Shown here piece after piece: positions 1 through 64,000 of a DNA stretch of 64,000 bases. Within the stretch, counting starts at the first letter, position 1. Each line of letters begins with the position of its first letter. The position numbers and the translations under genes are program-made. The notes under the pieces were generated by a model, which was given only the letters and a program-made list of their open reading frames with translations, was not told the DNA's origin and did not search any database. Source of the DNA: Biscogniauxia marginata (lineage: Eukaryota > Ascomycota > Sordariomycetes > Xylariales > Xylariaceae); the NCBI GenBank assembly GCA_022695795.1, contig MU404058.1:62001-126000 (forward strand), read 5' to 3'.

Positions 1-1629
1 AGAGTCGAGCCGCCTTATGCGACACGCTGGTTCGAGTCAAAACCGGCACTTTCTGATTTTCCAGAACCTCTTCCTGGAAATCCTGACACAAAAGGGGAAA
101 TCAACCAGCACACTAACCATACAGTATATATACACTTCTCCACCAAGATCTCGTCGAAGGAAGACCGGCGCCGATCCCGACCCGCGGCCCCGTTCTTTTC
201 GTCGCTCCGTTCTGTGTCACTGGAATGGCGGATGTCTTGCGGATTGAGCCGGAGACCATTTTTCAGGATGAAAATCCGTCTATCGCAATTCGCAGGGAGA
301 GACGACAAACGGAGTTTTCCTACCTACAGTATGTAAACGACACGTGATAGCAAGGAGGAAAACCTGCCTAACTTGCTAGTTTAGATGTGTAACGTCTTGT
401 GCTGTTCGCGCTGCAAGGATGGTTTATATGAGAGGAGGGTGTGTTGTAATGCAGTAATAAGAATACTTGCACTAGGGGAACTTGTACCTAAGAATTTAAT
501 AGATATGCATTAACCTGAGTTTTTGTAAATTCCCTAACTAAAATTAGGGTGCGCGCGAAGGATTGATTGGTTGGATTTAGCGTGTATATGCTGCATACGG
601 CATATGCAGAAACGGGAAAGGTCTCTACTGTATTAGTATATCAACAGATCTTCATGCATAAATGCGGGAAGATCCAGATTTAAAAGGGCCTGTGCGACTG
701 ATTGGCCATCGTTCAGCGTCTGAATTCTCCGACTTAGACGGCTTCATGTGCGCGGCGTCTGTGCCATAGCGTGTAACAAAAGAGATTCCCGACAGTCGAT
801 TCCATAGTTTCTTCGCTTATATCTCTGCCCTATGTACGTGTTTTATTTCTTGTATTCGAGCTCGACACGCAATTCCCGGCCAGGGATAATGACAGTCGGG
901 GATTTTCTGCGGCGTGGCTTGCCAACACACACTTACACACACCATGGCTGTGCGTGTGCGTCAGATTTGTTCGACACCGCATCTGCCCCCATTTTACCCT
1001 AGCTTCAGGGTCCAGTGTTCCTGCACGTGGGCTTAGGGACTGATCTAGGCAAGGGGAAGAGAGCTAAAGTAGATTTGGTTGTGAAAGCTAGGAGACTTCT
1101 CTCAGCCTCCATATTCAGAAAGTCGAAAGTTCACTCAGCAAAGTCTGTGCCCTAGGTCCCTTGTTGATCCTATAGTATTCCCACAAGTTCAGCTTGGCCC
1201 TATCTCCGCTAGGTACAGCTCACTCTCTTTTCTTGCGCCCCTGTCTTGCATGAGATACGTATATACACACACGCATATATATAAACATATGGAAGGCCGC
1301 TGGCACAAAATTCGGTGAAACACAATGGCAATTTCTCTTTCCCTGTGTCTCTGTCTCCACCCTCCCCAGAAAAGACAATAGTTTAGAGTGCTATAGAGTG
1401 TCTAGGCTCTTGTGTCAACGAAACCCCCATTCGAAACGAGGTGCTCGGTTCCCAGAGTACATGAGACGGCACACGAGACGAACTTCGAGAGCACGAATAA
1501 TCGCCACATGTTCGCGCTCCTCCTTAACCGCGAACGCGTGTATATCGGCTCTCCCTGCTCGCTTTTAAAGGCTTGAGATCCCGGCATTGCCCCAGTCGTA
1601 GCGGACTAGCATAACTATACTCTACAACA
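1..1629. other. Intergenic, left edge of window
   Basis: No gene can be supported. A 97-codon minus-strand frame at 15-308 has no recognisable domain and no ATG-led conserved start, so it is not called. The stretch holds CA/TG-rich runs near 925-960 and an alternating TA/CA run near 1258-1290. The last 90 bases before the GH43 start contain a TATATC element near 1541, a possible core promoter for that gene. Confidence 0.5.
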
Positions 1630-2640
1630 ATGCAATTTATCTCCACGCTTGCTGCCGTTGGGCAGGTACTTCTATTATTGAGCCAACCGGTTCTCTCGGC
1701 GCCGGCAGCCAATCGTGCTCCTCAGGGGCTAGGCGATGGTCCTGGCCTCGACGCTGACTTCCCCGACCCTTCGATTATTAAAGTCGGCGGAAAATGGTAC
1801 GCCTTCGCGACTGCCCACGGTGACAAACAGGTGCAGGTCGCCACCGCAGATACGCTCTATGGGGATTGGACCCTCCTCGACTACGATGCGCTGCCGACGT
1901 CTCCCTCGTGGGCCACGGGGGCCAATACTTGGGCTCCCGACGTGCGGCGTGTGGGCAATGGTACCTTTGCCATGTACTTCAGCGGCCAATCTGCCGTAAA
2001 TACGGCACATCACTGTGTTGGCGTAGCCACAGCCTCGACTATCCTCGGGCCGTACACCCCCATCGACGAACCGTTCTCGTGTGACCTGACCATCGGCGGC
2101 GCCATCGATCCCTCAGGGTTCCGGGACGTGGACGGCAAGCGCTACGTCACGTACAAGATCGACGGCAACAGCATCGGCAACGGCGGCAGCTGCGGCAACA
2201 CGGTGGAGCCTCTCAGGGAGACGCCCATCATGCTGCAGGAGGTGGCCCAGGACGGCGTGACCAAGATCGGGGCGGCGGTCGAGATACTCGACCGCACCGA
2301 CGCCGACGGCCCGCTCGTCGAGGCGCCGTCCATCATGCGCACCGACACCGGCACGTACGTGATGACCTTCAGCAGCGGGTGCTTCACGGACCCGAGCTAC
2401 AACCTCAACTACGCGACGGCGACGAGCGTCAAGGGCCCGTACACGCGCGCCGTGAGCCCCGTCGCCAAGACCGACAAGTTCGGCCTGACGTCGCCGGGCG
2501 GCGCCACCATCGTGTCCTACGGCGACATCGCCGACATGCCGTCCATAGCCTTCCACGCCAACTGCGACGAGGGGCGGTGCCTGTACACGTCGCAGATCGA
2601 CTTCGACCCCGAGCTCATGACGATTAGTCTCGTGATGTAG
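1630..2640 (+). CDS. Secreted glycoside hydrolase family 43 protein
   Basis: A 336-aa extracellular enzyme with the GH43 five-bladed propeller signature, most likely attacking arabinan or arabinoxylan side chains in plant cell wall. Residues 1-23 form a signal peptide (hydrophobic core VLLLLS, cleavage near LSA/APAAN). The three family carboxylates can be placed: the base D46 in FPDPSII, the pKa-modulating D160 in GGAIDPSGF, and the acid E231 in LVEAPSI. WAPDV, a common blade motif, is at about residue 101. The gene is intronless and ends at a normal length for a single-domain GH43 without a carbohydrate-binding module. The exact activity (alpha-L-arabinofuranosidase, endo-arabinanase or beta-xylosidase) cannot be read from sequence. 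It stands alone with no co-oriented neighbour. Confidence 0.9.
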   Translation: MQFISTLAAVGQVLLLLSQPVLSAPAANRAPQGLGDGPGLDADFPDPSIIKVGGKWYAFATAHGDKQVQVATADTLYGDWTLLDYDALPTSPSWATGANTWAPDVRRVGNGTFAMYFSGQSAVNTAHHCVGVATASTILGPYTPIDEPFSCDLTIGGAIDPSGFRDVDGKRYVTYKIDGNSIGNGGSCGNTVEPLRETPIMLQEVAQDGVTKIGAAVEILDRTDADGPLVEAPSIMRTDTGTYVMTFSSGCFTDPSYNLNYATATSVKGPYTRAVSPVAKTDKFGLTSPGGATIVSYGDIADMPSIAFHANCDEGRCLYTSQIDFDPELMTISLVM

Positions 2641-4950
2641 TAATTTTATTTGGGACGGCGGCAGTTTTCCCCGTTAATATTCGCTTTGCGCCTATGTTTC
2701 TCTCGATAGAGCTATAGACAGCGGGCGCGGCGATATAGAGATATCTTTGCATTGGGACGGCGTTTCGGGTATTCGTTTTTATTATTATGATGGGATGCCT
2801 TTAGGATTCCATGCACATATGAAAGAGGTGTTTGGGCATACTATACTTAGACGTTACCCATGTGTCTGTCCTGATAACTCATCAGGCTGGGATAAAACGA
2901 TATCATGGTCCTTGTGGTTTTGGATAGAGCGCACGATACCAACCTAGTTACTGTCTAGTGTTTAGAGACTTGTATTGTAATGACACTTCAATGATCCGCT
3001 TCGCCACAAATTTTTTTTTTTTTCGCTCACAGAATCGCAATTGAGACTAGTTTGCCGCAGTGATCGTTCGCATTTTTCAGTTTCGACTTCGAATCGGATT
3101 TTTTGGTGCGATATTGGACGATCCTTTCGCGGCAAGGATGCTAGGTGCAGGAACAGACTGCGCCTAGGGAGCAAACTTAGGTATCGTCGAACTGACGACA
3201 TCATGATAATCCAGCGCCGCGACTCGTCTACACGCCAGTCGTCATGCCAGGTAAGTCAACTGAACCGAGTTATAAGCGCCTGAATGGTTTTCTTCGCGTG
3301 TACGGCCGAATGGCGTAGGTAGGAGCGCGGACTCTAGACTCGATGATACGTTGGATGGGAAAGGAAGAGAGCCCGAATAGGGTTTTCGGATCCGCGATGC
3401 GCGCGATATTCTATGTACGCACGAAAGACTAGCCTTGGCGATACCGGTGTACTGGTCAGACCGCTAAGTGCAACCGTGTTCAGGGCTGACTTCTGCTGCC
3501 CCCCTCCACCCCCCTCTTCCCCCCTATCCTTGTCCATCGGTCCCCCTGTTCTGCTAATCCGGCAGCCCTGAGGTTAGGTTAGTACGGTGCCTGCCAGGCA
3601 CTTATTAGCGCTAAGCTCGGTAGAATAGAGTTACAATCGAAGCAGCGTAAGCCACTATCGTGCCGTGCCTGACCCTATAGTCTAAAAATAAGCGCCCATC
3701 GTTCATCCCCAGTGCAACCTCCCAAGCTGCAGTCTGCACGCTTCCATCACGGTCACATTCTCTTCACCTATGTCTACCTAGGTATGCATGTACATAGGTA
3801 ACAATGTCCGGTAAATAGGCTTGGCTGTTTATGCCCATGTGTCCCCGCATCTCCTTTGAGTATCGGGATTGGCCGATTCCTCTGCTTGCCGAATAACTGC
3901 CTGTCTTTTCTTCAAGCGCCCCGCGATCACATTTGAGCTATGCGCTTGCGAGAATGGTATCCTTCATCCAACACTTGTTCGCTTGGACCAAATGAACTGG
4001 TATGTTCGTCGGTGACTTGCGAAAAGTGTCCGTATGAGCCCATCTTTTAAATCGATTCATTTCAACGTGATCTCTCGACTATCTGGGGCATACGGCCATC
4101 AGCATGTTATGGTTTTCTTCTCCCTGTAAATAGCAATTCGTTGGCTGTCGACTAATCCCACCTGTACGGGGCCGTACGACGGATGAGTTAAAGAGGTCGC
4201 CTAGGGCTTCTAGAGGGTGTCACATGAACTAACCGAGCCGAAATTGTTTGTCATCGGAGATTTCTCCAGAGGGGAGATCCTGGTGGTGTAAGATGGCCAT
4301 GGGCCTTGCCGCCGGTGACCTGCCTGCGACCCACCGAAACGTCCCCGGCCCAACGGGCAGTCGACAAATCACAGCGCTTGGAAGTGAAGAGCAGTATACC
4401 TCATTGTCATCCTACTGGCTCATTTCCTTGAGATTCAGTAACTCTAGACGGTCCCTGTTTGATATACTTACTAGATCGCTTGGTCCCTTACTCAATGTAT
4501 GCGTGCTGTCGGAGTATTTTGTCGATAGCGTGGGCGGCACGGTACTCTTCACACCTGCGATGCTACTGTGATCGTAGGCAAATGGGTGTAAATTGGATAG
4601 TGCTACACGATTGCACCAACGATGGACACTACCAAATCTGAACTAGAGTTATAGCCTAGCCCATCTTCGTGACTATATGACTTGGTCTTTCCCAATGTCC
4701 GTGCCTTCTTACATATTCTACCGGATGTTGGCACATTTGGTCTCTTACGTTCAGGGTAATACATTCGTTCACTCATTACCTCACATTTTGACTCTTTAAT
4801 ATACTGTCCATCTAGCTGGCTGGTTGGCAGTGTTCATGACTATAGTTTTGTAATACCTTACTCCTACGACTTTTAATACTATCGCTTACAGTCCCCAACC
4901 GACGAATTGCTGCATAACGGTTCATTATCGACCTCACATCCCTTGACGAA
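2641..4950. other. Intergenic, 2.3 kb
   Basis: No supportable gene. It holds a C-rich run near 3499-3527, a T11 run near 3010, and the palindrome TACCTAGGTA at 3775-3784, a short word that recurs in related forms across this window. A 107-codon plus-strand frame at 4248-4571 shows no domain and looks like chance. The last 300 bases are AT-rich and presumably carry the promoter of the next gene. Confidence 0.45.
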
Positions 4951-6675
4951 ATGGCGTTCCTTTCACATTCCTTGACCTTCGTTTCACTCATATCCTATAT
5001 AGCGGCCTTACAGGTTACTCCTAACTCCCCTTGCGCTTCATTTTGCGTCGACTCTAATGACCTTGACTTCTCCGACCCGAACTCATCCACCACCGGGAGT
5101 GAGGACATAACGTGTTACGACTCCGACTATTCGGCTTCGTCGGCTGGTCAAAAGTTCCAGAGATGTATCAGCTGTCTCCAAGATAGTACATTCTCTCAGG
5201 GGAGTGAGAACGATCAGCTTTGGTTCTTATGTAAGTCATTCACCGTTTATCCTTAGGTATATCGTGCCAGCCCTAACAACTCCCAAAGATAATCTTAGAT
5301 ATACGTTCGATTATTGTATATTCAGCTTTCCCAATGCCACGGAAATCGCCTCCACGCCGTGTTCGACGTCGACGGCTTGTGGTCAGTTGGAGACCGCTTT
5401 GACAGATGGACTCTTAGACCTGAATAATCTCGATTACTCATATTGTGCTGTGGATGGTGGAGCTATGACAAGCGAATTGATACCGAAGTGTGTGTCCTGT
5501 GTGGCAGCTTCTGATGACCAGGGCTTCTTAGCCAATTGTAAGCCAAACATACCATGGACCCTTGATATTTCAAGCTTTAATAACTTGTCACAGACCTCAC
5601 CGCTTTAGAGGCGGGTTGTCAGCAGCAACCACCGACCGGCACACTGATAGGGTTGAATGATACGGTATTTTCACGGACCGCAATCGGCGCGATCGATCCT
5701 AACTCGGAGACATCATCCGACGACAATGAATCTGCCCTGTCTATAACGCAAATTGTGGGTATCGCCGTCGGATCCATCGTTATTATTTTAGCCGTAGCCG
5801 GCTTCTGGTTCGTGTGTCACCGGAAACGGCGTAATCGCCGCCTCGTACTCGGAGGGAACCCGTCAGGAAAGCGCGGCCGTCGCCGGCCGACCTCTCCACT
5901 TTCCTTCCGCTGCCAGACCCACTTGTCACCGAGATCTCCGGCCTTCTTCCACAACTCCTCCGACTCGGCGACCGACGAAGAGAAGGTATCCAGCCTCGCG
6001 CTCGGATCCCACCCGATATCCTCCTCGGCGGCGTGGGGTTCCCAAACCACCATCACCGCACGCGGCAAGCCGAGCTTCCGCTCCTTCTCGGGACACGAGA
6101 GCGCGAGCCACCTGCCCCTGCAGTCCATCACGACGAGCGCGACCCCCGCCGTCCCGGGCACCGTCCACTACTCCACGTCCCCCAAGGCCGCGCGCTTCTC
6201 GCCAGTGGACGTGGACGAGGCCACGCCCGTCAGCACGACCAGCACCAAGAGCACGGCGCAGCTCCTGCCCCTGAGGTCCTACAACCCGGCCGAGTACGGG
6301 CTCGTAGGCTCCAACATGTCGTCGGCCACGGCCCCCGCCGCCGACGGCGGTGGGCCTTACTCTGCTTACGCGAGTCCCACCTCAGGCTCCACAGCTAGTC
6401 CCTTGTTGAGCCGGGCGTGGGAACAACACCAGCAGCAGTCGAGGGCGACGGCGCCGGCGTGGGATATGCCGCCGCGGAGGTCGAGTCGGCCGTCGATTAC
6501 GGCGACGAAGGTCGGCGGCGCGCTGGAGAGGGCCGCAGGAGTCGTCGTGGCCGGGACAGGTGGGAGGGGCGGAAGGTTCAGCGTCGGCGGTGGTAGTGGT
6601 GGTGGTAATACGGGGAGCCCGGTTGAGTCGAGGCAGATTAATATGAGTTTCCCGGGGCCACCAACGGGGCGGTAG
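4951..6675 (+). CDS. Cys-rich extracellular domain, single-pass membrane protein
   Basis: Exons 4951-5230, 5289-5537 and 5594-6675 join in phase to give 536 aa. Both introns (58 and 56 bp) start GTAAG and end AG. Residues 1-20 are a signal peptide. The outer domain of about 200 residues carries repeated CxxC pairs (CASFC, CISC, CVSC) and two matching half-units, each ending in a CxxC plus an aromatic stretch. One membrane segment lies at about 229-250 (IVGIAVGSIVIILAVAG) followed by a basic stop-transfer HRKRRNRR. The cytoplasmic tail of about 280 residues is Ser/Pro/Gly-rich and low complexity. This architecture matches a common fungal group of uncharacterised surface or sensor proteins with a Cys-rich head. 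No enzymatic domain is seen and function is unknown. The tail has markedly higher GC than the exons before it. Confidence 0.8.
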
Positions 6676-7610
6676 GCGTAAAGGAGAGGAAAACGGAGTA
6701 AATTGAGGAGCCAATGTGTCCCTACATAAGATTTTTAAGAGCACTGTAGGTTTAAGTACTTAGGCGCTGGGCCGTAGCCCCTATGACCATTTATTCCCTG
6801 GGGGTGACAGGCTTCTGTTGAAACGGGAGCTGCATCTAACTATATCATAAATATACCCCAAGGCTAGGTATGTGAAAGTTCATACTAAAGCTTTTGGGAA
6901 GCTTTTTGAATAAAGAACCCCTTGCTTTTGTCGCGAGTCGCTCTATTAAATGATATGAACGGTGTATATCAGTGGGCGGTTTTGGTTATTGGTGCGTTAT
7001 TTAAAGCCACTGGACTATTCCAGGAGGAACTGTCATGTCTTGCTCGTTCAGGGGTATTCGATTATTTGATATTTCTCATTCAGCGTGCGATCTGATAGTA
7101 TATCTCTACCATGGTTCATTAAGCCCATCACAAGCTTTGGCCTAACTCAAGCATGTATGATCAGTTTGATAGTAACCTATTATAGATATCCTGGTTTTCT
7201 TATCGAATGACGAATCGAGGACTGACACTGTGAGCCGGGGCGGAGGTTGCAAGGCAGACTCAACCTGTTCGGCGATTCGCAATTATGCAGTCAATATTAC
7301 CGTTTAGATAAGAACCCCAGCCTTGCTATGCAGTAAAGTCCCTCCACCGATAATTCCTCTCAGTACGCCTTGTGTGACATACGAGTACCAATTATATTTG
7401 ACACGCTCATCTGCTCATCTGACCTTTCTGCCTAACCTAAGATCTGGGATCAGCCCCCTTGTCTGCCTTGGCTGCTCAAAGCAGAGAATACACAAAACCT
7501 CAAATACCTGCAATCACCTCCTCGAGTCAAAAATGCCAATCATCATCAGCCAAGGGCTGTAGTGCCTATACCTACCCGTGATGAGAAGATATAGTATAGG
7601 TAAAACTACC
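6676..7610. other. Intergenic, 0.9 kb
   Basis: No gene seen. An AT-rich spacer between two plus-strand genes. A 79-codon frame at 7323-7562 has no domain and lies directly upstream of the next start, so it is probably leader sequence. A minor in-frame ATG at 7581 precedes the conserved start at 7611. Confidence 0.4.
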
Positions 7611-10600
7611 ATGGCCGAACCAGTTGGCATTTTGGGAACAGCTGTTGGCGTCGTCTCACTTGGCATTCAAGTCTACGGAGCCCTTCAACAATACCTCGAA
7701 GACTTTCGGTGCCGCGGCGAGCAGATTGACAAAGCTCAGACCCATCTCAAACAACTCAAAGAATCCCTCGATACGATCGACAGCGCCATTCCTGCCTTCG
7801 AAAATGAGCATCATATCCCAAGCGATAGAGCAATGTCCTGTCTGCAGACTAGCAGAACAGAGCTCGCCATACTCCAAGCCGAGCTTCAGAGTCAGGAAGC
7901 AACGACCGCATCCGACAGTAAGGGTAAAATGAAAGAGACATGGAAGAAGATCGGATACCCATTCCACCGTAAACAGTTGGTTGAACTGGAAGATCGAATA
8001 CATCGGATAAGTAGCACACTCTCGCTAGCTATCGAGGCTCTTGAACTGTAATACCATGGAACCTTTTGACGTTGATCTAGTAGCTAAAGATCTCAAGCTA
8101 ATAAGTTGATTAGGAATGCTCTATCCACGATCAACAAAAGAACTATCAGCCTCGACCGCACAATACAAGCAAATACAGGCACGCTCGCCTGCCTTGCAGC
8201 CAAGTCAGATGCGCTCCAGTTGGAACAGACGGTAACCAACGATCGACTAGCAATCAATCACTCAACACTACAGTCTGTGTCTCGGAATATAATAGACACG
8301 ATATCATGGCACGAAACGCATGGTACAACATTAGCTGAAATAAAAACTATGTTGCAAGCTCTGGCACTTCAAGCTCCATCCTCCAGCGAGGACTTAATTC
8401 GAAGAAATTTGACTGGAATGATTGTCTCTAAGCCGGGCTTCCAAAAGGATATTCATGAGGCCACTAATTCATTCCAAGTGGAGCCTCAACAGGAGCCCCC
8501 CGTCGACTCCCGAGGAGCACAAGAAGCGCAGCAGCAGCATCGTCACAACATCCCAAACCAGGAGCAATGGGCAATAGGTTCGTCGTGTGGCTGTCGCCCT
8601 CGTCGTCAGATGACCTACAAATCGACTCGTTGGTGGTTGGTAAAATTCTTCGACGAGACCGTCGACGAACTGAACCATCGTCCGTGGTGTCCCTTAGCGA
8701 AGGCCAATACGACGAAACGGCAGCGGAATATTGGCATCGTGTCTACCAGCCTTCGTCAGCTCCTATCTGTGGCAATCTCAGCGGGCTTCTCTCTAAGCTA
8801 TGGCGCCGGCGGATGTAGTATCAGCCCGACGCTCCGATACTTTGCGATGGTAGATGAGAACCGATCGCCGGCCTTCCGCATATTACGCATTGTAATTAAC
8901 CTTACGTTTTATCATCCCAAATACAGTATTGCAGATGAAGATTTGGGGAAGGTGGCTGAGTACGCAATCTCAGCAATACGGCGTGTGTACGAAAATCGTG
9001 CCGCGTTGCCGACAGATATTTCTGAATGTGGACACACCTTGTTGCAGGAAGTTCTCCGCCCCAGCGTGAGCATGAACAAACTTTCCACGAAGACAAGGAA
9101 GAAATAAACTAACATATTTTTCAATTGCAACCTGTGCAGAGGAATCGACGCTTTCTGCGTTTTAGGCGTAACCTGTTCGAAGCACTTTTGGACTTGGGTG
9201 TAGGATGGGGAAACGGAGTACCACAAATGTGGGTCTATATTCCTCTAGCGTATGACTTGGGAGAAGCTAATAATTTATTCACAGGGGTTTACAATTTCTC
9301 GTTGACACTAGAGAAGAACAGTATCAAAATCATTTCGCAGACGTGAACCAAATAATAGCAAGACTAAGCTACGCTGTGGATTTTCAATGGGATCTATCAT
9401 ATCATCTTAATTACGCCTACGTTATAGATTACGTTGCTCATTCGGAAACTCTAATGACAGGTATATTGAGATTCACGTCTTTCGTTTGCGCCCGCGTTCT
9501 AACGAAAGTGGCAGCACTTGGTCTTGATCATCCAATACTCGTTGCGCTATTACAACGCAACGAAACAAAGCTCCGCGAAGTGCTGCAGAACCGGCCCGCT
9601 ACGGTTGTTCGACAGCTTATAGCTGACTACGACTGGAAACCACTCTGGATCGCGACTGGCTGGCCTACGGGTCTAAAGCTCTTGATGAAGACCAGTCCAG
9701 ACTTCTCGGAGCATATTAAGAACCGCCGCGGAAACGCAATACGAGTCACACTATCAGCTTCCAGACAGGCATTCAGTATTACTGACAAATCTACTATTCA
9801 CAGCGGCTATGTTTATGCGGAGACACTCGGTATTCTGTTGGATCAACGCATTTATCTCAACGTGAAGGATTTAGGCCGATATATTTTAGATTCCTTGCCC
9901 TGCCTGCATTGTCTTGTCGTCCTATTACAACACATCAAAGAATGGCGTGAGAAACTGCGATCTCTAGCACACATTCACCTTACCGATGTAGAACGGCACC
10001 AACTCGGAATCCATGACGCACGGGTTTTAGATGCGAATGCCGCAAAAGTGGTGACCAAGCTCGAAGACAAGGGAATCTTCCCTCATAAAATATTCGGGCT
10101 CGAACCAGACGACTATCGACTTAGTCCTGAGCATGATAAGACCGGATCGACCTCTATATATTATGCAATAGGAACTAGAGAGGGCGCCGAATTTGCTTTC
10201 GGAATGGGGTTTCAAGATATCGATGCTTGTTTCCGGGACACTACACCGATACTCCAGCAAGCATACTTCATGTTCTGGAAATGGTCCTACTGTGACTGGT
10301 TAATCGGCCATGGCGCGAGTTATAGCAGGCTTGTTCCATATTACATCGGCTCTAAGCATCTCCCATCTCCTCAACGCCACCAATCCTTTCCAAAATATAC
10401 AGTTGCGCATCTATTGGCACACAGTATTAACGCGCATTGGATAAAAACGACCAAATTCAGACAACTCAATCAAGTTTTGAGTTTGGAAACTGAAGACGGT
10501 TGCAGTTGTGGCTGTTCATCATCCCCTAATGGCTGTACTCCACTAACAATCGCTCTGAACCGGCTCTGCACATATTATCGTGGACCATTTAACAGCTATT

Positions 10601-11133
10601 GGGCTACAAGGATAATTTTCCCATGGGTTTTGGGGGTCGTAGATGATCGCCGCTCACTAGCTCTTGGGGAAGCAGTCATCCGAGTTTTCACATTCCATCA
10701 TCTGGGTATTAGGCATACATGTTGTTGTATGCCTGGTTTGTCGGTCGAGAGAACTAATTTGTATAGGCCCATGTTTTTTGACGAGACCGTTTTTGATGAT
10801 GTGGCCGAGATACAGGAGGAAGATAGCCATCTTCTCGTCCAGCTGGAGGAGCTTGTTTCTGAGTTGATGGATGAGTTCGTGCGAGGTGACCTATCCTTGG
10901 AAGCGTTCATCCGAGGCCCCTGGATGGCAAGAATGGACAAAGTCGATAAAGAAGCGCAGGCCCTTGTGCTAACACAGCAGGAAAAGGATGAGATCAGGTC
11001 CATCAGAGTCGTGCTTGAGGATACTGAAGTAGAAGAGATAGGCAATGATGCGAAGAAGCCTGATCTGGTGAAATATCAGTCGTTTGAGTATTGGAAAATG
11101 TGGATAGATGGTATTGTCGGCGGCAAGTTTTGA
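7611..11133 (+). CDS. PigL_N-type fungal protein, large, STAND/ankyrin-associated family
   Basis: Exons 7611-8047, 8114-9065, 9140-9228 and 9285-11133 join in phase to give 1108 aa. Introns are 66, 74, 56 and the sites are GTAATA/TAG, GTGAGC/CAG and GTGGGT/CAG, the first with a clear GCTAATA branch. The N-terminus (MAEPVGILGTAVGVVSLGIQ) is the hydrophobic opening of the fungal PigL_N/NACHT-associated N-terminal domain, followed by a coiled coil to about residue 220. A Cys-His motif (SCGCR ... HRPWCPL) near 310-345 is typical of these proteins. Residues 520-1100 contain weak ankyrin-like or helical hairpins (HPILVALLQRNETKLREVL, TPLTIALNRL) but no P-loop or NB-ARC site. The family is linked with fungal nonself or signalling proteins; the role here is unknown. 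The start at 7611 is chosen because the family opens with MA(E/D)P. Confidence 0.75.
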
Positions 11134-11611
11134 GTCGTGGGAAAACGTGGATAAATCGAAATAGGATATATTAATAAAAGACTTCAGTAATAGAGGACCG
11201 TACAAATTCGAGCAACCATAAGAATGAGGGTGTTTCCTTCTTGTCGCTCAAAATAATCATTAGTAGTAGTACATAATTTTGGCGTTGGCGGCCGCTTATA
11301 TAAACATGATAGAACTAGTGAAAAGAGATATTATACTTTAACACCTATGAAAGGAGACAGTAACATATACATAAAAGTAGTTATATGACGACTCACATTC
11401 TCCTCTTGTCGTTACTTGTTACAATCTAGTCTTGAATCTATAATATATTACCGTCGATACCTAAATCATGCTCGGCGTAAATCCTGGGACGCAGCGGTCG
11501 TGTTATTATTTACAGTGTTCAAACCTTATGGGTTGGCAATGAATGTCTTGTGCTTTATAACTGAACTATTGGCCCAGATGTATGCCTAGGTAGCTATAAC
11601 TATCTCGAGAA
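11134..11611. other. Convergent 3' intergenic
   Basis: About 480 bases of AT-rich sequence between the stops of two converging genes. It should hold both 3' UTRs and polyadenylation sites. No further feature was seen. Confidence 0.5.
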
Positions 11612-13021
11612 TTATTTAAGTGCACCTAACCAGGGTTGTCGTAAGAGGTCTGAAGTGGAAAGACGATCTGCGGGGTTAATTTTCATCAGCGCCTGCAGAA
11701 AAGAGACAAATTCCTCCCTGATGTCCTGGTCAAGATCGGGCACGAACGCCTCTGATGATAGGCCCGGTCGATTTAGTGGTGGTGCATCTTTGATCTGGCC
11801 GTCTTCGTCGAAGAGACGTCGAACGATGTCCTGATTCCCTTTCTCCAGAAGCTCTTTGGGGAACGGCCCGAAGAGATCCACAATCTCGGCCAAGTGCTCC
11901 TTGAGCTCGTAATGGCCATCTGGCTGGACTCTTCCGCTGAACATCCGAACAGCCCGAAAGACTTCGAGGACTACGGCGCCGAGGTTCCACCAATCGGTAG
12001 TCACGTCCCACGGCGCCTCGATCAGAACTTCGGGCGATCGCAGGGCAACGGGCTGAATCTTCTCGCTAAGATGCTGGGTTGCCCAGCTTGAGACTCCCCA
12101 GTCTCCTAGGGCGATGTCAAACTCAGCAACTCGCGTCGTGTCGGCATCGTTGAAATAGTAGCAGCGTAGGGGCGTGGAAGGCGCCGCGGAGTACTTTTCC
12201 TCTGTCTTATTCTGCTGGGGGACGGGAGCCTCGACCAGATAACCAGATTCTATCAAAGAATAATCCCTGAACTTGACGAAAATATTATCCGGTTTGATAT
12301 CTGGTAGAAATACTTAGTGAGATGATAATCTATTTATCAAAACATGAACGGAGAAAGCGCACCTGTATGGATGACATTGTGGTCATGAGCAAAGTCGAGC
12401 GCCAGCAAGAGCTGGATAGTGAATCTGCGCATCACTGAGTTTGGAAGTCTGCTCTGAAAGAACCAAGCCCCGAAGCTCCGCAGCGTCTCCCCCATCAGTT
12501 CAAACACAAGGCATACGTGAGTTCCATTAGGGCCGTGATGCTCGAAATCGTCCAAGAGATGGCAGATATAGGAGTACCCAAGCTGCTTACGATCTCCATC
12601 TCGGAGATGAGTCAAGATCTCCCTCTCAAATATGGGATGTTTGGGGTCATAACACTCGGAGCTCAGTATCTTCAGAGCCCGAAACTCAGTCTCATTACCT
12701 GTCCTATGTCCCAATTGTTAGTGCGTCTCCTCGTTTACCGAATGGATTTGATTGTTGTCCCTACTGCGCTGATAAATCTCTGACAAGCCAGACCGTGGAA
12801 TAGACACCGTATCCGATCTTGTTTAGTACTTTATATCTATCTTTGAAAACATCGCCGATATAGACAGGATGAAAGCCACCCGGTCGGTAAACATCCGTGC
12901 CTTCTTCGATATCACCGGGTTCTCGTGATGGTACAGAGTTAGGCGCCGTGTTATTTTCGGGTATTGCGTTGTTCTGAGCTGCAGGAGAGGATTCTGGGGG
13001 CTTGCTTTTTGCGTCTGCCAT
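11612..13021 (-). CDS. SRPK-like serine/threonine protein kinase
   Basis: Exons on the minus strand are 13021-12765, 12703-12363 and 12300-11612, giving 428 aa with introns of 61 and 62 bp in exact phase. The first ATG with a coding look is at 13021 (MADAKSK). The kinase has the glycine loop IGYGVYSTVW (69-78), an ATP lysine K97 in ALKIL, and the catalytic loop HTDIKPDN (198-205), which spans the second intron. The loop wording and the short preceding linker (RPGGFHPVYIGDVF) are those of the SRPK family, which phosphorylates RS-domain splicing factors. The usual DFG/DLG is GDWG here, and SPEVL of the activation segment is present. The spacer between the N- and C-lobes is short compared with canonical SRPKs, as in many expanded fungal SRPK-like kinases. 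Substrate unknown. Confidence 0.85.
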
Positions 13022-13923
13022 CTTATGGTAAGTTCTGATGCCCCGCACTGCTAGGCGAAAGATCGATAAGAGAGCCGGCCTAAGGACGAATAGATCCAAC
13101 GGATATAAGATTTCGACCTAAATGATATCTTTGTCGATTGTCAATCAGGAAGTATATTACTGAAACGGCACTGGCTCCGCCGTACATCTTCTGTAATAGC
13201 GCTCAATGTGACGGCTAGTATGCGTGTTGGGGCCGGGGTATGGCCTTACACTAAGTTATATATAGTTCACTCCACACCGTTTCAATCGCGACTGGCCAAA
13301 AAAAAAAAAAGTGTTGGGGGTTTAAATAAGTACATAAGAGAAACCATCGAGTCATATCGTCAATATTTATATCCCAACATTATATAATTTCAAGATTTTA
13401 TAAACCAATGGTTATATGACACTGTAAAATAATTCCAAGTAAGGGACCGGGCTTGTCACCACCAACAGTAGCCTTGAAAATGTTATGGATACCGGAATAC
13501 TGAAGCCCTTAATTTGTGTCCTTAGACTAGTTTCTTAGAGCGTAATTGGTGTCACCCTTATTAATAGTATTTACCTACATGGCAATTAAGAAGACTCCAA
13601 TGGGCCTATATTCATAATTCAACATTAAACTGATGACTCATTTTAATTCCTATCTAAAAGGTAGCAACGGTGAAGATGGTAGGCGTGTAGCTACAGGCAG
13701 AGGTACGAAGCAAGATTGGAATGTCTAGCGGGGTATATAAATAATGAGATCTAAAACTCAAAATAGCTAGCAAAATATAGAGAAGCAGGAGACAAGATAC
13801 AAAAAGTATCAAAAGTATCAATTCTTTTCAAATCCCCAAATCCCCTAACTTCCAAACCCGTCATATTTCCACCCAGTCCTCCTTTATAATTATCGTAGTA
13901 AGGACAGAAATCCATGACTGACC
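13022..13923. other. Intergenic, 0.9 kb
   Basis: Holds the promoter side of the kinase gene and the 3' flank of the lectin-like gene. There is an A12 run at about 13299-13310 and otherwise AT-rich sequence. No gene seen. Confidence 0.45.
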
Positions 13924-15623
13924 CTATGTCCTTCTGGTAGCCCCATGGTCATCGTTATTTCCCGGCATCTCATGGTAGTCTACTCCATTGGCCATCTCGT
14001 GTGTGTACTCCTGATTTGGCATCTCGTACACAATTTGGGAATTCGTAACTGCCTGATATTGATGATCTTGCCACTGTCCCTCCGGTTTATTCTGAATCTG
14101 GTTCGGATAGAAATGTCCATCGATCCATTGACCTTCTGTAACGCCGGATGTGTACGCCGGGGCGGGCGAGGGGTACGAAGAGGGAGGCTGCTGATTTCCA
14201 GTCGCTGCCGCTTCGGTTTCGGCTTCAGCCTTTTCCTTATCCTTCTGCCCCCTCCTACGTCGATGGAAATAGAAGACAGCAAAGCCGATGAGTACCAGGC
14301 CGGCGACGCCTACGCCGACTCCAATCCCCGCCTGGGCTCCGGTCGAGAGTCCGTTCTGATTTGTGGCGGGTGGCTCGTTTGGAAGTCTGGTGGCAAGTTG
14401 CCAACTGTCTCTGGCACTTCGGTGAACTTGGGTCAGATTTCCTCCACTCATATAATAGATCCAAATTTCGTTGCGGCTGAAGTCAAATGTCGAGGCGAAT
14501 TGGGCATTTGGCTCATCGGCTGTAGGCCAGATGGTGTCATCTTGTCTTGCTGCTGCTTGCCATCTCCCGTCAACCTCGTTGACATGGTGTAACAGAGAAT
14601 CGTTCCCAATATAGAAGATGTTACGGCTGGCATCGTCGTTTAGAGCAAAACCAATACCCGCTGCATTCCCATCCCAGGCCTCTAGCGACCAGTCGACCTG
14701 CGCGTTACGGTCCAGGCTGAAAGAAGAAGAATTCGTAGCGTTCGTCACGGGCGAGGTGCCGGTTTGATTACTATCAGGTGTAGCGACATCCTCAAAAGGG
14801 GTGGGGAAGCTAGCTGTAGTGTGTTAGTGGTTTTATGCCTCGAATAATGCGCGAGGTGATGACCTACTAATCAACCACGTCCCATTTGACTGTAGGGTAG
14901 ATAGCTCGATATTACTGTCATCCCTCGGCATGATAACACTGATTGTATCCCCATCGGTAAACCCACCGGCAATTGGGACTCCTTGAACATGGTCTTGAGA
15001 AACGAACGATGGTTGCAAGCTCCAAGGATTTGAAGGGCTATATCTTAGATACCGAATCGCCATATCATCATCGTGGAAATAAACTTGATATCCAGACTCT
15101 TCGCCAAGATTCAATGCCATTAAGCCAGTATTCGGGTTTATGGACCTCACGCTAGAAGACACGATCCATTGGTTTGGCGTGGAGGCAGGAACAAAATGCC
15201 CTGTCTCATCACAGCTCCATAGAGCGTGTACGATTTGGTCCCCTTCTTTGAGATACCACATTGCAGCCTAGGGTATGTCAATACTGCCATAAGACCGAGC
15301 CGAAATGGAGATAGGAATAATTAGGTACTTACTACTGCGCTGCCGTCAGACACGTAGCCTACACCAGCAAGGCTGGTGCCATTCTTAGGAGCGAGACTAT
15401 CATCAAAGGCAAATACTTCCGAGTCAGTTCCAGGGAAAACCGAAGTACCGTCGCTATTGCAGAGGCTGTAATATATCTTTCCTGTGGCATCATCTTGAAC
15501 TATAACCTGGGGAGCTCCATCCCCGGTGAACCAAGTGGCTATTGACCCAGCTACGGCCGATTCCAACCATAAAACCCATATTGACGCCAGTATCAATGCT
15601 CGAACTGTGCAGAGTAAGGCCAT
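13924..15623 (-). CDS. Membrane-anchored fucose-lectin-like propeller protein
   Basis: Minus-strand exons 15623-15333, 15267-14868 and 14813-13924 join in phase to 526 aa, with introns of 65 and 54 bp. A signal peptide covers about residues 1-26 (VLWLESAVAG). The outer 350 residues are built of repeated blades with motifs such as IYYSLCNSDG, IRYLRYSPSNPW, IFYIGNDSLLHHV and IWIYYMSGGNLTQV, which resemble the blades of fungal fucose-specific lectins. A Gly/Val-rich membrane segment lies at about 393-413, followed by HRRRRG and a cytoplasmic tail with Pro-rich and Tyr/Glu-Met repeats (YEMP, HEMA, YHEMP). It likely binds glycans at the cell surface; the lectin assignment rests on blade pattern, not on confirmed binding residues. 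The tail repeats could be docking sites. Confidence 0.7.
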
Positions 15624-17249
15624 GATGGCAGATACACAGTCCCAACCTTAGTTGTGGTGATCGGGGGGAAATGTGGGACAAGAAGTGTATGAAGCAGAGT
15701 TACCTGACGGACTCATAATAAAAGAAGAGTATTTTACGCAGCTCAGACACGTCACGGCAGGCGAATCAAAGCCTGGGAAGAGCGAGCTGAGCCAAGTAAC
15801 CATTCAGGGCGACCGATGCGGACGTTGCTTCGCCTTATTTCCTTGGCTCCGGGAATCTAAACATCTGGGTCTCCGGATACAAAACCTCGTTGGACGACTC
15901 AGAGCTGGCTTACACTAACAGCTGCAGCCATAACCTGTAAGCGATGGGTATAATGTGCTGATCATTGCTAAAGTACGGACGTACGAAACGCATGTTCTCG
16001 GTTCCATCCAAGACAGCAAGCCAGGTGTTGGTTCGCGGTACGTGCGTGGCTCTTCTCGATCATCTTACCCCATCTGATGACTTCCATCGAGAGCCCAACC
16101 CAAATGGCATAACAAGATCGGCAAAACAAATTTGAATTATAAAATTCATTAATTGCCAGACACCCGCGTCTTAGTACGGATAATTTGAAGTTTGCTCATA
16201 TAATGCGTACCTGAGAAGTCTTGAGATTTACTGAAGCATTCACATGATCTATCTTTTCGCCTTAAGCAACATAGTCCTAGAGCTGCAGTCGATTTGAAGT
16301 CTGATCTGCGTAAGCACTAGGTACTCAAAGTAAGCCGGTAGCATAAAATACCTATGGCACAGCAGCTTACCCTTTCGTGGCAGTACATATGCTGTACTAG
16401 GGAAAAGAAAAGAAAAAGAAAAAGAAAAAAGACCGCGCTTGTTCACCTATGGCCGAATTTTACGACATTGCGATAGAACGAATACGACCCTAGTAGGAAC
16501 CCGCAGTTTTAAGAACATTTACCTAAGCTAATGTGATGGGTCGTAGTACGAATCGCGGACATACCCCAGAGCGGGAGGGATGTGCCCGATTCCACTTGTT
16601 CAGCTGGACTCCATTGACTGGTAAACGAGATGACGATCACTGTCAGAATAAGCTGTGTACATAAGACGACGTTCGACATGAATCGCGACACAATTACACC
16701 TTGAAATTTAGAGTAGCCTTTCAATGTTTGTGTTAAAATATCCGACTAGGTAGTATAGGACGACTAAAAGACATACCTAGTCGGGGACATTTCTAGATTC
16801 TGTCCGAGCCGAGAGTCGCCCTCTGTCTCAGCCACGCAGCATGATCCTCCTCATTGACAGCGAAGCTCTGAGGCTGCTATAGCCACGATCCTACTCCATA
16901 TTTTCCCCAGCGTCTCGCGACTCCATCCCAACCTCCCTCCCCCGATATGTGAGAATGGCACACGCTATAGGTTCTAGCCAGTTTCTGCAATTTGCGGCTG
17001 TTGCCGGTATAGGATACGCGTCACCTTGGCTCCGGAGCCGACTGTAGTGACTGTACTCAATTGTTACACCTGGGGTTGGTGGCAAGCACCTAGTGCTGAC
17101 TGATATTACATATACGATTGACCACGGATCAGCTATCGATTGTGAATGGCCTGGCGATGCCCATGCTGCTCAGGTGTAGAACGCCAATCAGCCATGCTAG
17201 TGTCACGCGAGTTTCTTGTCTCTTCGAGAATATCTCTCAATGCTCTATC
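15624..17249. other. Intergenic, 1.6 kb
   Basis: No gene supported. It contains a purine tract AAAAGAAAAGAAAAAG-like at about 16401-16430. An 81-codon plus-strand frame at 15673-15918 has no domain. The stretch separates the lectin-like gene from the 3' end of the flavin monooxygenase. Confidence 0.4.
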
Positions 17250-18863
17250 CTAGCGGGCTTCATTATGCCCTAGCTGAGTTGAGGGGTCTTTGTCTGTCCC
17301 CTTATTGGCACTCTCCGACTGATTAGGTGATACGTTGGCTGGGCTGTTAGGCTGTTGAGACGGTTCCCCTTCCTTACCCGATTCGAAGACCTTGGTACTG
17401 CCTTTTATAGCCTCATAGGCTACCTGCCAGTCTGCATCCATTCCCTCGATCGGCTTAAGCCCAGCCTTTTCCAAATCTTGATTGACCCAGTCCAGGAGAT
17501 CGCGTATATACAAATGCTCCCCGGATGGTATGGTATGAAACTTGTCTCCAGGCGTGAAACGGGCCTTTCTTTCCTTGTGTTCTTTTACCATAGCCGATCT
17601 GGATGGTAGCTGGACATTCCCGGAGAACACTTTGGATAGAACCTTTGCCTGGAAGTCAAATAGTGAGAAGGTTGAAACGAGGTGTGAGACGCCGATGAAT
17701 GCTAGGGACGGGTCGGGGATGTAGAATATGTCCCGATGCAGATTATGTGTCGTGTAACCGTCAGAAGTTATCAGGACCTTCTCATCGGCATCTTCCCATT
17801 GCGTGAAGGGCTGCTCAAGGCCTCCAAGAAACGGGTAGGTGGTGATGTAGCCAGTTGCTACCACGACGTAGTCGATGTTTTCCAGAATATTCCCATCTTC
17901 TAGCCTCACCTTTCCCGGTATCACGCGATCATCATCGACTCCGAAGGATTGGTCCTGGCTAACGGCTTCATCGATGATGAATTCCGCAGCCATTGCAACT
18001 CTCTCCACCGTCTTTGGTAGACGTGATATTGTTAGGTCATACTTGGTCTCTCGTCTGCTTTGGTACACCTTGCCCCCAAGCAGTTCGACATCCTTCGCAA
18101 CATCTAGCGATGAAGCGCCGGCGCCAATCAAGAGGACAGTTCTGCCCCTGAAAGGGGTAGGGTCCCGATATTTCTTTGAGTGCATGACCCGGTCAGGGAA
18201 ATGTTTTTTCCATGTGGATAATCCAGGTATATCCGGTACAAACGGGACGTGATAATGACCACTCGCCACAACGACCGCATCAAACTTCCAGCTTCTCTTT
18301 TTTATTGAATGCGAGGACTCGTTAGTTAGGAGTGTACTTGATTCGACAGTCCATTGGCGGCTATTCTCAGGCTTGAATGCCCTCTCAACTCGAGTGTGAA
18401 AGAGTATCTTATCTATAACGCCATGAAGCCGAGCAATATCCTCGATATACTTCCTCAATTCGCTTTGGTCAATGAAGTCTTCAGTCCCTTCTGGCCACCG
18501 CAATAGACTACTTCGCAAGAGAGATGTTGGAACATTATTCTTCAATCCAGAGTAGCACGGACCAGGTGGAGCATGTATCAATGATGCCTCCTCTTTACTC
18601 AGCCCGGCCCGTTCTATCTCGGTCCAGTTCGGATCAGGAGGTATGGTGTTCGGGAACGGCGGATCTCTGTCTACTCGGGGATCAAAATGCCACACCCCTC
18701 CTATGACTCCCGTCCGCTCGAATACGGTAACGTTGAGGCCTTCTTTGATCAGATGGGCCGCCGATACCACGCCACTAATACCAGCACCGATGACTGCAAC
18801 ATCCTTGACCGTGCCGATAGACAAGTGATCCGGTACGGGAGCGATACCGTTAAGGGAACCCAT
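17250..18863 (-). CDS. Flavin-containing monooxygenase (FMO-like)
   Basis: Intronless, 537 aa. An FAD-binding Rossmann motif GAGISG is at residues 26-31 with the acidic end VFERTGVIGGVW, and an NADPH-binding motif GAGASS is at 247-252. ATGY near residue 350 is the conserved FMO C-terminal motif. The FMO signature FxGxxxHxxxY appears at 222-232 as FPDRVMHSKKY: spacing, His and Tyr are kept but the glycine is replaced by Asp. Such enzymes add oxygen to N or S of small molecules using NADPH and O2, or act as Baeyer-Villiger relatives. The tail after residue 500 is Ser/Gln-rich and probably disordered. It is co-oriented with the transporter upstream (0.7 kb apart), suggesting a shared pathway. 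Confidence 0.88.
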   Translation of the reverse strand: MGSLNGIAPVPDHLSIGTVKDVAVIGAGISGVVSAAHLIKEGLNVTVFERTGVIGGVWHFDPRVDRDPPFPNTIPPDPNWTEIERAGLSKEEASLIHAPPGPCYSGLKNNVPTSLLRSSLLRWPEGTEDFIDQSELRKYIEDIARLHGVIDKILFHTRVERAFKPENSRQWTVESSTLLTNESSHSIKKRSWKFDAVVVASGHYHVPFVPDIPGLSTWKKHFPDRVMHSKKYRDPTPFRGRTVLLIGAGASSLDVAKDVELLGGKVYQSRRETKYDLTISRLPKTVERVAMAAEFIIDEAVSQDQSFGVDDDRVIPGKVRLEDGNILENIDYVVVATGYITTYPFLGGLEQPFTQWEDADEKVLITSDGYTTHNLHRDIFYIPDPSLAFIGVSHLVSTFSLFDFQAKVLSKVFSGNVQLPSRSAMVKEHKERKARFTPGDKFHTIPSGEHLYIRDLLDWVNQDLEKAGLKPIEGMDADWQVAYEAIKGSTKVFESGKEGEPSQQPNSPANVSPNQSESANKGTDKDPSTQLGHNEAR

Positions 18864-19578
18864 GGCCGTCCACTTGTAGTTAAGTAAAAGATTCCCAAGC
18901 CGTTTAAGAAGCGGATCGTCTACAAATATTTAGACTTAGCCAACTCAGTGGGGTTGAGACTAAGGGGAAGATTGTGGTTTTATAGAATGATTATAAAGCC
19001 AAACTCGTTCATGGTTTACAATATGTTGCATTGCATATTATGTGATACGCGGTCGGCGATGAGATCATTTTGTGTGCGGATGGCGTATACCTTGCTGCAT
19101 CCACAACCGCGCCTCGACGTAGCGCGAGATACCGAAGAACAATGCTATTGGGGCAGTAGGCGACACCCTATCTAGACAGCCACGATTGAAATAGCTAAGT
19201 GCTAGGCTAGTATAAGGACTAGAAAGCCCCTAGACATCAAACGTATTTCGGATATATACGCGGTAAGGAATCAAGGTCTTGAGGGTGGATGGATTTATAA
19301 ACTGAGAGCTCGTTTTCGATTGAAACGCTCATGATTACTCCAGATACTGAGCTTCGATAAAACGGCGTATCTAACCGTCTATACCAGATGTCATATTAAT
19401 AAAAAGTGCCTTGCGAGAGGCACTAATTTTTCATATCTCATCTTCGCCTCGTGAAGCATGCCAGTCTATCTACGTTGATAGACAATGCCCCGGGCAATAC
19501 TAAACGAGCTCTTATCGACTATCAACTTACTCTAATACTATTTAGATCATCCAACATTCTCATGTAGGATTCTCTAGG
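18864..19578. other. Intergenic, 0.7 kb
   Basis: Spacer between two minus-strand genes; it should hold the FMO promoter and the transporter 3' UTR. No other feature recognised. Confidence 0.45.
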
Positions 19579-21183
19579 TTATTCTATAGAGGCTGCCTGA
19601 CGCTTTTGACTGAGTTCCCGGCGGTGCAGGAAGCGTATAGTAAACGCGCTTGTAATGAGACCAGCTGCTATGAATACCATCGTAATGAATCCCTTCTGGT
19701 ACCGCGGCGATTCAACCTGCTGCCAGATGAGCAGGGGTAACCACGCCTGCACCACATACGCCATCTCATTCATGGATGCAACGACTAACGCTCGCTCTTC
19801 GTTATCGTCGCTACAGATCTCGTGGGCCCATGCGAAAGTCAGTCCACTAATTCCACCCCCTATCAATCCAAGAAGATAGCAAGCCCATTTCCACCCCAAG
19901 GGTATGTCCCAGACCGCAAGGCTCGCGTTTGTGATGATGTTAACGACCCCTGAAAATACCATAGGTGGCCACCTAGCTCCCTTGAATATTGTATCTGATG
20001 ACCAGGCGTATATAAACGTGAAGATCACCGCGAGCGCAGACGCAATCGTTGGATAGCTATTAATAGCTGTGATGCTATAACCTTCCGACTTTAACCATAG
20101 TGCGAAAGCCGGCTGACTGCCGTAGCCACATCCATTGTTGAAGCAAATATAGAGTATTGTGAGAGCGTAGATGTGCCACGAGGTGAATATCTTATGGAAT
20201 TTCGCCTTGGTGTATGAGCCTCGGTTAGCACGTCCTTCCAACTCCATTCGCCTCTTCCCCAGCGCTATCTCGTCTTTGGTTAACCACCAAGCACGTGTGA
20301 TCTCTGGTACATCAGGCATGAAGAAGAAGCCTGCTATGGCGATAGGTAGCGAAATGACCGTGTTGATGATAAACAGCCACTGCCACCCTTGGAAACCATG
20401 TGTCTGGTCGAGGTTATAAACAGCTGCCATGAGGTATCCAGAGAACATGTTGCCGATTGAGCCGCTCGCGTGAAATATGCAAGAACGCTTGGCAAGCTCG
20501 TCTTTCCTGTACCAGCTTCCGATCACGTATTGCATTCCAGGATAGAATGTGCTCTCGGCAAGCCCAATAAAAAAGCGAAGGGCATAGATCTGGTTTGCAT
20601 TTTGGCACTTTGCCAGTAAGATGGTGAGAACGGACCATACTACCTATTCTATGTTAGTAAGTTTCACTTAAATTCCGGACTTTATAGACATACTTCGCAA
20701 GTAGGTATCCAGATCGAAGGCCTGATCTTCGTGAGCAGCATGTTGCTAGTGCTGTTAGTTTATCTTAACTTTCGGTAGTTTAGACAGAATTATTCCAAAC
20801 CTCGGGATTTCACCAATGACATAGCCAACCGTCCAGCAGGTTACCATATAATTCAACTCGTTGCCGTATAGTCCTAGGTCCTCCTTCATGCCCGAGACAA
20901 AAGCACTGTTCACATTGACCTGATCTAGATTCTTGATGAAGTAACCCAATGAGGCAAAAGTCAAAATAACGGCGTCGAGCTTGAATAAAAAGTGCCGCTC
21001 CTCTGGAGACTTGTCAAAGGTATCCCAAATGTAGGATCTCCATGTTATCTCAGGTTCCTTAGCCACAGGTAGCGAAGAGGACTGGTGGGCAGAGCTCAAG
21101 TCACTCTTGTCTGGGCCAAGAGAGGCCACCTCCGCGTCGTTCGCGTTCGCACCTTTCGCCAGAGAGGTATCCTGGGTGGCCAT
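19579..21183 (-). CDS. MFS transporter, Liz1/Dal5 (anion:cation symporter) type
   Basis: Minus-strand exons 21183-20801, 20745-20694 (52 bp) and 20643-19579 give 499 aa with introns of 55 and 50 bp in phase. The sequence has the hallmarks of the pantothenate/allantoate permease family: LFKLDAVILTF and YFIKNLDQVNV before and after TM1, TCWTVGYVIGEIPSN after TM2, and FIGLAESTFYPGMQYVIGSWY in TM4-5. Both small exons fall in that conserved block, which confirms the splice sites; the first donor is a weak GTTTGG. Twelve membrane spans are expected at the plasma membrane. Substrates of relatives include pantothenate, allantoate, nicotinate and small carboxylates or sulfonates. The start at 21183 (MATQD) gives a normal cytoplasmic N-terminus. 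It is divergent from the TauD gene. Confidence 0.9.
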
Positions 21184-22154
21184 CGTGTCTGAAGTCAGTG
21201 AGTCCTTGAGGTTTGATGGTATCTCGCATCGAGGTATCATGCGTGCATTTGAACCATTCCGGAAACTTGCAACTTCTGGGTTCACCAATCTTTACCCCCC
21301 CTGGCCCAGGGTCGTACCACCATATTCCGTCACGTACCAGGTGACATTGCGTGCGTCTCTTATCGAAGACTCGTTGTCTTGAATTGAGCCCCATCAGCAC
21401 TGCATTCTGACCGAAGGAGTGGATGCATGGCTGATAACATCCCCAACCCTCGTGGCTCCCGTATCGGGGGTGCAGGGTCAGCTCTAGAGGTCGATTTGTA
21501 AGCCCAAATGACCAGCGGCCGACTTAATAGGTGTATATACTCGATCTCACAAGATCTGCGTCGGATTGCGACAGTGCGGGGTGTCAAGCATGGGGGAATG
21601 AGGCTTGTTAAAGATAGTGGTCACATCAAAGCCGAGTGCCATCACGCAATACTCCCCTCACGAAAAGGCTCGACTAGCATTGGACAATTAAACTCAAAGC
21701 TTGTTTCCCGACGCCGTTTCTTAACGCCATGTCATCCCATAATCGTATGTATCGGAGAAAGGCCGATGATCTCCACGATCAGCTCTTTGGAGAAGTTGGC
21801 CTCCTGGGGATAGACTATATCGTGGCAACCAATCACCACGGCAGCGCCGTGGTAGTGCATACATTTGGGGGAATTTCTCGTCCAACCACGAAATATCCAA
21901 TTGTAACATTAGAGCCTATCTCCTTAGGATCTGTGAAGTGGTTAGAAATTACGAGGTCCGAGGAACGGGATCTCATGCAGCTTAGCCAAGCTAATATATA
22001 ATAAGCTCTGGCTAGTATATTCAAACGAGGGGATATTTCTGACCCTTGAGCATCATCATATACCTGTCTGTGATTGATACTTTGACTTTGTTGATACTCG
22101 ACACATTAAACCAGTCGTGGATCTATTATCTTAAATAACCCACTGCCTTTGAGA
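21184..22154. promoter_or_regulatory. Divergent promoter region, transporter / TauD dioxygenase
   Basis: Nearly 1 kb separates the start codons of two genes transcribed away from each other. No defined operator can be read by eye. The arrangement makes co-regulation possible. No coding sequence is supported here despite several short open frames. Confidence 0.4.
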
Positions 22155-23473
22155 ATGGCGCCCGCCCCGATAGATGAACGTATCAAAGATGTGGCAGAGC
22201 CACGCAAGGATAACCTGGGTCTTCCGGAGCCAGCACTGCTGCGGTTAAAGAAGGCGGGAATTGACCTTTCCAATGGGTACCCGTATCGCCCATCCCGGCC
22301 TCTATACCTGCAGGACGTGTACAACATCCGTGGCAAGGAATGGGTGCATAACGACGCGGGAGCACGGGCTGACAAGTCCAAGTCGGCGCTCCTTTCGGCT
22401 GCCACCAAGGTCACGGACCTCACCACACACATCGGGACTGAAATCGAGGGTCTCCAGCTCAAGGACCTGACGGACAAGCAGAAGGACGAGCTGGCGCTTC
22501 TGATCGCCGAGAGGAGCGTCGTCTTCTTCCGGGACCAAGACCTATCGCCGCAGCAACAGCTCGAGCTCGGGAAGTACTACGGCGTACCCGAAGTTCACGT
22601 AAGACTATCCACGAAGTTCCCCAGTTCTCTTTTCGCAAAAAAAAAAACTGACATAGACATACTTGTTTCTTAGCCTCAAGTACCCCAAGTCCCGGGCGAG
22701 CTCGGCGTGACGGTGATCTGGCCCGACCTGCAAGCGACCGAGCGGGCGGCCAACTTCCGGAACCCGGGGGGCGCGTCGCGGTGGCACACGGACCTGGTGC
22801 ACGAGCTGCAGCCGGCGGGGATCACGCACCTGCACAACGACACGGTGCCGCCGGTGGGCGGCGACACGCTCTGGGCGAGCGGGTACTCGGCGTACGAGAA
22901 GCTGTCGCCGGACTTCCGCAAGATCATCGACGGCAAGCTGGCCGTCTACCGCTCGGCACACCCGTACCTCGACCGCGACGACCCGCAGTCCGGCCCCAAG
23001 TACATCGAGCGCACGCACCCGCTCGTGCGCGTCCACCCGGCCACGGGCTGGAAGGCGCTGTGGGTCAACCGCGCCATGACCGACCGCATCGTCGGCCTGG
23101 ACCGCGCCGAGAGCGACCTCATCCTGAACTACCTCTACGACGTCTACGAGAGGAACGTGGACATCCAGGTCCGCTTCAAGTGGACGCCGGGCACGAGCGC
23201 CCTCTGGGATAACAGGTGAGTCGAACAAGACCTCTTTTTACGTGTTGATGAATGGAGTTGGATAAAATTTTCCGGATCGGCTAACGCGGGATAATACAAC
23301 GCAGAATTACTATACACAACGCCAGCTGGGATTACGGCGGTAAGTACCCTCGGCACGGGACGCGCGTCACGTCGTTGGCCGAGAAGCCGTATTTTGACCC
23401 GTCGGCGCCGACCCGGCGGGAGGCTCTGGGATTGTTGGACGAGGGGGAGAAGCAAGTCGACGGGCCAGCTTAG
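22155..23473 (+). CDS. TauD/TfdA-family 2-oxoglutarate-dependent dioxygenase
   Basis: Exons 22155-22598, 22674-23215 and 23305-23473 give 384 aa with introns of 75 and 89 bp in phase; the first intron contains an A10 run. The Fe(II)-binding facial triad is visible: H186 and D188 in RWHTD, and H333 in ITIHNASWD, the latter following WDNR exactly as in TauD. R349 in HGTR fits the 2-oxoglutarate-binding arginine. FFRDQDLSPQQQLELG near 124-139 is a family block. Fungal relatives oxidise taurine, other sulfonates or related small acids, releasing succinate and CO2. Exon 2 is strongly GC-rich compared with flanks. It lies head-to-head with the permease, beyond which is the FMO, so the three may act on one imported substrate. 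Confidence 0.9.
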
Positions 23474-24536
23474 ATTAGATTAATGATCTCGATCTCTTGA
23501 TTCAACACAGCCTGCGTTGTACTCAATTGAAACCCCAATCATAATAGTAAAATCTTTGAGTTATCCTCCAATTCTTTGGGCTTGATTAGGTACCTATCCA
23601 AGTTGTTTAAATGCCATATCAGTTTAACATATCCACTGTTTCCTAACGCAGTGGAGGACTCTGCCTCGCCATGGGAACCTCGACAATTTCATGTACTTCC
23701 TGGACTCTTGATGTTAGGTCTTGAAGGGACATTATATGCTATGGAGCCTCGGGCTCACTAATTCACAGTTACAAACTTAACTGGACTGGCCGCTAGGGAG
23801 GACACATCATATCTAGGTATCTACTATATTCTCACTGTCGGGTTAGCAAGACCAAAATTGGGTTGCCATCGCTGCATCAAGGCACCCTCCGCGCCAAGCC
23901 GCACAGGGTGATGGGCCGAATAAGGCGTGAGCAGACGGCGGCCATCCGTACGGCGTCATGTTCGCCAAGCTTCCCATACATTGCGCAATTCTTCGTAACG
24001 AGCATCTCGTGATAAGATTCAAGAAGGTGAGACACCTGTTATTTATAGCGCGCCGTTGTGAATGTGGGAGTACTTGATTAATGGGCAGCAAAGGCGTCGA
24101 CAATAACACTGCCGAGAGTGTTGTCTAAGCATACGCGGAGCAGATACACGCGGTCTTTTAGGTATTGTTGATGGAATACCAGAGAGGCATGGACAAAGTT
24201 ATCAAGCCCTTCCACTGTTAACGTAGACAATATCTGACGGCGAAGTTGAGGGGCGAGGTTCTCCAGCGGTGCATTTTGTTGACCCGGAGATAATATATCT
24301 TTATCAGATAGGTATGAATGGATGTAGATGAGATAGGTGGCTGCATAAAGGGCCTGAATTATGAAATCATAGCTTTAATCTCTAGCTTGTAAGAGGTGGG
24401 ATATTGATAATAGAGGAGAAGCAAGAAATTAAACCAGAAGGGATGATGAGCAAAGTATACCAACCAACATCGAGTATCGAGAGGCGCGCGTGCATCTAAT
24501 GTCACATGAGCGTAGTTCAACAAATACTAGAACAAT
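23474..24536. other. Intergenic, 1.1 kb
   Basis: AT-rich spacer between converging genes. No gene seen; a 61-codon frame at 23576-23761 is unsupported. Confidence 0.4.
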
Positions 24537-24596
24537 TGAACATGTAAACTCTCACCTACGCAGAATCCCAATCGCTCTACCATTACACCATGTTCA
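24537..24596 (-). other. tRNA-like relic with A box and terminal inverted repeat
   Basis: On the minus strand a 60-base element begins TGAACATG and ends CATGTTCA, an 8-bp perfect inverted repeat that could pair as an acceptor-like stem. It contains TGGTGTAATGG, a perfect match to the Pol III A-box consensus, followed by the D-arm-like end GTAGAGC and GGGATTCTG, which looks like the 5' half of a tRNA-Gln(CUG) anticodon arm. The 3' half of the anticodon arm and a full T arm are missing; only a weak GTTCAATTG B-box-like word follows. It cannot fold as a normal tRNA. I read it as a truncated tRNA or tRNA-derived element, not a functional gene. Confidence 0.35.
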
Positions 24597-24778
24597 TGAC
24601 GCAAGAGATCTCAAGAAAACCCATCGCCCACGGGCATGTTTCTTTATTTGCTCGTGATGACCTCAACTCCGCATATCTAGAACACTAGTATCATCTACAT
24701 CGTGCTTCTCATACTTCTACACAGGCCAGGAGCCTCTATTCCTGCATCTATCCCTGATACCATGCAGCCCGTCCGAAT

Positions 24779-27700
24779 CTAAGCAAAATCAACTGTCCAG
24801 TCAGCGCCGATTCTGGCACCGACCCGTCCCAGGACCGCAAAGGCCCCTCGGCTGCCATCTGCCTTGAAGTACTCGAGCTTGACTGGAGACTTCTGACCCT
24901 CGGATTCAAGCTGGACCTCCTTTTTGTTGGCCCATGACGAGGGCGCACCCACTATGATGATCTTGTCAACAGCCACATCATGCATCTGCTTCAACCAATC
25001 ACCCTCCTTGATGCTCTTGGTGTCCCGACCCTCGGCATCGGTCGACGTGAGGGTCGAACCCTCGAGCTTGAAGGTTCGGTGAATATATTGGCCATTCTCA
25101 TAGTCAAATGAGTCACCATCATCGACATAGAGTTGACCCTCGGCCTTTCCGTTCTTGCCAATCACCACAACCAGAGTATAATCATCAAATCTCATAAGTT
25201 GTGCAGAACGCCGTGGAATATCGCGGCGGGGGAAGATGTGGCCACCTCGCATCAGGATGGGGATGGTGTCAAGGGGTGCTTGCACAGTCACCTGCTTGCC
25301 CTTAGACGTGGAAAGTTTGTTGTAGGTGAAGTATTCGTAGTACACCTCATCGTCAGGAATGAAGATATCCTGGGTTCTCTTGTCCTTCTCGACAACGGGC
25401 TTGACGAGGAGACCAGTTGAACCAACGAAGAACTGGTCATCAATACCGAAGCCAGACTCTTGACTTGGGTGAGTCCAATACATTGGGCGAACAATAGGAC
25501 TGCTGTCTTGGTTGGCCTGGTAGAATGCGGTGTACCAAGCAGGAAGCAGGGCATAGCGGAGACGGAGAGCAGCAGTGACGATTGATCGGTGTGGTTCTGC
25601 AAGCATGAACGGCTCTCGTCGTCGAGCATCGATGTGGGCGTGGCCCCGGAAAAATGGGTAGAATGCACCAGCCTGGTACCAACGGCTCTGTAGCTCGAGC
25701 TCCGGATTGCCGAAGAAGCCACCAACATCAGCACCGGCAAAGGGGAAACCCGAGATGCCTTGGTTGAGGACCATGGGAGTCGCTGCTCCCAGATACTCCC
25801 AGCTAGCCTGGTTGTCGCCTGTCCACATTGCGCCGAGACGTTGAGAGCCAGCGTAGAATGACCTAGTAAGGATGAATGGACGGCGATGTTCACCCTTTTT
25901 GCGAGAAACAAGGGCCTGCCAGGTGGCGTTGTGGAAGGTAAGGCCATTGAGGTTGTGAATATCACGATGCTCCCAGTTACCATGGTGAAGGTTATCTTTC
26001 GGCATAGTGACCTCAGGTCCGTTAAAAACTGACGGCTCATTCATGTCGTTCCAGAGCCAGGTGTTTTCCATTGTACCCTTGAACTTGTCATATTTGAATA
26101 ACGTTGACCACCACTCAATGGCAGCCGGATTAAAACAGTCGACCCAGAGCGAAGAGCCCGGCCAACACCAGCCATCAAAGTCCTTGCCCTCCTTGTTCTT
26201 GACGGCCAATCCCTTGGATTTAATCTCATCCGAAACCGAGTAGCTCCCCGTATTTTTTATGTGGGGGTCTATGATAACTACTAGTTTCCTTCCATGCTCA
26301 TCAAGATGTTGACCCATTGCCGTGGGATCCTTGAACATGTCGTAGTCCCAAGTGAAGTATTTCTTCTCTTCGGTATACTCGATGTCGAGCCAGATGACGT
26401 CGTACGGAATCTTGTAACGATCCATCTTGCGATCAACCTCTTTTACGTCGTCATCCGAGATGTAGTTCCAACGGCACTGATGGTATCCGATGGAGAATTC
26501 CTGGGGCATCGCAGTCGTTCCCGTCAGTTCACCATAGTTCTTGGTAACGTCGTGGGGAGTAGGTCCAAGAAAGACGAATACATCCATTAGACCAGCCTCG
26601 GAAATCCAATGGGTGTGAGTGTTGGTCTTGGCTGCGGATCCAAGGGCCAGAGGGTTCTTCGATTCCTTAGCTTTAGTGATATCGATCCAGGTCTCGGCGG
26701 CATTCAGCCAGAACACGCCAACAGTAGAGTCCTTTCGCTGAGCCTGCATGAAGGGGATGGCGCCGTAGAGTGTCATTGGGCTATCTAAAATGTACTCGAA
26801 GACATCCGAGTTGTATAGCCTGTATGGCTCTGCGTGATTGCCCTCGCCGCCTCTAGTCTCTTTCAGGGATAGAGGGCCGGTGTGCTCCGGGATGCCATAA
26901 ACGTGATCGTAGCCGAAGAAAGTGATGTCAAGAGCAACACTTTCAGGTCCGCGCGGCTTCGAGTCGGTGTTGCCTCCAAAGGTTTCCTCCCACCAAGTGC
27001 TCTCGTCCTCAGCGGAAGTAACCTCAACAGTCTCTTCCTTCTTCTCTTCCTCACCTTCTTTATTCTCGGTCTCTTCAGGGGCCGGTTTCTCGATCTTAGG
27101 ACGCCAGTGCTCCATATTCATCAATCCCCGGTCGTTAAGCTTGAGCTGAGCTACGCCATCTCTCTTAAATTCGATTGAATAAGGCTCATATTTGATGTCG
27201 GCCTCGAATGCAAAGTTGGGACCATATTGAATCTTGATGCCAGCCTTGCTCTCGGACGAGACCTTAGCATCGGTGTCGATTGTCAAGCCACCAACGATTG
27301 TCCACTTCTCTGCTTCATTGTAGCGCTCTTTTCTGGCAGGGCTGTTGTGTCGAACCTCAATATCCTTCTCTTTCCGCTTCTGCTCGTCGACGGTGACCCG
27401 GGCGGTGCCGGATTTTAGGAACGAGACGGTAAGAGGTAGCTGGACGGTGGTTCCTTGCTCATCGATCGTCTTCAGTATGGTAGCGTGGAATTGGCCATCT
27501 TTGAACGAGGCCTGCTCGGAAGGGATCTTGTATGGCGCTTGCCATAAAGATCCCTGGGCAATGGCATTGTCGGCATAGGCTCTGTTTCGTTTACAGAAGC
27601 CTGACTGATGGCATTTTTTGAAGTCGTTCTCCTTAACCGCACCTATATACCGTCAGGATATGCCTTCGTCAAGTGTAATGGGGTATTGGTTGGTATATAC

Positions 27701-27785
27701 CTCCTAAGGTAAAAAGTGAACACAGCACGGTAAAGAGGCACAACAAAGCTGCCCATCTCGAGGACAGCTGGCTTGATGTGCGCAT
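24779..27785 (-). CDS. rot2: Glucosidase II alpha subunit (GH31), ER N-glycan processing
   Basis: Exons 27785-27701 and 27642-24779 (58-bp intron) give 982 aa. Exon 1 encodes only a signal peptide (WAALLCLFTVLCSLFTLG), and the joined sequence reads into AVKENDFKKCHQSGFCKRN, the conserved opening of mature glucosidase II alpha. This resolves the start, since other frames upstream do not splice in phase. The GH31 nucleophile is D561 in LWNDMNEPS. GYHQCRWNY, VIWLDIEY and GADVGGF are further GH31 blocks. An acidic EEEKKEE stretch interrupts the N-terminal domain at about 217-235, as is usual in this subunit. The enzyme trims the two inner glucoses from glycoprotein N-glycans in the ER with the beta subunit. 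Length and motifs are complete. Confidence 0.95.
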
Positions 27786-29040
27786 CTCGGCTCGTGAGAT
27801 ACGCCCCGAAGGCCAATGGCAAACGGGGTGTCAAGGACGTCACACGAACGAAAGGGAGGGAGCAAATCAATTCATTGAGCAAGGAAGAATATCGAGCTCA
27901 TGGAGATTCCGTCACTGTCGGTGTTTCTCAGTGCAATTGCCAGCAATTGGTGTGTGCAATGTTGGGGTGCACGTGTTGTTGGTGAAAGTGTGGTTGACAA
28001 GCCTCGAGCTGTAGTTGTAAGCTGTCACCTTTTGGAGAGAGCTTCCCTCAATTCAGGCTGCTCTGACCGCCAGAGATACCTAAGAGATATCCTATCGGAT
28101 TGCTGTATTTAGTATAACGCCCCCCCTGACAAGCCACGCTGGCCCAAGCTGCTAGTCACTAGCCACTCACCCATCCAATCAGAAACAGGTACTCTAACAA
28201 CCTTGAAGGTTTATTACCTCCCAGCTTGTGCATTTTATCGTCCAGTCTTATTCAACACTACATAACCTTACTTACACAGTACTACATAAGGTATTTATTT
28301 AATATTCCATGATCTAGTTGTAATCAACACCTTCACGCGAGAGGGGGAGAATTTTAATGATACTTAATGTCATCGAGAATCTCAAGAAGAGATCGATTTT
28401 CTTGAGGATATAGCGCAATAATCGTCTACCCATTATTTTTACTTAGAAAAGAAAAAGCAACGTCCCTGAATTTTCGGTTTCTAGACCTCCTTGCCAACGG
28501 ACGCCAAAATTTTACTAGGTGCCTTACCATAGGGGGTACCTACCTAAACCCGATCACCCGCCCAACCACAGGAGAGCGACCCTGAGGGGGGAATATAGTC
28601 TATAATGGACAACCCACACGGTATGACCAGGCCACTTTGCCAACCAACCTTACAGTGCCAATGCGCCCGCAGCTAAGCCTAAGAGAAAAACAGGAGCCGC
28701 TACCAAAGACCCCTCGTCCGCACCCAAGCCCAATCAAGACCCGCCAAGCGACCGTCTGCTGCCCCGCCGCCGTCGCCCCGCCCTCTGGATTTTCTGCACC
28801 ACAATCTGGCTCGTGTTTATTATATTCTTCCTCCTCCCCTGGCAAGCTCACGATCGTCCCGGCTGGAAATTCTCCAGAAGCATCAAGCACGACTACCAGA
28901 TCTACAAGGGAGCTGTGATCGGCCTCTTCTCCTCCTCCGCATCTTCACTTGATCATCCCGTCCAAGGGCCTCTCTCCGTCACCGCTACCCCGCCATCCGA
29001 TTCGTCCCCTGAAAAGTCGGTACCCGAACCCGAACACAAG
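27786..29040. promoter_or_regulatory. Divergent intergenic region, glucosidase II / NDK
   Basis: Holds promoters of two housekeeping genes transcribed apart. From 28627 up to the NDK start the plus strand is open in the NDK frame for 138 codons with no ATG, and this part encodes a hydrophobic segment (WIFCTTIWLVFIIFFLLPW, about 28789-28845). See findings. The remainder shows a C-rich run at 28121-28128 and no gene. Confidence 0.5.
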
Positions 29041-29902
29041 ATGTCGGCGACCGAGCAGACGTGAGTAGTATTTACATGTACTATGCTTAGGCGTACCGTG
29101 TATACTGACTTGCTGCCTATAGCTTCATTGCCATCAAGCCTGATGGCGTCCAGGTAATTTGATCACGATGTGCTTCGACGATTTTTGAGCATTCTCAACT
29201 AACCCCGCCGTCCAGCGTGGCCTCGTTGGACCCATCATCTCTCGCTTCGAGAGCCGTGGGTGAGTACATACCCTATTATACTGAGCTTCCTACTCTCTGA
29301 TCTGATGCTGACTGTCTACCGAATAGCTTCAAGCTTGTCGCCATCAAGCTAGTCACTCCTGGCAAGGCCCACCTTGAGCAGCACTGTAAGTTTCTCTCTA
29401 CCTCGCCTGCTCCTACTTTACGACGTTACCAACCTAACCTACTCTATAGACTCCGACCTCAAGGACAAGCCTTTCTTCCCCGGTCTAGTTGAGTGTAGGT
29501 CCATTCGATGCCAATTGACCGACTGAAGGAGATGTTAACCCCTGGTTTAGACATGAACAGCGGCCCCATCGCCGCCATGGTCTGGGAAGGCCGTGACGCC
29601 GTCAAGACTGGCCGAAGTACGTAAAACCCCCCCTAAACCTGCTGAATCCCATCATCTTTCACTCCCAAAATAAGGACGCAGCTAATACGTGCAAATTTGC
29701 AGCTCTTCTCGGTGCCACCAACCCCCTTGCCTCCGCCCCTGGCACGATCCGAGGCGACTTCGCCATCGATGTTGGCCGCAACGTCTGCCACGGCTCCGAC
29801 AGCGTCGAGAACGCCAAGAAGGAGATTGCTCTCTGGTTCAAGGAGGGCGAGGTCGTCAGCTGGGAGAGCGCCCAGGCCAAGTGGATCTACGAGAAGCCGT
29901 AA
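29041..29902 (+). CDS. ndk1: Nucleoside diphosphate kinase
   Basis: Seven exons: 29041-29060, 29123-29153, 29216-29259, 29327-29385, 29450-29494, 29551-29616 and 29703-29902, joined in phase to 154 aa. All six introns are GT-AG (56-86 bp). The protein opens [19 protein letters not shown] and has the catalytic His118 in NVCHGSDS, which carries the phosphate between NTP and NDP. The substrate-contact blocks [12 protein letters not shown] and KTGRTLLGATNP are complete. Length matches the cytosolic enzyme of other fungi (about 153 aa), which supports the ATG at 29041. The intron density is the highest in the window, as is common for this gene. An N-terminally extended form is possible from the open frame upstream but has no ATG. 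Confidence 0.95.
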
Positions 29903-30111
29903 ATGTCCTCCATCCGTAGTGGACTCGTCGTTCGGCCGGGATATCTTGAATGGGCATATATGCATGACCATCGCAAATGATAGACACTAGGCAGAACACA
30001 CAAAAACTCAAAACAGGAAAGAAATCATAGACAAGCAGAGATCTTTGGTGCTTTTGTGTACATGCATATATCCATAAGTAATATCTCAGGGTGTTAAATG
30101 CGTAGGCCTGC

Positions 30112-31071
30112 CTAGTTGCGCTTTCTCCTCCACACTGCTTGCCTAAGGCTCACAAAGCCTCTCGCGAGCCAAGGTGTTAACCATAGACTCAACGCTATCC
30201 TCGGCACCAGAAGCATCTTCGTGATCGCGTACGCGGCGGCGATCTGTATGCCGATTTGGTAGCCCTTCCCCGTATTCTCCAGGTTGACAACCGTCTTCGC
30301 CTTCTTCCAAGCCGTAGATATCTTCTCACCGGTCTTGGCCTTTTTGTCAGACCCGGCAGTATCCTCATCCACCTCTTCCTGCCCCCCGCGTTTCTTCCAA
30401 ATAGCCATCCACCTCCGCCCTCCTCCCTTTCCCTCTCGTTCCCTCTCCCTCTCCCTCTCCCTCTCCCTCAAAACCTCCTCGTGCAGCTCTCCCTCCAGCA
30501 CCATCTCCCCATCCCCTTCTCCATCCCCACCCTTCCCTCCTCCCTCCTTACCCAACCCGAACCAGCCCTTCCTCCGGAAATACCCCGCGTACCTCCGCAG
30601 CCCCTCCTCCGCCCACGCCGCCCACGGCCCCAGCACCCACCCCGTCGGCGTCCAGTCCGCCGCGTGGAACGCCCACGCCAGCCCGAACACGGGCACTACT
30701 GCCGTGACCTCGTGCAGCAACAGGAACGCGGTTACGTGCGAGAGCGGCGCAGACCGCAGGCGTGCGAGGTACGGGCGCAAGCGCGCGGGGAGGAAGCGGG
30801 AGGTCCGCGTTAGGAGGCGGGTGAGGCGGGTGTGGGGGGTGGTTGTGGTTGTGGAGGTGGAGGTAGAGGAGGAGGAGGAGGAGGGGGGGTTGGCGTCACT
30901 GTTGTTGGAGAGGGGTTTGGGTTTGGGGTCCGTGGATTGGAGGCGGCGGGTTGTGGTTCGCGGACGGAGACGCGGTGGTGGTAGGAGGGGGTTGTGGGGG
31001 ATTGGCGATGATGTGGATGGTTGTGGTAGAGAGGAGAGTTGTCGTCGCCAGAGGGTGCGGGCGAACGACAT
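30112..31071 (-). CDS. mrx11: Mrx11-like mitochondrial membrane protein (FLILHELTA family)
   Basis: Intronless, 319 aa. The family motif reads FLLLHEVTA at 116-124, followed by a hydrophobic VVPVFGLAWAFH. The first 45 residues are Arg/Ser/Pro-rich with almost no acid, a likely mitochondrial presequence (MSFARTLWRRQLSSLP). A second hydrophobic stretch lies near 275-305. Yeast Mrx11 belongs to the mitochondrial organisation of gene expression (MIOREX) complexes; the fungal family is otherwise uncharacterised. Two low-complexity blocks are unusual: a Ser/Thr run at about 64-78 and an acid/basic ER dipeptide run near residue 205-217 encoded by a CCCTCT hexanucleotide repeat on the plus strand (about 30430-30470). 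Confidence 0.82.
   Translation of the reverse strand: MSFARTLWRRQLSSLPQPSTSSPIPHNPLLPPPRLRPRTTTRRLQSTDPKPKPLSNNSDANPPSSSSSSTSTSTTTTTPHTRLTRLLTRTSRFLPARLRPYLARLRSAPLSHVTAFLLLHEVTAVVPVFGLAWAFHAADWTPTGWVLGPWAAWAEEGLRRYAGYFRRKGWFGLGKEGGGKGGDGEGDGEMVLEGELHEEVLREREREREREREGKGGGRRWMAIWKKRGGQEEVDEDTAGSDKKAKTGEKISTAWKKAKTVVNLENTGKGYQIGIQIAAAYAITKMLLVPRIALSLWLTPWLARGFVSLRQAVWRRKRN
30420..30472. repeat. Hexanucleotide (CCCTCT) microsatellite inside coding sequence
   Basis: On the plus strand about five tandem CCCTCT-type units occur within the Mrx11-like gene. On the coding strand they read as Arg-Glu dipeptides. The unit is six bases, so gain or loss keeps the frame. Copy number is likely to vary among strains. 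Confidence 0.8.
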
Positions 31072-31676
31072 CTTTTCTTTTTGTTTGTCTCTTCTTTGCC
31101 GTGTAGCAGGTAGCTAGCTATGACGACTTGATTTCTAGTCGCGCGATGAGATGATCGGTGGAGGAGGTTGGAAAGCTTCGAATTTGAGCTCGAGCTGTAG
31201 ACGTATACAGGGAATTGGGAAAGAGTCGTTTGAAGAGGCGAGGAGCTTCAATTGGGGGAAGGTGTTCAGTGGAAGCCTGTTTGGTCGTGGACTGTTTGTC
31301 GAGATTGGAAGTTACCTAGGTACTTACTGCCTAGTCAGATTTATTAGCTTATGGTGGGGGGGGATCCTGTGCTACCCACCATCACGGCTCGATTATGTGT
31401 AAGGTAGATGACGCTTAATGATCCTACAAGGCCCTTGGTGTCCGTATCATACACCAATCACATTGCCTCCCTTATATACTATGCCTTCCTTTCACTCTTG
31501 ACCTTAAAGCCCCCCTTATATTGGCCAAATTCTTGCATCGGGCAATGCTTCTCAATTTCGAATTGCTTACCTAAGTACCTAGATATTGGATGTGGTCCAG
31601 CGTCAACTAAATTTTATTTCCTTTTGACATATTCCCTATTGAAACCAGACCATACGTTCATTCGTTACTTTTTTTT
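31072..31676. other. Intergenic, 0.6 kb
   Basis: Upstream flank of the Mrx11-like gene and 3' flank of the PBP-like gene. No gene seen. It holds a G8 run near 31353 and a T9 run near 31670 next to the PBP-like stop. Confidence 0.45.
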
Positions 31677-32710
31677 TCACTCCGGGAACTGGGCCCCTAG
31701 CCCAGTAACCAGCATCTCCTCGGCCTGCAGCCCCTTCCCCTCGGCGAGCACACCCGCCTTCCGCAGGATCCCGATACAGCTCTGAATGACCTTGAGGTCG
31801 ACGCCCTCGGTCTTGCTCGCGAACCGCACCGTCTTGAGCCACTCGCGCGCGTCCTCCTCCGAGTAGTCGAGCGCCGTACTGATGTAGCCGACGGCCTCGT
31901 CGGGGTGCGCGTTGAAGTAGGCGATGCCCTGGTCCAGCTTGGCGAGGAGGTCCGCCAGCCGGGGGTCAGCGGTCTTCTTACCGCCGGCGGCAGAGGTGGG
32001 CACGAGGGCGCTCGAGGCCACGATCTTCCAGCTGCTCCAGGGCGTGTAGATCTCGCCCACGCGGCGGATCTCCCCCGAGTCGTAGTACCGCTTTGACGTG
32101 AAGTGTTCCCACATGAAGAAGTCGGCCGCGCCCGAGTTGACGGCGTCCCGGAGGTTGGCGAAGTTCTGCAGGATCACGAACTCGGAGTACGGAGACGATG
32201 CTGAGGAGGAGAGCCACCCCTGCTGGTCCGCTAGCACGTAGCTCATTACCTGACTACCAGAGCCAATACGTGATATCCCGACTTTGGAGCCTTTCAGCGA
32301 GGACACGGATGCTATCTCGGGACGCTTGGCGCCTGTCGAGATAGCCCAGCCTACAGTGGTAGGTTAGTCTCATACCACTTCTTAAAGTAGAGAATCAATG
32401 GAAGGTGAGTGATGGTGTGATAGGGCATGAGTGAAATCGTACATAGCGGTGTCTCGACGTAGGTCCCGACGATCCGGTACCCCCCGTCACCCGGTGCGTC
32501 TTCCTTGCCCAGACCAGCAACCCAGGCCTCGGTGAGGCCAATGCCGACATCGATCTCACCCGCTCGTATAGCTGTGATCATGTGTCCCGTACCGGACGGG
32601 AAGGGGATCAAGGTGGCTGAGAGGCCGAAGTGCTTCTGCGCGAAGTGAAGCGGGGTGGAGAAGTGCTCCGGCACGAAACCGATTCGGAGGGGTTGCGTAT
32701 CTGTAGCCAT
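31677..32710 (-). CDS. Periplasmic-binding-protein-like (type 2 PBP, Ca3427/NMT1-like) protein
   Basis: Exons 32710-32443 and 32350-31677 (92-bp intron) give 313 aa. The fold is recognisable from LRIGFVPEHFSTPLHFAQKH at the N-terminus, FPSGTGHMITAIRAGEIDVGIGLTEAW at about 37-63 and VSSLKGSKVGISRIGSGSQVM near 105-125, all typical of SsuA/NMT1-type substrate-binding proteins. No signal peptide or lipobox is visible, so it is probably cytosolic. Fungi lack the ABC importer that bacterial relatives feed, so it may be an enzyme-like or ligand-binding protein; one fungal relative is the thiamine-pyrimidine synthase THI5/NMT1, but the Cys-rich and His-active-site motifs of THI5 are not seen. The second exon is very GC-rich. 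Confidence 0.78.
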
Positions 32711-33402
32711 CTCTCACTTTTCCTGGAGGTATTCTTATACCTGCAATTTTGTGGTGATGAGCTGCTGTGAGGTTGGGCTGAATAAGACAGAGTATTAGGT
32801 AAGTTGGAGCAAAGAAAGTAGAGTGAAAGTATAAATGTACCTGAGGCCCGTTCGGTGCTTGTGGTTGTCTTTTACACACGTACTTCGTGCATCAGATCCA
32901 CAAAGGTACGCCTAGCAACAGGTAGTTTTAGGTAATGAATTACCTGAGATAATTTCTGCGACGGTCTCTACCGCGGGTAGACGCGGGACGGCATAAGCGG
33001 GGCTACCCCGGATTTCTGAGGTCACTTGCCCTTTTGGGGAATTGTTAAGACTTCTATAAGACGTGTCAAGACGCAGTTTGGTGTACACTCCAGGGGTCAT
33101 TTATTAAGACGAAATCTAGACCTGCACTATGAATTTGGAGTACCAAGTGATTACAGGTCCGTGTCCGCGTGCCAACTATGGGCAAAGTACCAAACTTATA
33201 CGACCCTCCCTCTATTTGTCCCTCTCCCTGTCTGCTTGCCAAAGCTCATCTGCTTGGCAAAAAAGGAGGTGAATGACCTACGAGGCTATACAGGTGCCCG
33301 TATTCCCAAGCAACACATGTACTCTACGACATGACAACTTCTCATCCTCTTCGTTTCTCTAGACTGTGAATGACATTAGCTTCCCATCCCACCACTGCCG
33401 CC
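32711..33402. other. Intergenic, 0.7 kb
   Basis: Spacer between two minus-strand genes with no supportable gene. A frame at 33026-33334 lacks any domain. Confidence 0.4.
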
Positions 33403-34476
33403 TCAAAGGTTCGCAAGGCTCGGGTCGATAAAGGCAAGCGGGTTGATCTGCGGCGCGACGCCGGCGGGCGCGGACAGGGCGATGTGGTACATGGACAGCA
33501 GCGTGAGAGTGACGACGCGGTCGTTCCCCGACCCCGCCGCGACGCAGCCCTCGGCGCCGAACGCGAACTCGAGCGAGTGCGCCATGCACTTCCAGTCGTG
33601 GTCGGTGAAGGGGCCCATGAGGCGCGGGAGGAACGACTCGATGCGCCCGTGCGAGACGAACAGGTCGTCTCCTTGCTTCTTCCCCAGCCGTGGCATCTTC
33701 AGGATCTCGTAGCGGCGCAGGCGCAGCGCCCACGCCGCCGACGCGAGGGGCACGCCCATGCCGTCGCGCGCCGCCGGCCCGTTCCGGTCCCTGATCGCCT
33801 GCAGCTTGAGCTCCTTCAGCGCCGGGAAGTGCGTCGCGCACAGGCACCGCGCCGCGCGCAGCATCGACGGCCCGGCCTCGAGCTCCGAGATGTTGCGGTC
33901 GCCGTTGGGGTAGGTCACCGAGGTCGAGTTGGTCGCGGGGGCGGGCGTGGCGCCGTCGGGGGGAGGCGGGAGCGACGAGGCGAAGCGCTCGAGCAGCTTC
34001 TCGCGCCCCTCGAGCCGCGGCACCGGGAACGCCGCCTGGTCCCAGAAGTCGTCCGACACCTCGGCGAACTTGTCCGTCACCAGCCCGACGGGGAGCCACT
34101 TAGGCACCGAGAGGCGCTGGACGCGGGCCAGGTCGCCGGCGCCGAAGAGCGCGCGCGGCTGCCGGTCGCGAACCCCGAGGTACAGCGTGTCGAGGTCGAA
34201 GTTGAAGTACACGCGCGTCGGGTGGGCGCCGATGGCGAAGGCGAGCTTGTAGCGGCGGAGCGTCTCCTCGCGCGACTCGTGGTTGACCCATGCTGAGACG
34301 GGGAGGTCGGCGCCGACGGTCACGGGCCCGTCGTCGGTTTGCTTGAGGCGGGGCTTGACGTCTCGCGGGGTCCAGGTTGCGTGCCATACCCCTCGTCGGA
34401 GTTCAGGGGGCAGGATGGGGAATCGCTCGAAGGAGACGACGTCCTGCTCGTCTTGGGGTCCCTCACTTTGTGACAT
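33403..34476 (-). CDS. 2EXR-domain protein
   Basis: Intronless, 357 aa. The N-terminus reads SFERFPILPPELRRGVWHATW, the 2EXR motif (two conserved E-x-R turns around PPELR) found in large, lineage-expanded fungal families. Residues 60-110 (VNHESREETLRRYKLAF, YFNFDLDTLYLG) continue the typical pattern. The rest has no other known domain. The function of 2EXR proteins is not established. The gene is extremely GC-rich at third codon positions, which generates long antisense open frames that are not genes. It marks the edge of a large gene-poor tract. Confidence 0.82.
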   Translation of the reverse strand: MSQSEGPQDEQDVVSFERFPILPPELRRGVWHATWTPRDVKPRLKQTDDGPVTVGADLPVSAWVNHESREETLRRYKLAFAIGAHPTRVYFNFDLDTLYLGVRDRQPRALFGAGDLARVQRLSVPKWLPVGLVTDKFAEVSDDFWDQAAFPVPRLEGREKLLERFASSLPPPPDGATPAPATNSTSVTYPNGDRNISELEAGPSMLRAARCLCATHFPALKELKLQAIRDRNGPAARDGMGVPLASAAWALRLRRYEILKMPRLGKKQGDDLFVSHGRIESFLPRLMGPFTDHDWKCMAHSLEFAFGAEGCVAAGSGNDRVVTLTLLSMYHIALSAPAGVAPQINPLAFIDPSLANL

Positions 34477-37400
34477 GATGAATGAAGGTGGTGACGCGGT
34501 GCGTGTATGTGCTTGGTTCTATTTTAGAAGCATTAGTGATGGTTAGGTGAATGCAAAAAAGGCAAGGTAGGCGATATGGAAGGCCGACTCCGGAAAATCA
34601 AACACGGCGCAAACAAGAACAAGGTATGAGGTAGGATAAAATGTTTAGGGAACCGGACTACGTACCTTGTGGTATAATGACGACAGAAGAAGAATGGGAT
34701 TTGACTGAATATTCCTAGCCCGTGGTCATGCTTTGGCAGGTGAGGTGAGATACAACTATCGCGAAAACAAAGTGCGCAGTCTCAACCTATGGCGTTGATG
34801 AACAATGCAGAGTGGTGTTGGAAAAGAAAAAAGGCCGCGATGTTCGAGGTTTACAGGTAGGCGTGCAAAGAGGCTGCAACTAAAGAGAGAGGCGGGGAGG
34901 AGAGAAACTGACGCGACATATACGCGTCAAGGCCATGGACAGAATTTGATTGCTTGAGAGGAGTTTCCAGGCAGGAAGCTGTGCATGGCATGTGTTGGTT
35001 CAAGAAGATTCGAGGTGCGCGTTGGATGTTTGGACAGCCGTAGAAATTGACTTCCAGTATTTTGCGAAAGCTGTACTGAATCGCCGTCTCCCACGGTAGC
35101 TATGTGACCAAAGGCACTAGATACCTCACTAGATACCGCAACCCACGTGATGAGAAACGTGTTAGATTCGGGTATTGGTCACTCGAAGATAATGATGGCT
35201 GGTATCAAATTGTCATGAAGCTGGTATTATCCTTCCATCATCATGCAAGGTGTACCTATGTACCTATGTACCTATAAGGGGGTTTGCTAGTTGAGATATA
35301 GACATGCAGACATGATCCTCATTGGCCAGAACGTGCTTGTTTCGTACCGATGCGAATGGCAGCAACCGTATCTCCTATTTCTCGGTTCTGTTTGCTCATA
35401 TTTAGACATTTCCAACAGATAATCGGTGACGGAATTGTTTCTCTCTTATCATACCACCTAGCAACCCTATCTATGTTCCTGTATTTTTAGGTGATTTTAT
35501 TACTAAATCGAATGTGTTAGACATGAAAAATCAATGAGATCGAGAAATATTACTATTCAATATGATCTAATATATTAATGCACCAAGCGCCCTCCGGCGT
35601 GTTAAAGCCCAGCAGAATATATGTGGCATCCGGCCCCGATAACTAGAAGGTCACTACCCGATCATCGATCATCTCGAAGTTTCAAAAGTACCGCACGCAG
35701 TTCTCGTTCAAGTTGTATCAAGCAAGTGCTCTCCGTCTGTCTTGAAATGTGGCTCCATAGACTCCTAGATACCTGCTGCAATGTGCTTGTGATTTCTCGT
35801 CGGCAGCACTGTTCTCATGTGACCCTCCGGCATTATCACTGTCCACGCTTCGATATTCACTTATCATTATGTGACCCGAACGCGTCACTCGCATTCGGTC
35901 ATTTATATGACTGGTTAACTCATGAAAACCGCCATCAAAGCCAGTAGATTGCATGAGGCGCAAGTAATGCAACGTCCTAAAGGACACTATGTGATATTGT
36001 GGCGGTCTGGGCAACGGACCGTTGATTCTGCAAGCCCCCAATGGTAATCTGCTGGAATCGACACAACACTAGGTACATAATTTTGCAACCTCTGGCATCC
36101 CGTACTTGCCTCGCCACATCTAATCCAGCGGGGATGTGTTTTGGCCGATAAGTAGTGATTTCCGTCGGCCAGAAAAGTATTGGTCTTACTACAATATCTG
36201 GCAGGGTATTAATGTAGTATCCTATTCCGCCAAGAGAGTCAGTTGTTAACTACCTAGATATAACGAGGAAAGCATGTCCTAAAATATGGCTGGAGACTTC
36301 TGATTCACGTAGTCTATCGGCACTAGTAAACCTAAGTCATTTGTTCGTGTCCTTGAATGCTACTGCCGTTATGTTTTAAAAATTATTGCTACTCTCTTCA
36401 GACTTCTTGGGCGGCGGATCATGCTCATATTTTTGATCCCTTGTATTTCCCCAGAGAACACATAGGTTATATAGAACGTATTTATTTCTTTTCACTGTGA
36501 TGACGTATTTATTGAGAAAGACATATTGCTAGTTAACATTGCGTCTGGTTCTACCTAACATTAGCGGTTTCTTGTTTCAGTATTGCTACAGCTTGACCTT
36601 CGTGCATTGTGATTCAGCTATTAAGATCCGAACTGGTAGGCTATGTTATTACACATGTCTAACAGTCTAAAACGGGGGTGTAAGGGTATCAAGAGAATCA
36701 TGTAGTTCATATCTATGTAGATGATGTCAAACTTTCAGGATTAACGTAAAATTTCTCGACATGAGATTGTTCTCCAAGGCGATAGGTTTTGAGTCGGAGA
36801 TTCTCAGGAAGGTTCAAACTTACTACCGAGGGTTCATCAACGCGAGGGACTTTTAACCATATTTTCTATCTTTCAGCTCACCACACTTCTACTTATGACG
36901 CGATCATACAACAGCTATAGGTAGTCTCTTCTCCCTCCAACACCGGCCAAGATAGACAGACCAACGTACATTCTAGCTACTTTCCAAAGCTGCCCCCTAA
37001 TGTCCCGAGAGAATAATCCTGCGATGGACTTTTGTGCTAGTTAGAATCATGAACAACTGGCCAAAGCGCTTCTGTACTAAAAGTTAAGTTAAAGGGGGAA
37101 ACGGATGCCTTATCTGCCGCCATCGTCGGTTTTAGTTAAAGCGGTTGATTTTCGGAACTGATACCCAGAGGGATTATGCTGCCCGTATGTGGCTATGTAT
37201 ACCAGTCGGAAGTTGCAGTGTGGGACGACGTTACGTTGTGAGCTACGACCCTAGCCCCTGGAACTCCGTGAGAAGCAATCTAGGTTGCGCTGTTCGGAAT
37301 ACCGCTTGGACTTCCTCTTCTTTTCCCTGTTTGGGTCTTGTATTCGGTAGTCTAATAAAGGCCCCAAGCCACCGGTAGCGGGCTTTCCATTCCGAGCTAG

Positions 37401-39226
37401 CTCCCGGTCGGCTGGTACGACTTGTGAGCCGTCAAGTTTGGTACTGTAGGGGCGGAGAACCCGCTCTTATTTCTGGAATTGTTTTATGAAAATGGTTGTC
37501 ATTAGTAATGCCGTGGTTTCAATTGAGGCCCCATAATGTAGTGTCTTGGAAGCAAGGTAGGCTGTACTGGTGATGCGACTCCCCGGCCTCAAGCACGCGG
37601 TGGTCGGGATTGTGAGTAACTAGTCTCGGACCAAGTGGATATAAAGCTCACGTTCATTACATAGGCCAAGAAGTCCGCTAGGCCTTGTGTCATTTGAAGC
37701 TTCGGTGAATTTATTATTGCTTGTGTAGCCCTACGTCGTGGTGTTGTTGGCACTGGGCGATGCAGCCTCCATTGTGTTCTAGTTTAACAACCTTCCGAGT
37801 TCATCCAGTTAATCCGTGTAGAAACCTCCATAGAAGGAATTTCTTGCCGGAATACTATTCTATGGGAGTTAAGTGATATCCTGTCTCGTTGTGTGGGATG
37901 GACATGAGCCGAACAATACATGCTACCTACACATTCTATTTCCTACCTCCAAGAGACTTGATAGTAAGTATTGAGGTATTTATTTTCCTTATCCTCGAGA
38001 AAACTGAATCACATACATTTATATACTTTTCATGTGAGTTGTGTCAGGAAAGTCATTAGCTAGTCGCGCCCAATCTGGTCACTTACTAGTACTCGGTCCG
38101 CTACGACGTAGCTTGTTGGAGACGCTTGGCTGATTTGCCGGAGAATGCGATCAGAGACTGACATTGATCATTGAATTGGATGGTGTATTTGCATTTTGTG
38201 GCTTGTTGTGTCGGTACAGTCTGCACTCTAGAAATTGTGTTCATACGCGGGACTGGTGGAGAGGAGTATCGTCAGATTTGACAGATTACATTACATACCT
38301 ACCTACCTATCAAGGACGGAAGGACATTACATTTATTACGTTTGGTGCTCGGGTATTTCCCTTCCTCCTGTGAGTGACAGCGAATAGATGACACGGGGTA
38401 GCAGATAATCACAATTGAAGTGTCTTGATTTGTCTTCATTCCATCATGCTCGACATGATAGGTGGTATATACGTTTGTATACGATGCAATGCAGGACCTT
38501 TTCCAACTTTCAAGATACCCAGTTGACGATCCCGAAGATCATGCATCCTCGCCCAAGGGACTTTTGACAGATATGGGGAAGCCGACCGCCGACTGGCCCT
38601 GCAGTTATGTATTTAACATATGATTTAGTTATAGACGCAGTAGCCAATGAGGGAAAAAGTCCCCTAGTGATGCCGAATCATGTGCATGTATGTGCGTGTG
38701 TTTTGCATGAACCCAAATCCGCATCCGCACTGGGTTACCACCGTCTTTGCTACGTGCTGAACAAATCACCTGGGATCTAACGAATGAATACCCATCGCTT
38801 TCGGTTGAGCGACTATGGACTTTTGTAAAAGTACATTGCAGCAGGCTAATCGAACGAATGGGACGTTGGTCTTGGCCCGCAGCTGTCTGATCCTTTTGCC
38901 AGACGTCGATGGATACATCGTCACTTACAGCTCAGAACCGGATTGCTGGGACTTGCTACGACTTTGCGGTACCTATATTGATTGTAGATCTCGCCTATTA
39001 GACTTTAACCTCTCTCTATTGGACTTCGAAGTTTATACATAAAATATATATCATGAGCCGGAATTGGCAATTCGACTCGCGCGAATTTCGGGTCGCTATG
39101 CCCCCCAGACCACACTCTCCTTTCTTATATATCACCGAGCAGTTTCCCGAGTAATTTCCCGAAGAGGTCTAATCTCGAGCACACCGACTCTTCTACCCTC
39201 TACGAATCCCTTTCAAGTGCGAAGTC
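34477..39226. other. Gene-poor AT-rich tract, 4.75 kb
   Basis: No gene can be supported on either strand; open frames are short and have no domains. A small tandem repeat of TACCTATG units (three copies, last one degenerate) is at 35253-35276, and a related run of ACCT repeats is at about 38297-38309. Stop codons are frequent in all frames. The region could be old, mutated repeats, but no transposon protein is readable. Confidence 0.5.
35253..35276. repeat. Short tandem repeat, TACCTATG x3
   Basis: Three consecutive 8-bp units, the last ending TA in place of TG. A minor minisatellite with no evident function. Confidence 0.8.
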
Positions 39227-40380
39227 ATGTCACACAAGGAAACGATCTTGATTACCGGGCTTAACGGTTATGTTGCTGCTCGAACTGCAGAAGCGGTATT
39301 GAAGGAGGGATACCGTGTGCGCGGGACGGTTCGCAATCCCGCTGTTGGTGAAAAGGTTAAGGAAGCACTACTCGGGTTGGGCTTTGAGCAAGATGATGTC
39401 GAGGTGATATACGTGCCGGACGTCTCGATGCCCGGAGCATTCGACAAAGCGGTGGCAGGTACGGGCTCTGATTATTTCTTTTCCAACGTATATTTCTAAC
39501 TGATATCATAATCCAGGTTGCATTGCAATACTACACCTCGCTTCTCCATTTGGTGAGATATGGACGCTGCCGCCGTCGGAAATTGTCCGTATAGCCGTCG
39601 AGAGCACCTCAAGTATCCTCGAAGCCGCTGTTAAGGCCGGCCCGCAACTGCAAAGTATCGTTTACGTGTCATCGGCAGCCGCTCTATTCAATACTCCCGT
39701 AGAGAACAAAACGCACACCGAAAAGGATTGGAACAGTACCTCTGAAAACCTTGTGGTGAGCTTGGGCAGCGAGGCCGGAGGGTTCAACGCGTACTGTGCG
39801 AGCAAGACTGCGGCAGAGAAAGTGTTCTGGAGATTCCACGACGAACGAAAGCCCACCTTTGGCATGACGACCCTCCAACCTACGTTGGTTTCCCCAAAAT
39901 TTGTATTATACTAGACTACTCGCTAATATAAGGAACAGATATATTGTAGGTGAACCCCTGATACCTTGGGAAACTCGCGAACAGGTTCCTTATTCGATGA
40001 GCCCCTATCTGAAAGTACTGTCCGGCGGGGGCATTCCGGAACCAACGATGCTTTACGAGGATAGCGTCGACATACGAGACGTCGTTCGGATGGTTGTATG
40101 GTCCGCGTTAAACCCAGGCAAAGCCAGCGGAGAGCGCTTCATATGCTCGTCAGCCGTCGGCGGAGGTCAGGCAATAGCCGACATTCTGAAACAACGTATG
40201 CCATCGCTGAAGATACAACTGGGGAATTCTGGGCAGGGGTATTCGCCAGACTTCAAGCCGCGGGGTGGTGTGATGGGTTTCGATCAGAGCAAGGCAGTGC
40301 AAGTGACAGGCCAGAGTTGGATTCCCTATGAGACAACCGTGATTGATTTGGCCAATTTTCTTCAGCGATATCTCAACTAG
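39227..40380 (+). CDS. NAD(P)-dependent extended SDR reductase (Gre2/dihydroflavonol-reductase-like)
   Basis: Exons 39227-39458, 39517-39883 and 39939-40380 give 346 aa with introns of 58 and 55 bp. The second intron uses a GTTGGT donor and a GCTAATA branch, chosen because only this pair restores the frame and reads into YIVGEPL. The Rossmann motif TGLNGYVA is at 10-17 and RGTVRN follows the second strand. The catalytic pair is Y170 and K174 in YCASK, with VYVSSAAA carrying the serine. These enzymes reduce aldehydes and ketones, including methylglyoxal or secondary-metabolite intermediates, with NADPH. It is the only intact protein gene in a 12-kb gene-poor tract. No obvious cluster partner is adjacent. 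Confidence 0.88.
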
Positions 40381-42736
40381 GGTGTACATAATATGTCACG
40401 CGTTAAGCAACATGCTAAAAGGTTGCTAGCAGAAGATACCTGTGTATTTCTTTCGATGTCCGAAGGCAGACAAGGACCTTATTTTCACATTAATGGACAG
40501 CACTTGACACAAGACTTTCCCCTCCCCAGAATGAAACCCATCATAATGCACGAATGATACGTGGTATAATGGTATAGTCATGATTCCACTTATTATACTG
40601 AAAAAGTGTATTGGAGGGTATACGTTAAGATAAGATATGTGCTAAACTTTCTGCATGGCAGTCGGTCGATTTATCAACATAAAGCAAACATGCTCCTACT
40701 TGGGGAAACATCTACATACGCTGGTACCTTGGCAGTTAGTCGATATGCCTGTCTTACTCGTGGCAACCATGCACTGATTTAATAGGCCAAGGACGGGTAT
40801 TGCACACACGGAACAGTATTCCATTTTCGGTCATATACCCATCCTTTTTAAAAGGGGTATGTACGTCGTAGAAGATATAGTTCCTGCAAATGAGTATAGG
40901 GGATTATACTGGGGAGAATAGTGACCTGTGACCAATCAAACGGCGCCCCTCATTGGCGAACCCTTGTAACTCTACATTACCATTGAGAATCATTCTATAA
41001 CGTTACAGATAACTAGGTTCTAGAGGGAACAACACTTCATATCCCTTTTCGAAATAGGGTACCAGAGCGTATACACGTATGATATTCACATGTATTATCA
41101 GCATGTTACTGTATTCAAATAGTATAATATATGTTACGTTGCTACCATTCATTGGCCTTCAAATGGAAGATGGCATGATTAATCCTAGTGTATCTTCCTC
41201 GCGCTGCTTTATCAATCCCTATGAGACGATGTAGAAATGTGACTCGCGTTTGTATTTTAATCAAAAGGGCAACGGACGAAGAGTATAATAAGGGACCTCA
41301 TAGATTAAACCGCTGTTTATATGTTATAGTAGTATGCTCTATTACAACGTATGATTTTTATAAGAACAAGGGCCTAAGTTAGCGCGTTGCGTATGCTTAG
41401 TAGCAACTTCGTGAGATATCGAAGTTCTTTTCTCTATTCATTACCTTCTCTCTCTGATGGATATGCAAGTTCTATACCGCGGACTTCAGGGGAACCAATG
41501 TTATCAGAGAAGTATAAGTTATCAGGCTGAAGTTTTTTCTTATAGAGTGAATTCAAAAGCACACCATATTGCTTGGGAGCTCCTTTTTAATGAGAGTCGC
41601 TAGACTCGGGGGAGAACTCGTTGCGGTGTTGTTCAGCAGGGACTATCGCAACAGCCATTCGATATCTTTGTTCGGTATACCTTTTAGGGATTACTGCTGC
41701 ACAATTAACTATGTTTTACTATTAAGATTGATAGTTAGGTGAGGCACAATATGCTCATCAACAAATACCCTTTTCAGCTGTCTAGATGCCCCCCCCCCCC
41801 AGTACGGCTTGAGTATTTACTTTCATGTACATATATATATTTGAGATGCGATAACCTTTAATATTTATGCTAATGGTTTACCTAAAGACCATCATAATCA
41901 TAAGATCCGCATTTCACTCACAACGATAAAACCATTATCTAGCGGGACTCGGTAGGAATGCGAACCTAGTAAGGTGAATCTAATACATTGTATACCGATA
42001 TGCAGAAGCTCATATAGATTCTACCTAAGCAATCAAAGCACATCTCATAATAGGAGAATAATAAAGCGGCATGAAGACCACCATGTAAATATCCGATCGA
42101 AAAGAGTTCAGGAATGTTGCCCTCTCTGTTAACGGCTTGAGCGGTCGCGCTGAACTTAAATCCCAGCATCCTACGAATAATATCCAAACCGAGGTTCACT
42201 CGTTTTATAGAGATTTTTATCATCACCATATCCTACTACTTCGCATAAAATGTTACACTCTCTATGAAACTAGCACACCTCTCGATACAAGTGACCTTCT
42301 AAGGACCATGCAAACGATATATTGCACAAGCTGACCACTTATTTTGGGCGTCAAGCCATATTATTGTTGTTTCCTTTTTCTTATTTCCTTTTTTCTTCTT
42401 TTTCTGGTTTAATCGTTTAAGAAACCTAGCTCTTACTCTGTTGTTCGTCCAAACCGCATTCCCAATAGAAACAGGGGGGGACATCACGTACAGTGCGTGA
42501 TCCTGTCACATTACACCCTGGCAAACTAACCTAACCCTAGCACTAGCAACTGTAAGAGTACAATAAGTGGGCCATGTGCCAATTTTGAGGCTCTCGCGAA
42601 TTCTCACTGACCGAGATGAGAATTTTTATGTAGTCAGAGTGGGCCAGAAGAGAAAATTTTCCTTTTCTCTTTTCCCGCATCCGCGGTGTTGTTCAAGTAT
42701 CTCAAGTAGACGATGCCCGTTCACCGACAGCTCAAA
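40381..42736. other. Gene-poor AT-rich tract, 2.4 kb
   Basis: No gene is supported. It contains a C11 run near 41790-41800, an alternating TA run near 41830 and a pyrimidine-rich stretch near 42363-42410. Stops are dense in all frames. Confidence 0.45.
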
Positions 42737-42867
42737 GCCCGGTTAGCTCAATCGGTAGAGCGTGAGACTCTTAATCTCAAGGTTGCGGGTAAGTTATTCG
42801 TTCCAAGCTTGCGGGTTCAATTCAGTTTATTAATGTACATTCCCAGGTTCGACCCCCGCATCGGGCT
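42737..42867 (+). tRNA. tRNA-Lys(CUU) interrupted in the T arm by a GT-AG insertion
   Basis: The halves 42737-42788 and 42847-42867 join to a complete 73-nt tRNA: acceptor stem GCCCGGT paired with ATCGGGC (one G-U), D arm GCTC/GAGC, anticodon stem TGAGA/TCTCA with loop CTCTTAA (anticodon CTT, lysine), and T arm GCGGG/CCCGC with loop TTCGACC. The A box (TTAGCTCAATCGG) and B box (GGTTCGACCCC at 42846-42856) are intact. A 58-bp insertion, 42789-42846, splits the T stem. No second intron lies at the canonical 37/38 site. A T6 terminator-like run begins near 42913. If the insertion is not removed, the T arm cannot form and this would be a pseudogene. Confidence 0.85.
42789..42846 (+). other. 58-bp GT-AG intron-like insertion in tRNA-Lys
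   Basis: The insertion starts GTAAGTT, the preferred fungal 5' splice site, ends TTCCCAG, and has a TTAAT branch-like word about 17 bases before the end. Its length is within the range of the protein-gene introns here (43-92 bp). One base of ambiguity exists (boundary G shared). It contains a second copy of the tRNA's CAAG-TTGCGGGT segment at 42804-42816, matching 42778-42790 at 12 of 13 positions, and a B-box-like GGTTCAATTC at 42814-42823. Confidence 0.7.
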
Positions 42868-42907
42868 CAATTCCCGTTGCCTCACTGGTTACAGTGAGAG
42901 CCTCGAA

Positions 42908-42923
42908 ACCCTTCTTTTTTCTT
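42908..42923 (+). terminator. Possible Pol III terminator of the tRNA-Lys locus
   Basis: A T6 run lies about 45 bases past the tRNA 3' end within a pyrimidine-rich stretch. It is the first run of four or more T residues on the coding strand after the tRNA. Confidence 0.5.
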
Positions 42924-43389
42924 CTCTCTTTTCCTTGATTTCTTTTTCTGTTTTTCTTTCTATCGCTTGCTTGGTTGCTTCAGGTTTGCCCCTTTCTCTC
43001 TCAGCACTCAATTATATTATATTCTCCTTCACTGGTGGCTCAAAAGTAACGATTTATTACCCATAGTGACAATTTTCATACATGTCATCTTGGATTTGCA
43101 TACAGGACATCCTCAACCGTTCTATAATCGAGCTGCACTAGGAATTTTCATCGCAGCTTTCCTAAGTAGTACCAAAGATTATTATAATGGGCATTAACAT
43201 CGATACTTCCAAGAAATATTGTGGTTCAAATGCCGTTCTCTTTTCCATAGCAATTCCTAGTGTGGGGTGAATAGTAATACCGTCAAGATGGTCCTGCGAA
43301 CTTTGTTGATGTATCCAACGGCCACTAAACTGGATTGTTATTACCATGAAATCCCAAGTGGTAGACTTTTGTATTGATATGAGGCTAGG
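42924..43389. other. Intergenic, AT-rich
   Basis: Spacer after the tRNA locus. Short frames exist on both strands but none shows a domain. Nothing else seen. Confidence 0.4.
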
Positions 43390-43930
43390 ATTTGTTGTTG
43401 TTGTATTGTTTAACGTCTGAGCGAGGGGGGCGTGAGCCCTCCCAGGCAACCTCCCTAGGGGTATGGGACGTGGCTAGCTACAAGCTATAGGTTTCAGCTA
43501 TCTACAATTTGTGAAGCCATTCCTTGCCTCAGGGGCTTAACATTCCCTAATCAGTGGCCGCTACTTGCCGGTCCTGCTGATTTGCTGCTATATGAGTCCG
43601 TTGTTTATTTACTTTTGTTGCTGGGGGGATAGGGAGTCCTCCCCCCCCCCTAATTAGTCGTCGTGGGCCCTATTGGGCGTCGTTCTGGGCCTATAAGGCT
43701 TATTAGTTGTAAATGCAATCCTGAACTCCGTCCTTATCCTATAATTAGTTATTAGTAAATAGAAACCCTTTAACCCTTTAACTCCCTAGCTCCCAGGTAG
43801 TCCCATAGGAACTACTATCTCCAGCTCCTCCTCCTCTTCTCCCTCATCCTCTAGGGCTGCCTCCCTCTGCCTTCTCTCCCAGTCTCGCTGAATGCAGCAC
43901 CATTCATATGAGGCTAGGAAATTACACAGA
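43390..43930 (-). mobile_element. Possible transposon 3' remnant
   Basis: Read on the minus strand, about 43908 down to 43795 gives an open stretch rich in Arg and Glu (QRDWERRQREAAL, then a Glu run) that ends at a stop, followed by a G/C-tract-rich 3' flank with C10-type runs (about 43641-43650). The acidic tail followed by a low-complexity flank resembles the C-terminal end of fungal DDE transposon proteins, but no catalytic domain remains. The sequence is abruptly lost on the high-coordinate side. I hold this loosely: composition and context support it, not homology. Confidence 0.3.
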
Positions 43931-44343
43931 TGGCTTGTATTCTGTGCAGACGGCCATGCTAAGAGATGATGATGGAATCGTTAAGGTCCATTTGGCTCTA
44001 TATACCTAAGTACATGGCAACGCTCTATTGCTATTTGGTTATCGTGCTAAACTTGTTTCTAAGGCAACGAAAACCACAAGAAATATGTTCGAATAACGCT
44101 TCATCCTTAGGCCCTTTACTTTCTGCCCAGACGAGTTGTGAGGGTTTTATCGGATGTAGTGGCTATGGCCGATATCACGTGTATAGGTGTATACAAGAGG
44201 GGTAACTTCGCCATAGAGAAGGTCTAGAAGGTCAGATTTTAGACTGCATCTCAATATACGGGTGGCTTATCACACTGCCTCTCCTTAACCTAACACGAGT
44301 TCAGAGAAGCCTGCATAACTCAGTAACTGTCTCTTAGGAGCGT

Positions 44344-45729
44344 GGATATAATGAAGTAGACACTGTTCGTGGATACGGAGGAGGTTCTTAGGAAGCTTTT
44401 ACAAGGAAGCAATGTAGAAAGACTGAGAGCTTTATAAGCTTGGTACGAAATTCCATCACACGCGCCGAATTGCTACTAACTATCGATCAGAAATTATTAC
44501 AGAAAGATTGTTGTGGATATCCCTTGTTAGCCAACCACATACCCCGTAACCTACTGCCGAGAGATAGCTGAATCCCGGGGATTCACCTATATTCAGTATG
44601 GGCATAACTGCCGCCAGATATCTTTTATTTGTAGTTTAATGGTTAATACTGGATGTAATAACCATTAAACAGAGACTTATATAATATGTGGCCGACTGTA
44701 TCGATGTACGGCACAAATAGGATGAAGCAGTATTTTGTCAGATTCAGAAGAGTATATAGATCGTAAACCTTCATGCCCCTGTGTCAAGAACTCCCTTCCT
44801 AAGGGACTACGGTAACATGCATTGGTGAAGACTACAAGCGTGAAAGCGAACTATAGTACAGGCCCGCGTGGTAGCTAAAGGGGTGATTTGTATGTAAGAA
44901 GGCCGCTGACAACGTATCCCTAGTTCTAGCTCTTTATGTAACAACTAGATTTGTACCTCCCCTATAAGGTCCTCATCGTGACACCCTGTATTTCCTCTAG
45001 GCCCAGAATACTTCATTCTTTCCACTAATCAATGTGCACTAGGACCGAAGTGTTCCCTTTGCTGGCACGCTCGAGGTTGTGAACAAGACGTATAAGGGTG
45101 GCAAATTCAAACAGCTAGGCTTGAGCAGCTTCACAGCCTTGGAGGTTGCCGAGATTGTAATGATATGCAATTAGAGTAACCGTGCCAGACCGACTATCTA
45201 GAAAGGGTAGTACAGTTGTAATACACGTTCCGTTGAGACTGAGTTCATACCCCCTTGCCGCCGGTATGAACTAGACTTTATGGCTTACGCACGAACTGCA
45301 GGAGGTACCCCATCAGGAAAACAGTCCTACAAAGGCAAAAAAAACGAACGGAGGGTCGGTTCTCAGATAAGTACATCTTAGGGGTTAGGCACCTAGTCGC
45401 TGCCTTAGTGACGCCACATTCGATTCTCTGCAGGAAATACAGGAGGTAGGAGCTAAATATAGGCTAACTAGAATCGAAGTCACACTGAGATGGCTAAGTT
45501 CACCACAGCTAACTAAAGATAAATGATGATGGAAGTGATGGTATTTTCTTGAGCGTATTTAAAGTTTATTGAGTTTGGGAAAAATGTATTATGCGCCTTA
45601 GCTTAGTGAGGCCTATGTTTCAACAAGGTTGAGCAAGTTGTGGCCAACCTTGATGACCTAGAAAGGGGGGCTCTTCCCAAAGATGTACTTCAGGCTCTCG
45701 ATCATGCATGGATGATGGCTAAGCCTTAG
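44344..45729 (+). pseudogene. Decayed AKR7-type (aflatoxin-aldehyde-reductase-like) aldo/keto reductase
   Basis: Several plus-strand segments, in order, match the AKR7 family but are broken by stops and frameshifts. At 44344-44400: GYNEVDT, then an in-frame TAG at 44389-44391, then EAFTRK. At 45043-45173: DRSVPFAGTLEVVNKTY, KGGKFKQLGLSSFTALEVAE, ending in TAG. At 45232-45380: VETEFIPPCRRYELDF, ending in TAG. At about 45440-45500: GAKYRLTRIEVTLRWL. At 45623-45729: VEQVVANLDDLERGALPKDV, then QALDHAWMMAKP. These are the family's middle and C-terminal blocks in correct order. An unrelated insertion of about 400 bp separates the first and second segments. It differs from the intact aldo/keto reductase at 57350, which is of the classical GCY1-like type. 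Many stops could be C-to-T changes. Confidence 0.65.
44634..44670. repeat. 12-bp perfect inverted repeat
   Basis: GTTTAATGGTTA at 44634-44645 is the exact reverse complement of TAACCATTAAAC at 44659-44670, with a 13-base loop. It lies at the left end of the sequence that interrupts the decayed reductase. Confidence 0.8.
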
Positions 45730-46525
45730 ATAAGGCACTGAGGTGGTGGTACATATATTCACATGATATATCACGCAAGATGCTCTGCTCGGCAAGGGCT
45801 GGAAATAATTTAGGAAAGGACTTCAGCTGTCCAAGTTTGGTGGTGTCAATTCTGGAAAATCACCACCGCAATCTTCGAATTGTGATAGATCTGAAAGTGA
45901 TTCGGCATTGGCTGACAGATTGCGAATGAATGAAAAGCATGTATGAGTCTTATGCGTTATCAGTACATATTCAATTCGGTATAACACTCTAGTTAGTCTT
46001 ATGTAAAGGAAAAGGCCTATTAGGTAGGTAAGGGTATTTTGTGGCTTTATCACTCGAACAATCGTGGCTTTTATCACAAGCTGCCAAGCTGCGGGATATG
46101 TTACCGTATCCGGAAGCTGACCCATCTTTGAAAGTCTGGAGAAACCCCGTCTCGACACATAAAATATTTATGGGATCGTCACCTGTAAGGGAGTGGTTCC
46201 GAGTGGTCTTCCCCGCGGTGCTTTTATAAATTAGATGTGCTAAGCATCGGCAAGGGATATACCTAGCTGAATAGCCATTGGCGTGAGTAGCATATGTCAC
46301 GGCGGAGTACATAGGCCTGTTTGCTAAACCGGGGATATACGAGTCAGCTGCTGTGCGTCTCGACATGTCATCACCGATATATGCGGGGTTATCAACGTCC
46401 CGCACAGACCTATTAATCTGGGTTGGAGTAATCTAGAATATCCAAGACGAGTTTCGTATCCCGCGGATTTTCCAGGCCACTTTGTTCTCAGTAGCCTCGT
46501 TCACCTATCGAGAAGTAATCCCCGC
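45730..46525. other. Intergenic, 0.8 kb
   Basis: Upstream flank of the zinc-cluster regulator. Antisense frames at 45823-46405 have no domain. No gene seen. Confidence 0.4.
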
Positions 46526-48495
46526 ATGAAACCACGACGCGTGTGTGATGGTTGTCGGAAGAGCCATCGGAAATGTGTTGTTCAGACTGGCGAGACGAAG
46601 TGTGAGTTATGTAAGGAGATAGGTCGGGAGTGCTGTTTTGGCGCCAGGTATCGCTTCAGGCACGCTCGGAGACGGTCTGAACATGAAGGGTTTACACGTG
46701 AGAATATGCCTATTGAACTTCGATATAGCAGAGTAACTGATAGGCTCTAGTTCAATTCGAGTCTCCCTCCCGAGATGTGTCTCCTGCCAATGCTGTAGCC
46801 ACATCACCTACGCCACCAGATATCTCTACCTCACTTCGTTCAAGTTCAACTTCAGATGTGCCATGTCATATGAACTTTGAATATTGTAGCGATCCGCCCC
46901 AACAGCTACAAGGAAGACCTAGCTTTGATGCATACTCCTCAATCAGCAACAGCCAACCGCAGTCGCCCCTAACTCAATTGTCTCGAGTCACGCAACCCCC
47001 AACAGGTCACAACGTCGCCTCTATATCGTACATACTCAGCAACTCTCCATCTACGCAATCATCCATTATAGAAGCATCGCCGACTGCCTCGACCGTTGCG
47101 TCCAGAACTAAACCTCGGCTGCCCCGTTTTACTGAACGCGAAGCCTTCCTCTTCCGACTTTATATATTGAAATTAGCGCCATCTGTGAGACCCTTATTGT
47201 AGACATCAACTAATTATATGCCTAATATAAAAGTATGACAGTCTGATGGATGCGACGAAGCCCGGCATTTTGCGCTAGAAGTTCCTCGACATGCTCTTCG
47301 GGAGCCAATGATCCTGAATGGGATCTTCGCCTTAGCTAGTCGCTATGACGGTCTTTGCAATAAGTTGACATACAACCTCGAGAGCACGTTTTATCATAAT
47401 CGGTGCATCGAGCTGCTTATCGAGGCGTTTTCTAGGCCACCGGGGACCTGGGACTCGACGTTATTGACTGCTGTCGTTTTCGCTCGCCTGTACGAAGAGT
47501 ATGACAACGAATCTGATTGCGAATTCGTGCACCTGAGCGGCGCCCAGAACCTGTTGAACCACGACGCCGTTGCACGTTTTGTCACTGAGGGGGGCCTTGC
47601 CGAAGCAGCAAGCTGGGTGCACCTCCGACAGGCTATATACGTTTTTCTAATATGCCAAACGCCTGTGGAGATGTGCCTGGACAATTTTCGAAGATCTACG
47701 GCGTTCCGCAACAACGATGACTCCGCACGCGCAAACCGAATGGTTTATCATTTCGCTAAAACACTCCAGTTATTTTTTAATGAAGAGAAAACCGCTGGTA
47801 AAGATGATGAAGCTGCGGAACAGGAAAAATGGGATGGCCTCGACCAGGATATTCTGCGTTGGTACGAGGGTAAACCCATATCTTTCGAGCCAATATACGA
47901 AGTTGATGCCGATGTGGAGAATGGTCGCCCTTTTCCGAGTATCTGGATGGTCGCGACTGTCCCTAGTAAGCACTACTTTTCGTCTCGCGTAAATATAACA
48001 GTTAATAATACCTATTTCAGTGATCGCCATGCAGCATTACTACGCCGCGAGGATCATTTTCTGCCTACGCCAACTCAATAAGGCCAAGAACTACGGGGAG
48101 TTCGAGCTGGCGAAAATGAGACGGGATAACGAGGCAAGTCGGCGCATTCTCACTGTTCAATGAAGCAAGATACTAATAGCTTTATTAGAGGACCATTGAA
48201 TGCATCCTTGGGAGGCTAATGGGACTCGCCCTATGTAACGGGGAAGTTATTAATTCATACTTCCTCCCTAGGCATATGCTCTCCCTGTGTAAGTGAAAAT
48301 GAACATTCGAATTGTACCTTGATACTTACAGTATATATCACTCTAGGCGGATTTTACATACGAAATCCATTAAAGCGAGAACACACTATACAGTATCTTG
48401 AAACGGTATATGAGGTAACGAAGTTTAAAACAGAGACACTCATCAATACTTTAAAGAAAGAATGGACAGAGCTTGATGGATTTGACTCTACATAA
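46526..48495 (+). CDS. Zn2Cys6 transcription factor
   Basis: Six exons: 46526-46697, 46751-47184, 47242-47965, 48021-48133, 48189-48288 and 48332-48495, joined in phase to 568 aa. The zinc cluster is C7-x2-C10-x6-C17-x8-C26-x2-C29-x6-C36, with a basic stretch after it (RFRHARRR). A Ser/Pro-rich linker leads to the fungal-specific regulator domain (SDGCDEARHFALEVPRHAL near residues 203-221; GIFALASRY). The fourth intron (48134-48188) is a GC-AG intron: donor GCAAGT, branch TACTAAT, end TTAG; without it translation stops at 48161-48163 and the C-terminal blocks MGLALCNGEVINSYFLP and LGGFYIRNPLKR are lost. The last intron is only 43 bp. A nuclear DNA-binding regulator; target unknown. Its stop is 193 bp from that of the converging PhyH gene. 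Confidence 0.87.
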
Positions 48496-48688
48496 AGACC
48501 CAGATTAGGAGTAGCGACATATTTCTTCATAAACAGATACAATTCGTCTTTCAGACTTCTGATCAGTAACCATTGACACTCGAACTGCCTGTCCTTTGAT
48601 CTTTCGTCTAGCCTCAAGCCACATCCTTATACACCATCGCCAAACGTGAAGTGTTTATTCCACCGCTGAACTGAGTTAGTGTGCCATC

Positions 48689-49791
48689 TCAATCATCTGG
48701 GGCAATATCTCTTACCGTATCCCAAGGGCGAGTCTTATTGACAAATCGCAAGTCAGTTCCCAGCCGAATCTTACCCTCTGGGTCATTATTGACGGTAGAA
48801 CCATGAATCTGGCACGTCTGGTTAGGTTCCAATCTGTAAATTGAAGACGCAGGAGACCAAGCGAAAGGGGGGGGAAAGCACGTACCATGTGCGGAGTGTG
48901 GAGCACGACGTCGCCGGCCTCGTACGCGGTCACGAGCCACTTCTTGCCGTACTTCTTGCCGAAGTCCTTGGGGCCGTCGCACAGGAAGCCGGTGCTCAGC
49001 ATGTTCTTGTTGAATGCGTACTTCATCTCCTCGTCGCTCATGCCCGCGGCCTTAGCCTTACGCGTAAAGTCGGCCTCGATCTCGGCGCCGAGCGTCTCGC
49101 CGTCCTGCAGGTAGATCAGCCCGCCGCCCTGCAGGCTGACGTCGCCGATGGGCACCCAGGCCGTGACCGCGGTCGGCTCGCCGTGGCGCATGAACGATTG
49201 GTCGTAGTGTACGCCGATGGCCTTGTTGCCGGGCGTGTTGTTGCGCAGCAGCGTCCGCTTCACCGGCAGCATGTCCGCGCCCCAGCCGGAGAACTCGGCC
49301 ACGAAGTCCAGCAGCTCTGGTATGTTGCACAGCCCGCGGACGCTGCCGTCCTCGCTGCCGCAGTACCACGGCTCCGTGTGCGCCTTCAGCGCCGCGTCGA
49401 CGAAATCGGCGGATTTAGCCGTGGTCCCCGGCTTCGAGTTGGCGCCCATGGTGTCGCCGCCCGAGCCGACGCTCGGGTAGTCTTTTGGGCTGGCGGCCGG
49501 ATCGAATATTCCTTCCACTGGGGTGGTGCCTGGGGCAAGGACGCCGCTCGGTGCCATTGATGTGAAGTAGGAGTTACGCGCGGAGAGGACCTCGTCCCGC
49601 GGAAGAAGCCCCTTCAGGAAGACGTAGCCCTCTGTTTCATAACGCTGGCGGAGGACCTCCATGGGTTCGCTAGGATAGGACACCCGGAGAGGAGCGACCT
49701 CATCTGGGGCAAGTAGGCCATCGTTAACATGAAGAGGTACCCCGTCAATGGTTGGTGGGACAGCAGGAGGAGGCGAATTTGCGTGAGGCAT
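48689..49791 (-). CDS. Phytanoyl-CoA dioxygenase (PhyH) family oxygenase
   Basis: Exons 49791-48886 and 48808-48689 (77-bp intron) give 341 aa. The Fe(II)-binding motif is H195-x-D197 in GVHYDQ and the distal histidine is H304 in MIHGSTVN, which lies just past the splice junction, so the short second exon is required for activity. YETEGYVFLKGLLPRDEV near 51-68 is the usual PhyH opening, and SLQGGGLIYL near 219-228 is a core strand. Fungal relatives hydroxylate lipids or secondary-metabolite scaffolds using 2-oxoglutarate. No peroxisomal C-terminal tripeptide is seen (ends APDD). Exon 1 is very GC-rich. It converges on the zinc-cluster regulator. Confidence 0.88.
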
Positions 49792-50872
49792 CGTGACTAG
49801 GAGACTTGTGTAACTTGAAGACGTCCGTCTCTAATTCCTGTTCGCACTTTGAATTCGGAAGTTTTTCGTTGAGTATTGGAATAATGGATGACCTTGGATG
49901 AAAAGAAAGTCTTGAGTTGCGAAGAAAGGGACCTCTTATTTATAGATGAAATCACTATTATGTCCAACCTTTACTATTTTGTATACTAGTTGCCTCCAAC
50001 CCCAAAGTCTATCCAATGCTAGTTTATGGGGAGTATATATCCTATTTAGGAAAGATTTCCCGCGGGAAATCCAACCCTTTTCGGTATTCCCCACGAAGTC
50101 CCATTACACTTACTATAGTGTACACGTGAACCAATAGTATGTCCTGCTACCGAACTGTAATGATCGCATTGGTTATACAAAAAATTGAAGGCGTTGGCAA
50201 AGTCGACCCTGCGAAAGCCACCCCAATAGATCGATCGCATGGGATCTCAGGAAAGCTCAGCAGACCTCCGTGGTGAGATCATGGGATCTGCCCATGCAGG
50301 CGCAACAAATGTGTCCTGATATGATACGAAACACATTAGCCAAGATCTAGAATATGAGATGGGATCGCTCTAGAGACTTGACGCGGTGCTACTGGCGAAT
50401 GACAGGTGTATCACATATTGCCACTATAAGCCACCGCTGGAGAAGTATATGGGTAGAAACGTCATTGTATTATCATTGATCACTCCAAGATATTCACCCC
50501 TCTGTCATCAGAGCTGGTTTGTGTGCAGCTAGAGTGTGTTTATTCAAGAAGCTAGTCCATTCCCCAGAGACTCTTCATACGCCCGATCATCATCTCCGGG
50601 GGCTCGGGTTCACGGGCTGGTTGATGTGCAAGCACTTATATCGCCCTTGCATCCTGTAGCTACCTCAATAATGCCAGCAGTTAAACTCCTCCTTTGGAAC
50701 AAACAGGTTTTCCTTAGCTAAAATCCCGAATTTCCGAAGTTATAGAAGCAGACTTTCAGTGCCGCCTGCTATTGTCGTTATCATATTGATGGCGTCCAAG
50801 CCAAGAAGCTCTTCGATAGGCGGGGAGTATTGCCCAAAACCCGGTGCTCCCTCATTGGTGGCAATCTCCGAT
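49792..50872. other. Intergenic, 1.1 kb
   Basis: Upstream flank of the PhyH gene and 3' flank of the SRR1-domain gene. No gene supported. A CCAAT-like word occurs near 50131. Confidence 0.4.
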
Positions 50873-51499
50873 TCATGCCCTGGTTCCCATGCGTCTTTTA
50901 GAGCCGAGCACCTCGTACTCATTGTACTCCATCACGAGGATATAGAGGATTCGTGGAAAAGTCTGTGTTTCTTCCCAATCGTTTGGGTCTGGACCGGACC
51001 AAATCATAGCAGCCGGCCGGTTCGTCTCGCATATGATCTGCTGTAGGAAATTACCGGTGTTGATCGAGAAGACGAATGTGTTTCCGTCCACCATCATAAA
51101 TCCTTCTTGGATACCGTGTTCGTGGTTGAGAAATTCAATATCCAGGGATTTCAGAGCTTCTATATCTCCTTGGCGGTATCTGGGGTCCTGGGCATACTCT
51201 TGGATCTTTTCTTGGGCATCTTGCTCTGCTAGTAGAGTCGCTATCGTCAAGGCGGCAGCGTGCTGTGTGCATCCCGTGGCGGTATCCTTTTGGACTGCAT
51301 GGAAAAATGGACATAGTAGCCAGTAATCGGCCAATGGACCGAGCCCGAAGCAAACAATCACATCGATTTTAGCCAGTCGTTTCCCTTGAACGAGCCCCCT
51401 TACAGTATGCTTGAGCTCAGCACAGTCCTCGCTTCGCTCCCAACTTTGTTGATAGTCAAAAAAGACTTTGTAAACATCATGTGCGGATAGGTATAGCAT
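50873..51499 (-). CDS. SRR1-domain protein (5' end uncertain)
   Basis: The frame from ATG at 51499 gives 208 aa with the SRR1-like domain nearly complete: KIDVIVCFGLGPLAD near residues 44-58, TQHAAALTIATLL near 78-90, YAQDPRYRQGDIEALKSL near 101-118, VDGNTFVFSINTGNFL near 137-152 and NRPAAMIWSGP near 159-169. A stop lies four codons upstream, after which TATAG could be a 3' splice site, so an extra 5' exon is possible but I could not find one that joins convincingly. SRR1 was defined in plant circadian/phytochrome signalling; fungal proteins with the domain are uncharacterised. The C-terminal EYNEYEVLG is typical of fungal members. Confidence 0.65.
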   Translation of the reverse strand: MLYLSAHDVYKVFFDYQQSWERSEDCAELKHTVRGLVQGKRLAKIDVIVCFGLGPLADYWLLCPFFHAVQKDTATGCTQHAAALTIATLLAEQDAQEKIQEYAQDPRYRQGDIEALKSLDIEFLNHEHGIQEGFMMVDGNTFVFSINTGNFLQQIICETNRPAAMIWSGPDPNDWEETQTFPRILYILVMEYNEYEVLGSKRRMGTRA

Positions 51500-51519
51500 A
51501 GCTTCCTATATCCAATGAG

Positions 51520-51893
51520 CTAAGGGAGAATGCCGCGCGGTGCATACGTTCGCTGGCCTCAAGGGCGGCAAACATGTGGACGAGAGGCGAAAGGAGGTCG
51601 GCACGGAATTAAAGCGGCTCCGTATACAAGGGGTCACCTGCCGCGTCCTGCTGTACCTCGAAGTAGTGCGCCACCTAGACGCTGTACTCAGTGTCGAGGG
51701 CCCAGCCTCCCTCCATACCCGGCGCGGACTCGCGGCACGTCAGTTGGAAGCGCCCAAAACACGGGGGCATCGAGGGGGGACTCACCAAGGTGCACTCGCG
51801 GTGAGCGCCTACACAGTATTCACGCTTGATCTTCGTGGACGAGGCGAAGATGCATTGGGGTCCGGTTCTGGGTATTGACTTCCTTATCATCAT
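51520..51893 (-). pseudogene. GC-rich decayed reading frame of unknown family
   Basis: On the minus strand one frame runs 51893 to 51480 and reads like protein (IFASSTKIKREYCVGAH, GRFQLTCRESAPGME, VAHYFEVQQDAAGDPLY, LLSPLVHMFAALEASERMH) but is broken by TAG at 51677-51675 and TAA at 51611-51609. Each stop could arise from CAG or CAA by one C-to-T change. GC content is much higher than flanks. No family is recognised. It may be a relic adjoining the SRR1 gene, or lost exons of it. Confidence 0.35.
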
Positions 51894-52071
51894 ACGCTAG
51901 ATAACGGCACTCGAGTATGTAGAGTGATAGGGATTCTCGAAAGGTTAAATTGTTCTCGGGGTATTTAGCTACCCAGTTGGCGCGCTGTATGATTATCTCT
52001 CGGCGCCGCTGGTTGCTCGGTTGCATTTCAAGGAGACGCTCCCTGCTTGGCGCTGTATTTAGCCAAGTCAT
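51820..52071 (-). CDS. Small hypothetical frame, possible first exon
   Basis: From ATG at 52071 an 83-codon frame reads MTWLNTAPSRERLLEMQ and then a basic segment RRREIIIQRANWVAKYP. It has no known domain. It overlaps the 5' part of the decayed frame and could be its first exon or that of the SRR1 gene. No splice pair was found that joins it in phase. Confidence 0.25.
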   Translation of the reverse strand: MTWLNTAPSRERLLEMQPSNQRRREIIIQRANWVAKYPENNLTFRESLSLYILECRYLAYDDKEVNTQNRTPMHLRLVHEDQA

Positions 52072-52974
52072 AATCCTTGGAATATTTATCGGTATAGTGT
52101 GATTATCTATTGTTGTGAGTATATTTATGATCCTGAGATGATAATATTGTTGCAGGAAGTGCGGGTGCGGTGCTGAGGTCTAAGAGATCAAGTTTGTATG
52201 TACAAAAAAAAAGAAAAAAAAAGAAAAAGTGCAAGTGAAGACTCGGGTCATGTTATAACCAGTGGGTTGCTATGGACACCTACTCAATATTAATGTTTAT
52301 ACTGTCTTCTGCTCGGTTGGGTCTTTTGACGTCGGCATCCGAAGTTTAGTTTACGGATCATTCCCTCATTTACGTTACCTAGGTTACCTTACTTCAGTAA
52401 TAATCTAGGATAACAGCTCTGACGATGCGTTTCGAAATGTAGCAATACCCCAACCTGCCCTAGGTACAAAAATTGAATATTGTATAAAATACCTACTTTG
52501 TTAGAAATAGCTGGGGCCTAGCTTGTATTCCTTCAACGTACACTGAATGGCCTTACGATATTCAACTATACGCCGAAGGATGAAGGAGTATTTAAATTTA
52601 CCGTTCGGGTTTAATACATTGTTAAGTAGTTGGTATTGCGTATGGGACGTATTCAACAGTAAAAATGAACTACTAAATCTCATTAAAATACACTGAAGCA
52701 AATAGGGGTATCATCCGTCAACGCATATCTACATCATCCTTCACATGCCCATAGACCAACATCGTTGAGCTATCCACACAGGAAGGCCAGCTCACTCGAG
52801 ACCAAAGACTCGATTGTTGTATGTACATCCCGAAGTCCCTGTCCTCGGTAGCTTCCAGTCCCAACCGAGCTATATACACCTCAATACCCACCCACTGAGC
52901 CCCAAGTCATGACGCGGATGTTAAATCGCAAAGATGGTATATAATTGGAAATCCAGAGATTACTCGTCGGACTC
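52072..52974. other. Intergenic, 0.9 kb
   Basis: AT-rich. An A-rich (A9G)-type tract lies at about 52203-52228. CCTAGGTTACC-type words occur near 52378. No gene seen. Confidence 0.4.
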
Positions 52975-53763
52975 CTAGAAAACGAAAGTAAGGGTTTGAG
53001 CCAATAAGCTTGAGATGGCTATGGAAAATACTAGCACATCTGAGCTCGGAGGTGCCCTGGCTCGCCCGCCGCCCTCCTTGTCATCGACAACTTGGCCTGA
53101 AGAAGCGACCACCGTGTCGCCGGAAGGGTATCGGATATTATAAACAGGAGCGGAAGTTAAGGCAACCGGGTCTCCCAAAGTGTTCGGACAAGTGGCTTGG
53201 TTGGCATTGGGCCAATCAAGTGAGCACTCCTCGTCGTGGCCCCAAGAACAGATCGAATCAAGAATATTATAGAGAAGGTAGTTTTTCCCGACCCAGGTGT
53301 CTCCATCGAGACAGCTGGTTAGGAAGTTCATGCTGTTCGCAGCGCTGAGAGGCAACTTGTGCCCGTCCGTGTGGATCAGGTCCTCGCATTCGGAGGCATC
53401 CACGTTCTCGAAATTCATAGCGATAGGGCCGCCGGCAGTGGGCTTCTCAGTCGCGGAATAACCGGTATATAAATAATTCCAGGCGTCGTAGCTGACGTCA
53501 AAGGCGCCCTGGGACTGGTCGACGCGCAGGAGCTTGACGGATCGGTCCTCGTAGCTCAGCGACACGCAGATGTTGTTGCAGTCGACGGAACCAGGCCAAT
53601 AGGCGACGCGATTAGTGTCGATCTTACATCCCAGAACACCGATGGACGACGAATAGCTGTCGTGGGGGGTGGCCCATACGGCGCCGCTGTCGCCCTCTTG
53701 GGCGTAGACACAGGCAACGGCTAAGAGCACGAGTACGAGTAAGCAATGAAGGACAGAACGCAT
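52975..53763 (-). CDS. Secreted, probably GPI-anchored protein
   Basis: Intronless, 262 aa. Residues 1-21 are a signal peptide (LLVLVLLAVACVYA). The mature part has an even number of Cys (CKIDTNRVAYWPGSVDCNNIC, CEDL, TSC, SICSW, ECSL, TCP) and a segment VSLSYEDRSVKLLRVDQSQG that resembles double-psi-barrel-like (RlpA/expansin-type) fungal secreted proteins. The C-terminus is a small-residue site (APPSSD) followed by a hydrophobic tail to the end, the pattern of a GPI-anchor signal. It is likely displayed on the plasma membrane or cell wall. No enzymatic residues can be assigned. The gene stands alone with its promoter to the right. Confidence 0.75.
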   Translation of the reverse strand: MRSVLHCLLVLVLLAVACVYAQEGDSGAVWATPHDSYSSSIGVLGCKIDTNRVAYWPGSVDCNNICVSLSYEDRSVKLLRVDQSQGAFDVSYDAWNYLYTGYSATEKPTAGGPIAMNFENVDASECEDLIHTDGHKLPLSAANSMNFLTSCLDGDTWVGKNYLLYNILDSICSWGHDEECSLDWPNANQATCPNTLGDPVALTSAPVYNIRYPSGDTVVASSGQVVDDKEGGGRARAPPSSDVLVFSIAISSLLAQTLTFVF

Positions 53764-54567
53764 TGTTCAATGAGTGACTGAGACGCAGGGCCTCGAAAGA
53801 GTGGATTAATGAGCGGCATGCCACGCCTCTCTGGGGCGGTGGCTCGTGTAATACTTAGATCACTGACGTCAAAAAGAAGTTGGGTCTGTGATGGAAAAGT
53901 CCCAAGACGCGTTCTCGTGAGATTCGAAATGAGATGCCCCATTAAACTTCCCGCTTTTGGTTAGCGTAAGGGGAGCGCCGGATTAACGGAGATAAGGAGT
54001 CTAAAATGTGGGCCGTCTAAATCACGGACTTTTTTTTATTAGGTAGCTATCATTATTTCCCTGTTTATTTCCGCTTAGCCTCTTTCTCACCTCCATTGTC
54101 TTGGACATGTGGACATCCAGACGACGAAAGAATAATCAAATACATGAATTTTAAAAATAGTCAGCAATTAACGCATAAACTGCCCCCTAGAATACATCTA
54201 GATACCCACGAAATACATGTCAACACGGGGATACGTACGTACAAGACCTACTACAAGAACCTTGCCTCGAAATATCATCAAGGCGACAGGAGCAAAGTAT
54301 TGTTGGCAAATGTGAAGTCACCGAAGTTAAGTTGGACAGGACGTCAAGATGGATGAACAATTCAAATGTGTCTTAATTTTAGATGAACCCAAACCTTTCT
54401 TCAGTAGGTGGGTGAAATCTATCCCAGGTCTCTAATCTATAGGTAGCTATCTCGCTTTGTAGTCATGATATCGTATTCATCAAGAGATGAAAAGACCCCA
54501 AAAGGAAAAAGAAGCAAAGAATAAAAGTCCAAACGCCATCCCGACCATACGAGTTCCATCCAATGCC
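53764..54567. other. Intergenic, 0.8 kb
   Basis: Promoter side of the GPI-protein gene and 3' flank of the HAD gene. An 86-codon plus-strand frame at 54096-54356 has no domain. No gene supported. Confidence 0.4.
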
Positions 54568-56061
54568 TTATACAATAGCGGCGGCATCTGCCGAGCTTCC
54601 GTGCAGGACAGGGTTGATGGTCTCGTCGAAGTGCATCTTGAAGTCATCACCTAACTCTTTCCGCAGCGCACTCTGCACAGCTTCCAGGACGTTGGGGAAG
54701 ACGCCGAAGTTGGCAGGGTTGTTCTCGTCGTTCTCGCCGCCCTGGAAGACACCAGTCCGGACGAGACAAGTGTTCCATCCGTACATGTTACCGCCGATGA
54801 TGTCGGACGCCGGGTTGTCACCAACCATGTAAATGTTCTCCGGCAACCTCTCCTCGCCGTGGAGCTGGTCCATCCACGAGGTCAAGACCTCGTCGGCATA
54901 CTTGTATGTCGCCAGCTCGGGCTTGCCGTAGACGACACGCTCGAGGTCTACGCCCGTCAGGGCCTTGTACATGGCCTCGAGGCCGATGCGGAAGGCACCC
55001 TGCGACATGCGGGGGTACCAGTGCTCAGTGGGGCAGAGCAAGTCGCCCTGGGAGAAGTAGATGGGAATACGCTGCGAGACGGGGTCCTTAGCCTTGGTCG
55101 TGAGACGGCCGTTCTCCGAGAGCAGCAGGTCCATGATGATCTGCATATCCGTCGCGTAGTCACGCGAGTCGGAGAACACCAGGATGGCCTCGATGTTGCA
55201 CTTGGTGAAGTCGCGCGGTCGCGACATAGCGGCCTCCTGTTGAGTGAATTCTCGGTACGGGGCAATTGAAGGGTCCCAGGCGACGATATCGTTAGGTACA
55301 ACGACATCCTTGAAGCCGTACTGCTCAGCAACGTCACGGCATCTATATCCAACACCGCCAACGACAAGTACAGTGTGATAGTACTCAGCCAGGGCACTCA
55401 TGGGAGTATGGGATTGGATGAATTGCTCCGTGTTGACAGGGTTCTTCAGGATCTGGGTAAGCTGGTCGCAACGAGGTTTCTCAGGCTTTCCGCTGCCGTT
55501 CGTTAGGAAGATGTGCGGAATCTTGATTCCGAGCTCGTTGTCACCGTTCAAGATGTCCAGAGCACGCTTGCCCTCGGGGATGAGACGGTCTCCGTGAACT
55601 AGGACACCGTCGATGTCGAAAGCGAAGGCCATATTCTTAGCTTTCTTTACCTTCTTAACCTCAATGGTCTGGACCTGAGAGGCCAAGATCTCCCGTGTGG
55701 GCTGAATCGCTGGCATGCCAGGCCGCGTAGGCCGACCGTTTACATCTTCCGCGCGGTGAACTGACGAAAGTCGTGATTGTCTCTTGGATCTTGGGATGGG
55801 AAGGGAAGCGCCGAAAGAGTTTCGAGAACCCCTCCTATCCTTCTGTGAAGGCGCCGCACTAAGGGTGTGCATGTACTTCGACGCTTCTGAGACGGACGAC
55901 CTCGAAGCGGGTACCTCGATAGGGCCATCGCCATCGTCGCCTGGAATCATTAGGCCCCCATTAGAAGAGGGCGTGGGCATTGCAGCGGCTGAGTCTTTCT
56001 TGAGTTGATCAGGATTGGCAGGTGTATTCACCGCAATGTCAGAATCGTCAAACATAGGCAT
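54568..56061 (-). CDS. HAD-superfamily hydrolase, CECR5/HDHD5-type
   Basis: Intronless, 497 aa from the first ATG at 56061. The HAD motif I is FDIDGVLV with nucleophile D149 and general acid D151; motif II lies at FLTNGSG; the late motif GDNPASDIIGG near residue 416 supplies the Mg-binding aspartates. The cap arrangement (PHIFLTNGSG then long insert with YGKPE) is that of class IIA HADs of the CECR5 type. The first 140 residues are Ser/Pro/Arg-rich and look disordered. Relatives are cytosolic or mitochondrial; their substrates are not settled. The gene is divergent from the aldo/keto reductase 1.3 kb away. Confidence 0.9.
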   Translation of the reverse strand: MPMFDDSDIAVNTPANPDQLKKDSAAAMPTPSSNGGLMIPGDDGDGPIEVPASRSSVSEASKYMHTLSAAPSQKDRRGSRNSFGASLPIPRSKRQSRLSSVHRAEDVNGRPTRPGMPAIQPTREILASQVQTIEVKKVKKAKNMAFAFDIDGVLVHGDRLIPEGKRALDILNGDNELGIKIPHIFLTNGSGKPEKPRCDQLTQILKNPVNTEQFIQSHTPMSALAEYYHTVLVVGGVGYRCRDVAEQYGFKDVVVPNDIVAWDPSIAPYREFTQQEAAMSRPRDFTKCNIEAILVFSDSRDYATDMQIIMDLLLSENGRLTTKAKDPVSQRIPIYFSQGDLLCPTEHWYPRMSQGAFRIGLEAMYKALTGVDLERVVYGKPELATYKYADEVLTSWMDQLHGEERLPENIYMVGDNPASDIIGGNMYGWNTCLVRTGVFQGGENDENNPANFGVFPNVLEAVQSALRKELGDDFKMHFDETINPVLHGSSADAAAIV

Positions 56062-57349
56062 GTTGATCAAAGTTAGATGAGTAGGCTAGATGGATAGCGC
56101 GAGGTGAAAAAGATATAAGGATATGAGGCACTAGCAAACAAATGAGGACAGAGATGCTAAGAAAGAATATTTGCCATCAGTGACGGAGGAATGTCGTTAT
56201 ATCTAGGTATCCAGTGTCAAACTTTACCAGCCACTATCAACTGCCACATACACATGGTTCGGGAACGGCCGTAGGGATCTGTTTGAAGCGGAAGTACATC
56301 TGTAGTTCTTCACCTTGATCCATGGCTCGGTTAACCTGATTCTTCCTATCTGGAGGGCTGAACCGAGTGTTATCGCGCATCTTCACGGTGGAACCCAATC
56401 CCTGAATACTGAATCAGGGTCTTCCAAGACAAGTGATGAAACGATCCGGCCTAACTAGTATCTAAAAGTGTTTATCGCAGTATATGAGCTGGCGCGGTAC
56501 AACCACGTAACCAAATTGTTGGGAAGGCTACATTTTCGCAATGCGTCCGAGATGGAGCCGTGGCACAGGCCGCCGACTGGATCCTATATCCACTTGCCGT
56601 ATCCGCTGTCAACACTGACTGACATCATCTCGGATCCGCCCAGGCTACGGTGGCCCGCTGCTGACTCGGGCCGGTGGAGACGCTTCGTGACAGGATTTTC
56701 TAGCGCAGGGCTAATCACAGCTCCCGCCCCCCTGCGATCGGTGAGTCGGTGACTCTATCTCGCAGGCGAGGCTCAGGATAGGCTGAAGCTTGGCCCTGGA
56801 CCCGGAACCGTTGCAGTTAGCTGGACCCTGGAATCTCAACCACACCGACTGAGATGCTTGACATGGTCGCCTTGAGCGCTTGGGGAATAACTTCACTGGC
56901 ACACGTTGCCGGTCCGTAACCTCAGCTGTTGACACATTGGATCCACTTCACATGCCGTTCAGACGCACTGATCAGGACAGATAAATAACGATGGGACAAC
57001 TGTATCTGCACAGGACTGGGGAACGGAACCGATCGGGATCCCTTAAATGATAAAGAAATTTGGGGCATTTCGTCAGAAGAGAAAACTTTTCACTTTGTGA
57101 GGCCTTGGTAAATCTACCAGTCACTACGAATGATGTAATAACCATCCGTCCAGGTCCCCCTTAAAGGTCTACCAGCTGTGGCCCTCCTCGTAAGCGAGAA
57201 ACTTAACGATACTACATACTACGAAACTCTCTCATAACTGATCATATCATAACTTATCATAAACCTCTCCGAATCCTTTATCATCGGTTCCCCCAGCAAG
57301 AAACATAAGTGGATTTTGAACGAACCGAATTGTTCCTATCATTTTCAAG
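56062..57349. promoter_or_regulatory. Divergent intergenic region, HAD / aldo-keto reductase
   Basis: 1.3 kb between divergent start codons. No gene supported; a 94-codon frame at 56468-56752 has no domain. Tandem TCATAAC/TCATATCATAAC words just before the reductase start (57233-57261) may belong to its leader. Confidence 0.4.
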
Positions 57350-58342
57350 ATGCCCGTGAACACAACCACCTTCACTCTGAACAACGGGGTAAAGATTCCG
57401 GCGCTCGGTTTCGGTACCTTCGCCAACGAGGGATCCAAAGGCGAGACCTACAAGGCCGTGAAGAAGGCCCTTGAGGTCGGCTACCGGCACCTCGACTGCG
57501 CATGGTTCTACCGCAACGAGGATGAAGTGGGCGAGGGTATCCGTGACTTTCTCAAGGAGAACCCCTCAGTGAAGCGAGAAGACCTATTCATCACTACCAA
57601 GGTCTGGAACCACCTACACGAGCCAGATGAGGTCAAATGGTCGCTGGAGAGTTCGCTGAAGAACTTCGGCGTGGACTACATTGACCTGTTCCTCGTCCAC
57701 TGGCCTATCGCCGCAGAGAAGGACGACAAATACATGCCCAAGATCGGGCCTGATGGCAAATACGTTATCAAGAAGGAGCTCACTGAGAACCCGGAGCCTA
57801 CATGGCGGGCGATGGAGTCTCTGCTAGCCAGCGGCAAGATCCGCGCTATCGGCGTCTCGAACTGGACGATACCCGGCCTGAAGCAGCTTCTGAGCATCGC
57901 CAAGGTGAAGCCTCAGGTCAACCAGATTGAGGTGCATCCGTTCCTACCCAACCAAGAACTTATCGACTTCTGCAAGCAGAACGATATCCTGGTCGAGGCG
58001 TACTCGCCGCTGGGCTCACAAGACCAGGTGCCCACGACGGGCGAGAAGGTGCGCACAAACAAGACGCTGAACGAGGTGGCCGACCGCAGCGGGCACACAC
58101 TCGCGCAGATCCTGCTGGCCTGGGGCCTGCGACGCGGCTACGTCGTCCTGCCCAAGAGCTCGACGCCGTCGCGCATCGAGAGTAACGCGGAGATCCCGGA
58201 GCTATCGGACGCTGACTTCGAGGCCATCGAGAGCGTCGCCCGCGGCCGCCACACCCGCTTCGTCAACATGAAGGACACCTTCGGCTACAACGTCTGGCCG
58301 GAGGAGGTCACCCAGGGCGGCGTCACTGTCGCCACCAAGTAA
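57350..58342 (+). CDS. Aldo/keto reductase, classical (GCY1/glycerol-dehydrogenase-like)
   Basis: Intronless, 330 aa. The catalytic tetrad is complete: D49 and Y54 in LDCAWFYRNE, K84 in TTKVWN and H117 in LVHWP. IGVSNW near 167 and LPKSSTPSRIESN near 268-280 (NADPH 2'-phosphate site) are the family's signature blocks. Classical members reduce glyceraldehyde, dihydroxyacetone and other aldehydes or sugars with NADPH, for example in glycerol metabolism. The C-terminus extends to ATK with the usual aromatic NVWP region. Third positions are GC-rich, a sign of good expression. It is a different subfamily from the decayed AKR7-type copy at 44-46 kb. Confidence 0.93.
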   Translation: MPVNTTTFTLNNGVKIPALGFGTFANEGSKGETYKAVKKALEVGYRHLDCAWFYRNEDEVGEGIRDFLKENPSVKREDLFITTKVWNHLHEPDEVKWSLESSLKNFGVDYIDLFLVHWPIAAEKDDKYMPKIGPDGKYVIKKELTENPEPTWRAMESLLASGKIRAIGVSNWTIPGLKQLLSIAKVKPQVNQIEVHPFLPNQELIDFCKQNDILVEAYSPLGSQDQVPTTGEKVRTNKTLNEVADRSGHTLAQILLAWGLRRGYVVLPKSSTPSRIESNAEIPELSDADFEAIESVARGRHTRFVNMKDTFGYNVWPEEVTQGGVTVATK

Positions 58343-59229
58343 AACAAAAATTCCAACATAAAAATTTCATAAAAAAAAGCAAATCTCTTAGCTAGATGAG
58401 AGAGGTTTGATGTCATGATATCCACTACTTTGCCTTAGCTGTCTAAATACAATACCCTGCCTACTGCTCGGAACAAGGCAAACATGAGGAGGGCAAGGAA
58501 AAATTTTCTGTTGGTTGTCGCCCGCCAAGCCATCCTGGTGCATGCACCAGGGGTATTCTTTGGGATTAGGCGTTGCAGGGGCGGCAAAATCCCCGTAGTA
58601 GTCTAGATAGGGCTTGGTTTCTGCGGCGAAATACTGGGACGCTGTAGATCTTGGGACGTGACGGGAATGGGCCGGATTGGAATTAGACGCTTATGACTGG
58701 ATGACGGACAGCAAATAGGAAGAAAAAAATATGTGGGAAAACATGTCACCAAGCCTTATCTTGTCGGGATGGAGATCCGCCTTTACGTTGGTAGACCCAG
58801 GCACACATGCAAAGTTGTTGCATACATAGTACACACGTCGTCCCGGAAACTTTTCTTATTGGACTTCGCGGTGGTCAAGATAAAGAAATTTCATGTGAAA
58901 GAGTGAGACTGGCGAATGGGGTCATTTCCAGTCCCAATGTCTTCATCGAGAAGCCAAGAGATAGAGATGATCGGATGTACGTACATAGAAGATATTATTA
59001 AACAAATAACTCTCCGAACCTGCGATATCTCCGTCCCTCTTCTATCCACACTGTCTCCGTCGCCGTCGACGACAAGGGTGGGTGAAGTGGGTGATATGAA
59101 CAGATAATTAACAAACACGTAAGTTGAGGTAACACATCATCTCACGATGCTGAAAAGGAAGGTCGGAAGAGGGAACTAAAATTTTCTTTTCTTCATCATC
59201 ATCTTTTTCTTCGTCCTTTCCTTCTTCTC
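58343..59229. other. Convergent intergenic, 0.9 kb
   Basis: Should hold the 3' ends of two converging genes. Short frames on both strands have no domain. No other feature seen. Confidence 0.45.
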
Positions 59230-59664
59230 CTAAGCCCGAGCGGCCTCGGCCAGGAAATCCTGGTGCTGCTCCGGGTGGCTCTTCTCGACGTTGCCCTTGA
59301 TCATCTTGTTCATGAGCATGTTACTGTCGATCTCGACGGCCTCCTCGAGGCTGTCGCCGCGGACACGCCACTGCGACCGGATGAGCATGGCGCCCGTCGG
59401 CGCCTTACCGTCGATGACGGCGTCGATGCCGTCGCTCTGGTTCGTGAGCGTCAGCTTGTACGTCGTCTGCCCGATCGGCCGCTTGTCCGTCACCTCGTAC
59501 TCGCACGGCTGCCCGACCTCCGGCGCGCCCGAGACGTGGCTGTACGAGATGAGCTGCGGACACGTCGTCCGGATGTAGACCTCGTGGTTGTGCAGCGCGC
59601 TGATGACGGCCTGCGGGGTGGTGCCGGCGGGCAGGGGAGTGGAGATGGTGGTCTCGGAAGGCAT
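59230..59664 (-). CDS. Small START/SRPBCC-like protein (DUF7053-type)
   Basis: Intronless, 144 aa. The ATG at 59664 (MPSETTIST) is chosen over an upstream in-frame start because it opens the conserved block PLPAGTTPQAVISALHNHE. The body alternates beta strands (YEVTDKRPIGQTTYKLTLTN, TGAMLIRSQWRV) with a final helix (NMLMNKMIKGNVEKSHPEQH), the order of a polyketide-cyclase/START ligand-binding fold. Fungal members of this group are short and uncharacterised; a role in binding a hydrophobic ligand is inference. The gene is very GC-rich. Confidence 0.75.
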   Translation of the reverse strand: MPSETTISTPLPAGTTPQAVISALHNHEVYIRTTCPQLISYSHVSGAPEVGQPCEYEVTDKRPIGQTTYKLTLTNQSDGIDAVIDGKAPTGAMLIRSQWRVRGDSLEEAVEIDSNMLMNKMIKGNVEKSHPEQHQDFLAEAARA

Positions 59665-60854
59665 CGTGAGTGTGTGTGTATCTGTATGTACGTTTATAAT
59701 ATGTATGGGTGATGTTCTTTCCAAAGCGGAAGAGCGCTTGGATGCGTAATGCGTGTATTGGGTACAGATAAATCGTGAGCGATGCAGAAGATAGCTATCA
59801 GTCGCAACCGGAACGAGCATCAGCTCAGCTATATGTGCTTCCCAGGCTCACCCTTCATCCTATTCTTTGGCTGATTTACGGACTTTATCCCTCATTGCAT
59901 CGTCTCAAGCCCCAAATAGCTGAACTCTGTCGGACACGGGAGTCCGTCGCAAGGTAGCCAAGCCCGGGGCACGCCTTAGCGAGAGCCGTTTCGCCACGTA
60001 TCATGCCGGTCGTCAGCTATAACAAGTTTCAGCGGTCAGAATCGTGGTGGTTTTCCTGGGAAATTTTTGGCAACTGAATTGAAAAACGCCCGTGTGAACT
60101 CTGATTCGATTATTCCGAGTCTAACTCTACGGTAAACACAGACAGCGAGGTAAGCTACAATCATACATGCTAAGAATAACTAGATTGAGCTTTTAGGACA
60201 TGGTAGTATTTTCTGCTCATATATTTCATCTAATACTCATTAAAAGACTGTTTAGCTTCTTAGGACGATGCGGGAGAGCCGCTTCTACTTTAGGGGCCGT
60301 CGCTCGACCGGACGTTACACTATTTAGCTTTGCCCTAGCCGAATGTCAAGCCAAGCAACATACAATGTTAGGTATGACACGATAACTTTTATGCAACTGT
60401 GTGGACTGTGGGCGTACTGTGGTTACGAATCGGCACTCTTTGGAGAAATCCAGAATCTAGTCCGAAGCCTAATAACACGCATTCGGACGATCAGTCACCT
60501 ATGCTTTCATTCTCCACGGTAGAGATGATTACCGTAGTCAGATAGCGAGATCCTACAACGTAATTTAAGGTAAAGATGATAATGAGAACGAAGGAATAGA
60601 GGTATATTTTATCTGCAAGTAAACAATCTATCTAGTTGCCGTTGCAGAGACGCTGTCAGGTCCAGCCCGCCAGTCTGGTGAACTTTATATTACGACTTTG
60701 TCCGTCCCGTCTCCCGCTAAGTTTATAGTCTAGTGACTACTTTTCATTTTCTTAGGCCGTACAGTGAGGAATACACCTTCGGGGTGGAATATCCGTCGGG
60801 ATTTCTCGTACGATGTCCATCCAAGCAATCATGGGAAATAAAAGTTGCGGCAGA
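59665..60854. other. Intergenic, 1.2 kb
   Basis: Upstream flank of the START-like gene and 3' flank of the F-box gene. No gene seen. Confidence 0.45.
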
Positions 60855-62192
60855 TTATGCGGCAGCGATTAATTTCAGTGCCGAATTGGCGGAAACCGCC
60901 GTCGCCAGTAGCTCGACGACGTTCCACAGCTTCTTCTTCCTAGCGTGCTGCAGGTGAGTGTCGTCAATATTGACCCCAGCATCAACAAGGAACATCACTG
61001 CCGGCAATATGAGGGTATCATCCTTGGTGGAATACCCGATTGCCTGGTGAAGCAACGAAGTCCCCTCGAGACGGACTATCCGAGGGAATTCGGCGAGTAT
61101 AGCTTCTGCTAGTGGAAGTCTACGCACTGTCTTCAGTGACTCACCAAGTGCTATGAGACAGTTATGTTGGGTCGCACGGCCCTGCTGTACCCGTCTCGCA
61201 AACACGTGCAGGGCATTTCCAGCACAGGGGAAGTCATGGTTAGCAAACGAAAGGGCCGTATTGACTAGAGACATGCCAGAGAATTGAGCAGAGAATTGTG
61301 GGTTATTTGCCTCAATGTCCAGTAATGTGTCGAGTATCTCAGTCTCTCCTTCAAAACAAGGCCTTGTCATCATGAGCCGAAGTGTTAAGGGGAGCTCACA
61401 TGGTGTTATTGACTCTTTTGATCGAGCCAAAATTTCTTTTACGATGGGTAATCTCTCCCACCACATGGCTCGCTCGAAGCTGGAGATTCGTGGACCGTTG
61501 GATCCTGCAGTGGAGATTCCACGGTCCAATAGCCGAATAGCCATGGTTTCCTGCCCGGTTATAATCGCGACATCGAGAGCATTCAAACATCGGTCATGGA
61601 TTATTTGGGTACCGTCACATTCAACATGTGGCCGATAGCCACGATCAGGCATACTGGCCTCCAAACCATTAGACATATGGCTTCTAGAGTTGGGGACGTC
61701 GTTGTTGAAATCATGGCGTTGCCGTACTTCCAAACTGGCACCGCAACCTAGAAGATAGTCTACAACTTCTAGCCGGCCAACTTGCACAGCCAAAAGCAGC
61801 GGAGCCAGATGAACATTTTGTGGCCCTAGCCAACAGCCGCGGGTTCCATTGAGTGCATCGTCGCCGAGAACTTTCTTGTATGCCTCTACTGCTGTCTCTA
61901 TACTTGGGAGTGGAGCACCATTCTTAATCATGTGAGTGACTGCTGACTTTACAGTAGAAGACACAGTATTGTCTTGATTTTCCTCCTGGGAAAGATCGGC
62001 ATCGATATTTTGTATCATACGAGCCGATGCAATGTATACCTGCCATGATACTCTCGGCCACATGGACTTACTGGTAAGTCCAAGTTGTAATAGATCCGCT
62101 GGATCTTCTAGATTCTCTAGAATGGCTATGAATAGCTCATTGGGCAAGTTGAAGGGAATAACGGGTCCCTCGGACGTAGGAGATGTGTTCAT
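60855..62192 (-). CDS. F-box and ankyrin-repeat protein
   Basis: Intronless, 445 aa. An F-box lies at about 13-50 (FNLPNELFIAILENLEDPADL, then LGLTSKSMWPRV), the site that binds Skp1 in SCF ubiquitin ligases. Ankyrin-like units follow: APLLLAVQVGRLEVVDYLLGC near 129-149, LDVAIITGQETMAIRLLDRG near 210-230, and LLHQAIGYSTKDDTLILPAV near 383-402 with VDAGVNID. The repeats would bind substrate. Such F-box/ankyrin genes are expanded in filamentous fungi and vary widely; target unknown. It sits alone near the right edge. Confidence 0.85.
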   Translation of the reverse strand: MNTSPTSEGPVIPFNLPNELFIAILENLEDPADLLQLGLTSKSMWPRVSWQVYIASARMIQNIDADLSQEENQDNTVSSTVKSAVTHMIKNGAPLPSIETAVEAYKKVLGDDALNGTRGCWLGPQNVHLAPLLLAVQVGRLEVVDYLLGCGASLEVRQRHDFNNDVPNSRSHMSNGLEASMPDRGYRPHVECDGTQIIHDRCLNALDVAIITGQETMAIRLLDRGISTAGSNGPRISSFERAMWWERLPIVKEILARSKESITPCELPLTLRLMMTRPCFEGETEILDTLLDIEANNPQFSAQFSGMSLVNTALSFANHDFPCAGNALHVFARRVQQGRATQHNCLIALGESLKTVRRLPLAEAILAEFPRIVRLEGTSLLHQAIGYSTKDDTLILPAVMFLVDAGVNIDDTHLQHARKKKLWNVVELLATAVSANSALKLIAAA

Positions 62193-63088
62193 GGTTAGGG
62201 GTATTCGTAATCTGTGATCACTGTTAATAGATAGTGGTGTTGGTGTTTTTTTCCTCGTTAATCCTCTTTGGAATGAGGGCCTAGATAATATCTAGTTAGT
62301 AAACTAAAATATCATGCACTGATTTTTATAGTCGACGTATATAGCGCTCTCAACGTGGCTGTCGTCGAACAACTGTATGGTTACTTGAAACAAAGGGTTA
62401 CTTATCCTTTGTAACCCTTGAACGATTACTTGGTCTTTGTAACCCTGTGCAGAACAACATATAGTTACAAAGCCTATTATACGTGGTTGTTCAAGCCCCA
62501 ATAATTGTGGTGTTGAGGGAAAATGATAATGGTGTCGGTCGATAGAATAGGAAATTCCTGGTTGTCAGGTTGCGTTCCGTACTTATTAAACCAAACAGCA
62601 CATTCTTGCTTCTTATTATCTTCACCACACGTGGTGAGAGAATCATGACTCATCTAATCCCGTAAATGGTTCATTGTGATTTAGAAATACTCATCTCGAA
62701 CGTCGACTGCAACCACCAGTTATTTAGAATGTAGTCAAGGGGGGGCAAGAACGTGTCCGATTTATTGTATACTGTTTGCATGCTATAGGAGTCAAGACGT
62801 GTGTATGAGACTGATGTGAGGATAAAAGTGAGTGTTGGATATATGTATCAATTGCTCTGGGCCCAGTTGCTAAACCCTTCGAAGTAGCTACAACCTACCT
62901 AACTTTTATACATTTGTACTCTTGTACCGCTCCACCGTACTCTTCGCCCCTTGAGATTGGTTATTAGACTTGTAACTATATGTGAATATCGCATAAAGCT
63001 AGAAGTATGTTGACGAGCTTTAAAACCTTTCGAAATGTCTATCAGGGCACTATATACTCTGTTCAAACGACCGCCTTTTTTACACTTC
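62193..63088. other. Intergenic, 0.9 kb
   Basis: AT-rich upstream flank of the F-box gene. No gene supported. GTAACC/GGTTAC words recur near 62388-62465. Confidence 0.4.
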
Positions 63089-63807
63089 TCAGCTAAACCC
63101 AGAGAACACGCGGTTATCACTAGTGTTGGAAGGCCGTTTCCAGCCGAGCTCGGGATTAGGCATATTCTTTAACGTATTCGCACTCGTCAAACCGTCCCGG
63201 CTGGTACCTTCGTTCTGCCTGCTATTCAGCAGAACAGGAACACAACAGATCCAATCTATGCCCGGAACCCGCGTGATAACTATCATGGACGAGCCGTCTC
63301 CTTCGAAGACGATGAAGGTAAACACGGGATTTCCTCCCGTCGCCGTGTAGTTCGGCTGCAGCGGGTAGTTCATAACCCTTCCGTTGTGGGTCCCAAGATC
63401 GACCACCGGAAGATTCAACTGCAGGGGGTCCGTTGGGAACGGAAAACGTATTCCAGCCTAATCGGGAAACAATTGGATGATGGAACGATTGTTCAAAATA
63501 TTCAGAGAGTCCTACAGGGATTGGAAGATTTCATCCGCTGTGTACTGCCTTGATTGAATGTAATGGTGTCCATACAGATCAGGTGCGCCGGGATCGGGTT
63601 TCGTGGGTGCGCTGCGTTGTACTCGTCAATGATCTCACGCTTCATCAGAGTAGAGGGGATAGCTATCTCGGGTACCTTGTCGCGATAATTGTCTGGGACT
63701 ATGGAAAAACCAATGCTTCTAGCCGAGGAGGATTCATGCTGGTTCTTAGTAGGGTAGCTAACATCCCTAGATTGGATTGATACAGCGTTGACTAGAGTGG
63801 CAATCAT
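63089..63807 (-). CDS. Unresolved two-part locus, possible secreted or hypothetical protein
   Basis: Two minus-strand open stretches may be exons of one gene. The first, from ATG at 63807, reads MIATLVNAVSIQSRDVSY to about 63529. The second, about 63445 to 63089, contains strand-like sequence (NPVFTFIVFEGDGSSMIVI, GIDWICCVPVLL). A 3' splice site ATTAG precedes the second (63457-63461), but the available donors in the first (GTATGG, GTACAC) give the wrong phase, so I cannot build a clean model. It is either a gene with an unusual junction, a decayed gene, or two chance frames. No family is recognised. Confidence 0.3.
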
Positions 63808-64000
63808 GGAGAAGAAACGAGAAACATTTTTCTAGAAGGGCATCCCATATTCAAGGTCACGCACAACGACTTTTCTTAGCAGAACATGACACTAACACAG
63901 TTGGTAGGGTGGTAAGGCGGTAGAGTATTAAGTAAAGGTTCCCCAAGGACTGTTCGCGAGGGCTGTCTGTACCATCAGCTGACTTTCTTGGTGTCAATAT
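63808..64000. other. Right edge of window
   Basis: Short flank with no recognisable feature. Confidence 0.4.

Follow-up and report, generated by a model that had tools for sequence, protein, structure and literature searches.

Three of the five tRNA-Lys(CUU) loci in the genome of a Xylariales fungus are split at one bond of the T stem, between tRNA positions 52 and 53, by short inserts with GT-AG ends, and in two of the three the surrounding 73 tRNA bases are unchanged. On balance the inserts are best read as old spliceosomal introns in working tRNA genes, a reading that draws on the sequence of the loci and of the rest of the genome and that we hold with some, not great, confidence.

The split tRNA-Lys(CUU) gene

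The gene lies in a 64,000-nt stretch of DNA (the window) within contig C4 of a genome of 45.3 Mb in 229 contigs. A GH31 protein from the window shares 90% identity with a protein of Biscogniauxia sp. FL1348; further Xylariales follow among the best 120 of 4492 matches, and the organism is therefore placed in the Xylariales. The gene consists of two exons and one intron.

42737..42788, + strand: exon 1, tRNA-Lys(CUU) positions 1-52; same letters as two uninterrupted genes, coordinates checked
42789..42846, + strand: 58-nt intron GTAAGTT...CCCAG between tRNA positions 52/53; donor 6/6 to GTRWGT, acceptor CAG, one genomic place
42847..42867, + strand: exon 2, tRNA-Lys(CUU) positions 53-73; same letters as two uninterrupted genes, coordinates checked

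A letter-by-letter check agrees with the earlier note on this DNA, which had described the insert at 42789-42846 as 58 nt long, beginning GTAAGTT and ending CCCAG. Its removal does restore, as had been claimed, a perfect 73-nt tRNA-Lys(CUU), identical at 73/73 positions to uninterrupted genes on contigs C7 and C122. ARAGORN identifies the spliced 73-mer as tRNA-Lys(CTT) and reports no tRNA in the unspliced stretch, with or without its intron search. GGT is present at both ends of the insert, so that the placement of the junction is ambiguous and GT-AG is one of four registers yielding the same spliced product. The pattern GGTAAGT-N(40-60)-AGGTTCRANNCCNGC occurs across the genome only in the window gene and in a second gene on contig C177, and the reversed control of this pattern has no genome matches. 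The split tRNA-Lys(CUU) gene in the window is a real observation, and a stronger one than first described.

Five Lys(CUU) loci

A genome search with the spliced 73-mer yields five Lys(CUU) loci, designated here by contig: the window gene, C177, C69, C7 and C122. The last two (C7:30480-30552 and C122:86294-86366) are uninterrupted 73-mers, each identical to the spliced window gene and each scoring 70.3 bits with the Rfam tRNA model. The other three (3/5) are split at 52|53 by GT-AG introns, and the window gene is not a lone split copy. Both the window gene and C177 match the query over positions 1-54, the break at 54 corresponding to the 52|53 junction plus two shared bases, and exon 2 is likewise identical in both; the exons of four loci (window, C177, C7 and C122) are thereby the same. 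The C69 copy has 91% identity over positions 2-54 and is broken at the same place. An assembly chimaera was considered and rejected, since three separate contigs carry the same split arrangement.

Intron sequences and splice signals

The introns of the window, C177 and C69 genes are 58, 62 and 66 nt long, begin with GTAAGTT, GTAAGTT and GTCAGT, and have the acceptors CAG, AAG and TAG, respectively. Their donors match GTRWGT at 6/6, 6/6 and 5/6 positions. The C177 intron ends in AG but its acceptor is AAG and not YAG, which is a blemish for the spliceosomal reading. Branch candidates situated 6-36 nt before the acceptor match RCTRAY at 5/6, 5/6 and 4/6 positions in the same order, scores that are equalled by fractions of 0.54, 0.72 and 1.00 of shuffled introns; the donor and branch consensus used for scoring follows section 3.2 of PMC5832005. 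The candidate branch A of the window intron lies 13 nt before the last intron base.

42829..42834, + strand: best branch-site candidate ATTAAT, 5/6 to RCTRAY; about half of shuffles equal it, and it is weak

The yardstick consisted of the intron of the U6 gene and three protein introns (one GH31, two tubulin), located through homology and visual inspection; an automatic search of the window for protein introns yielded two clusters, neither convincing, and a list of tubulin candidates was too loose to add more. The lengths are 58 nt (GH31, in the window), 56 and 71 nt (tubulin, elsewhere in the genome, set by eye between matched exons) and 57 nt (U6), and the three tRNA introns fall within the 56-71 nt range of this small set of four. 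The insert had been described as having the same length as the protein-gene introns of the window; this holds for the GH31 intron, the sole one in the window that can be defined by homology. The U6 intron scores 6/6 for both donor and branch, and the protein introns score 5, 5 and 4 for the donor and 5, 6 and 6 for the branch. The absence of TTTT from the three tRNA introns and the U6 intron carries no information (joint chance 0.25). Predicted precursor folds pair the donor bases. The donors and lengths argue for the spliceosome as the probable agent of removal; the branch scores are no better than those of shuffles.

U6 and other small RNA genes

The only U6 match in the genome (C41:126374-126530; L057, minus strand, 1501-1657) contains an mRNA-type intron of 57 nt with GTAAGT, ACTAAC and CAG, located after ACAGAGAAGAT, and a B-box-like TATTCGAATCC is situated inside this intron. 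Fission yeast U6 also carries an mRNA-type intron, and the same source cites a title according to which U6 introns of Schizosaccharomyces contain a match to the B box (PMC10484740). By analogy, the U6 intron of this genome would be a precedent for spliceosomal removal from a Pol III RNA. No comparable intron is present in the two U3 genes of the genome or in its 17 5S rRNA matches, none of which exceeds 124 nt.

Exon constraint and intron history

Once the splice ends are excluded, the similarity between the window intron and the C177 intron does not exceed that of dinucleotide shuffles (p 0.63). When 3-kb loci are compared by blastn, the matches begin at most 4 nt 5′ of the tRNA and stop ~13-89 nt 3′ of it in all ten pairs. 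The exons of these two genes are unchanged at 73/73 positions, with no decay of the tRNA body. Selection on the exons is the simplest reading of this pattern, and it would need a spliced product. The C69 copy has changes at 10/73 exon positions and does not adopt a cloverleaf as its lowest-energy fold, and for these reasons it is probably dead; seven of its ten changes (locus L011) are G-to-A or C-to-T substitutions, the kind that repeat-induced point mutation would leave.

The C69 and C177 introns are weakly similar (shuffle p 0.02; 37/61 aligned positions) and their trailers match at 35/40 positions, which together suggest that the intron predates the separation of these two copies. The window trailer most closely resembles the one behind the uninterrupted C7 gene (35/38). 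Given this likeness, and that between C69 and C177, the history would involve either a single gain followed by loss or two independent gains at the same bond. Each of the two introns searched, those of the window and C177, occupies a single genomic place, which speaks against a recent insertion from a living source. A fresh insertion that created a pseudogene, the alternative raised in the earlier note, is a poor fit: the two introns searched are single-copy, the same bond is interrupted in three loci, and the exons have decayed in only one of the three.

An intron-like insertion could instead have broken an ancestral gene, its duplicates inheriting the damage, such that all split copies are dead and the two intact genes supply all of the tRNA-Lys(CUU). 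The intact genes could do so, which weighs against working split genes; their presence and the decay of one split copy (C69, with the ten exon changes described above) are part of what had been named as the marks of a dead insertion. TATA-like sites are situated upstream of both intact genes (at -56 and -48) and of 21/52 tRNA genes of the genome, and none is found within 80 nt upstream of any of the three split copies, a further point in favour of dead genes. A review gives insertions in the D or T arm of eukaryotic tRNA genes as lying mostly in one of many synonymous genes and as supposed pseudogenes, the exceptions being nucleomorph and red-algal cases (PMC4090602). However, dead copies would not be expected to retain 73/73 exon bases in the window and C177 genes while their introns and outer flanks have no significant alignment, and had an intact copy converted the whole gene, the intron would have been erased. 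We consider it unlikely that all of the split copies are dead. Working spliceosomal introns also have other points counted against them, namely the weak branch sites, the decay of C69, the pairing of donor bases and the lack of a comparable intron in the U3 genes and 5S matches.

Promoter boxes, flanks and trailer

The predicted promoter, trailer and terminator elements of the window gene are as follows.

42744..42755, + strand: TAGCTCAATCGG, tRNA positions 8-19, read from the sequence and taken by us to be the A box
42801..42820, + strand: T-arm-like stretch within the intron, 16/20 identical to tRNA positions 38-57
42814..42823, + strand: second B-box-like GGTTCAATTC within the intron
42846..42856, + strand: GGTTCGACCCC, read from the sequence and presumed, from the B-box consensus, to be the B box; its first G is the last base of the intron
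42858..42880, + strand: possible hairpin of the tRNA 3′ end GCATCGGG with the trailer CCCGTTGC; one mismatch in the window copy
42881..42898, + strand: second trailer hairpin CTCACTG-GTTA-CAGTGAG; 5/7 pairs changed on both sides in some loci
42915..42920, + strand: T run read from the sequence, probable Pol III terminator

The letters of the putative Pol III promoter (A box and B box) survive the split because the last G of the intron completes the B box, which reads GGTTCGACCCC in both the window and C177 genes. None of 500 single-base shuffles reaches the 16/20 match of the T-arm-like stretch, and this stretch is absent from the C177 and C69 introns.

A structured two-hairpin trailer (window 42858-42898) is present in 5/5 Lys(CUU) loci (the window gene, L002, L003, L009 and L011). 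Downstream of the intact genes the T run begins at 37 and 42 nt, compared with a median of 8 nt for 50 other tRNA genes, of which 3/50 have a distance of at least 35 nt. A role for the trailer as a splicing aid was considered, but the intact genes carry it too and it is not specific to the split copies.

The intact A and B boxes, the second B-box-like site in the window intron and the conservation of both trailer hairpins in all five loci would also be expected if the split genes bind TFIIIC or yield an RNA that stays unspliced and serves some other function, for example at a chromatin boundary, the boxes being kept and the product not being a tRNA. We regard this as improbable, as selection on the boxes only would not preserve all 73 exon bases.

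Bulge-helix-bulge motifs and other origins of the inserts

The split site at 52|53 is not the site of the eukaryotic nuclear tRNA endonuclease at 37/38. Across the four registers the best central helix has 3/4 pairs in the window intron and 2/4 in C177, and shuffled introns reach at least three central pairs in 2326/3000 cases (window) and at least two in 3000/3000 (C177). Among the 18 canonical introns of this genome used as controls, 15/18 reach at least three central pairs (best of three registers) and 17/18 have all three outer pairs. A bulge-helix-bulge intron was rejected for the window and C177 genes, their pairing in four registers being not above that of shuffles, and by its known rule the tRNA endonuclease is unlikely to remove these introns. 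A noncanonical intron cut by the endonuclease, as in archaea, nucleomorphs and Cyanidioschyzon, has in its favour that T-arm introns of this kind are known (PMC4090602) and that many introns of the Guillardia theta nucleomorph are without a defined bulge-helix-bulge motif (PMC3978253). It is nevertheless quite improbable here: shuffles commonly reach the central pairs found in the two introns, the canonical controls mostly show the motif, and GTAAGTT would be left unexplained.

Introners are known in some fungi, and GGT flanks the inserts (AGGT at C69) as short target duplications would, but derivation of the inserts from repeats, introner-like or other mobile elements is very improbable and was rejected for the window and C177 introns, which have a single place each, no near-identical copies elsewhere in the genome and no significant similarity to one another.

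Screens of other tRNA genes

Splits of other isotypes were sought with the Rfam model (63 of 1528 candidates were scored, and 60 of them matched at an E value of 10 or less) and with two patterns. Five weak Rfam matches were read by eye, and none is a GT-AG split of the T arm. A wider split pattern has five genome matches, two of them the known genes and three yielding no tRNA after removal of the presumed intron; its reversed control has three matches. ARAGORN names 52 tRNA genes in the genome with no Pro or Trp gene among them, and the tRNA list and the screen of other isotypes are therefore incomplete. Two pattern scans of viral contigs gave no matches, and a search for plasmids found none. 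Locus L069 (C179:30050-30400) has a tRNA-like sequence followed by about four tandem copies of a T arm (B box). Two further tRNA-like loci, L070 (C26) and L073 (C189), are alike by eye beyond the tRNA part and are possibly a tRNA-headed SINE.

A proposed spliceosomal route for tRNA-Lys(CUU)

The earlier note had proposed a spliceosomal intron in a Pol III tRNA gene. The proposal is partly supported, by the donors, the lack of a bulge-helix-bulge in the two introns tested, the recurrence at one site, the intact exons of two loci and the U6 intron, and from these we infer transcription, spliceosomal removal and use of the product. With odds a little better than even, in our estimate, the Lys(CUU) family with its common spliceosomal site at 52|53 comprises functional nuclear tRNA genes in which the spliceosome joins the two parts of the T arm.

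Under the proposed mechanism the window locus would be a nuclear gene for tRNA-Lys(CUU) that carries a U2-type spliceosomal intron between T-stem positions 52 and 53. Pol III would use the intact A and B boxes, with the first G of the B box supplied by the last base of the intron. The spliceosome would excise the intron from the primary transcript, much as happens with U6 precursors in fission yeast, and the joined exons would take the usual tRNA-Lys(CUU) fold. The site of the intron would be an old one, occupied in three of five paralogues and with the exons held constant in two while the introns drifted. Two things may make the intron tolerable: its last G restores the B box, and the spliceosome of this lineage may accept Pol III RNAs, to which the U6 intron points.

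If this is true, tRNAs could also mature by way of the spliceosome, a route that splicing control might regulate, and two splicing systems treated as separate would be joined. U6 would then not be the only structured Pol III gene that spliceosomal introns can invade and remain in, and the family, whose intact paralogues can act as controls, would offer a tangible case for testing how introns are gained in non-coding RNA. Gene finders for tRNA can miss such genes, ARAGORN being silent at the window locus.

Comparison with known systems

By the standard description, a dedicated endonuclease and ligase splice nuclear tRNAs, and mostly at a single site. Among the papers listed by searches of the open-access literature, none describes a nuclear tRNA gene with a spliceosomal intron; the accessible text of the tRNAscan-SE 2.0 paper treats noncanonical introns in archaea and does not contain the stem 'spliceosom' (PMC8450103).

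Canonical 37/38 introns also interrupt nuclear tRNA genes, but they differ in site and signals and, in the 18 controls of this genome, in length (9-30 nt compared with 58-66 nt). The T-arm introns of archaea, nucleomorphs and Cyanidioschyzon likewise interrupt a tRNA in its T arm, the archaeal sites including 53/54 (PMC4090602). However, those of archaea and Cyanidioschyzon have a bulge-helix-bulge and are cut by the tRNA endonuclease, whereas the window and C177 introns have a GTAAGT donor and a motif not above chance, and those of nucleomorphs are 3-24 nt long. Fungal U3 snoRNA introns similarly interrupt a structured small RNA at one preferred site, and section 3.2 of PMC5832005 records intron-bearing and intronless paralogues together within one genome, in eight genomes; the host is not a tRNA, and the U3 introns of paralogues are almost always very similar (PMC5832005), unlike those of the Lys(CUU) genes. 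Fungal U6 introns share with the Lys(CUU) introns a short GT-AG form and a Pol III small RNA host in a fungus, but in the Lys(CUU) family the interrupted RNA is a tRNA, which brings its own internal promoter, the intron sits in the T stem, and some paralogues are split and others are not.
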